64,000 bases of DNA from contig NZ_JQGK01000007.1 in NCBI RefSeq assembly GCF_000743525.1, forward strand, positions 1 to 64,000, written 5' to 3'. This stretch comes from Sulfurospirillum sp. SCADC (GTDB taxonomy: Bacteria; Campylobacterota; Campylobacteria; Campylobacterales; Sulfurospirillaceae). Made by a program: the position numbers and the translations under genes. The notes under the pieces were generated by a model. The model did no database searches. It was not told the origin of the DNA and saw nothing but the letters and a program-made list of their open reading frames with translations. Positions 1-64,000 of this stretch are shown here, piece by piece; the first letter of the stretch is position 1; every line of letters starts with the position of its first letter.

Positions 1-32
1 GTTTTGGGTTTTTCAGGGTCGACTAGATAGAT

Positions 33-64
33 AAAAAACGGTTAGCCCTTGATTTCAAGGGCTA
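33..64 (-). terminator. Rho-independent terminator after thiC
   Basis: Read on the minus strand, an AGCCCTTG/CAAGGGCT stem with an AAAT loop is followed by a run of six T. It begins just past the thiC stop codon, so it should end the thiC transcript. Confidence 0.8.
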
Positions 65-71
65 AAACGTT

Positions 72-1952
<1,881 letters not shown>

Positions 1953-1954
1953 TT

Positions 1955-2048
1955 ATTTCCTACGCTGGCATTACCCAGATCAGGTTCGTGAAGCCACATT
2001 AATGGACTTCTTGGGGTATCATCTCAGCCATACGTTCGGCACCCCCAC
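1955..2048 (-). promoter_or_regulatory. TPP (THI-box) riboswitch controlling thiC
   Basis: On the minus strand the leader has the conserved THI elements in order: GGGGTGCC, then CTGAGATGATACCC, then GAACCTGATCTGGGTAATGC followed by CAGCGTAGG. The aptamer ends only a few bases before the thiC ribosome binding site (AAGGAGAT). No terminator with a T run follows it, so control is probably by masking the ribosome binding site (inference). Confidence 0.95.
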
Positions 2049-2067
2049 AGACAATGATACGGGAATG

Positions 2068-2073
2068 ATTATA
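2068..2073 (-). promoter_or_regulatory. Probable -10 box for thiC
   Basis: TATAAT on the minus strand, placed so that transcription would start about ten bases before the riboswitch. No clear -35 is seen, which is usual for sigma-70 promoters in Campylobacterota. Confidence 0.5.
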
Positions 2074-2167
2074 CAAAGCTATGCCCAAAAGAGACTTAAG
2101 AAAAAACGTTGGGCAGAAGAAAGGGTGTTTTTGTATAAGGGACGTTTCTTTTCTTTACATGTAAAGA

Positions 2168-2584
2168 TTATTTTGCGATGACGAAGGTGCTGTTTTTGAT
2201 TTGGTAGTGTTGTGTCTCTTTGAGTGGTATGGGAAACGGGGTGGCGACATTGCCCATAAATTCGGGTACGCTGAGGCGGTAGTCGTTGGTGGGGTATTTC
2301 TCTTCCAAGAGGACTTTCGCAGAGCCGATGATTTGGTTGGCGAGCTCTTTAAGCAGATCATCAAGGTCGTCTTCGCAGAGATTTTCTTCAAAAAGAAGGT
2401 TTAGTGCGATCTCATCCAACACCTTCTTTTCAAAAAAAAGATACCACGTATGTTCCATCTCATTTTCGATGAGGGCAATGGCGGAACCATAAAAATAGCT
2501 TCCTATTTCGGACGCTTTTTGTGGAACTTCACACAAAATGGTTGAGCAGAAATTCTCGGTCGCTTGGATCACAGCTTCTTGCAT
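2168..2584 (-). CDS. CheX-like chemotaxis phosphatase domain protein
   Basis: A 138-residue single-domain protein that looks like the CheC/CheX/FliY family, which dephosphorylates CheY-P. The key sign is the helix KELANQIIG near residues 79-87: the acidic-x2-Asn pair (Glu80, Asn83) matches the catalytic E-x2-N motif. A second feature is the C-terminal strand-rich half ending TPFPIPL. It has no membrane segment and should be cytoplasmic. It stands alone between thiC and a permease, with no other chemotaxis gene nearby. A palindrome copy sits 2 bases past its stop codon. The family call rests on the motif and length only. Confidence 0.65.
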   Translation of the reverse strand: MQEAVIQATENFCSTILCEVPQKASEIGSYFYGSAIALIENEMEHTWYLFFEKKVLDEIALNLLFEENLCEDDLDDLLKELANQIIGSAKVLLEEKYPTNDYRLSVPEFMGNVATPFPIPLKETQHYQIKNSTFVIAK

Positions 2585-2731
2585 GGTTTTCCCTTGACGT
2601 GAATGGATGAACCATTATAAGTTAAACTCTTTAAATTATGGATTAAATAAAAATTGAGCACGCAATAGCGTTATATTTTTGTTAAAAACGCTACAATGGC
2701 GTTTTGATTTTTTACAGAATAAGGGAATTTT

Positions 2732-4069
2732 ATGCACGCAAAAGGGCTTTCACGAGGTCTTAAAAATAGACACGTCCAACTTATTGCACTGGGCGGTGCT
2801 ATTGGAACGGGTCTTTTTTTAGGGGTTTCTACTACGGTTCAACTCACAGGTCCAGCGGTACTTTTAGGGTATGCGTTGGGGGGATTTATTGCATTTATGA
2901 TTATGCGTCAACTGGGCGAAATGGTCGTCGAAGAGCCAGTGGCAGGCTCATTTAGTCACTTCGCGAACAAATACTGGCATCCATTCGCTGGCTTTGCCTC
3001 AGGCTGGAATTACTGGATACTCTACGTTTTAGTCGGTATGGCAGAACTGACCGCCATTGGTACGTTTGTGCATTTTTGGCTTCCAAACATTCCGACATGG
3101 GCATCGGCGGCGTTTTTCTTTGTTTTAGTTAACCTTGTCAATTTGGTCAATGTACGCATTTACGGAGAGTTTGAGTTTTGGTTTTCCATCATCAAAGTCG
3201 CAGCGATTATCGCGATGATCGCATTTGGAAGTTACTTGCTGATCAGTGGAAACGGTGGTGAAAGTGCGCACTTTAGCAACCTTTGGGCGTTGGAGGGTGG
3301 ATTTTTCCCTCATGGCATTCAAGGCTTTTTGATGGCGATGGTCTTCATCATGTTCTCGTTTGGTGGATTGGAGCTCATCGGCATTGCAGCCGCTGAGACG
3401 GACGATCCAAGCCATACGATTCCACGCGCGACCAACCAAGTCATTTACCGCATTCTCATCTTTTACATCGGCGCACTGGCGATCTTGCTCTCACTTATGC
3501 CATGGATGAATATGACCAAAGACGTGACACCGTTTGTGATGGTGTTTAGCAGTCTCAATGAAAATTTCATCGCGCATGTGCTGAATGCCATCGTGCTTAC
3601 CGCCGCACTTTCGGTCTATAACAGCGGTGTTTACTCGAACTCTCGTATGCTCTTTGGCTTAGCCGCACAAGGCAATGCACCCAAGATGCTGATGAGCTTA
3701 AACGCTAAAGGTGTGCCTGTCAATGCGGTGCTTTTCTCAGCGCTCATTACGGGACTGTGTGTCGTACTCAACTACTTTATGCCCGAAGATGCGTTTAAAT
3801 TTTTGATGGCATTGGTCGTTTCAGCGCTTGTCGTCAACTGGTTTATGATCAGCTTTGCGCATCTCAAATTTCGTTATGCAAAGATCAAAGAGGGCGTGGA
3901 GCCTAAGTTTAAAGCGTTTTGGTTCCCTGTGGGCAACATCATCTGCCTTCTTTTCTTTGTGATGATTTTGGTCATTATGCTGTTTATCGATGGTATTAAC
4001 ATCTCGGTTTATCTCATCCCAGCTTGGATCGCACTCCTTGCCGTTGGGTACAAACTCTCTCGCAAATAA
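2732..4069 (+). CDS. aroP: Aromatic amino acid permease, AroP-like (APC superfamily)
   Basis: An inner-membrane amino acid:proton symporter of the AAT family. The N-terminal region closely follows enterobacterial AroP: RGLKNRHVQLIALGGAIGTG, then MRQLGEMVVEEPVAGSFSHFA and FASGWNYW. The central FSFGGLELIGIAAAE and IPRATNQVIYRI segments are also shared. About 12 hydrophobic segments fit the family, and 445 residues is slightly short of the usual 455-460. Phenylalanine, tyrosine and tryptophan are the likely substrates, but PheP- or ProY-type specificity cannot be excluded. The start follows an AAGGGAA ribosome binding site. A possible -10 (TACAAT) lies at 2692-2697. It is a single gene, followed by a 34-bp perfect palindrome. 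Confidence 0.82.
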   Translation: MHAKGLSRGLKNRHVQLIALGGAIGTGLFLGVSTTVQLTGPAVLLGYALGGFIAFMIMRQLGEMVVEEPVAGSFSHFANKYWHPFAGFASGWNYWILYVLVGMAELTAIGTFVHFWLPNIPTWASAAFFFVLVNLVNLVNVRIYGEFEFWFSIIKVAAIIAMIAFGSYLLISGNGGESAHFSNLWALEGGFFPHGIQGFLMAMVFIMFSFGGLELIGIAAAETDDPSHTIPRATNQVIYRILIFYIGALAILLSLMPWMNMTKDVTPFVMVFSSLNENFIAHVLNAIVLTAALSVYNSGVYSNSRMLFGLAAQGNAPKMLMSLNAKGVPVNAVLFSALITGLCVVLNYFMPEDAFKFLMALVVSALVVNWFMISFAHLKFRYAKIKEGVEPKFKAFWFPVGNIICLLFFVMILVIMLFIDGINISVYLIPAWIALLAVGYKLSRK

Positions 4070-4075
4070 TTCTAA

Positions 4076-4109
4076 GTCTTTACATGTAAAACGTTTTACA
4101 TGTAAAGAC
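4076..4109. repeat. 34-bp perfect palindrome built from two TTTACATGTAAA copies
   Basis: Two 12-mer palindromes (4079-4090 and 4095-4106) are joined by ACGT and flanked by GTC and GAC. The whole 34 bases read the same on both strands. It begins 6 bases after the aroP stop codon. It could fold as a hairpin in aroP mRNA, but no T run follows, so a terminator role is uncertain. Confidence 0.95.
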
Positions 4110-4175
4110 GACTTCCCTCGCTAAACCACTCTTTAAATGGTTTATTAAGAGGGGTTCGAGTAAAATCTAACATCT

Positions 4176-4181
4176 TATAAT
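4176..4181 (+). promoter_or_regulatory. Probable -10 box for tauE-like/uvrA
   Basis: TATAAT ending 16 bases before the ATG of the next gene. Transcription would start about ten bases before the ATG, giving a very short leader, consistent with no clear ribosome binding site there. Confidence 0.5.
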
Positions 4182-4197
4182 TAAAGTTGGCATATCG

Positions 4198-4947
4198 ATG
4201 TTGGTGGGGCTTGGATTCTTTGGTATTTTAGTAGGGTTTTCGTCTGGTTTTTTTGGTATCGGTGGTGGTACCATTTTAGTCCCAGCGCTCATCTATTTTG
4301 GCTATGATATCAAGATGGCGATTGGCATTTCGGTGATGCAGATGATCTTTAGCTCCATGTTTGGCTCGTATCATAATTATAAAGCAGGAAGTTTGGCGCT
4401 TAAGAGTGGCATTATCTTAGGAATTGGCTCTTTTATCGGCGCTGCTTTTAGTGGTATGATCGTCGACGCGATGCCCCATTTAGCGCTTTTAATGCTTTTT
4501 GCGCTTATTTTACTGCTTTCGATTTATAAAATGTTTACCGCAAACCTTGAGCCAAAACTTCACCCCAACGAATCCATCGTTTTGCTTCTACTGATCGGCG
4601 TCGTTGTGGGCGCACTTTCCATTAGCACGGGAACGGGTGGGGCTATTTTTCTCACCCCTGCGCTGGTTGGCTTCTTGGGATGGGACATTAAAAAAGCGGT
4701 GGGAACGACCCTCTTTTTTGTGATTTTTGGCTCTATTTCAGGCTTTATCAGTCTTTCGCTGCATGGCTATGTGGATTATGCGGTGGGGGCTACGATTGGT
4801 ATGGGTTCTGTTATGGGGGTTTATTTTGGTGTTAAACTATCGCACCGCATCGAAAAAAAGATGCAAAGACGCGCATTGTTGATCTTGTATACGGTTATGT
4901 TTATCCTAACCTTCAATAAAATTTTAAGTGAGATGAATGTCCTATGA
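4198..4947 (+). CDS. TauE/SafE family membrane permease
   Basis: A 249-residue integral membrane protein of the sulfite exporter TauE/SafE (DUF81) family, which moves small sulfur or organic anions across the inner membrane. The family signature is present twice, as expected for its internal repeat: GFSSGFFGIGGGTILVPAL near residue 13 and SISTGTGGAIFLTPALVG near residue 140. About eight hydrophobic segments are visible. The substrate cannot be read from the sequence. The stop codon overlaps the uvrA start (ATGA), so the two are co-transcribed and probably translationally coupled, although no shared function is obvious. Confidence 0.85.
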   Translation: MLVGLGFFGILVGFSSGFFGIGGGTILVPALIYFGYDIKMAIGISVMQMIFSSMFGSYHNYKAGSLALKSGIILGIGSFIGAAFSGMIVDAMPHLALLMLFALILLLSIYKMFTANLEPKLHPNESIVLLLLIGVVVGALSISTGTGGAIFLTPALVGFLGWDIKKAVGTTLFFVIFGSISGFISLSLHGYVDYAVGATIGMGSVMGVYFGVKLSHRIEKKMQRRALLILYTVMFILTFNKILSEMNVL

Positions 4948-7766
4948 TAAAAATTTACGGCGCTAGAGAGAATAATCTTAAAAATATCAACCTAGAAATT
5001 CCCAAAAACAAACTCGTGGTTTTTACGGGGCTTAGTGGAAGTGGTAAAAGTACGTTGGCGTTTGATACGCTCTACGCCGAGGGTCAACGTCGCTACATCG
5101 AGTCGCTTTCGTCTTATGCCAGACAGTTTTTGGACCGTGTGGGAAAACCCGATGTCGATAAAATCGAAGGATTAACCCCTGCCATTGCGATTGATCAAAA
5201 GACAACGAGCAAAAACCCACGCTCAACCGTGGGAACGATTACGGAGATTTACGATTATCTGCGCCTTTTGTACGCGCGTGTGGGAAAACAGCACTGTCAT
5301 CTTTGTGGTAAAGAGATCTCCCAGATGTCGGTGGCGGACATCATCGAGCAGGTTTTAAAACTGCCTCCTGAGACGAAGCTTTCCATTTTGGCGCCACTGG
5401 TACGCGAGAAAAAAGGAAGTTTTGCCGACATGATCGAGTCGCTTCGTCACAAAGGCTATGTGCGAGCACTGGTCGATGGCGTGATGGTGCGGTTGGATGA
5501 AGAGATCGAGCTTTTGAAAACTAAAAAACATACCATTAAAGTCATCATCGACCGTGTCGTGGTGCGTGATGAAAACAGAGATCGTATTGCTACGGACATT
5601 GAAAAAGCACTTTTGGAGAGTTACGGCGAAGTGGAACTGGACATCTCCAATGCCGAAGAAGTAGGGCTTGCAACGTCTCACATTCATTACAGCGAACATT
5701 TGGCGTGTTTTGATTGTAAGATCAGTTTTGAACCCCTCGAGCCGCTCTCGTTTTCGTTTAACTCGCCCAAAGGTGCCTGTCCAACGTGCGATGGTTTGGG
5801 TATTCGCTACACGCTTGATTTGAAGAAAATCATCAATGAACATGTGAGTATCGAAGAGGGTGCGATTAAAATCTTTTATGGCTTTAATAAAAGCTTTTAC
5901 GCTAAATTCTTGCAAGCGTTTTGTGAAGCGGCAGGCATTAATACCAAAATACCGTATGAAGAGTTAGAGGAGTACCAACAAAAAGCTATTTTGCACGGTG
6001 GCGTGGAAGATGCGACCTTCTTTTGGAAAAAACATAAGCTGACCCGTAAATGGGAAGGTGTGATCAAAATCGCTTACGATATGCTCAAAGATGAAAAAGA
6101 GCTTGGCGATTATATGAGTGAAAAGACGTGCGACACGTGTGGTGGATACCGTCTGAAAAAAGAGAGTCTAGCAGTGCGTTTAGCCAAGAAAAACATCGCC
6201 GATATTTTGGAACTCCCCATCGATCAATGTTTGGCTTTTTTCAAAGACGAAAAAAACTTTGCTTCGATGAAAGCCCAGCACAAGATGATCTCGGAGCCTA
6301 TTTTAAAAGAGATCAAAGAGCGTCTGTTTTTCCTATTTGACGTGGGTCTGGGCTACATCAGCCTTGGGCGCGATGCACGAACGATCAGTGGTGGTGAGGC
6401 ACAGCGGATTCGTATTGCTTCGCAAATTGGGAGTGGTTTGACAGGTGTCATGTACGTGCTTGATGAGCCAAGCATCGGGTTGCATGAACGCGATACACTT
6501 AAACTGATCCGAACGCTGCGCAGTTTGCAGAAAAAAGGCAACTCGGTGATTGTCGTTGAACATGATAAAGAGACGATCAAAACCGCTGATTTTATTGTGG
6601 ACATTGGTCCAGGCGCTGGTAAGTTTGGGGGCGAAGTGGTCTTTCAAGGCACCAACGAAGAGCTTTTAAAAAGCAATACGCTCACCGCGCAATACCTCAA
6701 TGGCACAAAAGTCATTAACTACCGAGAAAACCGCAAACAAGAGCGTTGGATCGAACTCAACCATGTCACGATCAACAATATTCAAAATCTTGATGTCAAA
6801 ATTCCTTTGGGAAATCTTGTCGCCATTACCGGCGTGAGTGGCAGTGGTAAGAGCTCACTGATTCTTCAAACCTTGCTTCCTGTTGCCAAAGAGTATCTGA
6901 ATCGTGCAAAAAAAGTGAACAAAGTTGCGGGTGTTGAGTGCATTGGACTCGATCAACTCGATAAAGTGATCTATCTGGATCAAAGCCCGATCGGTAGGAC
7001 ACCTCGTTCAAATCCTGCGACCTATACAGGCGTCATGGATGAGATCAGGGCTCTGTTTGCGAAAACCAAAGAGGCGCAAATTCGTGGTTACAGTGTCGGC
7101 CGATTTTCGTTTAACGTGAAGGGTGGACGGTGTGAGAAGTGCCAAGGCGATGGCGAAATTAAGATAGAGATGCACTTCTTACCCGATATTATGGTCAAGT
7201 GTGATGTATGTAAAGGGCATCGCTACAACGCACAAACCTTGGAAATCAAGTACAAAGGCAAGTCCATTTCGGACGTTTTAAGTATGAGCGTGGATGAAGC
7301 GTACGAGTTTTTCAAAGCGATTCCTAAAATTAACCAAAAAGTGCAAACGTTGGCAGATGTTGGTTTGGGCTACATTACACTTGGGCAAAATGCGGTAACA
7401 CTGAGTGGTGGCGAAGCACAACGCATCAAACTTGCCAAAGAGCTGAGCAAGAGAGATACCGGCAATACTCTCTACGTTTTGGATGAGCCAACGACGGGTT
7501 TACACTTCGCCGACGTCGATAGATTGGTCAAAGTGTTACACCATCTCACAGATATGGGTAACTCGGTTTTGGTCATTGAGCATAACATGGATGTGATTAA
7601 GAATGCAGACTATATGATCGATATGGGACCAGAGGGTGGAAGCTATGGAGGGCGTATAATCGCGGTTGGAACGCCATTGGACGTTGCTAAAAATTCAGAA
7701 AAATCCGAAAGTTATACGGGGAAATTTTTAGCCCTGGAATTGGAATCAGAAACGAAAAAGCCTTAA
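4944..7766 (+). CDS. uvrA: Excinuclease ABC subunit A, UvrA
   Basis: The damage-recognition ATPase of nucleotide excision repair, which loads UvrB at lesions. The 940 residues contain the two ABC modules of the family, with Walker A GLSGSGKST near residue 29 and GVSGSGKSS near 630. The signature sequences are ISGGEAQRI and LSGGEAQRI, and both Walker B regions are LDEP. Zinc-binding Cys pairs appear at CFDC...CPTC in the first half and at CEKC...CDVC in the second. All functional motifs are intact. UvrC is encoded at 48.4-50.2 kb; UvrB is not in the window. It overlaps the upstream permease by 4 bases. Confidence 0.98.
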   Translation: MIKIYGARENNLKNINLEIPKNKLVVFTGLSGSGKSTLAFDTLYAEGQRRYIESLSSYARQFLDRVGKPDVDKIEGLTPAIAIDQKTTSKNPRSTVGTITEIYDYLRLLYARVGKQHCHLCGKEISQMSVADIIEQVLKLPPETKLSILAPLVREKKGSFADMIESLRHKGYVRALVDGVMVRLDEEIELLKTKKHTIKVIIDRVVVRDENRDRIATDIEKALLESYGEVELDISNAEEVGLATSHIHYSEHLACFDCKISFEPLEPLSFSFNSPKGACPTCDGLGIRYTLDLKKIINEHVSIEEGAIKIFYGFNKSFYAKFLQAFCEAAGINTKIPYEELEEYQQKAILHGGVEDATFFWKKHKLTRKWEGVIKIAYDMLKDEKELGDYMSEKTCDTCGGYRLKKESLAVRLAKKNIADILELPIDQCLAFFKDEKNFASMKAQHKMISEPILKEIKERLFFLFDVGLGYISLGRDARTISGGEAQRIRIASQIGSGLTGVMYVLDEPSIGLHERDTLKLIRTLRSLQKKGNSVIVVEHDKETIKTADFIVDIGPGAGKFGGEVVFQGTNEELLKSNTLTAQYLNGTKVINYRENRKQERWIELNHVTINNIQNLDVKIPLGNLVAITGVSGSGKSSLILQTLLPVAKEYLNRAKKVNKVAGVECIGLDQLDKVIYLDQSPIGRTPRSNPATYTGVMDEIRALFAKTKEAQIRGYSVGRFSFNVKGGRCEKCQGDGEIKIEMHFLPDIMVKCDVCKGHRYNAQTLEIKYKGKSISDVLSMSVDEAYEFFKAIPKINQKVQTLADVGLGYITLGQNAVTLSGGEAQRIKLAKELSKRDTGNTLYVLDEPTTGLHFADVDRLVKVLHHLTDMGNSVLVIEHNMDVIKNADYMIDMGPEGGSYGGRIIAVGTPLDVAKNSEKSESYTGKFLALELESETKKP

Positions 7767-7854
7767 ATGTTTCTTTTAGTAACTCTTTTTAACTGAAAAA
7801 AACCTAGGAATCTCTTTACATGTAACCCTACATAAGTTAGACACATCTTTTCAT

Positions 7855-7860
7855 TATAAT
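7855..7860 (+). promoter_or_regulatory. Probable -10 box for the first symporter gene
   Basis: TATAAT 30 bases before the TTG start of the next gene. A TTTACATGTAA palindrome copy lies about 30 bases further upstream, roughly where a -35 or activator site would be. Confidence 0.5.
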
Positions 7861-7890
7861 CGCTCTATCTAAAAATTCAAAGGATCTTTC

Positions 7891-9216
7891 TTGGAACAGG
7901 TTACGAGTGTTGTAAAGAAAAAAGATTGGAAAAGTTATACCCTTAAAAGTTTGGCATTTTGGGTTGTTTTTGCCATTATTGCGGGTATTGTGTTTGGTAT
8001 GGTTGACCCTACTATGGCGGTACTCGCCAAACCAGGTATCGATTGGTTTATTCAAATTCTTAAATGGCTTGTAGGACCGATTATCTTTTTAACGATCATC
8101 TCAGGTATTGTAGGGCTTGAGAGTCTTAAAGAAGTTGGCTCTATCGGTTTTAAGGCGTTTGTCTATTTTGAAATTGTGAGTACGTTTGCTTTGGCAATCG
8201 GTGTACTCTTTGGCAATCTTTTTGGCCCAGGAAACGGCATGAACCTCTCGGTTGAGTCGTTGGATCCTAAGAGTGTTGCTAAGTTTACAAACGCTAACCA
8301 AGATGTTGGCTCGTTTATGTCGATTCTAAAAAGTGCGATTCCTCACGATCCTATCACACCGTTTATCCATGGTAACACACTGCAAGTGCTTGTGATGGCA
8401 CTCACGTTTGCCATTTTAATCTCTGCGTTTGGTGGAAAACATAAACCAACGATTTTGAAGCCTCTTGAAATGGCTCAGAACTTTTTCTTTAAAATCTTAA
8501 CGATTTTGATGTGGCTTAGTCCCGTTGCATCATTCAGTGCGATGGCGTTTTTGATCGGTAAATTTGGTATTGCCTCTCTTATCAATATGGCAAGTTTACT
8601 CGGTGTTATGGCAATCTCCGTTCTTGCCTTTATCTTTGGTGTGCTGGGTATCATCATGGCAATTTTTAAGATCAACATCTTCAAATTTATGCGTTTTATC
8701 GCTAAAGAGGTCTTGATCGTCTTTGCAACCTCTTCCAGTGAATCGGCTCTTGCTCCACTCATGAAACGACTTGAGGCAGCAGGGGTTAGTCGAGGAACCA
8801 CGGGACTTGTGATTCCTACGGGTTATTCGTTTAACCTTGATTGTACGAACATCTATCTCTCCTTGTCGATTATTTTTATCTCTCAAGCGTTTAACATTCC
8901 ACTCACCCTTGCGGAAGAGCTTTCGATCATCTTCATCCTTATGGTCACCTCTAAAGGTGCGGTGGGTGTTACAGGCTCAGGCTTTATCGTGCTTGCAGGA
9001 ACCTTATCAGCGATGGGTGGCGCAATTCCTGTGGTCACCGTTGCGGTTCTTTTGGGAGTGGATAAGTTTATGAGTGAGATGCGAGCGGTGGGAAATCTCT
9101 GTGGAAACGCAGTAGCCGCCGTTGTGGTAGGTGCTTGGGATAAACAGATCGATATGGAAAAATTTAAATATGCTCTTGATCATCCTGAAAGTGTTGAAGA
9201 CGTAATTCCTGGTTAA
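7891..9216 (+). CDS. Dicarboxylate/amino acid:cation symporter (DAACS family), copy 1
   Basis: An inner-membrane symporter of the GltP/DctA family, importing C4-dicarboxylates or acidic amino acids with H+ or Na+. The 441 residues show the family's serine-rich re-entrant loop ATSSSESALAPLM near residue 280. The substrate region GLVIPTGYSFNLDCTNIYL near 308 has Cys where DctA and GltPh have Gly in NxDGT. SKGAVGVTGSGFIVLAGTL follows, as in DctA. Translation starts at TTG with an AAAGGA ribosome binding site. A strong terminator follows, so it is its own transcript. A close paralogue comes next. The substrate is not certain. Confidence 0.9.
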   Translation: MEQVTSVVKKKDWKSYTLKSLAFWVVFAIIAGIVFGMVDPTMAVLAKPGIDWFIQILKWLVGPIIFLTIISGIVGLESLKEVGSIGFKAFVYFEIVSTFALAIGVLFGNLFGPGNGMNLSVESLDPKSVAKFTNANQDVGSFMSILKSAIPHDPITPFIHGNTLQVLVMALTFAILISAFGGKHKPTILKPLEMAQNFFFKILTILMWLSPVASFSAMAFLIGKFGIASLINMASLLGVMAISVLAFIFGVLGIIMAIFKINIFKFMRFIAKEVLIVFATSSSESALAPLMKRLEAAGVSRGTTGLVIPTGYSFNLDCTNIYLSLSIIFISQAFNIPLTLAEELSIIFILMVTSKGAVGVTGSGFIVLAGTLSAMGGAIPVVTVAVLLGVDKFMSEMRAVGNLCGNAVAAVVVGAWDKQIDMEKFKYALDHPESVEDVIPG

Positions 9217-9228
9217 TCTTCGTGTAAA

Positions 9229-9263
9229 GCTAATGAGGAAAATCCTCATTAGCGCTCTTTTTT
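9229..9263 (+). terminator. Rho-independent terminator between the two symporter genes
   Basis: An 11-bp stem GCTAATGAGGA/TCCTCATTAGC with a short A-rich loop, followed by GCTC and six T. It lies 12 bases past the stop codon. Confidence 0.88.
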
Positions 9264-9401
9264 AACGGTAAAAATCTCATTAAAATCCTCTCTGCTGTGT
9301 CATAATCAAAGAAATAATTCGCTTATTCGCACGCACATAAGTGCTTACATGTAAACATTTATAGACGCTGTTTTTAGAGTGAGTATCACAAAGGGATTGT
9401 A

Positions 9402-10730
9402 TTGGACGCGCTTAAGGTAAAAAAAGTATCTCGAAGAGATTGGACGCACTATACGGTTAAAAGTTTGGCTTTTTGGGTGGTTGTGGCGATTATCTCCGGT
9501 GTAACGCTTGGGATGGTTGATCCAACTCTTGCGGTCAAAGCAAAACCAGGGATTGATTGGTTTGTTCAGGTGTTAAAATGGTTGGTGGGACCGATTATCT
9601 TTTTAACGATTATCTCAGGAATTGTTGGACTCGAAAGCCTTAAAGAGGTGGGTTCCATCGGGCTTAAGGCGTTCATCTATTTTGAAGTGGTGAGTACGTT
9701 TGCGCTTGCCATTGGCGTGCTCTTTGGAAATATTCTCAAACCTGGGCATGGAATGAACCTGAGCGTTGAGTCTTTAGACGCTTCGAGTGTGGCGAATTTT
9801 ACCAAAACAGGGCAAGAGAGTGCAACGGCGTGGAGCATTTTAAAAAGCGCTATTCCTCATGATCCGATTACCCCATTTTTGCATGGCAATACCCTTCAAG
9901 TTTTGGTGATGGCGTTGGTTTTAGCGGTTCTGCTCTCTGCGTTTGGTGGCAAATACAAACCTGCCATCTTAAAACCTCTCGAGCAGGTGCAAAACGTTTT
10001 CTTTAAAATTTTAACGTTTGTGATGTGGCTAAGCCCACTGGCGAGTTTTAGCGCGATGGCATTTTTGATCGGTAAATTTGGCATTGCTTCTTTGATTGGT
10101 ATGGCAAGTTTGCTGGGCGTTATGCTGGTTTCGGTTTTGGTCTTTTTATTTGGTGTTCTTGGTCTTATCTTGTGTTTTTTCAAAATCAATGTCTTTAAAT
10201 TTATGCGCTTTATCGCCAAAGAAGTTTTAATTGTCTTTGCAACCTCTTCAAGCGAATCGGCATTAGCCCCTTTAATGCGCAAACTAGAAGCAGCAGGGGT
10301 GAGTCGCGGAACCACGGGGCTTGTGATTCCAACGGGTTATTCGTTTAACCTTGATTGTACCAACATCTACCTCTCGCTCTCCATCATCTTTTTGGCGCAA
10401 GCCTTTAACATTCCCCTCACGCTCTCCCATGAGCTCTCCATCATCTTTATTTTGATGGTGGCTTCCAAAGGTGCGGTGGGCGTCACGGGTTCAGGCTTTA
10501 TCGTGCTTGCAGGTACGCTCTCAGCAATGGGCGATGTGATTCCTGTCGTAACGGTGGCGGTTTTACTTGGGGTTGATAAATTTATGAGCGAGATGCGTGC
10601 GGTCGGTAACCTGTGTGGTAACGCGGTTGCGGCGGTGGTCGTTGGCGCTTGGGATAAACAGATCGATATGGAAAAATTCAAATACACACTGGATCACCCC
10701 GAAAGCGTTGAAGACGTCATTCCTTTGTAG
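9402..10730 (+). CDS. Dicarboxylate/amino acid:cation symporter (DAACS family), copy 2
   Basis: A tandem paralogue of the preceding gene, 442 residues and nearly identical in many segments, including the serine-rich loop, NLDCTNIYL and the C-terminal WDKQIDMEKFKY. Synonymous and conservative differences are spread over the whole length, so this is an old duplication rather than an assembly duplicate. It also starts at TTG, after AAAGGGA. The first cytoplasmic residues and the loop near residues 120-150 differ most between the copies and may alter regulation or specificity. It has its own upstream region with a palindrome copy at 9345. Substrate uncertain (dicarboxylate, glutamate or aspartate). 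Confidence 0.9.
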   Translation: MDALKVKKVSRRDWTHYTVKSLAFWVVVAIISGVTLGMVDPTLAVKAKPGIDWFVQVLKWLVGPIIFLTIISGIVGLESLKEVGSIGLKAFIYFEVVSTFALAIGVLFGNILKPGHGMNLSVESLDASSVANFTKTGQESATAWSILKSAIPHDPITPFLHGNTLQVLVMALVLAVLLSAFGGKYKPAILKPLEQVQNVFFKILTFVMWLSPLASFSAMAFLIGKFGIASLIGMASLLGVMLVSVLVFLFGVLGLILCFFKINVFKFMRFIAKEVLIVFATSSSESALAPLMRKLEAAGVSRGTTGLVIPTGYSFNLDCTNIYLSLSIIFLAQAFNIPLTLSHELSIIFILMVASKGAVGVTGSGFIVLAGTLSAMGDVIPVVTVAVLLGVDKFMSEMRAVGNLCGNAVAAVVVGAWDKQIDMEKFKYTLDHPESVEDVIPL

Positions 10731-10747
10731 TCGCATGCAACGAATTG

Positions 10748-10779
10748 GAGTTCTTGCGAAGCTATGGTTGTAAGAACTC
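10748..10779 (+). other. Inverted repeat after the second symporter gene
   Basis: GAGTTCTT and AAGAACTC arms separated by 16 bases, starting 18 bases past the stop. It could be a weak terminator, but no T run follows immediately. Confidence 0.4.
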
Positions 10780-10821
10780 TTCTAGGCGGCTTCTCTCATT
10801 AGCTTTTTAACTAAAGCGCGC

Positions 10822-10827
10822 TATAAT
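10822..10827 (+). promoter_or_regulatory. Probable -10 box for HDOD gene and polA
   Basis: TATAAT about 30 bases before the HDOD start codon, which has an AGAGAGATG-type ribosome binding site. No convincing -35. Confidence 0.45.
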
Positions 10828-10858
10828 CTTTAACAAATTCATAAAGAGAGATGACAGC

Positions 10859-11668
10859 ATGCTTGAAGAGATAGCTGAGCGCATCAAATCACTTCCACCC
10901 CTTCCCAAAAGTTTCCATCAAATGACGTTGATCTGCAAAGATCCCAATGCCAGTGTCAACGACCTTGCCCGTGTGATCGAAGAAGATCCGATGATGGTCG
11001 CGAACCTTTTAAAGGTGGCAAACTCTCCTTTGTATGGCTTTAGACGCGAAATTAAGAGCGTGGTGCAAGCCGTCGGTCTATTTGGAATGTCCACAACCCG
11101 CTCGTTGGTGATGGACATGTCGATTAAAAAACTCTTACATGTAGACATGGCGCCCTATGGCATTACGCCTGAAGAGTTCGCCTCTATCTCAAGTTTACAG
11201 AGTGCCTTGATGTTACAGTGGTACGGCAAAGTCGATGCGAGCAAGGTTGATCTGCTTTTCCTTGCAGCACTTTTGCAAGAGACGGGCAAAATTCTCATCG
11301 CTGATGAGATCGCTAAAAATAATGAAACCTATCAATTTCGCTCTGAAATAGAGAGCTGCAATAACATCGCCGATGTCGAGCGCATGTTTGTGCGCATCAC
11401 GAGCAGTGAGGTAACCTCACGCATCTTCAAACACTGGAAATTTGATAAAACAATGGTCGAGGCGATCGAATACACCGATGCTGTCGGTGCAGCACCTGTG
11501 GTGATTCGTCCGTACTCTTTTGCACTAAAAGTCGTTAAAACAGCGATTCCTCTTAACGCACCCCTGAGTGAGCGCAGTGTCAATATGGCGCTGAAGCTTT
11601 TAGAGAAAGAGAAATTTGACCAAACGCTGTTTCTTGGCGTGATTCAGTCTCTTAGAAAATCTTACTAA
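10859..11668 (+). CDS. HDOD domain signalling protein
   Basis: A cytoplasmic 269-residue protein made almost entirely of an HDOD domain, a catalytically dead HD-like fold used as a scaffold in bacterial signalling. The start matches the family: LPPLPKSFHQM, then the EEDPMMVANLLKVANSPLYGF segment near residues 41-62, and VVQAVGLFGMSTTRSLVM near 70. The HD metal residues are replaced (AALLQETGK at the usual HD position), as normal for HDOD. No receiver or GGDEF domain is attached. It lies 24 bases upstream of polA and is probably co-transcribed. Its partner cannot be named from the sequence. Confidence 0.88.
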   Translation: MLEEIAERIKSLPPLPKSFHQMTLICKDPNASVNDLARVIEEDPMMVANLLKVANSPLYGFRREIKSVVQAVGLFGMSTTRSLVMDMSIKKLLHVDMAPYGITPEEFASISSLQSALMLQWYGKVDASKVDLLFLAALLQETGKILIADEIAKNNETYQFRSEIESCNNIADVERMFVRITSSEVTSRIFKHWKFDKTMVEAIEYTDAVGAAPVVIRPYSFALKVVKTAIPLNAPLSERSVNMALKLLEKEKFDQTLFLGVIQSLRKSY

Positions 11669-11692
11669 CTCGTTACATGTAAAGGCGCTTTT

Positions 11693-14350
11693 GTGAAAAC
11701 ACTTACCATCATTGATACCTTTGGCTTTTTTTTTAGAAACTATTTTGCACTTCCCCAACTGCGCAATTCCCAAGGCTTTCCCACAGGACTTTTGACGGGA
11801 TTTGCCAATTTTATCTATGCGATCAAAAACGAGCACGACACCGATTATCTGCTATTTGCGCTCGATAGTAAAGGTAAGAATTTTCGACATACAATTGATC
11901 CTAATTACAAAGCCAACCGCCCTGAAGCACCCGAAGATTTAAGACGCCAGCTTCCCGTTGCGATTTCGTGGATCGAGAAAATGGGCTTTAAATGCTACAG
12001 CGAAGAGGGCTTTGAAGCCGATGATGTCATCGCCTCTGCGGTGCGTTTCGCCAAACACCATGACATCAAAGTACGCATCGTCACGCACGATAAAGACCTC
12101 TATCAACTTATCGATGATGGCAGAGTCGTTATCTACGATCCAATGAAAAAGATGGAGATCGATACCGAAAAATGTTTTGAGAAATTTGGCGTGTATCCGC
12201 ATAAAATTAACGAATACCTCTCTCTTGTCGGCGATGTTGCCGATAATATCCCTGGAATCAAAGGCATTGGTCCTAAGGGGGCTAAAAAACTTTTGGACGA
12301 ATACGAAACCGTGGAAGGCGTGTATGAAAATTTGGAGCGTATCACAAACCCTCGCGTGCAAGCGATGCTGGAGGAAGGGCGTGAAAATGCCTTTTTGAGC
12401 AAACAGTTGGTGCGCTTGGATGATTCGTTAAACATTGCCGATAAGTTTGACTCTTTTCACCTTCCTAGCGATAATCCACTGCTTAGCATTGCCGATGAAC
12501 TTGAAAAATACGAACTGCGCCATATGCTCTCACGCGTGCGCAACGAAGCTTTACATGTAAAACCCAAAGAGGCGGTGAAAACGGGCTTTAACGCGATTTT
12601 GCTCGATGATGCCAAGATGCTGTTTAACACCATCGAAGGCATTGAAGAAGATACCATTGTCGCGTTTGATACCGAGACCAATGCGCTGGATGCGTATACC
12701 GCAAAGATCGTAGGCTTTTCCTTTGCGATCAATGAGGAAGAGGCGTACTACGTGCCCATCGCGCACCATTACTTAGGCGTGGGCGATCAGATCAGTCTAG
12801 CGGATGCGAAGAGGGCGTTGGAAGCGCTTTTCACCCACAAAATCGTAGGGCAAAATCTCAAATTTGATCTTGCCGTCATCGAAAACAATTTTGGCATCCG
12901 CGATGTCGCGATTTACGCCGATACGATGCTTTTGGCATGGCTGCTCAATCCTGAAACCACTGTCGGGCTTGACACACTTGCGCTTCGCTTTTTCAACCAC
13001 GCGATGGTAAAGTTCAAAGAGGTCGTTGCCAAAGGTGAAAACTTTAGCAGCGTGCCGTTAGAAAAAGCATGCGAATATGCCAGCGAAGATGCGTGGATGA
13101 CGCTTAAACTCTACCACAAACTTCAAGAGATGTTAGAGCCTCCTTTGCTTGATCTGGCAAAATCGGTGGAATTTCCGTTTATTAAAACTTTGATGAAGAT
13201 GGAAAAAGAGGGTATCAAAGTCGATGCGCCTTATTTTGAGACACTTTTAAAACGAACCGATCATGCGATTGAAGCACTGAAAATAGAAATATTCGAGCTG
13301 TGTGACGCCACTTTTAACCTTAATTCGACGCAACAACTGGGTGCCGTTTTGTTTGAACAACTGGGACTTCCGACTGTGAAAAAGACCAAAACAGGCTACA
13401 GCACGGATGAGAATGTACTCAATGAACTGTTGGACAAACACCCAAGCATCGCGAAAATTCTAGAATACCGAGAGCTGTATAAACTGCGTTCGACCTACAT
13501 TGAACCACTGCTTAAACTCTCAAAAGAGTCCCCAAAAGGTCGTATCCATACCTCATTTATGCAAACGGGAACCTCGACAGGAAGGCTGAGTTCGAAAGAT
13601 CCGAACCTTCAAAATATTCCGGTTAAAACCGAACTGGGGCGCGAAGTGCGTGGCGGGTTTATCGCTAAAGAGGGCTATAAACTGATCGGCATCGACTACT
13701 CACAAATAGAGCTTAGGCTTTTGGCGCATTTTAGTGGTGATGAAGCGATGGTAGAAGCGTTTCGCTCTAACAAAGATATTCACAAAGAGACCGCACTCAA
13801 ACTTTTTGGCGAAGCGGACGCAGCTGCTAAACGCGGTGTGGCAAAAAGCATTAACTTTGGGCTTTTGTACGGCATGGGACCCAAACGTTTGTCAGAGACG
13901 ATTGGCATCAGCACCAAAGAGGCGAAGAGTTACATCGACAGCTATTTTGCAACGTTTCCAACGATTAAAAACTTCCTCACCGCGATTGCAGAGGGCGCTA
14001 AAAAAGAGGGCTTTGTGCAGACCCTTTTGGGGCGAAAGCGCTATTTTGACTTTGAACATGCCAATGGTATGCAATACGCAGGCTACCTTCGCGAAGCAGT
14101 CAATACCGTTTTTCAAGGCAGTGCCGCCGATCTCATTAAGCTTTCGATGAATAAAATTATGACGACCCTCGTGGATGATGAGGCAAAACTCTTGCTTCAA
14201 ATTCACGATGAGCTGATTTTTGAAGTCAAAGAGGAGCGGGCGGAAGCCTTTGCTGCGCAGGCACAAAACGTGATGGAAGAGATTTACGCACTTAAGGTGC
14301 CACTGAAAGTATCGATTGCGATAGGCAATAATTGGGGAGAATTGAAATGA
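11693..14350 (+). CDS. polA: DNA polymerase I
   Basis: The repair and Okazaki-processing polymerase, 885 residues with all three domains. The 5'-nuclease is at about residues 1-285, starting at GTG (TIIDTFGFFFRNYFAL). The 3'-5' exonuclease is at about 300-480 and keeps DTE (FDTETNAL), the NLKFD Asp and the YASED motif, so proofreading looks active. The polymerase carries motif A DYSQIELRLLAHFSGDE, motif B KSINFGLLYGMG and motif C IHDELIFE. A palindrome copy (12550) encodes Leu-His-Val-Lys in the linker between the two nuclease domains, near residue 287. The stop overlaps mntP by 4 bases. Confidence 0.98.
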   Translation: MKTLTIIDTFGFFFRNYFALPQLRNSQGFPTGLLTGFANFIYAIKNEHDTDYLLFALDSKGKNFRHTIDPNYKANRPEAPEDLRRQLPVAISWIEKMGFKCYSEEGFEADDVIASAVRFAKHHDIKVRIVTHDKDLYQLIDDGRVVIYDPMKKMEIDTEKCFEKFGVYPHKINEYLSLVGDVADNIPGIKGIGPKGAKKLLDEYETVEGVYENLERITNPRVQAMLEEGRENAFLSKQLVRLDDSLNIADKFDSFHLPSDNPLLSIADELEKYELRHMLSRVRNEALHVKPKEAVKTGFNAILLDDAKMLFNTIEGIEEDTIVAFDTETNALDAYTAKIVGFSFAINEEEAYYVPIAHHYLGVGDQISLADAKRALEALFTHKIVGQNLKFDLAVIENNFGIRDVAIYADTMLLAWLLNPETTVGLDTLALRFFNHAMVKFKEVVAKGENFSSVPLEKACEYASEDAWMTLKLYHKLQEMLEPPLLDLAKSVEFPFIKTLMKMEKEGIKVDAPYFETLLKRTDHAIEALKIEIFELCDATFNLNSTQQLGAVLFEQLGLPTVKKTKTGYSTDENVLNELLDKHPSIAKILEYRELYKLRSTYIEPLLKLSKESPKGRIHTSFMQTGTSTGRLSSKDPNLQNIPVKTELGREVRGGFIAKEGYKLIGIDYSQIELRLLAHFSGDEAMVEAFRSNKDIHKETALKLFGEADAAAKRGVAKSINFGLLYGMGPKRLSETIGISTKEAKSYIDSYFATFPTIKNFLTAIAEGAKKEGFVQTLLGRKRYFDFEHANGMQYAGYLREAVNTVFQGSAADLIKLSMNKIMTTLVDDEAKLLLQIHDELIFEVKEERAEAFAAQAQNVMEEIYALKVPLKVSIAIGNNWGELK

Positions 14351-14889
14351 TCGAAGTGTTGCTGTTAGCTTTTGCTCTGAGTATGGACGCTTTTGCGGTT
14401 TCCATCGGTCTTGGGGCAAAACAATACGGGTATACGACGAAAGCACTCGCCTTAAAAGCAGGGCTCTTTTTTGGTATTTTCCAAGCATTGATGCCACTGA
14501 TTGGTTACGTGGGTGGAAAAGGTGTGCTTGGTTTTATCAGCGAATACGCTCATTTCATCGCCTTTGGACTCTTGTTGCTCATTGGCGCAAAAATGATCTA
14601 CGAAGGGCTCAATGAAGGCGTAGGTGAAGAGCTTGCAAAGATTACCAATAAAATCATGCTCACCTTAGCGATTGCAACGAGCATTGACGCGATGGCGGCT
14701 GGCTTTAGTTTAATGCTCTTAGACCTCAATCCGCTCCTCGCCTGTGGCATCATCGGGTTTACCACCTTTGTCATCAGTTTTATCGGTGTGCATGTGGGAA
14801 AACTAACAGGCACATGGCTAGAGAGCAAAGCGGAGATTTTCGGTGGCGTGATTTTGGTGGTGATTGGATTTAGGATTCTGTTTTTCTAA
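14347..14889 (+). CDS. mntP: Manganese efflux pump MntP
   Basis: A 180-residue inner-membrane protein of the MntP (DUF204) family, which exports Mn2+. Six hydrophobic helices are visible. The two family motifs, each with an acidic residue in a helix, are LSMDAFAVSIGLG near residue 9 and ATSIDAMAAGFSLML near residue 112. I chose the ATG at 14347, which overlaps the polA stop (ATGA); an upstream in-frame codon at 14332 would add five residues read from inside polA. The 3' end overlaps the convergent ygjP-like gene by 4 bases, so neither gene has its own terminator there. Confidence 0.9.
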   Translation: MIEVLLLAFALSMDAFAVSIGLGAKQYGYTTKALALKAGLFFGIFQALMPLIGYVGGKGVLGFISEYAHFIAFGLLLLIGAKMIYEGLNEGVGEELAKITNKIMLTLAIATSIDAMAAGFSLMLLDLNPLLACGIIGFTTFVISFIGVHVGKLTGTWLESKAEIFGGVILVVIGFRILFF

Positions 14890-15500
14890 GAGAGCGATGG
14901 CGAGTAATTTTTCAAGATTTTCTCACAGCGTTTATACTCAGGCATAAATTCGCTTACGCAGTTCCAAAAAGCTTTTTGGTGGTGTTTGTGCTTAATGTGT
15001 GAGAGTTCGTGGATGACGATGTAGGTGATGCACTCAAGAGGGAGTTGGGCTAGGCTTAAGTTGAAGCTGAGCTCATTGGTATGGCTGCAACTTCCCCACC
15101 GTTTCTTTGCTTTTCGAAAGCTGATTTTAGCAGGCTTCACTCCCATCAAAAAGCTCCACTCTTCCACCAAGCGTGTCACCAAGGGAATGCTCTTTTCTCT
15201 GTAAAACGACTCAGGCGTTTGGTTTACATGTAAAAGAATCGACTCCCCTAAGTAGAGTACTTTTCCCTCATTTTCAAATAACGATGCGACTGTTGTACGC
15301 TCTTGGACTACTTTCATTTTTGCAAAGATCCAGAGCGCTTTTTGCGCTACGAGGGAATGAATGTACGCGGTATTGGAAGAAGGGGTTTTGACGATGACCC
15401 CTTGGATGGGATCTATTTTGATGTAAAAGTTTTTTAGACGCTTGTTTGTGATGATGGAGTATGAAAGTTTTTCGCCTTCATACTCTAAAATGTTAGTCAA
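14886..15500 (-). CDS. YgjP-like M48-family metallohydrolase
   Basis: A cytoplasmic protein of the YgjP/WLM (DUF45) family of putative zinc metallopeptidases. The core is [20 protein letters not shown] near the C-terminus: HELSH is the HExxH zinc motif, and the RWGSC segment before it is also typical. I place the start at the TTG at 15500 (204 aa), which overlaps the dnaJ stop by 8 bases. The ATG at 15587 would add 29 Lys/Ser-rich residues read from inside dnaJ. A palindrome copy (15223) encodes Leu-His-Val-Asn. It is likely co-transcribed with dnaJ. The cellular substrate is unknown. Confidence 0.82.
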
Positions 15501-16629
15501 ACCAGCTTTTGATTTTATCGAAGACGCTTTCAAATTTTTCATCTTTGTGTTTGGTTTCAATGCCAAATTCTGCTTGGAGTTTCTCAAGCATCTCTTTTTG
15601 CTCTTTGGTGAGTTTTTTAGGGTAACGAACCGAAATTTGTGCGATCATGCTTCCAAGTTGGTGGGTATGCACGTTTTTAACACCCTCTTTTTTGAAGATA
15701 AACTGCTGTTTATCTTTCGCGCCCAAAGGAAGTTCAAGCTCGGCTTCACCACGAATCGTTGGGATTTTGATCGTTTGTCCTAGGGCTACTTGGGTGAAAA
15801 AGACAGGCACTTCGATGTAAATATCATCGTTATGGCGCACAAAATGCTCATCTTCTTTGACGTGCACTAAGATGTAAAGATCACCCCTAGCGCCCCTCTC
15901 ATCGATGTTTCCTTTACCTGCTACGCGAATGCGGTTGTTGTTATCGATGCCCTCTGGAATGTCGATGGTGACTTTATCATCCATTTGATTAAAGCCTTTG
16001 CCTTTGCAGCTTGGGCAGGGATTGGTGACAACACTGCCTTTACCACCACACGCTGGGCAGGTTTGTGAAAAGGTCATAAACCCTTGTCGGTAAAAGACTT
16101 GACCTTTGCCTTTACACTCTTTACATGTCGCCTTTGATTTGTCCTTACTGCCTGTACCATCACACGTTTCGCAGGGTTTCTTATAGCTGTAACTGACCTC
16201 TTTTTTGCATCCAAAAATGGCTTCGTTAAAGGCTAACGTGACTTCCGCTTCAAGGTCGAGGTTGTATTTGCGATTTTGTTTGGCACCATTGCCGCCAAAC
16301 CCACCACTGCTGCCAAATCCTCCACCAAAGACGGACTCAAAGATGGAACCAAGGTCGCCCATAATGTCTTCATAGCGCATATCTGAGAAGTGGCTAAAGC
16401 CTTGGGAGTCGAGTCCTGATTTGCCATAACGATCATACGTGGCGCGCTTTTGCTCGTCGCTTAAGACTTGGTAGGCTTCATTGATCGCTTTAAATTTCTC
16501 TTCAGCCTCTTTGTCACCTTGGTTGCGGTCAGGATGGAATTGCAACGCTAATTTTCGATACGCCTTTTTAATCTCTGCAGCATCTGCAGATCTACTAATT
16601 TCCAATATTTCGTAATATTCTAGATCCAC
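15493..16629 (-). CDS. dnaJ: Chaperone DnaJ
   Basis: The Hsp40 co-chaperone that delivers substrates to DnaK and stimulates its ATPase. The order is J domain (residues 1-70, with HPD in QFHPDRN), a Gly/Phe-rich linker ([20 protein letters not shown]), then four CxxCxGxG zinc repeats ([32 protein letters not shown]) and the C-terminal substrate domain. The 378-residue length is normal. Translation begins at GTG (16629) behind an AGAGAA ribosome binding site. A palindrome copy (16640-16651) lies about ten bases before the start codon. dnaK and grpE are not in the window. Confidence 0.97.
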
Positions 16630-16697
16630 TATTGTTCTCTTTACATGTAAGATTTTGAAGAGTGAGATTTTACCAAATTCTAGTTTAAATTTTGGTT

Positions 16698-16734
16698 GTT
16701 AAGGTAGGTTAACAAATCGTTAAAGGCTTGTTAA
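16698..16734 (+). promoter_or_regulatory. Four phased GTTAA repeats upstream of the Spy-like gene
   Basis: GTTAA occurs at 16698, 16708, 16719 and 16730, all in the same orientation with spacings of 10, 11 and 11 bases, so all on one face of the helix. This is the arrangement bound by OmpR/PhoB-class response regulators, and it recalls the CpxR direct repeat in front of E. coli spy and cpxP. The promoter -10 may be TACTAT near 16746. The regulator is not identified. Confidence 0.6.
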
Positions 16735-16780
16735 CAGCCACCTTGTACTATTTCAGTATCAAACTTTTAAGGAGTACATT

Positions 16781-17287
16781 ATGAAAAGAACAATCTTAAC
16801 ACTCGCAACTCTGGTTGCGCTTGGAACAACGGGCGCGTTTGCGTATGGCATGAGTGGTAATTGCCAAGATATGCAGCCTGGCATGGGTATGAATGGTGGC
16901 AAAATGATGCCAGCACAAGGAATGCGCGGTGGTAGAGGCGACATGATGATGGGCATACCGATGCTTGAAAAACTCAATCTTACCGATGATCAAGAACATA
17001 AACTAGACGTGTTACGCAGTGAATTTAAACTCGAAATGACCAAACTACGTGATCCAAAAATGATGACTAAAATGCAAGATCTTATGAGTGGTGAGAGCTT
17101 CAATAAAAAAGAGTTCATTAAACTCAACACTGAAATGCACGAAAAAATGCTCACCGTTCAAGCCGATCATATGGAAAAAGTGTTTAACATTTTAACCAAA
17201 GAACAACGCGCTGAACTTAAAATATTGATGAGCCAAAAACCAAGTAAGCCTGCTCCTGGACAAGCACCTGCCCCTGTGAGTAAATAA
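16781..17287 (+). CDS. Spy/CpxP-like periplasmic protein
   Basis: A small secreted protein, 168 residues. A clear signal peptide (MKRTILTLATLVALGTTGAFA) probably ends at AFA-YG. A Met/Gly-rich stretch follows (residues 24-56, with repeated Met-Met-Gly), suggesting metal, especially copper, contact. The rest is helical with two LTxxQ-type motifs, LTDDQEHKL and LTKEQRAEL, the hallmark of Spy/CpxP ATP-independent periplasmic chaperones. The tail is Pro/Ala-rich. An AAGGAG ribosome binding site precedes the ATG. It is preceded by four phased repeats that look like a response-regulator site and followed by a terminator, so it is a single regulated transcript. Confidence 0.78.
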   Translation: MKRTILTLATLVALGTTGAFAYGMSGNCQDMQPGMGMNGGKMMPAQGMRGGRGDMMMGIPMLEKLNLTDDQEHKLDVLRSEFKLEMTKLRDPKMMTKMQDLMSGESFNKKEFIKLNTEMHEKMLTVQADHMEKVFNILTKEQRAELKILMSQKPSKPAPGQAPAPVSK

Positions 17288-17308
17288 ACACCCTTTTTTT
17301 AAGATCCT

Positions 17309-17336
17309 TGAGACCTCCTTACCCGAGGTCTTTTCT
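17309..17336 (+). terminator. Rho-independent terminator after the Spy-like gene
   Basis: An AGACCTC/GAGGTCT stem with a CTTACCC-type loop, followed by TTTTCT. It lies 24 bases past the stop. Confidence 0.75.
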
Positions 17337-17489
17337 CCCTATCTTCTTTACATGTAAACCTCTTTTTTTTCGCATGATTCCTTTTTTTTACTTTAGACAA
17401 ATAAATTGACTAGGATTATTTAGCTCTTTATGGTTACATGCTTGCTATAGTTGCATCAAAATTTATTAATATAATAATAAAGGATAGTT

Positions 17490-18458
17490 ATGAAAATGGT
17501 GCAAGAAGCGGAGCGAAACAGGCTCAAATTTTTCCCGATTATGATGTACGCAACGGTTATGGGCATGAGTGGTTTGACCATTATGTACCAAAAAGCCGCC
17601 CTATGGTTAGGCTTTTCGGCACTGATTGGCGAAGGGTTAATGGCGATCACAACACTGCTTTTTGGTGTGATCAGCGTGATTTACATCACAAAATTTTTGA
17701 AATACAGTGTGGCTGTTAAAAAAGAGTTTAGCCATCCGGTGCGCATCAACTTTTTTGCAGCAGTTTCGATCTCAATGCTGATGTTGGCGATCATCTACAA
17801 AGAGCATTATCCTTCAGTTTCAGCCTTTTTTTGGTATCCAGGTGCGGTGTTGCATTTTTACTTAACGATGCACACAATCTCGTTTTGGATCAATAACAAC
17901 CAAGAGCTCGATCACTCCAATCCTGCGTGGTTTATCCCCATTGTGGGCAATGTCCTCATTCCTGTGGCAGGCGTTGGGTTTGCAAGCCAAGGCGTTTTGC
18001 TCTATTTTTTTAGCACGGGCATCTTTTTTTGGGTGATTTTGTTTGCTATTTTGCTCAATCGCATCATCTTCCATCATCAAATGGCAAACAAATTTATGCC
18101 AACGATGTTTATTCTTATCGCACCCCCTGCGGTTGGATTTATTGCTTATGTGAAGATTTATGAAGTGATTGATACCTTTGCGATGATCTTATTTAACCTC
18201 GCACTTTTCTTTACTTTTTTAATCGCCTTTATGTACAAAAATTTCATTAAGATTAAGTTCTTCATCTCATGGTGGGCGTTTGTCTTCCCTGTGGCGGCAA
18301 TGGCGATTAGCACGATGCTTATGTATCATCAAACTCAGGATTTTCCTTTGTTGGTGCTAGCCTATACGATGATCGCTGTCACAAGCGTTATTATCACGAT
18401 TGTCATTTATCAAACACTGATTCACATGCAAAAAGGTGACATCTGCGTTCAAGAGTAA
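17490..18458 (+). CDS. SLAC1/TehA-type (TDT family) transporter
   Basis: A 322-residue membrane protein with about ten hydrophobic segments, resembling the tellurite-resistance/dicarboxylate transporter (TDT) family that includes TehA and the SLAC1 anion channels. Typical features are the N-terminal FFPIMMYATVMGMSGLTI, the PAWFIPIVGNVLIPVAG segment near residue 143 and the late FISWWAFVFPVAAMAIST. The transported anion cannot be predicted. The start is preceded by AAAGGATAG. An unrecognised small gene follows 24 bases downstream, probably on the same transcript. Confidence 0.8.
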   Translation: MKMVQEAERNRLKFFPIMMYATVMGMSGLTIMYQKAALWLGFSALIGEGLMAITTLLFGVISVIYITKFLKYSVAVKKEFSHPVRINFFAAVSISMLMLAIIYKEHYPSVSAFFWYPGAVLHFYLTMHTISFWINNNQELDHSNPAWFIPIVGNVLIPVAGVGFASQGVLLYFFSTGIFFWVILFAILLNRIIFHHQMANKFMPTMFILIAPPAVGFIAYVKIYEVIDTFAMILFNLALFFTFLIAFMYKNFIKIKFFISWWAFVFPVAAMAISTMLMYHQTQDFPLLVLAYTMIAVTSVIITIVIYQTLIHMQKGDICVQE

Positions 18459-18482
18459 ACCAAAATTTCAAAGGAACATTCA

Positions 18483-18875
18483 ATGCAAAAAACAATTTTT
18501 ATGGATAAATACCCACTCTATTCGTTGACGATTCAAAAAAGTGAGACAGTTTATGAAAACGCTGAGCAGATTATTGCTTATTTTAAAGAGAAGATCAGTG
18601 AGCATCCTATCGCGAAATTTATCGCGGTGTTTGACCATTATACGCATACAAAGTCGTTGGGTGGAGAGATCATGGAAGGGCTCAAAGATGCTCAAAATAT
18701 CATCTTCTGCTTTGGACCGATGATCCCCAATACTAAAATCGTCGCCGTGCGCCCTCGAAGCATTGCGATCTGTGAGTTGGAAACCTCTTTTATCATCGAA
18801 TTTTTAGAAGCCCCCAAAGAAGAGATGCACGCCTTGATGGAATCTTGGGCAAAAGCGCTTGTTGAAGTTAAATAG
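18483..18875 (+). CDS. Conserved-looking protein of unknown function
   Basis: A 130-residue soluble protein with no signal peptide or membrane segment. It has a mixed alpha/beta look: IAKFIAVFDHYTHTKSL in the middle, NIIFCFGPMIPNT and VRPRSIAICEL as beta-rich stretches, and a helical C-terminus (EEMHALMESWAKALVEVK). I recall similar uncharacterised proteins in Campylobacterota but cannot name a function. It has a good ribosome binding site (AAAGGAA) and sits 24 bases after the TDT transporter, ahead of a hairpin. That context suggests a two-gene unit. Confidence 0.7.
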   Translation: MQKTIFMDKYPLYSLTIQKSETVYENAEQIIAYFKEKISEHPIAKFIAVFDHYTHTKSLGGEIMEGLKDAQNIIFCFGPMIPNTKIVAVRPRSIAICELETSFIIEFLEAPKEEMHALMESWAKALVEVK

Positions 18876-18896
18876 TCCTATAATCGTTTACTTGTA

Positions 18897-18928
18897 AGAT
18901 ACAAGAGCCATTACGCGCTCTTGTATCT
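18897..18928 (+). terminator. Probable terminator hairpin
   Basis: A 12-bp stem AGATACAAGAGC/GCTCTTGTATCT with an 8-base loop, starting 21 bases past the stop codon. The following bases are pyrimidine-rich but lack a clean T run, so termination efficiency is uncertain. Confidence 0.55.
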
Positions 18929-19002
18929 CATCGACTTCTCTTCCTCTCTTTGTTTCTGCTTGTGAGAAGCACTCTATTTATAAAATATTAACTAATAAAA
19001 AT

Positions 19003-19008
19003 TATAAT
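19003..19008 (+). promoter_or_regulatory. Probable -10 box of the cyd operon
   Basis: TATAAT 30 bases before the first start codon of the cyd operon, in a very AT-rich leader. Confidence 0.5.
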
Positions 19009-19038
19009 GCAATAAAATAAATAATCAGGAAAAATCAG

Positions 19039-19251
19039 ATGAATTTTCGATTTTGGATAGCGCTCTATCAAGAGGGTTTTAGCCATTTAGGAGTTGGAAA
19101 AACATTGTGGAAAGTGATTTTTATTAAGCTATTGGTGATGCTGGTTCTTTTCAAAGGACTCTTCTTCAACGAAACCCTGCATACGCTCTTTGATGAAGAG
19201 ACGCAAAAAAGTGAGTATGTATTAGATAATTTAACAAAGGATCGAAAGTGA
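19039..19251 (+). CDS. DUF4492 small membrane protein of the cyd operon
   Basis: A 70-residue protein with one hydrophobic segment (VIFIKLLVMLVLFKGLFF, residues 28-45) preceded by a short amphipathic start with FYQEGF-like spacing (ALYQEGFSHLGVGKTLW). This is the DUF4492 family, which in Campylobacterota and Bacteroidota commonly sits just before cydA. A role in assembly or stability of cytochrome bd is inferred from position only. Its stop overlaps the GTG start of cydA (GTGA), so the two are translationally coupled. Confidence 0.75.
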   Translation: MNFRFWIALYQEGFSHLGVGKTLWKVIFIKLLVMLVLFKGLFFNETLHTLFDEETQKSEYVLDNLTKDRK

Positions 19252-20777
19252 ATGAACTCGCTTCCGTGGATTGGAGTAGGGCGCAATTTGCGCTGACCGC
19301 CATCTACCATTTTTTATTTGTTCCCTTAACGTTGGGGCTTAGTTTTTTAGTGGCGATTATGGAGACCCTGTATGTGAAAACGGGTGATCTGGAGTGGAAA
19401 AAAGCGACTAAGTTTTGGATGACACTGTTTGCGATTAACTTTGCCATCGGCGTTGCCACAGGGCTTATTATGGAGTTTGAATTTGGCACCAACTGGGCAA
19501 ATTATTCGTGGTTTGTCGGGGACATCTTTGGCGCGCCGCTTGCAGTAGAGGGTATTTTAGCCTTCTTTATGGAATCAACCTTCTTTGCCGTTATGTTTTT
19601 TGGTTGGAATAAAGTCAGTAAAGGCTTTCACCTGCTTTCGACGTGGTTAGTCGCCATTGGCTCCAATCTCTCAGCTTTTTGGATTTTAGTGGCGAACGGT
19701 TGGATGCAGTATCCCGTTGGCATGGTGTTTAATCCTGAGAGTGCACGCAACGAAATGGCAAATTTTTTCGATGTTTTACTCTCTCCCGTGGCGATTGCCA
19801 AGTTTTTGCATACGGTTGCGAGTGGCTATGTGATTGGGTCGCTATTTGTGGTGGGCATCTCTGCATGGTTTTTACTCAAACAGCGCCATCTCCAGTTTGC
19901 CAAACGAAGCATGCTCGTAGGCGCATCGTTTGGTCTGCTCACTTCTATTTTTTTAACCCTTAGTGGCGATGAGAGTGCGTATCAAGTTGCACAGCATCAG
20001 CCGGTTAAGCTTGCGGCAATGGAAGGCATTTACAAAGGAGAACACCGTGCAGGCCTGCTTGCATTTGGATTTTTAAATCCTGATAAAAAACTAGGCGATG
20101 ATCTGCACCCTTTTATCGGTGACATTGAGATTCCTTATATGCTCTCTTTTTTAGGATACCGCGATATTGAGGCGTTTGTGCCAGGTTTAGATGATCTGGT
20201 TTATGGCAATCCTAGCAAAGGGGTTGTATCCGCACAGGAGCGTATCGAAAGTGGCAAAATAGCGTTGGGCGCACTTAAGAATTATCGTGAAGCACGCAAA
20301 GAGGGCAATGCGGCTTTGATGCAAGAAGCGCAAACGCTTTTAACGACGCATATGCCCAATTTTGGGTATGGCTATTTGGAGAGACCTGAGCAGATCGTGC
20401 CTCCGCTTGCACTGACATTTTACACGTTTCACCTTATGGTCTCTTTGGGGATGTGGTTTTTAGCCCTGTTTATCATCGTGCTTTTTCTCTTAATGAAGCG
20501 TGAGATAATGCGCTACAAACCTGTTTTGTATGCAGCGCTTTGGAGTATTCCTCTAGGCTACATCGCCGCTGAATGCGGTTGGATTGTGGCGGAAGTTGGC
20601 AGACAGCCATGGGCGATTCAAGACTTGATGCCTGTGCGCATTGCGGCAACGAATTTAGGCAGTGGGAATGTGATGCTCTCCTTTAGTCTGTTTGCCATAC
20701 TGTTTACCCTTTTGTTGATTGCTGAGATTAAAATTATGGTGAAGCAAATCGCCATCGGCCCAGATGGAGGTCACTGA
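19248..20777 (+). CDS. cydA: Cytochrome bd quinol oxidase subunit I
   Basis: The haem-bearing subunit of cytochrome bd, which oxidises quinol and reduces O2 to water with high affinity, supporting microaerobic growth. The 509 residues start at GTG. Conserved pieces are SRAQFALTAIYHFLFVPLTLG (the His19-equivalent haem b595 ligand), EFGTNWANYSWFVGDIFG, the GYLERPEQIVPPLALTFYTFH region and GWIVAEVGRQPWAIQDLMP, the diagnostic GRQPW motif. The quinol-binding loop is of ordinary length. It is the second gene of a four-gene operon and overlaps cydB by one base (TGATG). Confidence 0.97.
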   Translation: MNELASVDWSRAQFALTAIYHFLFVPLTLGLSFLVAIMETLYVKTGDLEWKKATKFWMTLFAINFAIGVATGLIMEFEFGTNWANYSWFVGDIFGAPLAVEGILAFFMESTFFAVMFFGWNKVSKGFHLLSTWLVAIGSNLSAFWILVANGWMQYPVGMVFNPESARNEMANFFDVLLSPVAIAKFLHTVASGYVIGSLFVVGISAWFLLKQRHLQFAKRSMLVGASFGLLTSIFLTLSGDESAYQVAQHQPVKLAAMEGIYKGEHRAGLLAFGFLNPDKKLGDDLHPFIGDIEIPYMLSFLGYRDIEAFVPGLDDLVYGNPSKGVVSAQERIESGKIALGALKNYREARKEGNAALMQEAQTLLTTHMPNFGYGYLERPEQIVPPLALTFYTFHLMVSLGMWFLALFIIVLFLLMKREIMRYKPVLYAALWSIPLGYIAAECGWIVAEVGRQPWAIQDLMPVRIAATNLGSGNVMLSFSLFAILFTLLLIAEIKIMVKQIAIGPDGGH

Positions 20778-21910
20778 TGTTTGAACTACTCTCTTTTGTG
20801 CAACTGCAACAGTTGTGGTGGATTATTGTAAGCCTTTTAGGCGGTATTTTTGCATTTTTACTGTTTATCCAAGGCGGGCAAACCTTGCTCTTTTCCCTTC
20901 CTGCCAATGAAACAGAAAAAGCGATGTTGGTTAACGCTTTGGGGCGTAAGTGGGAACTTGGTTTTACCACGTTGGTTCTGTTTGGCGGTGCTTTATTTGC
21001 AGCGTTTCCTCTTTTTTATGCGACCAGTTTTGGAGGTGCGTATTGGGTGTGGCTTGCCATTTTGTTCTGCTTTATCATTCAAGCGGTCAGTTACGAATAC
21101 CGCAAAAAACCCGATAATTTTTTAGGAACAAAAACGTACGAATACTTTTTGTACCTCAATGGCAGTGTAGGTGTTTTACTCTTAGGCATTGCGATCAGCA
21201 CTTTTTTTAGTGGGGCAGCATTTCATCTGGATGAAAACCATTTTGTCTTTTGGGATAATTCCTTGAGAGGCTTAGAAGCGCTAAGCAACCCTTTTAATTA
21301 TCTTTTAGCCTTCACCCTTTTCTTTCTTTCACGTATTGGGGCTGGGCTTTATTTTATCAATACACTGGATCACGATGCTTTACATGTAAAGATCAAAACG
21401 ATGTTAAAATCGCAGACACTGCTCTTTTTGCTCTTTTTTGTAAGCTTTATGGGCTGGATTCTAACCAAGGAGGGATTTGCGTATGATCCACTCACCAAAG
21501 TAGTGATGATCATACCGTACCATTATGCCAACAGTTTTGTCCAAATGCCGTTTGTCTTAGCGCTGTTTAGCGTGGGGGTTTGTTTGGTTGTTTTGGGAGT
21601 ATTGCGCGCCCTTTTGAGTGCTAGTAAAACAAGCATTAAGCCTTTTGGTGTGGGTGTTGTCTTGACGGTGATGGCACTGTTTCTCATTCTTGGGTTGAAC
21701 CATACCGTTTTTTACCCCTCGTTGAGCGATCTGCAAAGTTCATTGCATATTGAAAATGCGAGCGGAAGCGTGTACACGCTGACCACGATGAGTTATGTGG
21801 GTTTGATGATTCCCTTTGTTGTGGCATACATTGCGTACGCATGGTATGCGATGAATCGTGTCAAAATTACAGAAGCAGAGATGAACGACTCTAGCGAACA
21901 TCATTATTAG
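20777..21910 (+). CDS. cydB: Cytochrome bd quinol oxidase subunit II
   Basis: The second large subunit of cytochrome bd, 377 residues with eight or nine hydrophobic helices. The N-terminal LQQLWWIIVSLLGGIFAFLL and FIQGGQTLL match the family, as does KWELGFTTLVLFGGALFAAFPLFYA. A palindrome copy at 21379 encodes Leu-His-Val-Lys in a loop near residue 203. It overlaps cydA by one base. A 34-codon gene follows 9 bases after the stop. Confidence 0.95.
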   Translation: MFELLSFVQLQQLWWIIVSLLGGIFAFLLFIQGGQTLLFSLPANETEKAMLVNALGRKWELGFTTLVLFGGALFAAFPLFYATSFGGAYWVWLAILFCFIIQAVSYEYRKKPDNFLGTKTYEYFLYLNGSVGVLLLGIAISTFFSGAAFHLDENHFVFWDNSLRGLEALSNPFNYLLAFTLFFLSRIGAGLYFINTLDHDALHVKIKTMLKSQTLLFLLFFVSFMGWILTKEGFAYDPLTKVVMIIPYHYANSFVQMPFVLALFSVGVCLVVLGVLRALLSASKTSIKPFGVGVVLTVMALFLILGLNHTVFYPSLSDLQSSLHIENASGSVYTLTTMSYVGLMIPFVVAYIAYAWYAMNRVKITEAEMNDSSEHHY

Positions 21911-21919
21911 GAGCATCGT

Positions 21920-22024
21920 ATGGATTACACACATTCCCTCTTGTGGCTATTGACATGGCCACTGCTGATTGGGGCGAGTTATGGATTTGTTCGTTTAAAT
22001 CTCTCTATTTTTAAAGATGAATAA
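21920..22024 (+). CDS. CydX-like single-helix peptide, 34 aa
   Basis: A short open frame with a good ribosome binding site (AGGAGC, 6 bases before ATG) directly behind cydB. It encodes 34 residues: a short polar start (MDYTHS), a hydrophobic Trp-rich helix (LLWLLTWPLLIGASYGFV) and a charged end (FKDE). Size, topology and position match the small accessory subunits (CydX/CbdX type) that stabilise cytochrome bd in other bacteria. The sequence itself is not close to E. coli CydX, so the assignment is by context. Confidence 0.65.
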   Translation: MDYTHSLLWLLTWPLLIGASYGFVRLNLSIFKDE

Positions 22025-22087
22025 GGGATTTTCCTTTATTCGTCCCCCTTCGTTGCGCTCTTTTAAAGAAAAGTGAGACAAATTCAG

Positions 22088-22093
22088 TATAAT
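22088..22093 (+). promoter_or_regulatory. Probable -10 box of the two-component operon
   Basis: TATAAT 25 bases before the response regulator ATG. Confidence 0.5.
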
Positions 22094-22118
22094 AGTAAAA
22101 AAGTTCTAAGGTCATAGA

Positions 22119-22790
22119 ATGATTAATGTTTTGATGATAGAAGATGATGCTGAGTTTGCTGAAATCTTAAGTGAATACCTCGCGAAATACAATATCAAAA
22201 TTACCAATTATGAAGACCCTTATTTGGGGTTAACCGCAGGCATTAAAAAGTACGATTTGCTGATTTTAGATCTGACGTTACCAGGGATGGATGGACTTGA
22301 AGTCTGCAAAGAGATCGTAGCGAAGTACGATATTCCTATCATTATCTCCTCGGCACGCAGCGATATTAGCGACAAAGTGATTGGGCTTCAAATTGGGGCG
22401 GATGATTATTTGCCAAAACCGTACGATCCTAAAGAGATGTACGCGCGCATTCAAAGCTTGATTCGCCGTTACAAAAAGAGCTCGACGCTTGAAGATCAAC
22501 AAGGTGCCAGTGTTTTTTTGGTCGATGAAAAACGCCATGAGATTTCGTTTAAAAATGAAGTCTTAAGCCTTACACCTGCGGAGTATGAGATTCTCTCGTA
22601 TATGATCAAGCAAAATGGTTTTTCGATTTCACGTGAGCAGCTAGTCTACAACTGCAAATCACTCAAAGATAAAGGTTCTAAGAGTTTAGATGTCATCATC
22701 GGACGTTTACGTGCTAAAATCGGCGATGACTCGAAGAGTCCTGAATACATCCACTCGGTTCGAGGCATTGGGTATAAGCTGGTTGGATGA
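22119..22790 (+). CDS. OmpR/PhoB-family response regulator
   Basis: A 223-residue DNA-binding response regulator. The receiver domain covers residues 1-118 with acidic pocket Glu8-Asp9-Asp10, phospho-acceptor Asp51 (LLILDLTLPGMDG) and Lys100 (YLPKPYDP). A winged-helix output domain follows at about 130-222, with the RGIGYKLVG ending typical of OmpR-class regulators. It overlaps its sensor kinase by 4 bases. In Campylobacterota this arrangement is often annotated ArsR-like, after the acid-responsive HP0166 of Helicobacter. The target genes are unknown; the phased GTTAA repeats at 16.7 kb are a candidate site for a regulator of this class. Confidence 0.93.
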   Translation: MINVLMIEDDAEFAEILSEYLAKYNIKITNYEDPYLGLTAGIKKYDLLILDLTLPGMDGLEVCKEIVAKYDIPIIISSARSDISDKVIGLQIGADDYLPKPYDPKEMYARIQSLIRRYKKSSTLEDQQGASVFLVDEKRHEISFKNEVLSLTPAEYEILSYMIKQNGFSISREQLVYNCKSLKDKGSKSLDVIIGRLRAKIGDDSKSPEYIHSVRGIGYKLVG

Positions 22791-24034
22791 TTAAAAACTC
22801 GATTCTGAACAAGATCAGCGCGATCTTTTTTCTCTCACTCTTTTTGTTGGCGATGTTTTTTACACTTTTGTTGGAGCATCAAAGCGATAAAAACTTAGAC
22901 ACGATGAAACAGCGCCAAATTCAATCGGTCAATTACCTGTTGGTGATGTACCGCAACAATGTCCAGCCTCAGGATATTGAAGAGTACTTTAATAACTTTG
23001 GGCTCAAAAAAGTCTCCAGCAAACACCTTCGCGATTCAGTGTTAGAGCGTGGGGTGGTTATTTTTCAAAAACTCTCACCGATCAGTCGTTTCTCTTCCAT
23101 TGTCTACAATGATCGCTACTATCTTTTCATCGATAACTTTGAATCAAGCGTGCTTTTGGAGAGTCAAGACTATAAAAATTTTAACGAGAGTTTGTGGGTT
23201 GTTTTTGTGATAGCGCTTCTAATTTTGCTTTACATGTACATCTCTATTTTTAAAAGTATTGCTCCGTTGAAAACACTCAGCTCTCAAATACGCAAGTTTG
23301 CTTCGGGAGATCTTGAGATTGAATGCAAGAGTGAATCCAATGATGAGATCGGTGAAGTTGCCAATGAATTTGATCGAGCCGTGAAGAAAATCCACGATCT
23401 CATTAACTCTCGACAACTTTTTTTACGTACCATTATGCACGAGCTCAAAACGCCTATTGGCAAAGGGCGCATCGTCGCGGAGATGTTAGAGGATGAGACG
23501 GCTAAAAAGCGCTTGATTGGAGTTTTTGGACGGCTGGATCTGCTCATTTCAGAGTTTTCAAAAATCGAGCAGATTACCTCAAAGCGTTACGATTTGAGTC
23601 TGAAAGAGTATTCGCTTTTACATGTAATCGATCAAGCGATTGATCTTCTGATGCTGGATGAGAAAAAGAGGGAAGATCAGGTAAAAGTGGAGGGCGATTT
23701 TGATTTTAAAGTCACGGTTGATTTTGATCTGATGGCATTGGCGCTTAAAAACCTGATGGACAACGCGATGAAACACAGCCTCAACCACCGTGTTTACGTG
23801 AAAAGTGAAGGGCAAAAAGTGATCATTGCCAATGAAGGAGAGCCACTTAAAATGGCGATTGAGGAGTATTTTCAACCTTTCGTTTCAGGCTCTAAAGCGT
23901 GCGGAAGTGGACTGGGCTTGGGGCTTTACATCGTTAAAAATATTGTGGCACAGCACGGGTTTGAGGTGCTGTATGCCTATAAAGAGGGCTTTCACACGTT
24001 TAGTATCGATTTTTCCAAAGAGTGTGCGTTATGA
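22787..24034 (+). CDS. ArsS-like sensor histidine kinase
   Basis: The membrane sensor partner of the preceding regulator, 415 residues. It has an N-terminal membrane helix (about 9-28), a periplasmic domain of about 110 residues, a second helix (about 137-155), a HAMP-type linker (IAPLKTLSSQIRKFASGDLEIE), the phospho-acceptor His in IMHELKTPIGKGR, and a short ATPase domain with NLMDNAMKHS and GSGLGLGLYIVKNI. Its length and layout fit the ArsS family of Campylobacterota. A palindrome copy (23617) encodes Leu-His-Val. It overlaps recR by 4 bases. Confidence 0.93.
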   Translation: MIKNSILNKISAIFFLSLFLLAMFFTLLLEHQSDKNLDTMKQRQIQSVNYLLVMYRNNVQPQDIEEYFNNFGLKKVSSKHLRDSVLERGVVIFQKLSPISRFSSIVYNDRYYLFIDNFESSVLLESQDYKNFNESLWVVFVIALLILLYMYISIFKSIAPLKTLSSQIRKFASGDLEIECKSESNDEIGEVANEFDRAVKKIHDLINSRQLFLRTIMHELKTPIGKGRIVAEMLEDETAKKRLIGVFGRLDLLISEFSKIEQITSKRYDLSLKEYSLLHVIDQAIDLLMLDEKKREDQVKVEGDFDFKVTVDFDLMALALKNLMDNAMKHSLNHRVYVKSEGQKVIIANEGEPLKMAIEEYFQPFVSGSKACGSGLGLGLYIVKNIVAQHGFEVLYAYKEGFHTFSIDFSKECAL

Positions 24035-24600
24035 TGCGAGGGTTAGAGAAGTTCAATAAACTGGTTGAGGCGTTTGAAAAACTCCCGACCGTTGGTCGAA
24101 AATCCGCCGTTCGCTTTGCTTACCATTTGGTTTTGAATGACACGTTCTCAGCGATGAAGCTCTCCAATGCAATTGAGAGTGCGATTAAAAGTATTCGCAA
24201 ATGCGAGCGTTGTGGAGCCCTGAGCGAGCATGAAATTTGCGATATTTGCCTTGATGAAAGACGTGATGCTCAAAAGCTCTGCATTGTGGAGAGTGCGAAA
24301 GATATTTTTGTGCTTGAAGAGCATAAACTCTTTGAAGGGCGTTATTTTGTTCTCTCTGACTTGGAAGAGCAGACACTGAGTAAGCTTGAGAGGATCGTGC
24401 ACGAAGGGATCACCGAGATGATTTTTGCGCTTACCCCTTCCTTAGTCAATGACGCACTGATTTTATTTATCGAAGATAAGCTCAAAAACCATGCTTTGCA
24501 GTTTACCAAGATCGCCCAAGGTGTTCCCACAGGCGTCCATCTGGAAAATGTCGATATGCTCTCCCTCTCTAAAGCGCTAGAATCGCGCACCAAAACCTAA
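24031..24600 (+). CDS. recR: Recombination mediator RecR
   Basis: RecR acts with RecO (and RecF where present) to load RecA on single-stranded DNA. About 189 residues: N-terminal helix-hairpin-helix (LPTVGRKSAVRFAYHLV), a zinc finger with four Cys (CERCGALSEHEICDICLD), and a Toprim domain (IVESAKDIFVLEEH), all in the expected order. I chose the first ATG of ATGATG at 24031, which overlaps the kinase stop codon; an earlier GTG at 24022 lies inside the kinase. It is translated from the end of a two-component operon, an arrangement that need not imply function. Confidence 0.95.
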   Translation: MMRGLEKFNKLVEAFEKLPTVGRKSAVRFAYHLVLNDTFSAMKLSNAIESAIKSIRKCERCGALSEHEICDICLDERRDAQKLCIVESAKDIFVLEEHKLFEGRYFVLSDLEEQTLSKLERIVHEGITEMIFALTPSLVNDALILFIEDKLKNHALQFTKIAQGVPTGVHLENVDMLSLSKALESRTKT

Positions 24601-24603
24601 ACG

Positions 24604-26424
24604 CTACACCTCTTCGGTTGGTTTGAAAAAAGTGTAACGATTTTTGCCCGCTTGCTTAGCGGCGTACATGGCTTTATCTGCATCAAGGATGAGCTCATCC
24701 GCTTGGCGTGTGTCGCGAGGATAGAGGCTAATCCCAATACTTGCAGAGATACGAAGTTCAATACCATGAATGTCAATGACTTCATTCATCGCTTCTAGGA
24801 TGCGTTGCACAATGATGGTGCATTCACTGGCTTCCTCTAAGTTGGTCAAGAGCGCTACAAACTCATCGCCTCCTAGGCGTGCAATGGTCTCATTTTTGCG
24901 CAACAATGAGGCAATGCGTTGGGAAGCCGTGATCAGAAGTTCATCCCCAACACTGTGCCCATAGGTATCATTAACTTCTTTAAAGCCATCCAAATCAATG
25001 TATAAAACCGCTAAAGAGGTGCTGTAACGCTCTGCTTCTGCAATGGCTTGTTTAAGTCTATCTTGCAGTAAACTACGGTTGGGAAGCGAGGTGAGTGCAT
25101 CGTGTTGTGCGAGATGTTCTAACGCTTTTTCATGCTCTTTGATGGTGGATATATCCGTAAAAAGGGCTACAAAATTTTGAATTTCCCCTTCGCTGTCTTT
25201 AATCGCACTGATTGTAAGCATCTCTGCGTAAATACTGCCATCTTTTCGACGATTCCAAATCTCTCCTTGCCAATTTCCAAAGGTAGAAATGCAGTGCCAC
25301 ATCTGAATGTAAAAAGGCATCTCTTGTCTTCCTGATTTTAAGATGCGAGGGTTTCGACCGATAATTTCATCGCGTTGATAGCCTGTAATGCGAACAAAAG
25401 CATCATTGGCTTCAATAATAGTGCCATAAGGATCGGTGATAATAATACCTTCTCTGGCATGGGTAAAGACATTGGCGGCGAGTTGAAGCTTGGCATCACT
25501 CTTACTCTTCTCAATGGCAAGGGAGATGAACTGGACTTCATCTTCAAGCAGTTTCATCTCACGCGGTGTAAGTGGCTTATTGTGCAAAGAGCAGAGGATC
25601 AAATATCCCAGAAACTGTTTGGATGCAGAGACAATAGGATTGATCCAGCAGTGTTGATTTTGCTCATGCGCTGCCATCTTCTCATCCTGCCAAGGTTCAT
25701 GCGCTAAGGCACTTAACAGGTGTGGTTTTGGCTCTAAAGCGAGCAGTTGGGTTAAAAAGTGGTTATCGCTGTGGGCTGCTTGAATCAGTGCCGTGTTTAC
25801 ATAGTGTAGCTCATTGGAGGTCGCTCCTAGATTGAGTTGATGATGGGTTTCATCCAAAAGAAGAATGCTACACCCAATGCAGCGGTGATGAATGGATTCA
25901 ATATCGCCTACGATGACATGTAAAATAGAAGAGAGTGGTGACATATGTGCCATCATCTGTAAAATATGTTTATGGTGGATTTCGTATTGCTGAGTGTATT
26001 GGCGCTCATCAATATTGGCGATCACACCGACAAGCCCAATTTGCTTGCCTTTTGCATCGTAAAAAGGTTTGCATGTCAGGCGCCCCCAAAAGATGCTGCC
26101 ATCTTCTTTGTAGTAGATGCGCTCTAAATCCACAGAGTCTATTGTGTTGGCAAGAAGTGCTACCATCTTTTGTCTGCTCAGTTCTCGCTCTCGTGGGTGA
26201 ATGAGCTCAACATACTGTTTACCAAGCAGTGCTTCGAGTGGGTATAAAAACATCTCTTGCATGCGTTGATTGGCTTGGATGATGCGCCCTTCAGGGTTGA
26301 TCAAGAAGATGGCAACACTGGAGGTATCCAAGATTTGCTTAAAGAAAATTTCCTGCTCAGCAAGCATTTGTGTAGCGCTGCTGGGTGGCAATAGTCTTTG
26401 GATAAGTTTAGAAACAAGGCTCAT
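24604..26424 (-). CDS. PAS-GAF-PAS-GGDEF diguanylate cyclase
   Basis: A cytoplasmic 606-residue signalling protein without membrane helices. The order is a PAS domain (about 28-145), a GAF-like domain (about 150-305, containing CWINPIVSASKQFLGYLILCSL), a second PAS with PAC (about 310-430, ITDPYGTIIEANDAFVRITGY) and a GGDEF domain (about 440-602). The active-site sequence is RLGGDEFVALL, intact for c-di-GMP synthesis. No RxxD inhibitory site is evident immediately upstream. There is no EAL domain. The input is probably a redox, gas or small-ligand signal sensed by PAS/GAF, but no haem or flavin motif can be named. Confidence 0.9.
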   Translation of the reverse strand: MSLVSKLIQRLLPPSSATQMLAEQEIFFKQILDTSSVAIFLINPEGRIIQANQRMQEMFLYPLEALLGKQYVELIHPRERELSRQKMVALLANTIDSVDLERIYYKEDGSIFWGRLTCKPFYDAKGKQIGLVGVIANIDERQYTQQYEIHHKHILQMMAHMSPLSSILHVIVGDIESIHHRCIGCSILLLDETHHQLNLGATSNELHYVNTALIQAAHSDNHFLTQLLALEPKPHLLSALAHEPWQDEKMAAHEQNQHCWINPIVSASKQFLGYLILCSLHNKPLTPREMKLLEDEVQFISLAIEKSKSDAKLQLAANVFTHAREGIIITDPYGTIIEANDAFVRITGYQRDEIIGRNPRILKSGRQEMPFYIQMWHCISTFGNWQGEIWNRRKDGSIYAEMLTISAIKDSEGEIQNFVALFTDISTIKEHEKALEHLAQHDALTSLPNRSLLQDRLKQAIAEAERYSTSLAVLYIDLDGFKEVNDTYGHSVGDELLITASQRIASLLRKNETIARLGGDEFVALLTNLEEASECTIIVQRILEAMNEVIDIHGIELRISASIGISLYPRDTRQADELILDADKAMYAAKQAGKNRYTFFKPTEEV

Positions 26425-26569
26425 ACAACGCTCTCTTTGAAAAATGTTACAGGTAGTTTAGCGCGTAGTGTAACATAAAATTTGGAATTATGAAATGGAT
26501 TTTTAGCGTTTTTGATCTAAAAAATAAATTTAATATATTAATAAAATAAATAAGTAAAAAATAAGATTT

Positions 26570-28120
26570 TTAAACTCTTTTTGCCTCAATGACCATCTGA
26601 TCGAGGATGGTGAAAAGCTCTTTACTTTTCAGTTCAATCACTCTAAAATTCTCTAAAATGTTTTCCGTTTTTTCCACGCAGTTTCCTTGCGCAATGCACG
26701 CCAAAGAGGTGCGTACCTTCTCATGGACACTGTGATGAGGCTCTTCTAAGAGAGGATAACTTGCCACACTACTAAAGGCTTTTTTGCCATCACCCACTTC
26801 GTACCATTATCCTAGTCGGCATTGATGATGATCTCCAAATGTGGTTTTTGCATCATTTTTAAAGAGAGTATTATAGGCATTGAGTTTGAAGATAATATGG
26901 TCAAGCTTAGCAAGTTCAATAAAAATATCATACGAAATCAGAAGATTTTCACGACGAATGGCATTGGCGTTGGTCGTGAGCTCTCCTAAACTCTCTTTAA
27001 AGCATTCGACCTCCTGTACGGAAGCTTTGACATACGTTTCCGTACTTTCACTGCTCTCGACCATTGTTTCGGCATTTTGCTTTAGAATGTTGATCGCAGT
27101 ACTTTGGTGAACATTTTGAACGACGATGGATGTTTGGTCATTCAGTTTTAAAATGGATTGCAATGTTCCAATGGTTGTCTGCATGGTTGGTTGAATGGCA
27201 AGGCTTCCATGAATCGCCCCTTCACTCATCAGATCGGTCAGCGAGATCATGAGTTGGGATCGCTTCATATGTTGATGAATCTGTTCATTCGCCTCTTTGA
27301 TCTTCTTCTCTTCCTCCTTGGCAAGAAGAACATTCTGTTCAAATTTATCAAAAAGAAGGTTGAAATTACGAGATGTTTGCGCGATTTCGTCGCTACTCAC
27401 AATGGCTAAACGGTTGGAGAGATCACCTTGTTCGGATGCTAGGGATTCGGCAATGGATTTGAGGCGATTGATATTTTTTAGAATGGATCTGCTGGTCAAT
27501 GCTAAAATGCTCAGCAGAAGAAAAACACCCAAAAATGCTGTGAGCAAAAGCGTTATAAATCCTCTCTGAAGTGCGCTATCGGCACGTGCCTCATCTTTTT
27601 GCGCTTCTTGGTTGGCAAGAATCACCAGTTGATCGACGTAGTTTCGATGCGTGTCATATGCTGTTTTGAGTTTTCCCAGCACCAGCGCTTGGGCTTTGTT
27701 AAGATCGTGGGTATCTATGGCAGGTAAAAACTCTTTTTCGGTGATTTCAAAATAGCTTAATGCGGAGTTTTTAACCTCATTAAGCACCAATTTTTTCATG
27801 GATGATTCAACGTCACTCTCAAACCAGTATGCTTGGCGATTCATAAACTCTTTCTTTAACGCGAGTAATTTTGTTTTAAGTTCGGCAATCTGTGCGGTGT
27901 CACTTGTGAGCATAGCGTATGTAATCAAGCGGGTTTCGATGATATGCTCAGGCGGAGGGAGAATGTCGGCAAGCAGGTCTTTGGAGAGAATAATTTTGGT
28001 GTAGAGCTCACCTTTAATTTGCACGGCATTGATGGTGATAAATGAGACTCCAATGACCAGTGCCACGACGAGCATGCTGAGGATAGCTGCTAGAATTAAC
28101 CGTAGTTTTATGGTCATCAT
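26570..28120 (-). pseudogene. HAMP/CZB sensor protein interrupted by an in-frame stop
   Basis: A membrane sensor: helix at residues 8-27, periplasmic four-helix domain, second helix near 195-215, HAMP linker (LKSIAESLASEQGDLSNRLA) and a C-terminal zinc-binding CZB domain. TAA at 26807-26809 splits the CZB domain between CRLG and WYEVGDGKKAF, in the same reading frame, exactly where the family has Lys (CxLGKWY). The downstream 79 codons complete CZB with its HxxxH. The stopped protein loses two of four expected zinc ligands. No methyl-accepting signalling hairpin is present between HAMP and CZB. Start taken at the ATGATG at 28120. Alternatives to a true pseudogene are a sequencing error, stop readthrough or a truncated functional product. 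Confidence 0.8.
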
Positions 28121-28198
28121 AGAGCCTTGGATTAAAATGTAGACCATTAAAAGCTTTAAAATATCGTATATGCACTATCTATTCCAATGCGATAAAGT

Positions 28199-28204
28199 AT
28201 TATA
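28199..28204 (-). promoter_or_regulatory. Possible -10 box for the HAMP/CZB gene
   Basis: TATAAT on the minus strand about 80 bases before the start codon, in an AT-rich region. The 190-base gap to the upstream acyl-CoA ligase gene shows no other clear feature and no strong terminator. Confidence 0.4.
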
Positions 28205-28313
28205 AGATAAACTTACAAAATTTTTTTAAAAATATTATTAGTGTCGTGAAGGAGGGGAAAAAAGTCTCTGGGTATGTCAAAGGGAAGCTTACATCTAAAC
28301 GTCCCTCCGCTTT

Positions 28314-29954
28314 TTAAGCACTGTATTTGTGACGCAGTTCTTTTTTATCGACTTTGCCAACGCTGGTTTTATCGATACTTTCGACACATTTTATTTTCAA
28401 GAGCATGCTTTCACGTGCCATAATTCCTTTGTGAATAAATTCCTTAGTGTGCAGCAGCAGCTCTTTATCGCTAAGGGATTTTGTGGGATCTTTCACGACC
28501 AGTGCAAGCGGTCGCTCTCCCCATTTTTCATCATCAATCCCAATCACAGCGACCTCTTTGACAGAGGGATGTTGATTGATGATGTCTTCAAGCTCAAGTG
28601 ATGAGACCCATTCACCACCCACTTTAATGATGTCTTTGACGCGATCGGTGATCTTAATGTAGCCTTTTTCATCGATGTTTGCCATATCGCCCGTGTGCAA
28701 ATACCCACCGTGCCACAGCACTTCAGAGTTTTTTTGATCTTTAAAATAGCCTTGTGTCAGCCATGGTGAACGCACCACAATTTCTCCTGTGCTGATGCTA
28801 TCCCTTGGAAGTTGGTTCATCTGCTCATCCACCACGTGAATCTCCACAAGTCCCATCGGACGACCCGTTTTGATGCGAATATCGCTTTGCGCGTCATCAT
28901 TCATCTCCAACATCTCAGGCGTAAGTTGCGCAAGGCTTAAAATTGGGCAGGTTTCACTCATGCCATACCCTGTGAACATATCGATCCCTCTTCGGAGTGC
29001 TTCTTTGCACATTGCTTTGGGAAGGGCTGCTCCTCCAATGATGACTTTCCAGCCTTTGAGATTGACTTCATTAATTTTTGGGGAGTTAAAAAGCATGTGC
29101 ATGATTGTTGGAACACAATGCGAGAAAGTGACTTTTTCTGTCTCGATCAGCTCTAAAAGCAGGTCAGGAATGTAACGACCTGGATAGACTTGCTTAACCC
29201 CAAGCATCGTTGCAACATAAGGCAATCCCCATGCGTGGACATGAAACATCGGTGTGATCGGCATATACACATCGTATTGGTGAAAACTTCCTTGTTGTGG
29301 AGCTGTTCCGAGCGTGGAGAGAACGCCTAGAGTATGAAGGAGAAGTTGGCGATGGGTAAAGTAGACACCTTTGGGAAGACCTGTCGTTCCTGTGGTGTAA
29401 AACGTTGTTGCACGGGTGTTCTCATCAAAGTCTGGAAAGTCGAAAACATCGGCACTTTGCGCAAGAAGCGCTTCGTATTCACCGTTTACATGTAAAGAGG
29501 TTGAAGGGATTGTTTCATCGTCCGATAAAACAATAAAATGCTCCACATCCAGCCTTCCTTTGATCTGCTCAAGGATGGGCAAAAAGTCGGTATGCGCTAA
29601 GATCACATCATCTTCGGCATGGTCAATCGTGTAGAGAATCTGCTCAGGGCTGAGACGAATATTGATTGTGTGTAAAATGGCTCCTAGCATCGGAATCGCA
29701 AAATAGCACTCCAAATAACGGTGCGAGTCATAATCCATCACCGCGACCGTATCGCCTTTTTTCACGCCCAGAGCACTGAGCATATGCGCCAGTTTATGCA
29801 CACGTTTTTTAAACGTTGCGTAGGTAAAACGCTTCTCCCCACGGTAGACGATCTCTTGTTTAGGGTCGAAATAAATTGGAGCATTGAGGATGTTTTTAAT
29901 CAAGAGTTGATACTCATGCGCATAAGGATTTTTCAGGGTATTTTCAAGTTGCAC
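28314..29954 (-). CDS. AMP-forming acyl-CoA ligase
   Basis: An ANL-superfamily enzyme that activates a carboxylic acid with ATP and couples it to CoA; the 546-residue length and overall pattern fit medium- or long-chain fatty acid CoA ligases. The P-loop-like motif FYTTGTTGLPKGVYFTH is near residue 190. FTGYGMSETCP, then LHTGDMANIDEKGYIKITDR with the hinge Asp/Arg, are intact, as is the C-terminal catalytic Lys region (KTSVGKVDKKELR). Fatty acid length cannot be predicted. A palindrome copy (29485) encodes Leu-His-Val-Asn. It is the last gene of the long operon starting at gatC, 20 bases behind aroE. Confidence 0.9.
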   Translation of the reverse strand: MQLENTLKNPYAHEYQLLIKNILNAPIYFDPKQEIVYRGEKRFTYATFKKRVHKLAHMLSALGVKKGDTVAVMDYDSHRYLECYFAIPMLGAILHTINIRLSPEQILYTIDHAEDDVILAHTDFLPILEQIKGRLDVEHFIVLSDDETIPSTSLHVNGEYEALLAQSADVFDFPDFDENTRATTFYTTGTTGLPKGVYFTHRQLLLHTLGVLSTLGTAPQQGSFHQYDVYMPITPMFHVHAWGLPYVATMLGVKQVYPGRYIPDLLLELIETEKVTFSHCVPTIMHMLFNSPKINEVNLKGWKVIIGGAALPKAMCKEALRRGIDMFTGYGMSETCPILSLAQLTPEMLEMNDDAQSDIRIKTGRPMGLVEIHVVDEQMNQLPRDSISTGEIVVRSPWLTQGYFKDQKNSEVLWHGGYLHTGDMANIDEKGYIKITDRVKDIIKVGGEWVSSLELEDIINQHPSVKEVAVIGIDDEKWGERPLALVVKDPTKSLSDKELLLHTKEFIHKGIMARESMLLKIKCVESIDKTSVGKVDKKELRHKYSA

Positions 29955-29974
29955 ACGCTCTCCTTGGGTAAAAT

Positions 29975-30766
29975 TTAGAGATCAAACGCAGGGCGCATCA
30001 ACGATTCGATCGTTTTAACGTCATAATGGTTAGAGAAGAAAAGGTTAAACGCAAGAACTCCTTGGTATAAAAGCATCTCTTTACCATCTTTACATGTAAG
30101 CTGATGGCTTCGTGCGAGTTCTAAAAAAGGGGTTGGTTTATTGTAAATCACATCAAAAGCGTATTTGGCGTCTTGAAACAGAGTCTCTAAGAGCGCTTTG
30201 TCACACGGGTACGCTTCCTCTTTGAGTCCTGCTGAGGTGGTGTTGATGATGAGGTCATACGCTTTACATGTAAAGGTTTCCCAAGTGTTACATGTAAAGC
30301 CTTTGGCTTCAAAAAAAGAGAGTCGAGAGGAGGATCGGTTGAGAATGGTGGTTTCGATGTGGTGTGTTTTTAAAATCATCGCAATCGCTTTTGCCGTTCC
30401 TCCTGCTCCTAAAATCAGGGCATTGCGAAGCATGCCAAAGCTTTTGATCGCTTCGTAAAAGCCTTCAGCATCGGTGTTGTAGCCGATGACGCGCGCTCCT
30501 TCACGGACCAGCGTGTTGACCGCGCCAATCTCTTTGGCAAGCCCTCGCACTTCGTCGCATTGCGCATACGCTGCCTCTTTATGGGGGACGGTAACATTTG
30601 CCCCTTGAAGATTCATCGCACGAAACGCGGAGAGCAATTTTTCAGGCTCTTTAATGGCTTTGCGCACATAACAACCATCGAGTTCTAACGCCTGCAAAAC
30701 GGTGTTATGAAGTCTTGGAGAGATCGAATGCGTAACAGGGTCGCCAAAAATACTAAAGAGTAACAT
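29975..30766 (-). CDS. aroE: Shikimate dehydrogenase
   Basis: AroE reduces 3-dehydroshikimate to shikimate with NADPH in aromatic amino acid synthesis. The 263 residues show the N-terminal substrate motif FGDPVTHSISPRLHN, the catalytic NVTVPHKE (Lys) and the nucleotide-binding GAGGTAKAI. Three palindrome copies (30089, 30263, 30288) are read as LTCK, FTCK and FTCN, the densest cluster with hemD. It lies 7 bases after trpE in a long operon. Confidence 0.96.
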   Translation of the reverse strand: MLLFSIFGDPVTHSISPRLHNTVLQALELDGCYVRKAIKEPEKLLSAFRAMNLQGANVTVPHKEAAYAQCDEVRGLAKEIGAVNTLVREGARVIGYNTDAEGFYEAIKSFGMLRNALILGAGGTAKAIAMILKTHHIETTILNRSSSRLSFFEAKGFTCNTWETFTCKAYDLIINTTSAGLKEEAYPCDKALLETLFQDAKYAFDVIYNKPTPFLELARSHQLTCKDGKEMLLYQGVLAFNLFFSNHYDVKTIESLMRPAFDL

Positions 30767-30773
30767 GAGTATG

Positions 30774-32186
30774 CTACGCTTTTAGGTCATCAAGTGAACT
30801 GGTCATGGCACCTAGTTTATTGGTCACTTCGAGGTATTCAAGCTCAGGGTTGCTATCGGCTACAATACCGCCTCCTGCTTGAAAAATGATCTTCTCTTCA
30901 TCAAGGTAAGCGGTTCGAATCATAATGCAGCTGTCCATATTGCCATCGAATCCAAAATAACCCGCTGCTCCACTGTAAAAGCTTCGCTTCAAACCTTCAA
31001 AATCGCTAATAAGCTCCATTGCCCGAATCTTAGGCGTTCCGGTCATCGTTCCAGCCGTAAAGGTGGCTGCAAAAAGATCAAACATGTCGTATTTGGCATC
31101 GAGCACTGCTTCGATGTCGCTGACCATGTGCATGACGTGAGAATAACGCTCGACACGCATCATCTCTTTCACTTTCACACTGCCCACTTTTGCCACGCGT
31201 CCAAGGTCATTGCGTCCAAGATCGATCAGCATCAGATGCTCCGCACGCTCTTTTTCATCACTGAGCATCTCTTTTTCGTACGCCATATCTTTCTCATACG
31301 TCGATCCGCGTTTGCGTGTGCCTGCAATCGGACGAAGCGTTATGCGCCCATCTTTGAGCCCGATCATCACTTCAGGAGAACTGCCGATGATCGCAAATGT
31401 GGGATAGGAGAGGTAAAACATGTATGGCGATGGATTTTTCTGACGCAAAATGCGGTAAAAACTGAGACGATCAATTTGTGCGTATTGCGTAAAACGATTC
31501 GACATCAAAATCTGAAAAACATCCCCACTGCGAATCATCTCTTTAGCTTGTGCCACCATCTCAAAAAAGTGCTCTTTGGAAAGCGCAAACGAGCTCTTGC
31601 TTTTATCGACAATCGCTGTTTGAATCGGAATGTGATGATGAGGCTCTTTAAGGGTTGCCTCAATGGCATCCAGTTGAGCTACAATGTGAGGTACAAATGT
31701 GCTTAGGACAAGTGTATTGGTTTTATGCGAAAAGGTACAGACGAGTTTGGGACGCATCAGGTCGATTTCGGGAATGTGAAGCTCATCTTTGAGTCCATCC
31801 ATGTGTGAGCGTAAACGTGGTTCAAAAATTTTCACGGCATCATAACCGATGTAACCGATAAAACCATCTACAAAGCCAACACCTAGCTCTTTGGCATAGT
31901 TTTGGTAGAGTGTTTTATCCAGTTCTGCGTAGCGTTTTTTTAAAAAGGTAAATGGGTTAGCGCCTAAATCGTGAGAGATGCCCTCTTCATCGATGTGTAC
32001 CGCCAGATCATTTTGATGAATAACACGCTCACGTGCGCCAATAAAGAGAAAACTAAAGTTGCCATCGTTGTTGTTGATGGCACTTTCAAACAAAAAGCAG
32101 AGCTCACCTTGAAAATAATCCTGCAATTTTGCAAAGATCGTAATTGGGGTGAGCTGATCGAAGAGAATTTTACGAGAGCTTAGCAC
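30774..32186 (-). CDS. trpE: Anthranilate synthase component I
   Basis: Converts chorismate to anthranilate, the first committed step to tryptophan, with glutamine amidotransferase TrpG supplying ammonia. The 470-residue length fits TrpE. Chorismate-binding motifs are intact: SSPEVMIGL, LRPIAGTRKRG, IDLGRNDLGRV, TFTAGTMTGTPKIRAME and QAGGGIVADSNPE. PIAGT, rather than the PIKGT of PabB, favours anthranilate over aminodeoxychorismate synthesis. The N-terminal Trp feedback motif (LLES) appears as FLFESA. No trpG or trpD is nearby. It lies one base after the SPOR gene and 7 bases before aroE, pairing two chorismate-linked steps. Confidence 0.9.
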   Translation of the reverse strand: MLSSRKILFDQLTPITIFAKLQDYFQGELCFLFESAINNNDGNFSFLFIGARERVIHQNDLAVHIDEEGISHDLGANPFTFLKKRYAELDKTLYQNYAKELGVGFVDGFIGYIGYDAVKIFEPRLRSHMDGLKDELHIPEIDLMRPKLVCTFSHKTNTLVLSTFVPHIVAQLDAIEATLKEPHHHIPIQTAIVDKSKSSFALSKEHFFEMVAQAKEMIRSGDVFQILMSNRFTQYAQIDRLSFYRILRQKNPSPYMFYLSYPTFAIIGSSPEVMIGLKDGRITLRPIAGTRKRGSTYEKDMAYEKEMLSDEKERAEHLMLIDLGRNDLGRVAKVGSVKVKEMMRVERYSHVMHMVSDIEAVLDAKYDMFDLFAATFTAGTMTGTPKIRAMELISDFEGLKRSFYSGAAGYFGFDGNMDSCIMIRTAYLDEEKIIFQAGGGIVADSNPELEYLEVTNKLGAMTSSLDDLKA

Positions 32187-32187
32187 C

Positions 32188-32913
32188 TTATTTCACCCGG
32201 TATATAAATGCGTTTTTATTGACACTGGAGCGAATGAGGACAAGTGCACTCTCCGCATCGCTTGATTTGGCATACGGTCCAATTAAGATTTTCGTCACTT
32301 TATTGCCATTAACCACGGTCGTGTAGAGTTTGTACTCAAACCCTTTGGACTTAATGTCGTTCAGCTGTTTGGCATCAGGTGTGGTCGCAACAGCGCCTAT
32401 TTGAACATAAATTCCTGCATCGGCACTTCCGCTAGTAGGTGCTTTTTCGCTAGAGCTCACTTCGGTACTGCGAAGCAGAGGTTGTGCTTTTGTCGCCTCT
32501 TTTTTAGGCTCTTCTTTCACTTTAGAAGGAAGGGTCTCTTTGACAGAAGGGGTTGTTGCTGGCGTAGCTGTTTTCTCGGTCTCTTTTGCCTCTTCTTGTT
32601 TTTGCGCCTCTTTCTCTTTGAGGGTTTTGATCATATCTTCAAAACTCTCTTTTTTAGGGTTTTCCTCAATAATTGGCACTTGCTTAAAGAGTTGGTCATC
32701 TTTAGGAATTTGTGTCTCTTGGGTTGGCTCTGGCGGTAAAATAAGTTTCGACGTATCTTTGCCTTCGTCTTTGTTTGCTACTTTCATGCTTGCGAGTGCG
32801 ACTAAAAAGACAAGAATCAAAAAAGCAACTAAAATAAGGATACGCTTCATCCTAAGGGTCTTATTATCCCCTTTTTCTAACACAATATCACTAAGCTCAT
32901 TTCTATTTTCCAT
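32188..32913 (-). CDS. SPOR-domain membrane protein
   Basis: A bitopic envelope protein of 241 residues. After a cytoplasmic start it has one membrane helix (about 26-46, ILILVAFLILVFLVALASM), a long Lys/Glu/Pro-rich periplasmic linker (about 50-165) and a C-terminal SPOR domain (GIYVQIGAVATTPDAKQLND to the end). SPOR domains bind denuded peptidoglycan at the division septum, so a cell-division or wall-remodelling role is likely. It sits between DUF1882 and trpE, as in related genomes. The linker composition produces long antisense frames that are not genes. Confidence 0.88.
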   Translation of the reverse strand: MENRNELSDIVLEKGDNKTLRMKRILILVAFLILVFLVALASMKVANKDEGKDTSKLILPPEPTQETQIPKDDQLFKQVPIIEENPKKESFEDMIKTLKEKEAQKQEEAKETEKTATPATTPSVKETLPSKVKEEPKKEATKAQPLLRSTEVSSSEKAPTSGSADAGIYVQIGAVATTPDAKQLNDIKSKGFEYKLYTTVVNGNKVTKILIGPYAKSSDAESALVLIRSSVNKNAFIYRVK

Positions 32914-32939
32914 CGGTTCTCCTTAGAATGATGTTATCA

Positions 32940-33482
32940 CTACATATGCTTCGACCAAGAAGCGCCTCGCTCTTTTTGGTACAAGTCATAAGGCAGTGCC
33001 AAAATGTTAAACTCTTTTGGAAGCTCCTGTGTTGGGAACATTCTCCACTCGCGCGGAAGCTTTTGGGAGAGTTTGGCTGAGAGCATTTTAGCGATCTGAT
33101 ACCCCTCTTGCAAGGTAGTATGGCCTTTATGAACATACAGATGTAGATGATCTTCCGTTTTACTTTTATACGCCGTAAAATTGATGAATCCCTCTTCTCT
33201 AAGCAAAAGTTGTGCCCTATGCCAAAATCGCTCGGTGTTTCTTCCGTTATAGTCAAAAACGATGTTTTCGACTTTGTCAAAGCGGTTAATCAGCGAGTGC
33301 GCAACCGTAATTTTGCCATCAAGATGATCTTTGATGATACTGTTGTTCAGAGGCTGATTAATACGCTCGTATTTATCAAAAAAGACTCTCCCTCCAAAAT
33401 CGATCTTTTGGACAATGTTGTCACGTTTGATCCAATAGTGATCGGTAATCATTTTGATAAGAGAGACGTCAATATTGTACAT
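32940..33482 (-). CDS. DUF1882-type conserved protein
   Basis: A 180-residue cytoplasmic protein that I recognise as the DUF1882 type found next to glyA in Campylobacter relatives. It has no membrane segment. The [23 protein letters not shown] and [13 protein letters not shown] stretches are charged and His-rich. The second one, with LHLYVHKG, hints at a primase- or phosphoesterase-like fold, but I cannot support an activity. It lies 8 bases after glyA and 26 before the SPOR gene in the long operon. An internal ATG at residue 11 is a possible alternative start. Confidence 0.75.
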
Positions 33483-33490
33483 AATTTCCC

Positions 33491-34738
33491 TTAGTAGGTT
33501 GGTCTGTCGTAAATAATAAAGTTGCTTGCAAGCGCTTTCATCTCATCTTTAATCTTTACATGTAACGCTTCATCGTTGATATTATCCAGCACATCGGCAA
33601 TTTTATTGGCGATGATTTCAAACTCTTTCTCTTTCATACCACGCGCGGTTAAAGCAGGTGAACCGATGCGAACACCGCTGGTGACAAACGGGCTTCTGGT
33701 TTCGCCAGGAACGGTGTTTTTATTGACCGTAATGCCAGCACGTCCCAATGCCAAATCAGCCTCTTTACCGCTAAATTCTTTGTTCAAAAATGAAACAAGT
33801 ACCAAATGGTTATCGGTACCGCCACTCACGATGTCATAGCCACGTTTAATGAGCACGTCTGCCAAAACTTTGGCATTGGCACGAACTTGTTTGGCATACA
33901 CTGTCCACTCTGGCTTAAGGTTTTCAGCAAACCCAACCGCTTTAGCCGCAATCACATGCACCAAGGGACCACCTTGAATACCTGGGAAGATCGCGCTATT
34001 GACTTTCTTAGCGATCTCTTCATCGTTAGTAAGAATGATGCCACCACGAGGTCCACGAAGTGTTTTGTGCGTTGTTGAAGTTACAATATGGCAGTGTGGG
34101 AATGGACTTGGATGCTCACCTGCTGCTACAAGACCTGCAATGTGCGCGATGTCGGCAAAAAGATACGCACCGACTTCATCGGCAATCTCTCTAAATTTAG
34201 CAAAATCAATCTCGCGTGGGTACGCACTGGCACCACAAACGATCATTTTAGGTTTGACAATGTGCGCGATTTCTCTCACTTTATCATAATTGATGCGACC
34301 ATCCAGCTCTACGCCGTAAAAGAAACTCGAATACGTTTTACCTGAACTGCTCACTTTTGCACCGTGTGTTAAGTGACCACCGTGGCTTAGATCCATACCT
34401 AAAATTTTATCATAGGGCGTAAGAAGCGCTTGGTAGACACCTTGGTTGGCTTGACTACCCGAGTTTGGTTGAACATTGGCATAGGTACATCCAAAAAGCT
34501 GACACACGCGATCAATCGCCAGTTGTTCTACCGCATCGGCAAATTCACAACCACCGTAGTAGCGTTTTGCAGGATAACCTTCCGCATATTTGTTCGTAAA
34601 AACACTGCCCATCGCTTCCATAACAGCAGGATAGGTGAAGTTTTCGCTGGCAATCATCTCAAGGTGATCGCATTGGCGGTGCAACTCTTTTACGGTCAAG
34701 TCATAAACAACAGGGTCAACAGTTTTTAAAATACTCAT
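33491..34738 (-). CDS. glyA: Serine hydroxymethyltransferase
   Basis: A PLP enzyme that interconverts serine and glycine and feeds one-carbon units to folate. The 415 residues contain the PLP-lysine site [15 protein letters not shown] and the N-terminal [14 protein letters not shown] and [11 protein letters not shown] motifs. A palindrome copy (33555) encodes Leu-His-Val-Lys near the C-terminus. It starts 2 bases after the lysS stop. The order fur-lysS-glyA is the same as in Campylobacter jejuni. Confidence 0.98.
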
Positions 34739-34740
34739 TT

Positions 34741-36261
34741 TTATTCCTCATCTTTTTGTGTTAAATCATCGCTCTCACCAAGGGGTTTCATGGCAGGGAA
34801 CAAAATGACATCTTTAATCGACATCTCATTGGTGAGTAACATCGTCAAACGATCAATTCCTAACCCTTGTCCTGCGGTTGGCGGTAAGCCATACCCTAGA
34901 GCGTAGACATAATCTTCATCCATCTCATGGGCTTCATCATCACCGGCATTTTTAGCCTGCAACTGTTTTGCAAATCGTTCGTATTGATCCAAAGGATCGT
35001 TCAGTTCGTTAAATCCATTGGCGATCTCTCGCCCAGCAATGAAGAGCTCAAAGCGCTCTGCAATGTTTGGATCAATTTCACTGCGACGTGCGAGGGGGCT
35101 AATTTCAATCGGATAATCCATGATGAACGTTGGATCAATCAGTTTTTCTTCCACAAAAAGGTCAAAAAGTTCTTCGTAGAGTTTACCAAGGCTTAGGTTT
35201 TTTTCAACTGTAAACCCTTTATTGGTAATATAGGTCACAATTTGAGCACGATCATCCAAAATTTGATCAGGAATATCACCGATTTCTGCAAGCGCTGCTC
35301 TAAAGCCAATTTTACGGAATGGTTTTGAAAAATCGATTTCGAAATCACCATAAGGGAGTTTACGAGGGAGTTTGAGTTTTTTGAGGAGCACATCAAACAT
35401 CTCTTCAGTCAGACGCATTAAATCATGGTAGTTATGGTACGCCCAGTAAAATTCAATCATCGTAAATTCAGGGTTATGGGTTTGATCCATCCCTTCGTTT
35501 CTAAAATTACGATTGATCTCAAAAACCGCTTCAAAACCTCCTACTACAAGACGTTTAAGGTAAAGTTCGGGTGCAATGCGAAGGTAACGATCAACACCAA
35601 GCGCATTATGATGGGTGATAAAAGGCTTCGCATTAGCCCCTCCTGCAATGGGGTGCATCATAGGAGTTTCAACCTCCAAGAAGTCTCTCTCTTCAAAGAA
35701 ATGACGAATCTCGCTGACAATTTTACTTCTGATTTTAAAGGTTTTGCGCACATCCGCGTTCATAATCATATCGAGATAACGTTTACGGTATCTGAGCTCT
35801 TTATCTTGGAGACCATGAAACTTCTCAGGAAGCGGTACAATGGACTTGGTAGCGACTTCAAGTGTGTTTACATGTAAAGAGAGTTCACCCGTTTTGGTGA
35901 CAAATGGAAAGCCCGTCACACTGATGATGTCACCCACTTCAACGAGTTTTTTGGCTTCATCAAACCATGCTTCACCGATCGACTCACGGCTAAAATAGAT
36001 TTGAAGCAGCCCTTGTTCATCTTCGATTTTTGCAAACGCGGCTTTTCCCATATGGCGTAAAAATTTAATACGTCCTACAACGGTATTGTTCTTGTTCTCA
36101 TCACGTTTGAGTTCACTCTCAATCACATATTCATAACACTCTAAAAACTCTTTGGTACTGGTGTCTTTGATAATATTGTGCCTGTAAGGGTTGTGACCAA
36201 GAACTTGGAGCGCTTTTCCCTTCTCGATACGTTGTTGTTGGTATTGGTCCTGAAATAACAA
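34741..36261 (-). CDS. lysS: Lysyl-tRNA synthetase, class II
   Basis: Charges tRNA-Lys. The 506 residues have an N-terminal OB-fold anticodon domain (about 55-160) and a class II catalytic core. Visible motifs are motif 1 ([18 protein letters not shown]), motif 2 ([18 protein letters not shown]) and motif 3 ([12 protein letters not shown]). A palindrome copy (35867) encodes Leu-His-Val-Asn in the OB-fold region. It lies 22 bases after fur and 2 bases before glyA. Confidence 0.98.
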
Positions 36262-36283
36262 ATTGCTTCCTCTTTTCTAAATA

Positions 36284-36748
36284 TTAGCTTTTTTCTTTAG
36301 CACATTTTTCGCAAAGACCACGTAGTTGCATCAAATGGCTGGTGATGTGAAAGTGATTCGCTTTCGCGATCTCTAGTTGAAGTTGTTCGATTTTATCGTT
36401 TTGAAATTCGATGATAAGCCCGCATGTTTTGCAAATCATATGATCATGATGGGGTTTGTTGGCAAGCTCAAATTTTTTACCTGCCACGCCAAAAGAGATG
36501 GACGTGACCATGAGGGACTCTTCCAAAAGGTTCAAAGTGCGATACACCGTAGCGATCCCAATGTTCAGTTCTGGGTACGTGCTTTTAAGAAAAATATAGA
36601 GATCCTCAGGGGTAAAATGCTCATTTCGCTCGTACAAGGTTTTTAAAACAACTTCGCGTTGTTTGGTAAATTTTAAACTATTGTTTTTCAAGAGCTCTTT
36701 AAAGTTGGCGAGTAAAGAGCTGTATTCAAGATTTTCAAATGCACTCAT
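36284..36748 (-). CDS. fur: Ferric uptake regulator Fur
   Basis: The iron-responsive repressor, 154 residues from the ATG at 36748, which has an AAGG ribosome binding site; a further upstream ATG at 36805 would add 19 residues overlapping cvpA. The winged helix has [16 protein letters not shown] and [14 protein letters not shown]. The metal sites are intact: His100-His101-Asp102-His103, the structural zinc Cys107-x2-Cys110, and the C-terminal Cys146-x2-Cys149. Fur is embedded in the long gatC-to-ligase operon, 13 bases after cvpA, so iron regulation may be coupled to growth genes (inference). Confidence 0.95.
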
Positions 36749-36761
36749 TGTGTAACCTTTC

Positions 36762-37301
36762 TTAAGGATTTGTTGAATTATCGACTTTAGGCTGAAGGCT
36801 TTCAAACATCGTATTGGTATCTAATTTTACAATATAATTGCCCATCTCCAAAAAGAGAGGATACATACTACTTTGAGTAACATAAGGCTCCATTTTGGAT
36901 TTGACAAATTCAATGTTACTGAGTGTCACAGCAAGCACTGAGAAGACCAAAAAGATTTTCATGCTTCCCACCGCAAAACCTGCTAATTTATCGATCATAC
37001 CAAGTCCACTAAGGCTCAATGCTTGCGCGATAAGGTAGCCCAAAAAGATACACGTAATCCATACAACAATTAAAACTGCAATAAAACCAAAAAGATACAA
37101 AGAGGCTTGGTTTCCAAAAACAAAAAGATGATCATTAATCATGTGACCAGCAACAGGTGCATAACGTGAGGCGAAATAGATACCTCCAATAATGCCTAAA
37201 AGACCAAAAACTTCTTTGACAAAGCCATTAATAATACCTTTAATACCTAAAATAAGCACTAAAGCCAATGAGATAATGTCAAACATGGAAAAATTCGCCA
37301 T
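36762..37301 (-). CDS. CvpA-family membrane protein
   Basis: A 179-residue inner-membrane protein with four hydrophobic segments and the CvpA-type start ([43 protein letters not shown]). CvpA relatives are linked to colicin V export and envelope stress, but the molecular role is not established. The C-terminal tail is soluble. Its start codon overlaps the GGDEF stop by one base, and fur follows after 13 bases. Confidence 0.85.
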
Positions 37302-38254
37302 TAATAGGTGCTCCTAAAACAATTTTTGCCACTTCGTTTGGCTTCATTCAGTGCTTTGTCTGCTTTATCTAAAAGATCATCCGCACTCATGGTGTGTCTA
37401 TGAGAGCAGATACCTGCACTGAGTGTCAAATGAATGTCGTGGTTTTTGTAGAGTAATTTACTATCACTCGTCTCTTTAATAATGCGATCAACAATTTTGG
37501 TCGCCTCTTCGAAAGAGGTGCGGTTAAGAATCACCACAAACTCTTCTCCTCCGTAACGGTAGATGCGTGTTCCACGACGAAGCGAGTTTTGAATCAGTTT
37601 GGATAAAAAGATCAGTGTTTTATCCCCTGCAATATGTCCAAAAGAGTCGTTGATCTGTTTAAAATCATCGGCATCAAACATGACAAGGTGCATGTCCATA
37701 TCTTTCTCTTTTCCAAAACTGAGCACCTCTTCTAAGTCTTTCACCAAGACTCTGCGGTTATGTGCTTTGGTCAGAGGGTCGATGTTGGATTCACGCTCCA
37801 ATCGTTCCACTTCCAATTTGAGCTTTGCGATGGTTTCATCGGCTGCTTGCAACTCGTGGAAAATTTTATCTTGGAAATGGTCAAATGCTTGAAGAATTTG
37901 GTGGGTATCCACACTTTCATAGTCTCGTTTAATGTTATCAATATTAATGGCGGTCTCATCGGAGATGAATCTAAGATTGTCATTGGTTTTGACAAACTCT
38001 TCAAGCCCTTTTTTCATTAATCCAAAGCAGTTTTCACTTAAAAGTTCTTCCTGCCCTGCATTGGAAAAAAGATAACTGTGTTTTTTTGAAAGGTCTAAAA
38101 TTTCGGCATCGCCGTTTGTTTGCATCGTCTCGACAAAGGTATCGTGATAATATTTGGGATAGGGGGGAATATTTAAATCTTTGAGCTTTGCAAATGTCTC
38201 ATCGGCCAGTTGAAAAACCATCTCTGCGATATGATTGCCATTGTTCATGTCCAT
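37301..38254 (-). CDS. GGDEF diguanylate cyclase in the pilT-fur operon
   Basis: A cytoplasmic diguanylate cyclase of about 317 residues. The N-terminal 150 residues are helical with no recognised sensor domain; a coiled coil (DETIAKLKLEVERLERESN) leads into the GGDEF domain. The active site reads YRYGGEEFVVILN, the active GGEEF form. I prefer the ATG at 38254, 5 bases after an AAAAAGG ribosome binding site, over one 18 bases upstream. It lies between pilT and cvpA, which suggests c-di-GMP control of surface motility or attachment (inference). Confidence 0.9.
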   Translation of the reverse strand: MDMNNGNHIAEMVFQLADETFAKLKDLNIPPYPKYYHDTFVETMQTNGDAEILDLSKKHSYLFSNAGQEELLSENCFGLMKKGLEEFVKTNDNLRFISDETAINIDNIKRDYESVDTHQILQAFDHFQDKIFHELQAADETIAKLKLEVERLERESNIDPLTKAHNRRVLVKDLEEVLSFGKEKDMDMHLVMFDADDFKQINDSFGHIAGDKTLIFLSKLIQNSLRRGTRIYRYGGEEFVVILNRTSFEEATKIVDRIIKETSDSKLLYKNHDIHLTLSAGICSHRHTMSADDLLDKADKALNEAKRSGKNCFRSTY

Positions 38255-38335
38255 AGGTGCCTTTTTACCCATTATTTTAAATTTTAGTGCTTTAGTATAG
38301 CCTGAATTAGCTGTAATATTAGTAAAACCTTTGCG

Positions 38336-39403
38336 TTAGATGCCCATATTGTTTAAGAGCTCCTGCGGTTGTGTCGAGTAACGAATGGCATCCTCTTTGG
38401 TAATCAGGTTTGCTTTGAGATGTTTCATCATGGCTTGGGTTTGGGTGACCATACCTGTTTTTTGCTGATTGAGTTGCATTTGTGAGTAAATTTGATGAAT
38501 CTTATTTTCACGAATAAGGTTTGCAATTGCCGCATTGTTAATCATGATTTCATGAATGGCAACCCTTCCTCCACCGACTTTTGGCAAGAGGCTTTGCGAA
38601 ATAATAGCGTACAGCGACGTTGCTAGCATATTGCGTACTTGTACCTGTTCAGGGCCATCAAAACTGTCAACAATTCTATTGATCGTTTGAACAGCAGAGT
38701 TGGTGTGTAAGGTTCCTAAAACCAAGTGACCTGTCTCAGCTGCGGTAATAGCTGTACTAATGGTCTCTTGATCTCGCATCTCACCCACAAGGATAATGTC
38801 TGGATCTTGGCGAAGTGAAAATTTGAGCGCCTTTGCAAAACTTTTGGTATCTTCACCCACATTGCGGTGCGAAAAGAGGCACTTTTTGTTGCTATGAATA
38901 AACTCCACGGGATCTTCAATAGTAATAATATGGCGATGTTCAAAAAGGTTAATTTCATTTAACAGGGCTGCTAAGGTGGTTGATTTACCGCTTCCCGTAG
39001 GCCCTGTGACTAAGATAAGCCCTTTTTCGCGTTTAATCAGCTCTTTAAACACGATAGGAGCATTAAGATCATCCAAAGAAGGAATTTCAATAGGAATAAT
39101 CCTAAATGCGGCGGCTAAATCACCGTTGATCGTGTAATAGTAGTTCGCGCGAAAACGACCAATGTCAGGAAACATGATTGCAAAATCGAGCTCTTTCTCT
39201 TCTTCCAGTTTCTTTTTTTGTTTATCGGTAATCAGGGTATAACAGAGTTCTTCAATCACCGTGCCACTGAGGTGTTCCATATCGAGAGGAACCAGTTTAC
39301 CATCAATTCTAATCTGAGGTTCACTACGACCTACAAGGTGTAGATCGGACGCTTTATAGGCGACCACATTTTTTAATAATGCTTTAATATTAAGTGAACT
39401 CAT
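38336..39403 (-). CDS. pilT: Type IV pilus retraction ATPase PilT
   Basis: The secretion-superfamily ATPase that powers pilus retraction. The 355 residues carry Walker A GPTGSGKST (134-142), the Asp and His boxes (TIEDPVEFIH; GHLVLGTLHTNSA) and Walker B (DPDIILVGEMRD). AIANLIRENKIHQI is the PilT-specific AIRNLIRE-type motif that separates it from PilB. No other pilus gene is adjacent. It lies 22 bases after gatC. Confidence 0.93.
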   Translation of the reverse strand: MSSLNIKALLKNVVAYKASDLHLVGRSEPQIRIDGKLVPLDMEHLSGTVIEELCYTLITDKQKKKLEEEKELDFAIMFPDIGRFRANYYYTINGDLAAAFRIIPIEIPSLDDLNAPIVFKELIKREKGLILVTGPTGSGKSTTLAALLNEINLFEHRHIITIEDPVEFIHSNKKCLFSHRNVGEDTKSFAKALKFSLRQDPDIILVGEMRDQETISTAITAAETGHLVLGTLHTNSAVQTINRIVDSFDGPEQVQVRNMLATSLYAIISQSLLPKVGGGRVAIHEIMINNAAIANLIRENKIHQIYSQMQLNQQKTGMVTQTQAMMKHLKANLITKEDAIRYSTQPQELLNNMGI

Positions 39404-39425
39404 ACGGTTTTCTCCTTAAATGGGC

Positions 39426-39716
39426 TTATTCGATGATTTTTGGAACGACAAAAAAGCCACTTTCACTCTGTGGGGCATGGTTTAAAATAATTTTAATAAT
39501 GGCTGGATTGACAGTGGGAATATCGTCACGAAACGGTGTGCCCCCTGCGAGGGTTGTAAAGGTCGCCTCTTCTGATTCAAGGTTCAGTTCATTCAGGTTT
39601 TCAACAAAAGCGACAATTTCACTCAGCTGGTTAATCACACCTTCACGTTTCTCATTGCTTATTTTCAAAGAAGAGAGTTTTTCAAGTTTTTGCAAGAGTG
39701 TGTCATCAATGTGCAT
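39426..39716 (-). CDS. gatC: Glutamyl/aspartyl-tRNA amidotransferase subunit C
   Basis: The small subunit of GatCAB, which converts Glu-tRNA-Gln and Asp-tRNA-Asn to the cognate amides. 96 residues with the typical EKLSSLKISNEKREGVINQLSEIVAFVENLNELN start and the GTPFRDD segment. GatA and GatB are not in the window, which is common since the subunits are often unlinked. It is the first gene of the long minus-strand operon. Confidence 0.92.
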   Translation of the reverse strand: MHIDDTLLQKLEKLSSLKISNEKREGVINQLSEIVAFVENLNELNLESEEATFTTLAGGTPFRDDIPTVNPAIIKIILNHAPQSESGFFVVPKIIE

Positions 39717-39748
39717 TGGCTAAAATCCTTCAGTTGGTTTAAAAGCTG

Positions 39749-39754
39749 ATTATA
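39749..39754 (-). promoter_or_regulatory. Probable -10 box of the gatC-to-ligase operon
   Basis: TATAAT on the minus strand in the context TTTGCTATAAT, about 32 bases before the gatC start. Twelve genes follow with mostly under 30 bases between them; the one gap large enough for another promoter is the roughly 80 bases between pilT and the GGDEF start. Confidence 0.55.
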
Positions 39755-39860
39755 GCAAATTCTCTTTTGGCTAAGACTGAAATGGCATTAGTGGCTTTTT
39801 ATATTTCTTGTGATAAACTTTGGCATATTTTTAAAAAAATCGCTTCTATAAGGATAGTGT

Positions 39861-40442
39861 TTGGGACTTCAAGAGAATATTAAAGCGGTCAAAGAAGAGA
39901 TAAGCACGGAAGAGCAGTTCTTAGAGGGCATGATCAAAGGTGAGCGTTTCTTTAAACGTAATAAAACATATATCATCTCTGCACTGGTGCTTTTAGTGCT
40001 AGGCGCTGGTGGCTACGCTATCAATGATGTTATGGTTCAACAACGTTTAAAAGCTTCCAATGTTGCGTATCAAGCACTTTTGATGGATGCAAGTAATGTC
40101 TCTGCGCTAGAAACCCTCAAAGCAAAAAATCCAAAACTGTACACGATGTATCTCTTTGAGTCAGCACTGGCAAAAGGTGATGCGGAAGTGCTCAAAAGCG
40201 TCTCCCTTTCAAAAGAAGATCCTATTTTAGCGGATTTAGCAGCGTATCAGCTTTCACAGCTTGATGCAAATGCCACGGCTAAAGGTGAATTGCTTTCGGG
40301 AATGGTGGCTCTCCAAGAGGGGTATGAATTGCTCAAAGAGAAGAAAGTAGAAGAGGCGAGGTTGAAATTTGCTCAAATCGATGCAAGTTCTCCACTTAAA
40401 CAGATTGCAAAAAATCTAGAACACTATCAAGGTTTAAACTAA
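39861..40442 (+). CDS. YfgM-like TPR-type membrane protein
   Basis: A 193-residue bitopic protein starting at TTG with an AAGGATAG ribosome binding site. A cytoplasmic helix is followed by a membrane helix (about 36-55, TYIISALVLLVLGAGGYAIN) and a helical periplasmic domain with TPR-like spacing. This matches YfgM of E. coli, which assists periplasmic folding and lies directly upstream of bamB. Here too the next gene, overlapping by one base, encodes a BamB-like lipoprotein. The parallel supports the assignment. Confidence 0.72.
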   Translation: MGLQENIKAVKEEISTEEQFLEGMIKGERFFKRNKTYIISALVLLVLGAGGYAINDVMVQQRLKASNVAYQALLMDASNVSALETLKAKNPKLYTMYLFESALAKGDAEVLKSVSLSKEDPILADLAAYQLSQLDANATAKGELLSGMVALQEGYELLKEKKVEEARLKFAQIDASSPLKQIAKNLEHYQGLN

Positions 40443-41452
40443 TGAGATACGCAAAAATTGTTTTTTCACTTTTAGCTTTACTATTGGTTGTCAGCGGCTG
40501 TGGCACAAAACGTCAATATTTTGAACCAGAGGCGCTTGCGGGTAAAGTAAGTTATGATGGCTCATTGCCTGGTTCCATTGTGGACGCGGTACGCGATGGT
40601 GCTACACTCTCTAATGGTCAAGTTATCACCAAAAAAGGACTCTCAAATGTTCTTTTACCTGAAGGTTTTGTCTACCTTGGTGAAGATCAAGGGCGCTATG
40701 TTGCTGCATCCAAATGCGGTGCTTTGCAAGTCATTGACGCGTCTAAAAAAGTGCTTTTCACTAAAGACTGTAGCGTCTCTGTCGCTTCTGCTTCGCTAAA
40801 AGCCAATATCTTAGCACTTGTTTTAGGCTCTAATGAGCTTATCTTGATTGACATTAACGATGGCAAAGAGATGATGCACCTTAAGCAAGATAACGTTTAT
40901 GTGCTTGATTCTCGTATTGCGGCACCGTATTTCTTGGGCGACTTAATCGTTTTCCCAACCTTGGATGGTAAGCTTGTGATTGTGGATGCGCAAAGCAAAA
41001 AACCGATTCGTGATGTTGTGGTCAGCAATGAAAAGTTCTTTGGTAACATCATCTACCTTCAAGTCTTAGGCGATCGTTTGGTGGCAGCGACGAAGAGCAA
41101 AGTGGTTTCCATTAGCCCAAAATCGATCAGTTTCCTTGAAAAAGAGGTCAAAGATGTGATCGTACTTGAAAATCGCATTTTTGTCTTCACGAAAGATGGA
41201 CGTGTCATTTTAGCCGATGCGGATCTTAGAGTGATTAAAGAGCGTAAATTTCCCTTTGCAACCTTTGCTGGAACGATTTACGGCGATTTTATCTACATGA
41301 TCGAAAAAGGTGGGTATGTGATTGCGACCGATTTGGATCTCGTCTCTACCAACGTGTATAAACTTCCCGATGAAATTGAGAGCCACATCTTTACAACAGG
41401 TGATGCGCTTTACTATAAAGATCATTTCTTCAAACTCAATCGTAAAAAATAG
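40442..41452 (+). CDS. BamB-like beta-propeller lipoprotein
   Basis: A lipoprotein with signal peptide and lipobox ending at Cys20 (LLVVSGC), then about 315 residues of repeated beta strands with alternating VIDASKKVLF, LIDINDGKEM, IVDAQSKKPI and ADADLRVIKE elements, the look of a PQQ-type propeller such as BamB. BamB is part of the outer-membrane protein assembly complex. Position behind a YfgM-like gene agrees. Propeller lipoproteins with other roles cannot be excluded. Confidence 0.72.
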   Translation: MRYAKIVFSLLALLLVVSGCGTKRQYFEPEALAGKVSYDGSLPGSIVDAVRDGATLSNGQVITKKGLSNVLLPEGFVYLGEDQGRYVAASKCGALQVIDASKKVLFTKDCSVSVASASLKANILALVLGSNELILIDINDGKEMMHLKQDNVYVLDSRIAAPYFLGDLIVFPTLDGKLVIVDAQSKKPIRDVVVSNEKFFGNIIYLQVLGDRLVAATKSKVVSISPKSISFLEKEVKDVIVLENRIFVFTKDGRVILADADLRVIKERKFPFATFAGTIYGDFIYMIEKGGYVIATDLDLVSTNVYKLPDEIESHIFTTGDALYYKDHFFKLNRKK

Positions 41453-41473
41453 GCATTGGGTTGTGTTACCATC

Positions 41474-41806
41474 ATGAAAGAGATGTTAGAGCGCATTTGT
41501 TGCAAGCAGGTCGTCTTTACATCTCTGGAAGTGGTGGATCCAAAAATACTTCATACGCGCAAAAAGCTCGCTATCTTTAGTGGGGTAGATCCAAAATCGT
41601 TTTACCATCTTATCTTTCGTATGGAACAAAAGAGCCGATTTTTACGCAAACATGTGGATGAAATTGTTGAACTATGTCACAATTTAGAGTTACATGTAAA
41701 GCATACCTATAAGTATAAACACCTGCTTCTTAATGCGCCTTTGTGCTCCAAAGCAGCCCTCATACTTCAAGACAATGGTTGGAAGGTTTATAATGATTTT
41801 ATGTGA
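41474..41806 (+). CDS. Small basic protein of unknown function
   Basis: About 110 residues from the ATG at 41474. The sequence is rich in Lys, His and Cys with no signal or membrane segment (MKEMLERICCKQVVFTS, then RKHVDEIVELCHNLELHVKHTYKYK). A palindrome copy (41690) encodes the Leu-His-Val-Lys. Its 3' end overlaps the coaX start by 14 bases, and it follows the BamB-like gene by 21 bases, so it is in the same operon. I do not recognise a family. Confidence 0.65.
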   Translation: MKEMLERICCKQVVFTSLEVVDPKILHTRKKLAIFSGVDPKSFYHLIFRMEQKSRFLRKHVDEIVELCHNLELHVKHTYKYKHLLLNAPLCSKAALILQDNGWKVYNDFM

Positions 41807-42416
41807 TATTGGAAATTCCAATGCTGATTTTTACCAAGATGGTAAAGTGTGGAGCATGTCTCATAAACAGTTTAAAGAGTTTTCAGCCAAAGAGCGTGTC
41901 TACTATATTTGTGTGAACGATGCCCTCAAAAGTTGGTTGCAAGGGCGAAATCATTTTATTGATTTGGAGCCTTATTTTGAGTTTGACACGATTTACCAAG
42001 GAATGGGGATTGATCGTATTGCGGCATGTTGTACGATTGAAGATGGGATGATTGTGGATGCAGGCAGCGCCATTACGGTTGACATTATGTCAGGAGGAAT
42101 GCACTTGGGTGGTTTTATTCTTCCGGGTCTTGGCGCGTATGAGAAGTGTTATGCCTCGATTTCGCCACGTCTTAGTTTACCGATTAATCCAAGCATCGCT
42201 TTGGATGCCCTACCTCAAAAAACAAACGATGCGATCTCCTATGGCGTGATTAAGTCGATTATGATGCTTTTAGAAGTTACATGTAAAGATAAACGCATCT
42301 TCTTTTTGGGTGGAGATGGTAAATTTTTCTCTAAATTTTTCAGCAATGCGGTCTTTGATCGAACGCTCATTTTTAGAGGAATGCTCAAAACCATTAAAGA
42401 AGCACAATTAGAATAG
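41793..42416 (+). CDS. coaX: Type III pantothenate kinase
   Basis: Phosphorylates pantothenate in the first step of coenzyme A synthesis. The 207 residues start at the ATG at 41793 behind GGAAGG. The N-terminal phosphate loop CDIGNSNADFY, the Asp in DAGSAITVDIM and the GGFILPGLGAYEKC segment are characteristic. The type III enzyme needs a monovalent cation and resists CoA feedback (family knowledge). A palindrome copy (42277) is read VTCK. It overlaps the preceding small gene. Confidence 0.92.
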   Translation: MILCDIGNSNADFYQDGKVWSMSHKQFKEFSAKERVYYICVNDALKSWLQGRNHFIDLEPYFEFDTIYQGMGIDRIAACCTIEDGMIVDAGSAITVDIMSGGMHLGGFILPGLGAYEKCYASISPRLSLPINPSIALDALPQKTNDAISYGVIKSIMMLLEVTCKDKRIFFLGGDGKFFSKFFSNAVFDRTLIFRGMLKTIKEAQLE

Positions 42417-42477
42417 ACTTCTTAGAAGCTTTCTGACTCGTTGGAGTCAAGCTTTAGTGTCACAGCGGCCAAGCGTA

Positions 42478-42502
42478 GGGGTTTAGGCTTTGCCTAAACC
42501 CC
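42478..42502 (+). other. Perfect hairpin with CTTTG loop before hisG
   Basis: GGGGTTTAGG and CCTAAACCCC form a perfect 10-bp stem around CTTTG, ending 26 bases before the hisG ATG. No T run follows. It is flanked by CGTA and GTGATC. A hairpin with the same loop and a different stem precedes guaA. Confidence 0.75.
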
Positions 42503-42528
42503 GTGATCAAAATACTAAAAGGAAGAAA

Positions 42529-43149
42529 ATGTTAACAGTGGCATTGCCAAAGGGTAGAATTGCAGAAGAGACATTGGAAATTTTTGAAAAAATCTTTGGA
42601 ACGGCGTTTCGCTTTGACGATCGTAAACTAATCTTAGAAGCCGATGGTTTTCGATTTTTATTGGTACGAAATCAAGATGTACCTGCGTATGTTTTGCACC
42701 AATCAGCAGATATTGGTGTCGTGGGTTTAGATGTGTTAGAAGAGAAAGATGAAGATCTTTTGCGACTGCTTGATCTTGGTATTGGTAAATGCAAAGTCTG
42801 TGTGGGCATCCAAGAGGGTAAAGAGATCGATTACAGTGCTCCAGAGCTTAAAGTCGCTACCAAAATGACCAATATTACGCAAAAGTATTTTTCAAAAAAA
42901 GCGATGCCAGTCAATATTATTAAACTCTATGGTTCGATTGAATTAGCGCCACTCGTTGGGCTTTCAGATGTGATCGTGGATATTGTCGAAACGGGGAGCA
43001 CGATGAAGCAAAATGGGCTTAAAGTGGTTGAAACTATTTTAGATTCATCGGCGTATTTGATCGCGAATAAAAACAGTTTTATTGAGAAAAAAGAGGAAAT
43101 TACATCGTTGTATCACCATATTCATGAGGTGATTCACCAAAGTCGCTGA
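42529..43149 (+). CDS. hisG: ATP phosphoribosyltransferase, short form
   Basis: Catalyses the first step of histidine synthesis, joining ATP and PRPP. The 206 residues from the ATG at 42529 (AAGGAAG ribosome binding site) lack the C-terminal regulatory domain, so this is the short HisG that normally works with HisZ, encoded elsewhere. Core motifs LTVALPKGRIAEE, LLVRNQDVPAYV, DIGVVGLDVLEE and IVDIVETGSTM are intact. The gene abuts the convergent response regulator with no gap. Confidence 0.95.
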   Translation: MLTVALPKGRIAEETLEIFEKIFGTAFRFDDRKLILEADGFRFLLVRNQDVPAYVLHQSADIGVVGLDVLEEKDEDLLRLLDLGIGKCKVCVGIQEGKEIDYSAPELKVATKMTNITQKYFSKKAMPVNIIKLYGSIELAPLVGLSDVIVDIVETGSTMKQNGLKVVETILDSSAYLIANKNSFIEKKEEITSLYHHIHEVIHQSR

Positions 43150-43164
43150 TCAATAAAGATCAGC
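43145..43164. terminator. Hairpin across the hisG/response-regulator stop codons
   Basis: GCTGATC and GATCAGC arms with a 6-base loop (AATAAA). The left arm contains both the hisG stop and part of the convergent gene's stop. No T run is present on either strand, so bidirectional termination is only a possibility. Confidence 0.4.
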
Positions 43165-43530
43165 AACCTTAGCGATTTTACTGCTTAAGTCATGCTCACG
43201 AATCGGCTTGACTAGAAAATCAAACGCCCCATGATCAAACGCTTCATGTTTTCGCGTCTCGTCCGTTGTTAAAACAATGACAGGAAGCTTTTTAAATTCG
43301 CTCATGGATTGGATATTGGTGAGAAACTCAATACCATCCATGACAGGCATTTTAATGTCAAGAAGCACTAAGTCAATATCGCCTTGTGTTTTTAACAGGT
43401 TAATGGCATCAAGTCCATTGGTTGCTTCGATGATAATGCCTACGTTCTCATTTTTACGTAACATAGAACTAATCAATTTTAGATTAATGAAATCATCATC
43501 AACCGCTAGAATTTTTAACTGCTTTTCCAT
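43150..43530 (-). CDS. Single-domain response regulator (CheY-like)
   Basis: A 126-residue receiver domain without output domain. The acidic pocket (VDDD near residues 10-13), phospho-acceptor Asp in LVLLDIKMPVMDG, the Thr in VLTTDE and the Lys in FLVKPIRE are all intact. It lies 12 bases after the hybrid kinase gene and is its probable target, or relays phosphate onward. Confidence 0.92.
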   Translation of the reverse strand: MEKQLKILAVDDDFINLKLISSMLRKNENVGIIIEATNGLDAINLLKTQGDIDLVLLDIKMPVMDGIEFLTNIQSMSEFKKLPVIVLTTDETRKHEAFDHGAFDFLVKPIREHDLSSKIAKVADLY

Positions 43531-43542
43531 ACATGTGGCCTT

Positions 43543-46500
43543 TTAAATAAACGTGTGAATCAGGGTCTCAAGCTCTTTTTTGCTAATTTGGTTTGGTAAA
43601 ATAGCATCAAAGGCAACAGCGGAATCTTGGATTTTATCTTTAGGATCAATAAACATAATGGTATAGATCTTTCCTGCATGGTGTTGCTCTGTGATGGTGT
43701 GAATCCATGCTAGAAACGTCTCTGCATCATCCAAAAGCATCTCTTTGTCGAACAAGACAATCTTACACTGTTTGGACTCAATTTTTTGTTTAAACTCATT
43801 ATACGAGGTTGCTGCTTCAACATGATCACATATTTTACTCAAAACACTGGTGAAAATTTTGGTTTCAATGGGACTTTTTTTCAAGACTAAAACATCAAGC
43901 AGTTCGAGAGGTGACACAGTCTCTTCCTCGCGGATGGATAGCTCAGGCGCGCTTGGGGCAACGACAACGTCATCTTGCAGTGGTGCTACAGGCTCGATGG
44001 GTTTCTCTTTTGGGGAAGGTTTGACTTCGGCAACGTTTTCTTGAGCAGAGTAATCAATCTTGTCTTGCATAAAGAGGTTGAGGATACTGATGATACTCTC
44101 TTTCTTAATCGGTTTGGTGATGTACTCATCCAAGCCCTCTTTCATAAAACGTTCACGGTCTCCCTTAAGCGCATTGGCCGTAATGGCGACAATGGGTGTA
44201 TGGGTCAGGTGATTTTTCTCTTCGTATTCTAAAATCTTATGGGTCGCTTCAATACCATCCATAACTGGCATCGCAATATCCATAAAGATCATATCAAATG
44301 TCTCATTGCGCCTGCGCTCCAAGGCTTGAAGACCATTGGGGACAATCGTGATGTTTAAGCCTAAATCTTCGAGGGTTCTACGAATCAGTTTTTGGTTGAT
44401 CTCATTATCTTCTGCGACCAAGACATTGGCTTTAAATTTTTTACCAAAGGTCGCTTTTTGAACCGGTTGTGGCTCAACATGCTCTTCTTTCGCTGGTAAA
44501 AATTCACGTTTTGACTCTAGTGCTTTAACGAGTTTTGAGACATTGATAGGCTCGTAAATTGGGGTAATGTATTTGGTATTGTATTCGTTGTATTTGGATT
44601 GCTGTGAAGATTTGAAGATCAAAATAATCGGTAATTTAATCTTTTTATACTCTTCAAGCTCCTCTTTGGTGAGGTTGTTGTAATCGGCAACGATGATGTT
44701 GCTTCCTGCTTTAAAGATCAGATTTTTAAGTGCCGGAAAATCGGTATAGTATTTGGCGTGTGCACCAAAATAGGTAAAGTAGTCATACATAAACTCGGTA
44801 TGCGCTTTAGCACTGTTCAGCGGTGCATACAGGGCACAGTTAAAGTCACTAAAATGATCTTTATAATCCGTGCCGCTAGCGGTGGATTCAATAAGATCCA
44901 GTACAAAGAAGAAGCGACTCCCTTTGCCTTCTTCACTCTCCACTTCCAAGCGACTTCCCATAAGCGCAATATACTTCGATGAGATCGTAAGACCAAGTCC
45001 CGTTCCTCCAAATTTGCGCGTAATCGTTGAATCTGCTTGGTTAAAGGCATCAAAAATACCTTCAATTTTATCGTGATGAATGCCAATCCCAGAGTCTTGA
45101 ACACTAAAGAGCACGCGGGCTTTATCCAGCGGCGCTTTATCCAGTCGTTTGATCTCGACGGTAATTTGGCCATTATTGGGGGTAAATTTGACCGCGTTGC
45201 TCATAAGGTTAATCAATACCTCTTTAATCTTAACGGCGTCACCTTTGAGGTAATTGTGCAAGCTTGGGTCAATGTACAAAGAGAGCTGAATATTTTTCTC
45301 AGCCGCTTTTGGTCCATACACTTCAACGGCATTTTCAAACTCATCAATAGGGGAGAAGAGAATCTCATCGATCTCAATTTTGTTACTCTCCACTTTAGAA
45401 AGATCCAAAATGTTATTGATAATCGCCAAAAGGTTTTCAGAACTTTTCTCAATAACATCCACAAATTCACGTTTCTCTTCATCTAAATCAGAGTTTCTCA
45501 GCAGCTCCGTAAAACCGATAATGCCATTGAGTGGTGTCCTGATTTCATGGCTCATATTCGCCAAGAAAATACTTTTTGCAGCACTCGCTTCTTCGGCATT
45601 TTGTTTCTCTTTGGCAATATTTTCAATTGCTTTATCGATAATGGCGTAAGCGACGTTCATGCCCTCTGCTGTGTTAAAATCAACCTTCTCTTTGGTATCG
45701 GCGAGTTCTTCAACGCGGGTAAAGATGTTTTCAAGACCTTGGACGTTCTTTCGAAATTGTCCTGAGAGTCCAAAGCCTAGGAACATAAGCACAATGGAGA
45801 TAACCCATGTAAAACCTGCGCCAATGAGTTGTCCTATATTTTGATTGTCATAGTTGTGCTCTTGTGCGTTTAATGAAACTTTAATAATCTGTGCCGATTT
45901 ATCAAGGATGTCGATTTTTTTTGTCAAAAGCCCAAACCACAGGGTTGGATCAATCAGATACTCGCCCGTTTGTGCTGCTGCAATGAGTTCCGCTTTAACT
46001 TGTGTGATCTCCTCTTCCAGTTTGACATTATCGGGAAGTTTATAAAGACTTTCGATTTGTGCTCGTGTTTGAGCATCGTTAATCGTTGTATAATCAAAAC
46101 TATTGGATGTCCCAAATATTGTGATCCACATTTCGAGGTCTTTAGGACTAAAGGGGACATATTGGCTCAAGATTTTAGCAACAAATCCACGCTCTTGACC
46201 AAGCGATTCAATATTTTTATAGACCGTCACCAAAGAGTAGGTAAGGTTTGAAATATTGGAATTGGTGTTAATGGTGCCGATGGTTTCAAGCTCTTTGAGA
46301 AGATGAATGTTGATTTGGCTGTAGTAATCAAAGAACATTTTATTAAAATCAATGGAAAAACTATCGACAGCTTGGCGCATTTCAACAATTTTAGTCACAT
46401 AGGTAATCACATTTTTAATGTTCGGGGTTACCTCATGGATTTTGTAAAAGTCATGGAACTCTTTGATGGATTTATTGACACTGGCACGCTGCTCTTGGAG

Positions 46501-46737
46501 TGCCTCTTTGGCGATGCTTCCTTGGCTGGAAAGGTACGAAGCACTGAGCCCCCTCTCTTTGGCAAGTTCAATGGAGAGTGAACTTAAAACCTTGGTACTC
46601 TCTATCTTATTCTTCAGTGTGAGTGTCGTATCAAATTGACTGTACGATAAAAAGAGAAAATAACTTGAAAAGATAAAGAGGATAATCAATGGGTATTGGC
46701 TGATAAGTCGTAACGTATGTTGTGTCGTTAATTTCAT
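43543..46737 (-). CDS. Hybrid sensor histidine kinase with NIT-like sensor and three receivers
   Basis: A 1064-residue membrane kinase. After a first helix (about 12-30) a periplasmic region of about 280 residues resembles the nitrate/nitrite-sensing (NIT) domain, with SIELAKERGLSASYLSS. A second membrane helix is near 310-328. The kinase has His in NMSHEIRTPLNGIIGF, then NLMSNAVKFT and GTGLGLTISSKY. A degenerate receiver follows, then a complete one (VLVAEDNEINQ; MIFMDIAMPVMDG; ITKPIK). A C-terminal receiver-like domain (VLVLKKSPIETK) lacks the acidic pair. Nitrate sensing is inferred from family only. It is co-transcribed with the Sel1, HPt-like and CheY-like genes. Confidence 0.9.
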   Translation of the reverse strand: MKLTTQHTLRLISQYPLIILFIFSSYFLFLSYSQFDTTLTLKNKIESTKVLSSLSIELAKERGLSASYLSSQGSIAKEALQEQRASVNKSIKEFHDFYKIHEVTPNIKNVITYVTKIVEMRQAVDSFSIDFNKMFFDYYSQINIHLLKELETIGTINTNSNISNLTYSLVTVYKNIESLGQERGFVAKILSQYVPFSPKDLEMWITIFGTSNSFDYTTINDAQTRAQIESLYKLPDNVKLEEEITQVKAELIAAAQTGEYLIDPTLWFGLLTKKIDILDKSAQIIKVSLNAQEHNYDNQNIGQLIGAGFTWVISIVLMFLGFGLSGQFRKNVQGLENIFTRVEELADTKEKVDFNTAEGMNVAYAIIDKAIENIAKEKQNAEEASAAKSIFLANMSHEIRTPLNGIIGFTELLRNSDLDEEKREFVDVIEKSSENLLAIINNILDLSKVESNKIEIDEILFSPIDEFENAVEVYGPKAAEKNIQLSLYIDPSLHNYLKGDAVKIKEVLINLMSNAVKFTPNNGQITVEIKRLDKAPLDKARVLFSVQDSGIGIHHDKIEGIFDAFNQADSTITRKFGGTGLGLTISSKYIALMGSRLEVESEEGKGSRFFFVLDLIESTASGTDYKDHFSDFNCALYAPLNSAKAHTEFMYDYFTYFGAHAKYYTDFPALKNLIFKAGSNIIVADYNNLTKEELEEYKKIKLPIILIFKSSQQSKYNEYNTKYITPIYEPINVSKLVKALESKREFLPAKEEHVEPQPVQKATFGKKFKANVLVAEDNEINQKLIRRTLEDLGLNITIVPNGLQALERRRNETFDMIFMDIAMPVMDGIEATHKILEYEEKNHLTHTPIVAITANALKGDRERFMKEGLDEYITKPIKKESIISILNLFMQDKIDYSAQENVAEVKPSPKEKPIEPVAPLQDDVVVAPSAPELSIREEETVSPLELLDVLVLKKSPIETKIFTSVLSKICDHVEAATSYNEFKQKIESKQCKIVLFDKEMLLDDAETFLAWIHTITEQHHAGKIYTIMFIDPKDKIQDSAVAFDAILPNQISKKELETLIHTFI

Positions 46738-46752
46738 GGTCGGCGTCCTTTA

Positions 46753-47151
46753 TTAACTGTTGATAAGTATGTTGTAAGTAGCAGCGATCTCTTTACATGT
46801 AACGCTCTCTTTGGCTCCTTGCTTGAGGAGTAAAACGGCATCATCATGTTTGATCTTGTTCTTGAGATAGGCTTCAGCAAGATAACATTTTGCCTTGATA
46901 TTGCCTTTCATCACCGCTTGTTCTAAGTAGGGAATTGCAAGCGAAGCATTGGCTTCCATCCCTTCGCCATACAGATACATTTTGCCTAAGTAAAAGTAGC
47001 CTTGAATGGCATTTTCTTTTTTGATAGAGAGTTCAAAAAGCTCTTTGGCTTGCGTATAGTGACCTGCTTTATACGCTAAGGTTGCATCGCGAAAGTGGTC
47101 GGCAAAGGCAGATGAGAGTAGTAGCGCCAAAACGAGGAAAAATTTTATCAT
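46753..47151 (-). CDS. Secreted Sel1/TPR repeat protein
   Basis: A 132-residue exported protein with a signal peptide (MIKFFLVLALLLSSAFA). It carries TPR/Sel1-type repeats: YKAGHYTQAKELFELSI, GYFYLGKMYLYGEGMEAN and AKCYLAEAYL. Such repeats mediate protein contacts, here presumably in the periplasm. A palindrome copy (46792) encodes VTCK. It overlaps the HPt-like gene by 4 bases and precedes the hybrid kinase by 15, so it may be an accessory to the kinase's periplasmic sensor (inference). Confidence 0.8.
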   Translation of the reverse strand: MIKFFLVLALLLSSAFADHFRDATLAYKAGHYTQAKELFELSIKKENAIQGYFYLGKMYLYGEGMEANASLAIPYLEQAVMKGNIKAKCYLAEAYLKNKIKHDDAVLLLKQGAKESVTCKEIAATYNILINS

Positions 47152-48317
47152 AGAACATTCTCCTTAAAGTATGAAACAGCTTTTTGGAGAGCTTGGAGTG
47201 TGTGCAAAATCTCCTCTTTGGTATCAAAATCTAAACTGGTTTCTAAGTGCTCGAAATGGTGAAATAAAGAGAGAATTTGAAGATGAAGGGCAATGCTTTT
47301 AAGGTGTGCAATCTCCTCTTTGGCTTGATGGCGATTATTCGCATCGATAGCGTCTTTTAGCCGTGGTAAACTGGTATCCAAGGACAGTACATACTCTTCA
47401 ATAATTTGTGCTAATGTACTAATATCAAGCCCTAATGCTTCGGCACACTCTGAGAGATCAAAGCTCTCGTCTTGCACGAAAGGAGGAGCCTCTGCTTGGA
47501 GCCGCAACTCCTCTACATGTAAGGTTGGATCGCTTAAAAGATCTTCGACATGATCTTCTGGATAGGCTTCCAGAGGGGCGACAAAATCAAGATCGTGTAG
47601 CGTGATTTGATCAATCGAATGGTACGCTTGTGGCGTCTCTTCTACGGTTTTTGGCTCGTTATCCTCTTTGGGTTCATCCAGAATGGTATGGTCAAATTTG
47701 AGTTTAAAATCAAACGTCTCTTCCAAAAGTGGGGCAGAAGTATTGAGCTTAAAATCTTGATCTTCTTCTGTCTCAGGTAGTGCAATCATCGGTGTCGGAA
47801 GCGGAGGGGTATAATCCTCTTCAAAAGCCGTTTTCATCGAAGGTTGCGGTGTCTCAAAGCTAATGGGTGCTGATGGTACTTCTTCGCTGAAGGACTCTTC
47901 ATACGAGATGATAGAAGGGGATGGCTCTTCAAGCGGTGTATCAAAACTTTGAGGCGTGTTCATCGAAATAGGAAGGTCACGTTTAAATGAAGGCGCATTG
48001 CTAAGCTCTACACTGTAAAAAAGCGATGTGTTATTGAGCTCTTTTTGAAGATAGATTTCATTAATCAAAAGAGAAGATTCAATCTCTTTACCATTTTTGG
48101 TACGGATGAGAACGCGTTTATTGGGTGTGCCACTGTGCTGAGCATAATCGATCCAGCAGAAGTTTTTAAACTTGAAGATGAAGCCTGGTTTATTCACAAA
48201 GAGATCGGCAATGTCGCTGTGATAATTACGAAACTCTTCCATGTCTTCGTACCCCAAAAGGTACAACTCTTGGCTCCCCATTCCCAAAAATAGGCCACTT
48301 TTATCGTAAAGTATCAA
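47148..48317 (-). CDS. PAS-like/HPt-like signalling protein
   Basis: A 389-residue cytoplasmic protein. The first 110 residues look like a PAS-type sensor (LFLGMGSQELYLLGYEDMEEF and FIFKFKNFCWIDYA). The middle (about 115-285) is acidic and Pro-rich, low complexity. The C-terminal 100 residues are a four-helix HPt-like bundle. The phospho-His motif is altered: EIAHLKSIALHL against the usual AHxLKGxA, so the His sits one position closer to Leu-Lys. Whether it still transfers phosphate is uncertain. It lies with a hybrid kinase and single receiver, the classic phosphorelay set. Confidence 0.7.
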   Translation of the reverse strand: MILYDKSGLFLGMGSQELYLLGYEDMEEFRNYHSDIADLFVNKPGFIFKFKNFCWIDYAQHSGTPNKRVLIRTKNGKEIESSLLINEIYLQKELNNTSLFYSVELSNAPSFKRDLPISMNTPQSFDTPLEEPSPSIISYEESFSEEVPSAPISFETPQPSMKTAFEEDYTPPLPTPMIALPETEEDQDFKLNTSAPLLEETFDFKLKFDHTILDEPKEDNEPKTVEETPQAYHSIDQITLHDLDFVAPLEAYPEDHVEDLLSDPTLHVEELRLQAEAPPFVQDESFDLSECAEALGLDISTLAQIIEEYVLSLDTSLPRLKDAIDANNRHQAKEEIAHLKSIALHLQILSLFHHFEHLETSLDFDTKEEILHTLQALQKAVSYFKENVL

Positions 48318-48378
48318 ATCACGATCCTTTAATGAACGTTAAAAAGTCAATTTTAACTCACTTATACTTAAAACTAAC

Positions 48379-50178
48379 CTACTTTTTTAAGCCCTGAAAT
48401 AGATTGACTCCAAGCTTCTTACCAACGGTGACCTCTAGCTCTTCTTGGTTTGCCGCATAAATGGCTTCAAACGTGCCAAAGTAAAGGAGCAATTTTTTAA
48501 TCGTTGCCGCACCGACTCCTTCGATTTGCAAAAGCTCCAAACTCATATCGGCTCCTCGTTTTTTCTTCTGATGATAGGTAATGGCAAAGCGGTGGGCTTC
48601 ATCGCGAAGCCTTTGAATAAACTGCAAACGTTTGTCGCTAGGTGGGAGTTCAAAGGCTTGGTTTTGATTGTATAAAAGATCGTGCGCGGCTCCTTTGGAG
48701 CGGTTCGCTTTGGCGTCACGTTTTTCTTTGGCGATGGCGAGCAGATCGACCTGCACCCCTTTTTGGCTGAGCAGACTTTTGGCTAGTTTGAGGATGGTTT
48801 CACCGCCGTCCAGCACCCAAAGATCGGGCGCAGATTCTTTGGAAAAATCATTAATACGACGCTCTAACATTTCGCGCATTTGCGCGTATTCATCGGCGTG
48901 GTGAAGTTCATAACGGCGATAGCTGGACTTATCAAATCCTTCATCCCACACGACCATACCTCCCACGGGCGATTTGCCTCCAAGATGCGAGTTATCAAAA
49001 ATTTCAATGCGTTTGGGCAAAGAGACAAAATCAAACAGGGTTTGCATCTGCTCGTACAAAGAGTTGTTGTTTTTCGTGCTGTGTTGAAGTAAAATCGTTT
49101 TGGCATTTTCTTGTGCGATGGAGGTTAGATGCAGTTTTTCGCCTCTTTGAGGAACACTAATCGTGATCTTTTGTCCAAATTTTTCACTTAAAAATTGACT
49201 GAGGTACTCTTGTTCATGAAACGACTCTGCGATGAGAATCTGCTTGGCAAAGGTTTGATTCATCGGGTTGTAAAACTCAAAAAGTGCTCGCTGATACAGC
49301 TCCTCTTTTTCAAAACCGTACGCATTGTGCATCAGCGTGTGCGAGGTGGAGACGATTTTGCCGCCTCGAATAAACAGACGCATAATCACCGCGGTTTTTT
49401 CCATAATTTCAATGGCAAATACATCGTAATCTTCGAGTTTTGAAAGCTCCACATGCGTTACATGTAACGCATCTTTGATGGAGTTTATGATGTCACGAAG
49501 CTTGGCGGCTTCTTCAAAATTGAGCTTCATCGACGCCTCTTCCATCTTTACATGTAAAAGGGTAACGAGCTTTTTTTGATCGCTTAAGGATTCGAGTGCT
49601 TCTTGAACAATTTTGCCATACGTTTCGGTGTCTATCTTTTGCTCGCAAGGCGCTAAACAGCGGTTGATCTGGTAAAATAGACAGGCTTTTTTGCCTTTCA
49701 AACACCCTTTTTTTTGCACCAACGGAAACGCCAAATAGAGCGCTTCTAAGAGAGCTTTGGCTGAACCTGAAAGGGGACCAAAATATTTCATATGCTTATC
49801 GTTGACAATCTTACGCGTGATCTCAAAACGAGGGAAGGGCTCGGAGAGATTGATCGCAATGTACGGGTAGGTTTTATCATCGCGCAACAAAATGTTGTAC
49901 TTGGGTTTGAGCTGTTTAATCAGCGAGTTTTCCAAAATTAAAGCGTCATGTTCGCTTTGCACGACGATGTACTCGACATTCTCCACTTCACTGATCATCT
50001 TCGCAATGCGTGGCGATAAATTGGGTGCAGCACTGAGTTCACCTGAGAAGCGAAAATAGCTCTTCACGCGGTTTTTAATGCTCTTGGCTTTGCCAACATA
50101 CAGCAGCATTCCTTGCGCATTGAAATACTGATAAATGCCCGCATTGTGCGGAGCATTTTTAAGTTTTTGAGCTAGCAT
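48379..50178 (-). CDS. uvrC: Excinuclease ABC subunit C, UvrC
   Basis: The dual-incision nuclease of nucleotide excision repair. The 599 residues contain the N-terminal GIY-YIG domain (NAGIYQYFN and LLYVGKAKSIKNRVKSYF), a UvrB-binding UVR motif near residue 210 (ASMKLNFEEAAKLRD), the RNase H-like endonuclease (IEIFDNSHLGGKSPVGGMVVWDEG and DLWVLDGG) and a C-terminal helix-hairpin-helix. Two palindrome copies (49458, 49547) encode LHVT and LHVK flanking the UVR region. The first 7 bases overlap the DciA-like gene. Confidence 0.97.
   Translation of the reverse strand: MLAQKLKNAPHNAGIYQYFNAQGMLLYVGKAKSIKNRVKSYFRFSGELSAAPNLSPRIAKMISEVENVEYIVVQSEHDALILENSLIKQLKPKYNILLRDDKTYPYIAINLSEPFPRFEITRKIVNDKHMKYFGPLSGSAKALLEALYLAFPLVQKKGCLKGKKACLFYQINRCLAPCEQKIDTETYGKIVQEALESLSDQKKLVTLLHVKMEEASMKLNFEEAAKLRDIINSIKDALHVTHVELSKLEDYDVFAIEIMEKTAVIMRLFIRGGKIVSTSHTLMHNAYGFEKEELYQRALFEFYNPMNQTFAKQILIAESFHEQEYLSQFLSEKFGQKITISVPQRGEKLHLTSIAQENAKTILLQHSTKNNNSLYEQMQTLFDFVSLPKRIEIFDNSHLGGKSPVGGMVVWDEGFDKSSYRRYELHHADEYAQMREMLERRINDFSKESAPDLWVLDGGETILKLAKSLLSQKGVQVDLLAIAKEKRDAKANRSKGAAHDLLYNQNQAFELPPSDKRLQFIQRLRDEAHRFAITYHQKKKRGADMSLELLQIEGVGAATIKKLLLYFGTFEAIYAANQEELEVTVGKKLGVNLFQGLKK
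49453..49472. repeat. 20-bp perfect palindrome inside uvrC
   Basis: A TTACATGTAA core extended by ATGCG and CGCAT arms, giving 20 bases of perfect dyad symmetry in coding sequence. A full 12-mer copy lies about 75 bases away. Confidence 0.85.
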
Positions 50179-50627
50179 GTTCTGTTTTTGGCAATGGTCT
50201 CTTTGATCGCTTCAAAAAGCGAATGCAGTTTTTCATCTTCGCAGAGTGTTTCAAACGCCCCAGTCGCTTGTTCTGCATAGAAAATTTCCGAATTGGCAGA
50301 GACAATGAGCGCCTCTTCCTCGCTTTTTTGATTGGTGACAAAGGCTTGAACTTCGTTTACATGTAAACAGCCACACTCGGGAAAATGAACATGCACCTCT
50401 TTTAATAGACTCTTTATTAAATTACGTTTATAATTGAATTCCATTTTGGCGCACGGATGATTGAGTACAAAAAAGAGCGTATCGTTTTTGGTGTACACAA
50501 AGCGTATCATACGTGTGAAGCTTTTGGGTAATAAACTGAGCAATCTGTCGTAACAACGCATCTGCTCATATTTCTTCATAGAAGGTTGTTGTACGAGATG
50601 AGAAATTATACTTTTAGAATCTTTCAT
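50172..50627 (-). CDS. DUF721/DciA-like protein
   Basis: A 151-residue cytoplasmic protein that fits the DUF721 family, whose member DciA loads the replicative helicase in bacteria lacking DnaC. Supporting features are the helical start (YDRLLSLLPKSFTRMIRFVYTKNDTLFFVLNHPCAKMEF; beta strand followed by helix) and YKRNLIKSLLKEV. The C-terminal half is less conserved. A palindrome copy (50356) encodes LHVN. Start at the ATG at 50627; this overlaps the divergent LptM-like gene by 30 bases. An internal ATG at 50579 would avoid the overlap. Confidence 0.65.
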   Translation of the reverse strand: MKDSKSIISHLVQQPSMKKYEQMRCYDRLLSLLPKSFTRMIRFVYTKNDTLFFVLNHPCAKMEFNYKRNLIKSLLKEVHVHFPECGCLHVNEVQAFVTNQKSEEEALIVSANSEIFYAEQATGAFETLCEDEKLHSLFEAIKETIAKNRTC

Positions 50628-50741
50628 ACGTTGATTATAGCATGTTTGGGCTTTGGGCTGCTTGGTTGCGGTTACAAAGGACCTCCTGTTTACGACGATG
50701 GCAACACAACGGCAAAAACACACAAGAAATCACTTTACTAA
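50598..50741 (+). CDS. lptM: LptM/YifL-like micro-lipoprotein, 47 aa
   Basis: A short frame of 47 residues ending immediately before the nadB ATG. A signal peptide (HTLIIACLGFGLLG) leads to a lipobox Cys24 followed by GYKGPPVY, the conserved CGxKGPLY-type signature of LptM (YifL). LptM is a small outer-membrane lipoprotein that helps LptD mature, and lptD is present at 57.8 kb. Its 5' end lies antisense to the first 10 codons of the DciA-like gene. The ribosome binding site is weak. Confidence 0.8.
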   Translation: MRNYTFRIFHTLIIACLGFGLLGCGYKGPPVYDDGNTTAKTHKKSLY

Positions 50742-52202
50742 ATGAAAACATCGTACGATGTGCTGATTATTGGTACGGGTATTGCGGGACTGAATACCGC
50801 TTTAGCACTCCCAAAATCACTGAGCGTTTTGATCGTTTCCAAAGATTATGCGTGGGAGTGCAATACCTTTTATGCGCAAGGCGGTGTTGCGGTGGCGAAA
50901 GATGACGCCGACATCCCTTTACATGTAAACGATACACTAGGCGCTGGAGCAGGGCATTGTGATGCAGAAGCGGTCAATGTTCTCTGTTCAGAAGGTCCAG
51001 CTGCGATCAAAGGCTTGATCGATAGAGGATTTCATTTTGATACCGATGAAGCAGGCAATCTGCTCTACACCAAAGAAGCCGCACACAGTACCAACCGCAT
51101 TTTGCACGCAGGCGGCGATGCCACGGGGCGATACATTCATCTTTTTTTAATGGAACAACTCCCTTTTCCCATTTTATACAACACCCAAGTGACCGACCTT
51201 TTGATCGATGAAGGTACCTGTTATGGTGTGCGTGTTTCCAATAGCGATCGCATTTTTAACCTTTACGCCAAAAAAGTGATCATTGCCAGCGGTGGCGTGG
51301 GATCATTGTATGAGTACCATACCAACGCACGTACCATCAGTGCCGACATGCAAGGGATCTGTTTAAGCCATAACATCGCCTTGGGCGACATGGAGATGAT
51401 GCAGTTTCATCCGACCGCATTTATTTTGGGCAATAGCGTGCGCAAACAGCTTTTAAGCGAATCTTTACGTGGTGAAGGCGCTTTAGTGGTGGATGAAGAG
51501 GGCAAACGTTTTGTCTTTGACTACGACCCTAGAGGCGAACTCGCACCTCGCGATGTGGTCAGTCGTGCTATTTTTCAGTACAAACAAAAAACGCACAAAG
51601 AGGTCTATCTTGACTTGAGTGCTTTCTCGCAGGAGCATTTTCAACAACGCTTTCCGAGTATCTATTTTAATATGAAAAATATTGGTTACAATGTGCCACA
51701 CCAGAGAATTCCAATCTCTCCAGCATTTCACTATTCAATGGGAGGTATCAAAACAGATTTGCACGGCAGGGTTTTACATGTAAAAGATGTGTACGCAGTT
51801 GGCGAATGCGCCCACACGGGAGTTCACGGTGCTAATCGGTTGGCAAGTAACTCACTGCTGGAAGGCTTGGTCTTCTCGATAAGGGTTGCCAACGAGGTCA
51901 TCGCAACGCAAGAGTCCGCAAAAACGATGAAACGTTTTAGTGAGAACGAAGCCGTCTTGATGTGCGAAAACGATAAGGTCCTTAAAAATGAACTGCGCCA
52001 CTTGATGTGGAATGACGTGGGCATTATACGTGAAAAAGAGCGGTTGGAAAAGGCGCAGCAAAGGGTTGACGCGATGCTGGCATTGTCGATTGGGAAGCTT
52101 TTGAGGTTGAGACTTTGGGTCTCACGCGAGATTATCACCAGTGCATTGAAACGAAAAACGTCTTTGGGCGCACACTACATAAAAGAGGAAGTGAGACTAT
52201 GA
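50742..52202 (+). CDS. nadB: L-aspartate oxidase
   Basis: A flavoenzyme that oxidises aspartate to iminoaspartate, the first step of NAD synthesis; it works anaerobically with fumarate. The 486 residues start with the FAD-binding DVLIIGTGIAGLNTAL. The active-site HSTNRILHAGGDATGR, the FHPTAF segment and HGANRLASNSLLEGLVF are all present. Two palindrome copies (50918, 51773) encode LHVN and LHVK. It starts directly after the LptM-like stop and overlaps nhaD by 4 bases. Confidence 0.96.
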   Translation: MKTSYDVLIIGTGIAGLNTALALPKSLSVLIVSKDYAWECNTFYAQGGVAVAKDDADIPLHVNDTLGAGAGHCDAEAVNVLCSEGPAAIKGLIDRGFHFDTDEAGNLLYTKEAAHSTNRILHAGGDATGRYIHLFLMEQLPFPILYNTQVTDLLIDEGTCYGVRVSNSDRIFNLYAKKVIIASGGVGSLYEYHTNARTISADMQGICLSHNIALGDMEMMQFHPTAFILGNSVRKQLLSESLRGEGALVVDEEGKRFVFDYDPRGELAPRDVVSRAIFQYKQKTHKEVYLDLSAFSQEHFQQRFPSIYFNMKNIGYNVPHQRIPISPAFHYSMGGIKTDLHGRVLHVKDVYAVGECAHTGVHGANRLASNSLLEGLVFSIRVANEVIATQESAKTMKRFSENEAVLMCENDKVLKNELRHLMWNDVGIIREKERLEKAQQRVDAMLALSIGKLLRLRLWVSREIITSALKRKTSLGAHYIKEEVRL

Positions 52203-53548
52203 AAATAGCGTTTGTATTATTAGTCTTGGCAAATACCATCTGGGCATCCAGTGGGCAAGATATGACAACAACATGGGTAGGAATTGTCTGCTTGGCTGTG
52301 TTTGTGATCGGGTATTATATGGTCGCAACCGAAGAGAATTACCATATCAATAAAGCAAAACCTGCTTTGTTTATGGGGACATTTATTTTTGTCTTAATTG
52401 GAATTTACAATTACATCAATGGCTTAGATGCTACGGCGTTAACGCAGAGTGTTGATCATCTGATTTTAGAAATTGCTGAGATCTTTTTCTTTTTATTGGT
52501 TGCGATGACCTATATTGAGGTTTTGATTGAGCGCAGAGTGTTTGACACGCTTAAATACAACCTTGTCTCCAGAGGCTATTCGTATAAAAAACTTTTTTGG
52601 CTAACCGGTGCATTGGCCTTTTTTATCAGCCCCGTAGCCGATAATTTAACGACGGCATTGATTTTATCCACCGTTTTGATTACGATTGAAAAAGAGAAGC
52701 CAACTTTCTTGGTACCAGGGGCGATTAATATCGTTGTTGCCGCCAATGCAGGTGGTGCATGGAGCCCTTTTGGGGATATTACAACCCTGATGACGTGGAT
52801 GGCAGAAAAAGCGCCTTTTGCGGATTTCTTTTACCTCTTTCCCGCCGCTTTCTTGGGTTGGGTGCTCACTGCATGGCTTTTATCGTTGTATGTGCCTTCG
52901 GATAAGCCGCACTTTGATGTCTCAACGGAAATGCGCGTCACTGTTTTAAAAGGAGGCAAAGTGGTGATGGTGCTAGGTGTTGTTACCATTGTCTGTGCCG
53001 TGCTCTGTCAGCAACTCTTTAAACTCCCACCGATGTGGGGCATGGTCTTTGGACTTTCGCTCTTGAAACTTTACAGTTATCAGCTCAAACGAAGGCATCA
53101 TGAAGAGCTCAATACCTTTAAATCCATTGGCAAAATCGAACACGATACACTGCTCTTCTTTTTTGGTATTTTAGCCGCAGTTGGCGGGCTCCATTTTTTA
53201 GGTTATTTGGATTTAGCTGTAAAATTGTATGATAGCCTTGGTGCAACAACCGTTAACATTGGTATAGGATTTCTCTCCGCCATTGTGGACAATGTTCCTG
53301 TCATGAGTGCGGTCTTAAAAGCCAATCCCGATATGTCCATGGATCAATGGTTACTCGTTACGATGACGGCTGGAATTGGTGGCAGTTTAATTAGCTTTGG
53401 CTCTGCAGCAGGTGTGGGCGTTATGGGAAAAATGAGAGGTGTTTACACTTTTGGTTCTCACATGAAGTACGCATGGACCGTGCTTGCTGGTTATGTTCTC
53501 TCCGTTGTCATTTGGTACGTACAGTTTGAAATACTTGATTTATATTAG
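52199..53548 (+). CDS. nhaD: NhaD-type Na+/H+ antiporter
   Basis: A membrane protein of about 449 residues with some 12 helices. It begins with a signal-like first helix (MKIAFVLLVLANTIWASSG). The NhaD family motifs are FISPVADNLTTALILST near residue 150 and VAANAGGAWSPFGDITTLMTW near 185, with a second SAIVDNVPVMSAVL near 365 in the inverted repeat. It extrudes Na+ in exchange for H+. The ATG at 52199 overlaps the nadB stop; an upstream in-frame start inside nadB is rejected. Confidence 0.9.
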   Translation: MKIAFVLLVLANTIWASSGQDMTTTWVGIVCLAVFVIGYYMVATEENYHINKAKPALFMGTFIFVLIGIYNYINGLDATALTQSVDHLILEIAEIFFFLLVAMTYIEVLIERRVFDTLKYNLVSRGYSYKKLFWLTGALAFFISPVADNLTTALILSTVLITIEKEKPTFLVPGAINIVVAANAGGAWSPFGDITTLMTWMAEKAPFADFFYLFPAAFLGWVLTAWLLSLYVPSDKPHFDVSTEMRVTVLKGGKVVMVLGVVTIVCAVLCQQLFKLPPMWGMVFGLSLLKLYSYQLKRRHHEELNTFKSIGKIEHDTLLFFFGILAAVGGLHFLGYLDLAVKLYDSLGATTVNIGIGFLSAIVDNVPVMSAVLKANPDMSMDQWLLVTMTAGIGGSLISFGSAAGVGVMGKMRGVYTFGSHMKYAWTVLAGYVLSVVIWYVQFEILDLY

Positions 53549-53604
53549 AAAAAGCACCAAGGGTGCGCGGGCATTCTGCCAAGGATTACCCAGTGTTAAC
53601 GTAG

Positions 53605-53627
53605 TTTTCAAAGCTTTGCTTTGAAAG
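53605..53627 (+). other. Hairpin with CTTTG loop before guaA
   Basis: TTTCAAAG and CTTTGAAA form an 8-bp stem around a CTTTG loop, flanked by GTAGT and GCGTG. It lies about 60 bases before guaA. The loop and flanks resemble the hairpin before hisG while the stem differs. Confidence 0.6.
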
Positions 53628-53688
53628 CGTGTGGTAGTTGTTTAAAAGAGTTAATGCGTTTAGTTTATATTTAAATAGAAGGAAATAA

Positions 53689-55224
53689 ATGAAAGAAGTC
53701 CCTATTTTAGTCTTAGATTTTGGGTCACAATACACGCAGTTGATTGCACGTAAGCTCCGTGAGAGTGGTGTTTACTGTGAAATCGTCCCGTACAATGAGA
53801 AGATTGAGGCTATAAAAGCGCGAAACCCTAAAGGGATTATTTTAAGTGGTGGTCCAGCTTCTGTGTACGCCAAAGATTCGTACCACCCCGATGAGAATGT
53901 GTACACACTTGGGCTTCCAATTTTGGGGATTTGCTATGGTATGCAGCTTCTAACGCAACACTTTGGTGGTAGCGTCATTCCTGCAACGCATCAAGAGTAT
54001 GGAAAAGCTGAGCTTAAATTTGAAAGTGATCATAAGATTTTTAAAGATACGACGTGCGGACAAATTGTTTGGATGAGTCATGGCGATAGGGTTGAGTCTT
54101 TACCTGCTGGCTTTGAAAAAATCGGCTACAGTGAAAATTCACCGTATGCGGCGATTGCCGATGAAAAACGCAATATTTATGCGTTTCAGTTCCATCCTGA
54201 AGTGTATCATTCAGAACAAGGAAGCAAACTGCTTAAAAACTTTGCCAAATACATTTGTGGATGCGAAAGTACGTGGAATATGGGCTCCTTTGCGAAAGAG
54301 CAAATTGCAAAGATTCGCGAAAAAGTAGGTTCCAAAAAAGTGTTGTGTGGTGTGAGTGGTGGCGTTGATAGCTCTGTGGTTGCAACCCTTTTAGCCGAAG
54401 CGATTGGCGATCAACTCGTTTCGGTGTTTGTGGACAATGGACTTCTTCGAGCGCATGAACGTGAGCAAGTCGAAGCGATGTTTAAAAGTCGCAATGTGCC
54501 TCTCATCACCGTCGATGCGAGTGAGAAATTTTTAGGTCGATTGGCTGGTGTGAGCGATCCTGAGAAAAAACGTAAAATCATCGGGGAAACCTTCATTGAA
54601 GTCTTTGATGAAGAGGCAAAAAAACACAATGGCATTCAGTTTTTAGCCCAAGGTACACTCTACACCGACGTGATCGAATCCGTCTCGGTCAAAGGCCCTT
54701 CTAAAACGATCAAATCGCACCATAATGTGGGCGGCCTTCCTGATTGGATGACGTTTGAACTCATTGAGCCACTTCGTGAAATTTTTAAAGATGAGGTGAG
54801 AATTTTAGGCGCTGAGTTAGGGCTTCCCAAAGATATGCTCTCTCGCCATCCTTTCCCAGGACCTGGTCTTGCGATTCGCATCATGGGAGAAGTGACGAAA
54901 GAGGATTTAGTGCTTTTACGCGCAGCCGATGTCATTATGCTTCAAGAGCTTCGCGCAACGGGCTATTATGAAAAAACATGGCAAGCCTTTACCGTGCTTC
55001 TCAATGTCAAAAGTGTCGGCGTTATGGGCGATAATCGAACCTATGATAACACCATTTGTGTCAGAATCGTCGATGCGACGGATGGCATGACCGCGACCTT
55101 TGCGCACATTCCGCATACGATTTTGGAGAATATTAGCCGACGTATTATCAACGAAGTGGCTGGCATTAACCGCGTGGTGTATGACATCTCTTCCAAGCCA
55201 CCTGCAACGATTGAATGGGAATAA
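53689..55224 (+). CDS. guaA: GMP synthase (glutamine-hydrolysing)
   Basis: Amidates XMP to GMP. The 511 residues have an N-terminal glutamine amidotransferase (about 1-190: [11 protein letters not shown], the catalytic Cys in GICYGMQLL, and [11 protein letters not shown]) and an ATP pyrophosphatase domain with [12 protein letters not shown] near 225. The C-terminal dimerisation domain ends KPPATIEWE, as is universal. There is no palindrome copy in this gene. hemD follows after 6 bases. Confidence 0.98.
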
Positions 55225-55230
55225 CAGACG

Positions 55231-55857
55231 ATGATCTACCTCTTCAGCGATAAAGCGTATGAAGGGGTAGTGCATCTACCGCTTTTTGAGATCACTTTTG
55301 ATCCCACACCGATTGATTTGGAAGGGTTTGATGGCATCATCTTTACCTCCAAAAACAGTGTGAGAGCGCTTGAGCAAAATGGTACGGCATGGAAAGCTAA
55401 AAATGCCTATGCCATCGGTGAAGGAACCGCTTCCTTTATCGAGCAGTTGGGGGGAAATTTGGTCTTTACATGTAAAGAATCCTACGGTGATCTTTTTGCC
55501 AAAAATCTTCTTCCTTTACTGGGCGCGCAAAAGGTCTTTTTCCCTAGAGCCAAAGAGGTCGTCTCTTCGCTTTTTGAGATCTTACATGTAAACGGTATTG
55601 CGATAGAAGAGCGCATTGTTTATGAGACACACTGCAAGCAGTATCCTCTCTCAAGTGCTCCTTTAAAAGAGGCTAAACTTATCTTTACAGCTCCTTCAAC
55701 CGTGCGGTGTTTTTTGAAAAATTTCGCATGGGATGAGAGTTACACTGCAATTGCGATTGGTGAAAAAACAGCCTCGGCTCTTCCTTTACATGTAAACTGC
55801 AAGGTCGCTTCCACCCAAAGTATTGAGGCGTGCATCGCCTTGGCAAAAGCTCTTTAG
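55231..55857 (+). CDS. hemD: Uroporphyrinogen-III synthase
   Basis: Cyclises hydroxymethylbilane to uroporphyrinogen III in haem synthesis. HemD is poorly conserved; the 208-residue length, the two-lobed layout, GIIFTSKNSVRAL near residue 31 and the C-terminal IAIGEKTASAL support the call. Three palindrome copies (55465, 55582, 55785) encode FTCK, LHVN and LHVN, the highest density in the window for a gene this short. It is co-transcribed with guaA. Confidence 0.85.
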   Translation: MIYLFSDKAYEGVVHLPLFEITFDPTPIDLEGFDGIIFTSKNSVRALEQNGTAWKAKNAYAIGEGTASFIEQLGGNLVFTCKESYGDLFAKNLLPLLGAQKVFFPRAKEVVSSLFEILHVNGIAIEERIVYETHCKQYPLSSAPLKEAKLIFTAPSTVRCFLKNFAWDESYTAIAIGEKTASALPLHVNCKVASTQSIEACIALAKAL

Positions 55858-55871
55858 AAGCTAAAATCCTT

Positions 55872-55877
55872 TATAAT
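55872..55877 (+). promoter_or_regulatory. -10 box of the 6S RNA
   Basis: TATAAT just after hemD. Transcription would start near 55884, at the 5' end of the structured RNA. Confidence 0.6.
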
Positions 55878-55884
55878 TGAAGAA

Positions 55885-56065
55885 GTTTAGTCATTTACTT
55901 GCCTGGGTGAAGCGACAACCGTTTTCATGAGGGTCCAACAATTAGTATACGGGAATACGTACGTTTTTGGTGTGTCTGTGGTTTTGTTTGAGCTTTGCAA
56001 AAAGTGAGAGATTGCAGCCTAAAGGAAAGGTCGACTCCCAGAAGTTGGCTTATTAGGGCCGCTTC
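55885..56065 (+). ncRNA. ssrS: Probable 6S RNA (SsrS)
   Basis: A 260-base gap between hemD and purD carries a -10 box and a long fold-back. CTGGG then CGAC on the 5' side (about 55903-55916) pair with GTCG then CCCAG on the 3' side (about 56027-56040), with an internal hairpin around TACGGGAATACGTACG. Length near 180, the long interrupted stem and a position directly before purD agree with 6S RNA, which mimics an open promoter and binds sigma-70 RNA polymerase; I recall the same neighbour in Campylobacter and Helicobacter. The 3' end is approximate. Confidence 0.62.
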
Positions 56066-56117
56066 AATCACGGAACGCTCACTTGGGTTTTTACACATAA
56101 ATTTGGAGAAATAATTG

Positions 56118-57392
56118 ATGAAAGTCATGGTTGTTGGTAGTGGTGGCAGAGAGTATTCTATAGGGTTGGCGCTCAAACGAGACCCCAATGTAACCGAAAT
56201 TTTTTTCGCACCTGGAAACGGTGCAACCCCTCAACTTGGACAAAACGTTACATGTAAAGATTATGAAGCTTTGGCAGATTTTGCTAAAGAAAACGGTATT
56301 GATCTGACCGTTGTTGGTCCTGAAACTGCTTTGGTGGATGGTATCGTCGATTGTTTTAAAGCCAAAGGGCTTGTCATTTTTGGCGCTTCTAAAGCAGCAG
56401 CCAGACTTGAAGGCTCAAAAATTTTTATGAAAAATTTCCTCTCGCGTTATCAGATTCCGACTGCAAAATTTATCGAAACCAGTGATGCTCAAAAAGCCAA
56501 TGATTTTATCGAAACGTTAGAGCTTCCTATCGTTGTCAAAGCCGATGGTTTGTGTGCTGGAAAAGGCGTTATCATCGCGCAAAGTAAAGAGGAAGCCAAA
56601 GAGGCAGTTGCTGATATGCTCAGTGGAAAAAGCTTTGGTGATGCGGGACTTGGTGTGGTTGTGGAAGAGTTTTTAGACGGTTATGAGCTTTCGTTATTTG
56701 TGATTTGCGATGGTGTGGATTATAAAATCCTCCCAGCAGCGCAAGATCATAAACGCCTCAAAGACAACGACATTGGCCCCAATACGGGCGGTATGGGAGC
56801 GTATGCACCAACGCCATTGATTGATGACGTGTTGTACAAAAAAGTGGAAGAACGCGTTATTAAGCCAACATTAGCAGGGATGCAAAATGAAAATGCTCCG
56901 TTTGAGGGTGTTTTGTTTATTGGCTTGATGATCGTGAAAAATGAGCCGATTGTTTTAGAGTACAACGTTCGTTTTGGCGATCCTGAGTGCGAAATCTTGA
57001 TGCCACTGTTAAAAACCCCTGCGAGCGAGCTTTTTTACAAAGCTGCGACAGGCAATCTTAAAGATTTAAACATTGAATTTTTTAATCAATATGCGATTGC
57101 TGTGGTGATGGCAAGTGAGAATTATCCGTATAGCAATTCAAAACCTTCTGAAATTATTGTCGATAAAAGTGTGCATGCAGGTCTAGCGAACACTCATATT
57201 TCGTATGCAGGTGTAAGCCTTGAAGAGGGCAAACTTTACGCCACAGGTGGACGTGTGCTTTTATGTGTGGGCGTTGGGGAAAGCATCAAAGAGGCACGAG
57301 AATGTGCCTATTTGCTCTGCGGACAAGTCCATTTTGCAGGCAAACAGTTTAGGAGCGATATTGCATATCAGGCACTTAAACATGACAAATGA
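56118..57392 (+). CDS. purD: Phosphoribosylamine-glycine ligase
   Basis: The ATP-grasp enzyme that makes glycinamide ribonucleotide in purine synthesis. About 424 residues from the ATG at 56118 (GGAGAA ribosome binding site). Motifs are [53 protein letters not shown] and [11 protein letters not shown] palindrome copy (56248) encodes VTCK. It follows the 6S RNA, an association consistent with other bacteria in which 6S is linked to a nucleotide or one-carbon gene. It overlaps the RDD gene by 11 bases. Confidence 0.97.
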
Positions 57393-57837
57393 AGAGTTGA
57401 TTGAAAAATTCGAGAGTGAAAATATTACATTAGCCACGCTTCAAAAGCGTGGTTTAGCGTATATAATTGATGAGATTTTGATCTCTGTTTTGTTTGCGCT
57501 CATCTATTTTGATCAAATCCCTGAAAACATGACGACCGAAGAGATGATAGAAGCGATCAATGGTCTTTTTGGTTATGTCGTTGTCTTAAAAGTGATCTAT
57601 CAAACCTATTTTGTATGGATGTATGGGGCGACTTTAGGAAGAATCGCGATGAAAATTAGAGTGATTTCCACCGATGATTTGGAAAAGCCTTCCTTTTTGT
57701 TTTCACTCAGTCGCGCTGCCTTTAGAATGATCAGTGAGTCCATCTTTTATTTAGGGTTTGTATGGGCCGCGTTAAATCCAAAAAGAGAGACATGGCATGA
57801 TAGAGTTGCCAACACGTTGGTGGTCAATGCAAATTAA
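57382..57837 (+). CDS. RDD-family membrane protein
   Basis: A 151-residue membrane protein with an RDD domain: [21 protein letters not shown] near residue 27 (the Arg-x-Asp signature), a second helix around 70-85 and [13 protein letters not shown]. The C-terminal part ends [13 protein letters not shown], also typical. Function of the family is unclear; some members affect ion balance. The ATG at 57382 overlaps the purD end, and its 3' end overlaps lptD. Confidence 0.85.
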
Positions 57838-59992
57838 GTTTTTTCTTTTCGTGGCGCTTTCTTTAGGAAGCTTATGGGCAGCACCTGCACAAAAAACACC
57901 CGAACAAAAAGGACCTCAAGACGTTGAAGTATTGGCTGAAAATGTTACCAAAAAGGGTACGTTAATTCATGCTATCAATAACGTGGTACTTTACAGCCCC
58001 AAATACCTGATTACCGCGGATGAAGCGTATTATGACACGGAAAGTGGTGATTTAGAACTTTTTGGCAATATTACGATGCTAGAGGGTGTCAGTTACGCCT
58101 CTCGTACAGGACACACAAAACTCAATCTCAATACGGATATAGGCGTTTCAGATCCGCTATTCTTTTACGATGAAGAGACCAATGTCTGGATCAAATGTGA
58201 AAATGCTGTGTTAAATCCTGAAACCTACATCACCCAAAAGTCCATTGTCTCAAGCTGCAATACCCAAGAACCTGACTGGAAAATTGCTTTTACTACGGGT
58301 GAATTTAACAAAGAGAGTAAATGGTTACACCTTTACAATCCCGTCTTTTACGCGAACGATGTGCCTGTTTTCTACCTTCCTTATTTTGCATTTTCAACCG
58401 ATACGACACGTCGCACAGGACTTTTAAGACCTGAATTTGGCTTTGGAAGCTCAGAGGGTTTTTATTACATGCAACCTATCTACATTGCGCCTGCGGTGGA
58501 TTACGATGTGGAGCTTCGTCCTCAAATGCGCACCAATAGAGGTGAAGGCATGCACGGAACTTATCGTTTTGTCGATTCTGCTTACTCCAATGGTGAGATT
58601 ACTACGGGGTATTTTAATGAACACAGCGATTATGCGGAAGAAGAAAATCTAAAAAACAGTTCACATTATGGTTTACAAGTAAAGTATGATCGCAGTCAAC
58701 TGCTGAGTTCACAGTATACCAATCTCGAAGATGGTCTTTGGTTTGATCTGAACTATTTAAATGATATAGACTATTACAACACGATGAGCAATGAGACAAC
58801 AAGTTATGATAGATTGGTAACGTCTCGCCTTAATTACTACATCAAACAAGATCAAGACTATTATGGTGTGTATGCAAGGTATGATATTGATACTCACCCA
58901 GAGCTACAAGATCCATCAAGAACTGATAACAGAGGCACTCTTCAGGAATTGCCAACACTGCATTACCACCATTTTACATCGCCTTTACTGTTAGATAATT
59001 TACTCTACAGTGTTGATTATAAAACCAGTAATTATACGCGTCAAGAGGGTATAACTGCCTTTCAAAATCAAGTGGATGTCCCTTTCTCCCTCTACTTTTC
59101 TCTTCTTCAAGATTATGTACATGTAAGCGTTTCAGAAAATATCTATGCGTCGCATATTGCCTATGGAAACGACGATGATTCAAATGAGAATGAAGGGAAA
59201 TATTGGAGAAACTACCATAAAATTTCACTCTTCACAGAGCTTGCAAAACCGTATGATAATTTTTACCATACGATGTATCTTAAACTTGACCATATCATCC
59301 CTAGTAAAGAGGATGAGACAGGCTATTTTGCTGATTTTATTACGCTGAATACGCTTGCCAAAAGTACCTCATTAACGCTAAAAGAGTTTTTTTACAACAG
59401 CGATGGAGAGAAAAAAATCAGTCATAAATTGGTACAATTTTATTACGATGACTATGATTATAAGTATGGTGACTTGGAAAATGACATTAAGTACCATGTA
59501 AGTGATCAACTTTCATTGGGTCATAATCTCTCTTATTCCAATGAGTATAGTAAAATTTCACGGAATCAAATTTCGATTAATTACAGTGATGAGCTCTATT
59601 CAACCTCTCTTCGTTACACCTATCAAGATTCGGTTTATAAAGAAAATACGATCTATAAAATTACGGAAAGTACCTCTACGGATGAAGATTATAGCTATGT
59701 AACACTGTATGCCGATACCAAATATTTTACCCATTACAATATTTTCACAAGCGTCAATTATGACGTTAAAGAGGATGAATTTAGATCGTGGGCTTTTGGC
59801 TTTAAAAAGACATTAAAGTGTTGGGATTACTCTATTCAGTACAAAGACACAACGACGCCTAAATCAACGAGTTCAAGTAATGGAATTGATTCGGTCAACA
59901 AACAAGGTATTATGTTTATGTTTAATCTCTACCCAATGGGTAGTGTTAGCTATGATTTCTCAAGAGAGTCAGAGCAAAAAGTTACAAATTAA
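57827..59992 (+). CDS. lptD: LPS assembly outer-membrane protein LptD
   Basis: The beta-barrel that inserts lipopolysaccharide into the outer leaflet. About 721 residues from the ATG at 57827: signal peptide ([13 protein letters not shown]), an OstA-type periplasmic jellyroll (about 30-150) and a long beta-barrel with alternating aromatic strands. Cys pairs are at [21 protein letters not shown] and near the end (KTLKCWDYS), compatible with the disulfide that LptM helps form. A DNA uptake or drug role is not indicated. It has only a variant palindrome near 58669 and another near 59117. Confidence 0.92.
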
Positions 59993-60021
59993 AATTGAGT
60001 AAAAATTCAAGGAGCATCAGC

Positions 60022-62265
60022 GTGGAATATAAAATTAGAGTGAATAACCAAGAAGAGATTTACGATCTTGGCAAAGTTGCAAAACAAGCGGCAGGGGCTG
60101 CATTATTAAAGATTAAAAATACGGTTATTTTAGCAACGGTTGCGCGAGATGATTCCCAAGTTGCTGAAAATTTTGTACCTTTAACCGTGCAATATGTTGA
60201 AAAAACCTATGCGGTTGGGAAAATTCCTGGAGGCTATTTTAAGCGAGAGACGAAGCCAGGCGATTTTGAAACATTAACCTCACGCATTATTGATAGAAGC
60301 CTTCGTCCTCTTTTCCCTAAAGGGTATGCTTATCCCACACAAATTGTTGTTTTTGTCTTAAGCTGTGACCCTGAAGTCGATCTTCAAGTAGCCGCTCTCA
60401 ACGCTGCAAGTGCAGCGCTTTATCTCTCTGATATTCCTGTGAATAAAGCAGTCGCAGGCGTGCGTATTGGTTACATTGATGGGCAATATGTTGTGAATCC
60501 TTCCAATTCTGCTTTAAAAACGAGCACGTTGGATCTTTATGTGGCTGGAACAAAAGAAGAGCTCTTGATGATTGAGATGCGTTCCCTCGCTTCGATGGAG
60601 AGCATGAGCCTTCCTATCATGGCAATTGACCCAATGCTTGATCCAACCCTTGCGCAGAGCGTTATTGTGAAGCAATCGGTCAATGAATTTGATGAAGATG
60701 CGATTGTTGCCGCAATTGATAAAGCACAAAGTGCCATTACCGAAGCAACAACGGCGTATGAAAATACCTTTAAACCTCTTAAAAAAGAGGATGCCGTCCT
60801 TGATTATAAACAAGATTTAGCCAATGATTCTATTTTTGCGTACGTGGATGAATTCTACAAAGACGAGGTTAACAACGCGATCAACCAAATGGCAAAAAGT
60901 GAGCGTGCGAGTGAGCTTGGAAAGATTGTTACCAAAATTTTAGGGGATGAAGTAGCGATCTTGGAGGGCTGGAGCAAAGAGTTAGTGGACAGCGTTGTGC
61001 AAGCGTATAAAAAGAAAATCGTGAGAGAGATGATTATTGAAAAACGTGTGCGTGCCGATGGTAGAAAGCTCAATGAAATCAGACCGATTAGCATCGAGAC
61101 CAATCTTTTACCTTTAGCACATGGTTCATGCCTCTTTACCCGTGGTCAGACACAAGCGCTTGCAGTTGTCACACTGGGAAATGATAAAGATGCGCAAATG
61201 TACGATCTTTTAACCGAAAAAAATACGATTAATGATACTTTTATGGTGAACTATAACTTCCCAGGTTTCTCCGTAGGTGAAGCTTCTCCACTTCGCGCTC
61301 CTGGACGAAGAGAGTTGGGTCATGGCAATCTTGCGCGTCGTGCACTTGAGCCTGTTTTGGATCGAAATCGTTTGCAAACCATTCGTTTGGTATCGGAGAT
61401 TTTAGAATCGAATGGCTCTTCTTCTATGGCAACCATTTGCGGTGGTGCCCTAGCGCTTAAAGCGGCTGGAATCACTCTTGAAAAACTGGTAGCGGGTATT
61501 GCCATGGGACTTGTGTTTGAAGGTGATAAACATGCGGTTCTGAGTGACATCATGGGCTTGGAAGATCACGATGGCGATATGGACTTTAAAGTAGCAGGTA
61601 CAAGGGATGGTATTACAGCGCTTCAGATGGATATTAAACTTGGAGGAATTTCACGCGATGTGCTTAAAGAAGCGTTGTACCAAGCCAAAGAGGGTAGAGC
61701 GCATATTTTAGGACTCATGGAAGCGGCAAGTGAAGAGATTGTGATTAATAATGCTATTTTGCCAAAACTGGAACTCTTTAGTGTTGATCCTTCTAAAATT
61801 GTTGATATTATTGGGCAAGCGGGTAAAACGATTCGTGAAATTATTGAGCGCTTTGAAGTCTCTATTGATCTTGATCGCGAAAAAGGTGAAGTGAAAATCG
61901 CAGGAGAGAACAAAGAAAAAGTGGAAGCGGCGAAAGAGCATATCATTCAAATTACCAATAAACCTTCCTTTGGCGGACGCGGTGGCGGAAGAGATAGAGG
62001 CGGTGATCGACACAGTGCCCCACGAGAAGAGAAGCCCGTACCAACGTTTGTGCAAGATGAAGTGGTTGATGGTGTTGTGAAACGTATTGTTGATTTTGGT
62101 GCGTTTATTGAACTTCCTGGTGGAATTGATGGGCTTTTACATGTATCTAAAATTGCCGATCACCGTGTGGATAAAGTGAGTGATTATTTGAGCTTAGAGC
62201 AAAAAGTACGTGTTAAAATCTTAAAACAAACAGGGAATAAAATCGAGCTAGGGTTAGAACGATAA
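60022..62265 (+). CDS. pnp: Polyribonucleotide nucleotidyltransferase
   Basis: A phosphorolytic 3'-5' exoribonuclease for RNA decay. About 747 residues from the GTG at 60022, 10 bases after AAGGAGC; an upstream in-frame TTG at 59995 has no ribosome binding site. Two RNase PH domains are present ([32 protein letters not shown]), then a KH domain ([16 protein letters not shown]) and S1 ([28 protein letters not shown]). A Gly/Arg-rich insert ([11 protein letters not shown]) separates KH and S1. Confidence 0.97.
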
Positions 62266-62294
62266 CTTTAAAGGCTTTTTAACAATTGGATGGC

Positions 62295-62300
62295 TATAAT
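62295..62300 (+). promoter_or_regulatory. Probable -10 box for atpE
   Basis: TATAAT about 68 bases before the atpE start, preceded by TTGGATGG. Confidence 0.5.
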
Positions 62301-62367
62301 CTCGCTCACAAAGTGGAAAGTAGGGATGTTATCCGAACAGACTTTGAAAAACACAGAGGAGTAATCT

Positions 62368-62670
62368 TTGAAAAAGATTCTTTTTTTAATGGTAGCATTT
62401 GCAACGTTTGCGTTTGCAGGTGAGGGTGAAACAGTTAAAGCATATTCAGCACTCGCTGTAGGTATCGTACTTGGTCTTGCTGCACTTGGTGGCGCAATCG
62501 GTATGGGTAACACTGCCTCTTCAGCAATTTCTGGAACAGCAAGAAATCCTGGTCTTGGTGGTAAACTGGTAACAACAATGTTTATTGCGCTTGCGATGAT
62601 CGAAGCACAAGTTATTTATGCACTTGTTATCTCTTTGATCCTTCTTTACAAAAACCCATTTCTTGGTTAA
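62368..62670 (+). CDS. atpE: ATP synthase F0 subunit c
   Basis: The proteolipid ring subunit that carries protons through F0. 100 residues from a TTG start (GGAG ribosome binding site). It has an extra N-terminal hydrophobic leader (MKKILFLMVAFATFAFAG) that may be a cleaved signal, then helix 1 with GLAALGGAIGMGNTASSAISGTARNPG and helix 2 with the proton-binding Glu in IALAMIEAQVIYALV. As in other Campylobacterota, it is separate from the main atp operon. A terminator follows. Confidence 0.97.
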   Translation: MKKILFLMVAFATFAFAGEGETVKAYSALAVGIVLGLAALGGAIGMGNTASSAISGTARNPGLGGKLVTTMFIALAMIEAQVIYALVISLILLYKNPFLG

Positions 62671-62688
62671 TTAATACACAACAAAATA

Positions 62689-62716
62689 AGAGGTCTTTTT
62701 AGACCTCTTTCTTCTT
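62689..62716 (+). terminator. Rho-independent terminator after atpE
   Basis: AGAGGTCT, a TTTT loop, AGACCTCT, then TTCTTCTT. It begins 18 bases past the stop and ends just before the tRNA. Confidence 0.88.
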
Positions 62717-62718
62717 AT

Positions 62719-62803
62719 GCGGTCGTGGTGAAACGGTAGACACACTACCTTGAGGTGGTAGCGCCCTACGGGTGTGGGGGTTCAAATCCCCCCGACCGCA
62801 CCA
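62719..62803 (+). tRNA. tRNA-Leu (anticodon GAG)
   Basis: Acceptor stem GCGGTCG/CGACCGC, D arm with GTGAAACGGTAGACAC, anticodon stem CTACC/GGTAG with loop TTGAGGT (anticodon GAG), a long class II variable arm, T arm GGGGGTTCAAATCCCCC, discriminator A and encoded CCA. 85 bases. The gene is intact after integration of the adjacent element. Confidence 0.95.
62780..62803. other. Candidate attachment site in the tRNA-Leu 3' end
   Basis: The T arm and acceptor end abut an integrase gene, the usual target of tyrosine-integrase elements. The matching copy would lie beyond the window, so this is inferred from arrangement only. Confidence 0.4.
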
Positions 62804-62882
62804 TTTTATCTCTCCAAACCCCTATTTTAGGCACTTCCAAAACAAATCAAAAAAAAGTCAAAAACCCTTACGTAGGCAATAT

Positions 62883-63764
62883 CTAGGAATAAACCGAAAT
62901 ATTTGTATTGAAATTATTTAAATGCCCTTGAATATAACTCACATAAACGTCATAAATCATTTTTGTACTAGAATGACCCAAATACTGCGATAGTTCAACA
63001 GGTGTGCATAATTGACGGTAAAGCATATTCGTAGCGAATGTGTGACGCATATTGTAAGGTCTACGGTATGGAATATCAAGAGACTTTAGAAGAGGCTTCC
63101 ACCAATAATTGCAGAAAATGTGCGTGTCATGATATGGCAGACCATACTGTGTAGTCATCATATAATTGTCATTTTCTTTCTCAAACATTTTTAAGATATA
63201 AGGATACAGAGTATCTATAATTGGAAGATCGCGCGAAGAACCAAACGTTTTTGGTTTTACATCACCAAACCTAGAGATCGTAGAGCGTATATGAATGATT
63301 TTATTTTCAAGATCAACCTCACTTCTTTTTAGAGCTAAAATCTCACCTGTACGCATGCCTGTAAAAAGACCCATTGCAAGGAAGTAAACAAAGTTAAAAT
63401 TAAAGTCCTGTGCACCTTCGATGATACGTTTAACATCATCGGAACTAAAAGGATTTATTCTGGGTGCATGGTATTGCGGAAGCTTTACATGTATCATGGG
63501 ATTCTTTTCGATAACTTCGTCCTGCAATGCGACGTCTAGAATACCCTTTAAAACGCTTAAGTAGTTTCTTTTCGACTTATTCCCTACACCTGTTATTTTT
63601 TTATACCAAAGCTTAATATCAGAGGCATGAATGTCTTTAATGTTCATGTTTTGGAATTCATCAAAACGATTGTTTAGAATACGTTTGTTTTTATAGAGAT
63701 AGGATGGTTTCCACTCATCTTCGTTAAGTTGAATATAAAGGTCTGCGTATTTTTGGAAAGTCAT
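62883..63764 (-). CDS. Tyrosine recombinase/integrase
   Basis: A phage-type site-specific integrase, 293 residues. An N-terminal SAM-like DNA-binding domain (residues 1-95) is followed by the catalytic domain. Visible catalytic residues are Arg138 (TGMRTGEIL), Arg240 in NMRHTFATN (the first position of the usual HxxR box is Tyr237), His264 (YLGHSS) and the probable nucleophile Tyr274. It points toward the tRNA-Leu gene 80 bases away, as expected for an element integrated there. Base composition is noticeably more AT-rich than the preceding genes. A near-copy of the palindrome at 63484 encodes MIHVK. Confidence 0.93.
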   Translation of the reverse strand: MTFQKYADLYIQLNEDEWKPSYLYKNKRILNNRFDEFQNMNIKDIHASDIKLWYKKITGVGNKSKRNYLSVLKGILDVALQDEVIEKNPMIHVKLPQYHAPRINPFSSDDVKRIIEGAQDFNFNFVYFLAMGLFTGMRTGEILALKRSEVDLENKIIHIRSTISRFGDVKPKTFGSSRDLPIIDTLYPYILKMFEKENDNYMMTTQYGLPYHDTHIFCNYWWKPLLKSLDIPYRRPYNMRHTFATNMLYRQLCTPVELSQYLGHSSTKMIYDVYVSYIQGHLNNFNTNISVYS

Positions 63765-63773
63765 TTTATATAC

Positions 63774-64000
63774 CTATTTACAATCATAAATATTAAATGA
63801 AACAGGATAAGATGGATTAGAAGAAGAAAGAAAATAATAATGTCGACCACCATCTGCCGTATAGAAACTATTATTAATTAAAAAAGAAGATAAGCAAACA
63901 ATAGTTTCATTATTTTCAAAACGTTTAAGAGCACTACGAGAATCCTCACCAATATCATTTAAAATCAAAATAAAAGAAATAAAAAATGAACAAAGTAAAC
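63774..64000 (-). CDS. Partial small protein of the putative island
   Basis: An open frame running off the right edge, minus strand, stop at 63774. The visible end has a hydrophobic stretch (LLCSFFISFILIL) followed by about 60 polar residues (NDIGEDSRSALKRFENN, ending VSFNIYDCK), suggesting an exported or membrane-anchored small protein; the Cys could be a lipobox, but the upstream part is missing. A TTG at 63968 could be an internal start. No family recognised. It lies 9 bases before the integrase start and may be co-transcribed. Confidence 0.45.
   Translation of the reverse strand, partial: LLCSFFISFILILNDIGEDSRSALKRFENNETIVCLSSFLINNSFYTADGGRHYYFLSSSNPSYPVSFNIYDCK

Follow-up and report, generated by a model that had tools for sequence, protein, structure and literature searches.

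A chemoreceptor gene remnant with a split CZB domain in Sulfurospirillum sp. SCADC, probably a recent pseudogene

The CZB gene of Sulfurospirillum sp. SCADC interrupted by an in-frame TAA is very probably a recent chemoreceptor pseudogene that was disabled twice, by the stop codon and by an in-frame deletion of the signalling hairpin. Both lesions were absent from the intact orthologues at the same locus. The remnant lies on the minus strand at positions 26570..28117 of the window, by which we mean the whole stretch of 64,000 nucleotides that was analysed. It encodes a four-helix-bundle sensor, a HAMP domain and a CZB domain, with the hairpin missing between the last two, and it has syntenic orthologues. 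This is gene decay of an ordinary kind, with no new mechanism.

The premature stop and the missing hairpin

The open frame begins at 28147, and comparison with the orthologues identified the ATG of MTIK at 28117 as the most likely true start. The full-length frame ends at the ancestral TAA (26572-26570). Translation of 26573-28147 on the minus strand reads FGDHHQCRLG*WYEVGDGKKAFSSVASYPLLEEPHHSVHEK, the stop directly after CRLG being the TAA at 26809-26807. The CZB domain (26711..26899, minus strand) matched PF13682 across this stop as one domain with a single TAA within it, scoring 50.7 bits against a cut-off of 29.4, while its halves scored separately reached 16–17 bits each, under the cut-off. 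The domain was assigned to CZB by this score together with its His, Cys and HxxxH ligands. The sequence-only reading had placed a TAA at 26807-26809 within one continuous CZB domain, with the His and Cys ligands kept upstream of it and the HxxxH pair lost, and the profile match and the translation bore this out. The premature stop cuts off the last 79 codons. The 78 codons that follow it (26573..26806, minus strand) are still recognisable as CZB and run to the ancestral end without a second stop or a frameshift. That reading had also expected Lys at the interrupted position and a single change from AAA to TAA. The codon was indeed AAA in each of the five orthologues compared in a codon alignment; Gln was the alternative in two more distant orthologues (L012/G022 and L014/G014).

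Upstream of the CZB domain, HAMP was found at 27341..27496 on the minus strand (residues 218-269 of the 446-aa frame; 33 bits, Pfam cut-off 25), and 4HB_MCP_1 matched with an E value of 4e-5 but did not reach the family cut-off. The sensor and HAMP architecture of an MCP chemoreceptor is therefore present in the remnant. PF00015 (MCPsignal) gave no match in the window protein or at the corresponding place in the genome. The signalling hairpin with its conserved tip, by which an MCP is recognised, is thus missing, and the gene was classed as an MCP remnant by orthology and synteny.

Every orthologue carries the MCP hairpin between VVQNVHQST and the INILKQN helix. Between the same marks there are 112 codons in the orthologue and 24 in the window copy, from which 88 codons (264 nt), including the hairpin tip, are missing in frame. 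The sequence-only reading had overlooked this larger lesion. The deletion joins VVQNVHQST to AINILKQN at 27096..27097 on the minus strand, about 290 bp upstream of the premature stop in the same gene. The junction, CAAAGTACTG|CGATCAACATT at 27097/27096, is unique in the window. In genome G007, GATCAA stands at both ends of the block that was lost here, in AGTACCGATCAA on the left and GACGATCAA on the right, which suggests that the block may have been removed by a microhomology deletion; the junction is two bases longer than a clean exchange at GATCAA would leave. No displaced copy of the block was found in the genome, where the best match (70%, or 75% over a shorter stretch) came from another intact MCP. 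Counted from the tip Glu, the deletion took away 54 residues on the N-terminal side and about 34 on the C-terminal side, and is no symmetric loss of heptads. This asymmetry points to a receptor without its tip and not to a shorter receptor class, and the two remaining arms are unlikely to pair in their old register. The coiled coils of MCPs consist of a series of paired heptads (PMC6628036).

Before the two lesions, the gene would have encoded a membrane-bound chemoreceptor in which a four-helix-bundle sensor in the periplasm was followed by HAMP, an MCP signalling hairpin and, at the C terminus, a zinc-binding CZB domain. The 264-nt deletion took the hairpin tip with its role in trimer formation and the binding of CheA and CheW, and the one-base substitution took the C-terminal codons with the HxxxH zinc ligands. 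The hairpin tip is the interface for trimers of receptor dimers and for CheA and CheW (PMC6606802), and in the CZB chemoreceptor TlpD a C-terminal truncation of 45 residues abolishes chemotaxis function (PMC13001251). The remnant has thus probably ceased to signal, and neither a truncated nor a read-through product would be expected to do so. Helicobacter pylori TlpD resembles the ancestral type in being an MCP with a C-terminal CZB domain and a 3His/1Cys zinc site (PMC8262984), but TlpD is cytosolic and intact, whereas the remnant combines a membrane sensor with a truncated CZB domain and lacks the hairpin. The CZB domain of E. coli DgcZ shares the four-ligand zinc site (PMC8262984); unlike in the window gene, it is N-terminal on a diguanylate cyclase, and DgcZ is no chemoreceptor.

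Orthologues, synteny and selection

With one genome per species compared, intact orthologues were found in eight other Sulfurospirillum genomes (G007, G012, G005, G004, G011, G010, G014 and G022). Their stop-to-stop frames of 606–632 aa encode a four-helix-bundle sensor, HAMP, MCP hairpin and CZB domain, and none of the eight has the premature stop or the deletion. The order of sensor, HAMP and CZB is shared with the window copy, and identity reaches 81–83% in the N-terminal part (G007). In contrast to the window copy, intact orthologues (for example L036, S. diekertiae JPD-1, NZ_CP023275.1; L037, Sulfurospirillum sp. UBA1314; G007) have the hairpin and a stop-free CZB domain. The locus is common to the window copy and five of the eight orthologue genomes (G007, G012, G005, G004 and G011), with conserved neighbours: a response regulator, a histidine kinase, a recR-like gene and an adjoining PAS-GGDEF gene on one flank, and AMP-binding, aroE and pabB/trpE-like genes on the other. 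Pfam matches apart, we take the names recR-like, aroE and pabB/trpE-like from resemblance. No chemoreceptor match at E 1e-15 was found in six Sulfurospirillum genomes (G003, G006, G009, G015, G016 and G020), and several further genomes of the genus gave matches to the CZB region only, so that members of the genus seem able to do without the gene.

The dN/dS of the gene against G007 was 0.096, near the values of the neighbouring genes (0.03–0.15), which indicates that most of the divergence arose under selection. At codons otherwise invariant in six genomes, the window copy had 16 unique changes (15 replacements and the stop) and G007 had 5, against 33 and 36 in seven neighbouring genes (Fisher p = 0.026, or 0.042 without the stop), a weak test with small counts, neighbours that are partly more constrained and a region that is partly recombinant. 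Several of the replacements specific to the window are in or around HAMP (T220R, A234E, P248A and E250V). This weak test may reflect a brief, recent spell of relaxed selection and allows at most a short time since the loss, and the lesions are probably recent. A low dN/dS and a clean frame after the stop count against a pseudogene; they are expected of a very recent loss and would also fit residual function. That the deletion kept the frame, a chance of one in three, also counts against it.

From 24604 to 26780, a segment that starts about 30–60 bp past the stop and runs through the PAS-GGDEF gene, the window is nearer to G012 than to G007. The remainder of the chemoreceptor gene and aroE are nearer to G007, and the pabB-like gene is nearer to G012. 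Such alternating affinity suggests that homologous recombination may have taken place between Sulfurospirillum lineages. Mosaic ancestry was not adopted as the cause of the stop; the switch lies about 30–60 bp beyond the stop and not at it.

Weighing of the alternatives

The sequence-only reading had left four options side by side: recent decay, sequencing error, readthrough and phase variation. Two independent inactivating changes make a recent pseudogene more likely than regulated readthrough, phase variation or an isolated sequencing error. An error in the sequence or assembly, with the real gene intact and the stop, the deletion or both spurious, is unlikely. The assembly is a draft of 38 contigs, and the genome holds 29 MCP hairpins similar to the lost block that may confuse short-read assembly. 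However, this explanation requires two separate faults in one gene, both ends of the deletion lie outside the most conserved core, its junction falls at the short shared GATCAA and is unique in the window, and the block is not found displaced elsewhere. A base-calling error at the stop would leave the verdict unchanged, because the deletion remains. Phase variation was disfavoured, since the change is a base substitution and no homopolymer or obvious repeat tract was seen by eye in the DNA around the stop.

Programmed readthrough or recoding of the TAA, giving a minor full-length product, is the least probable of the explanations considered. The CZB-like frame that stays open to the ancestral end agrees with it, but every readthrough product would be without the hairpin tip, so that even readthrough yields no working chemoreceptor. 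None of the 39 tRNA places typed in the genome has a UAA-reading (TTA) anticodon; the anticodon TAA that is present belongs to a Leu tRNA reading UUA. Neither a suppressor tRNA nor a stop conserved in relatives, either of which would mark a readthrough gene, was found: no stop interrupts the eight orthologues or the four further CZB proteins encoded in the genome. A new function for what is left of the protein (sensor, TM, HAMP, continuous coil and half a CZB domain), such as that of a dominant-negative or decoy receptor, is very unlikely. The frame was kept by the deletion and by the remainder, and dN/dS is low. Against this stand the excess of window-specific replacements, several of them in and around HAMP, the absence of the CheA/CheW interface and of a full zinc site, and the asymmetry of the deletion, which would probably keep the arms from pairing in the old register. 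Even more doubtful is that the remnant is expressed and kept as a short sensor-HAMP protein with a modulating effect on other receptors or, together with the neighbouring PAS-GGDEF protein, on c-di-GMP signalling. A recent pseudogene thus remains by far the best explanation.

Other receptors in the genome

The genome would recently have lost one member of a large complement of about 30 chemotaxis receptors. The locus is best annotated as a pseudogene and not as two short CDSs or a readthrough candidate, and before a stop found in one sequence is interpreted, the whole gene should be compared with its orthologues. The search for promoters and terminators gave nothing clearly above chance. Plasmid records gave no match, and the literature titles returned revealed nothing specific about Sulfurospirillum CZB receptors or MCP pseudogenes. 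No second intact copy was found in the genome, the next best match being a different CZB-MCP with 38% identity. Elsewhere in the genome, 29 other MCP hairpins scored over the family cut-off, and there was one further weak match. Four of these 29 hairpin proteins also carry a CZB domain: L004 (G000:C27), L005 (G000:C13), L003 (G000:C4) and L001 (G000:C1). Three of the four have short frames (354–379 aa) and may therefore be soluble TlpD-like receptors.
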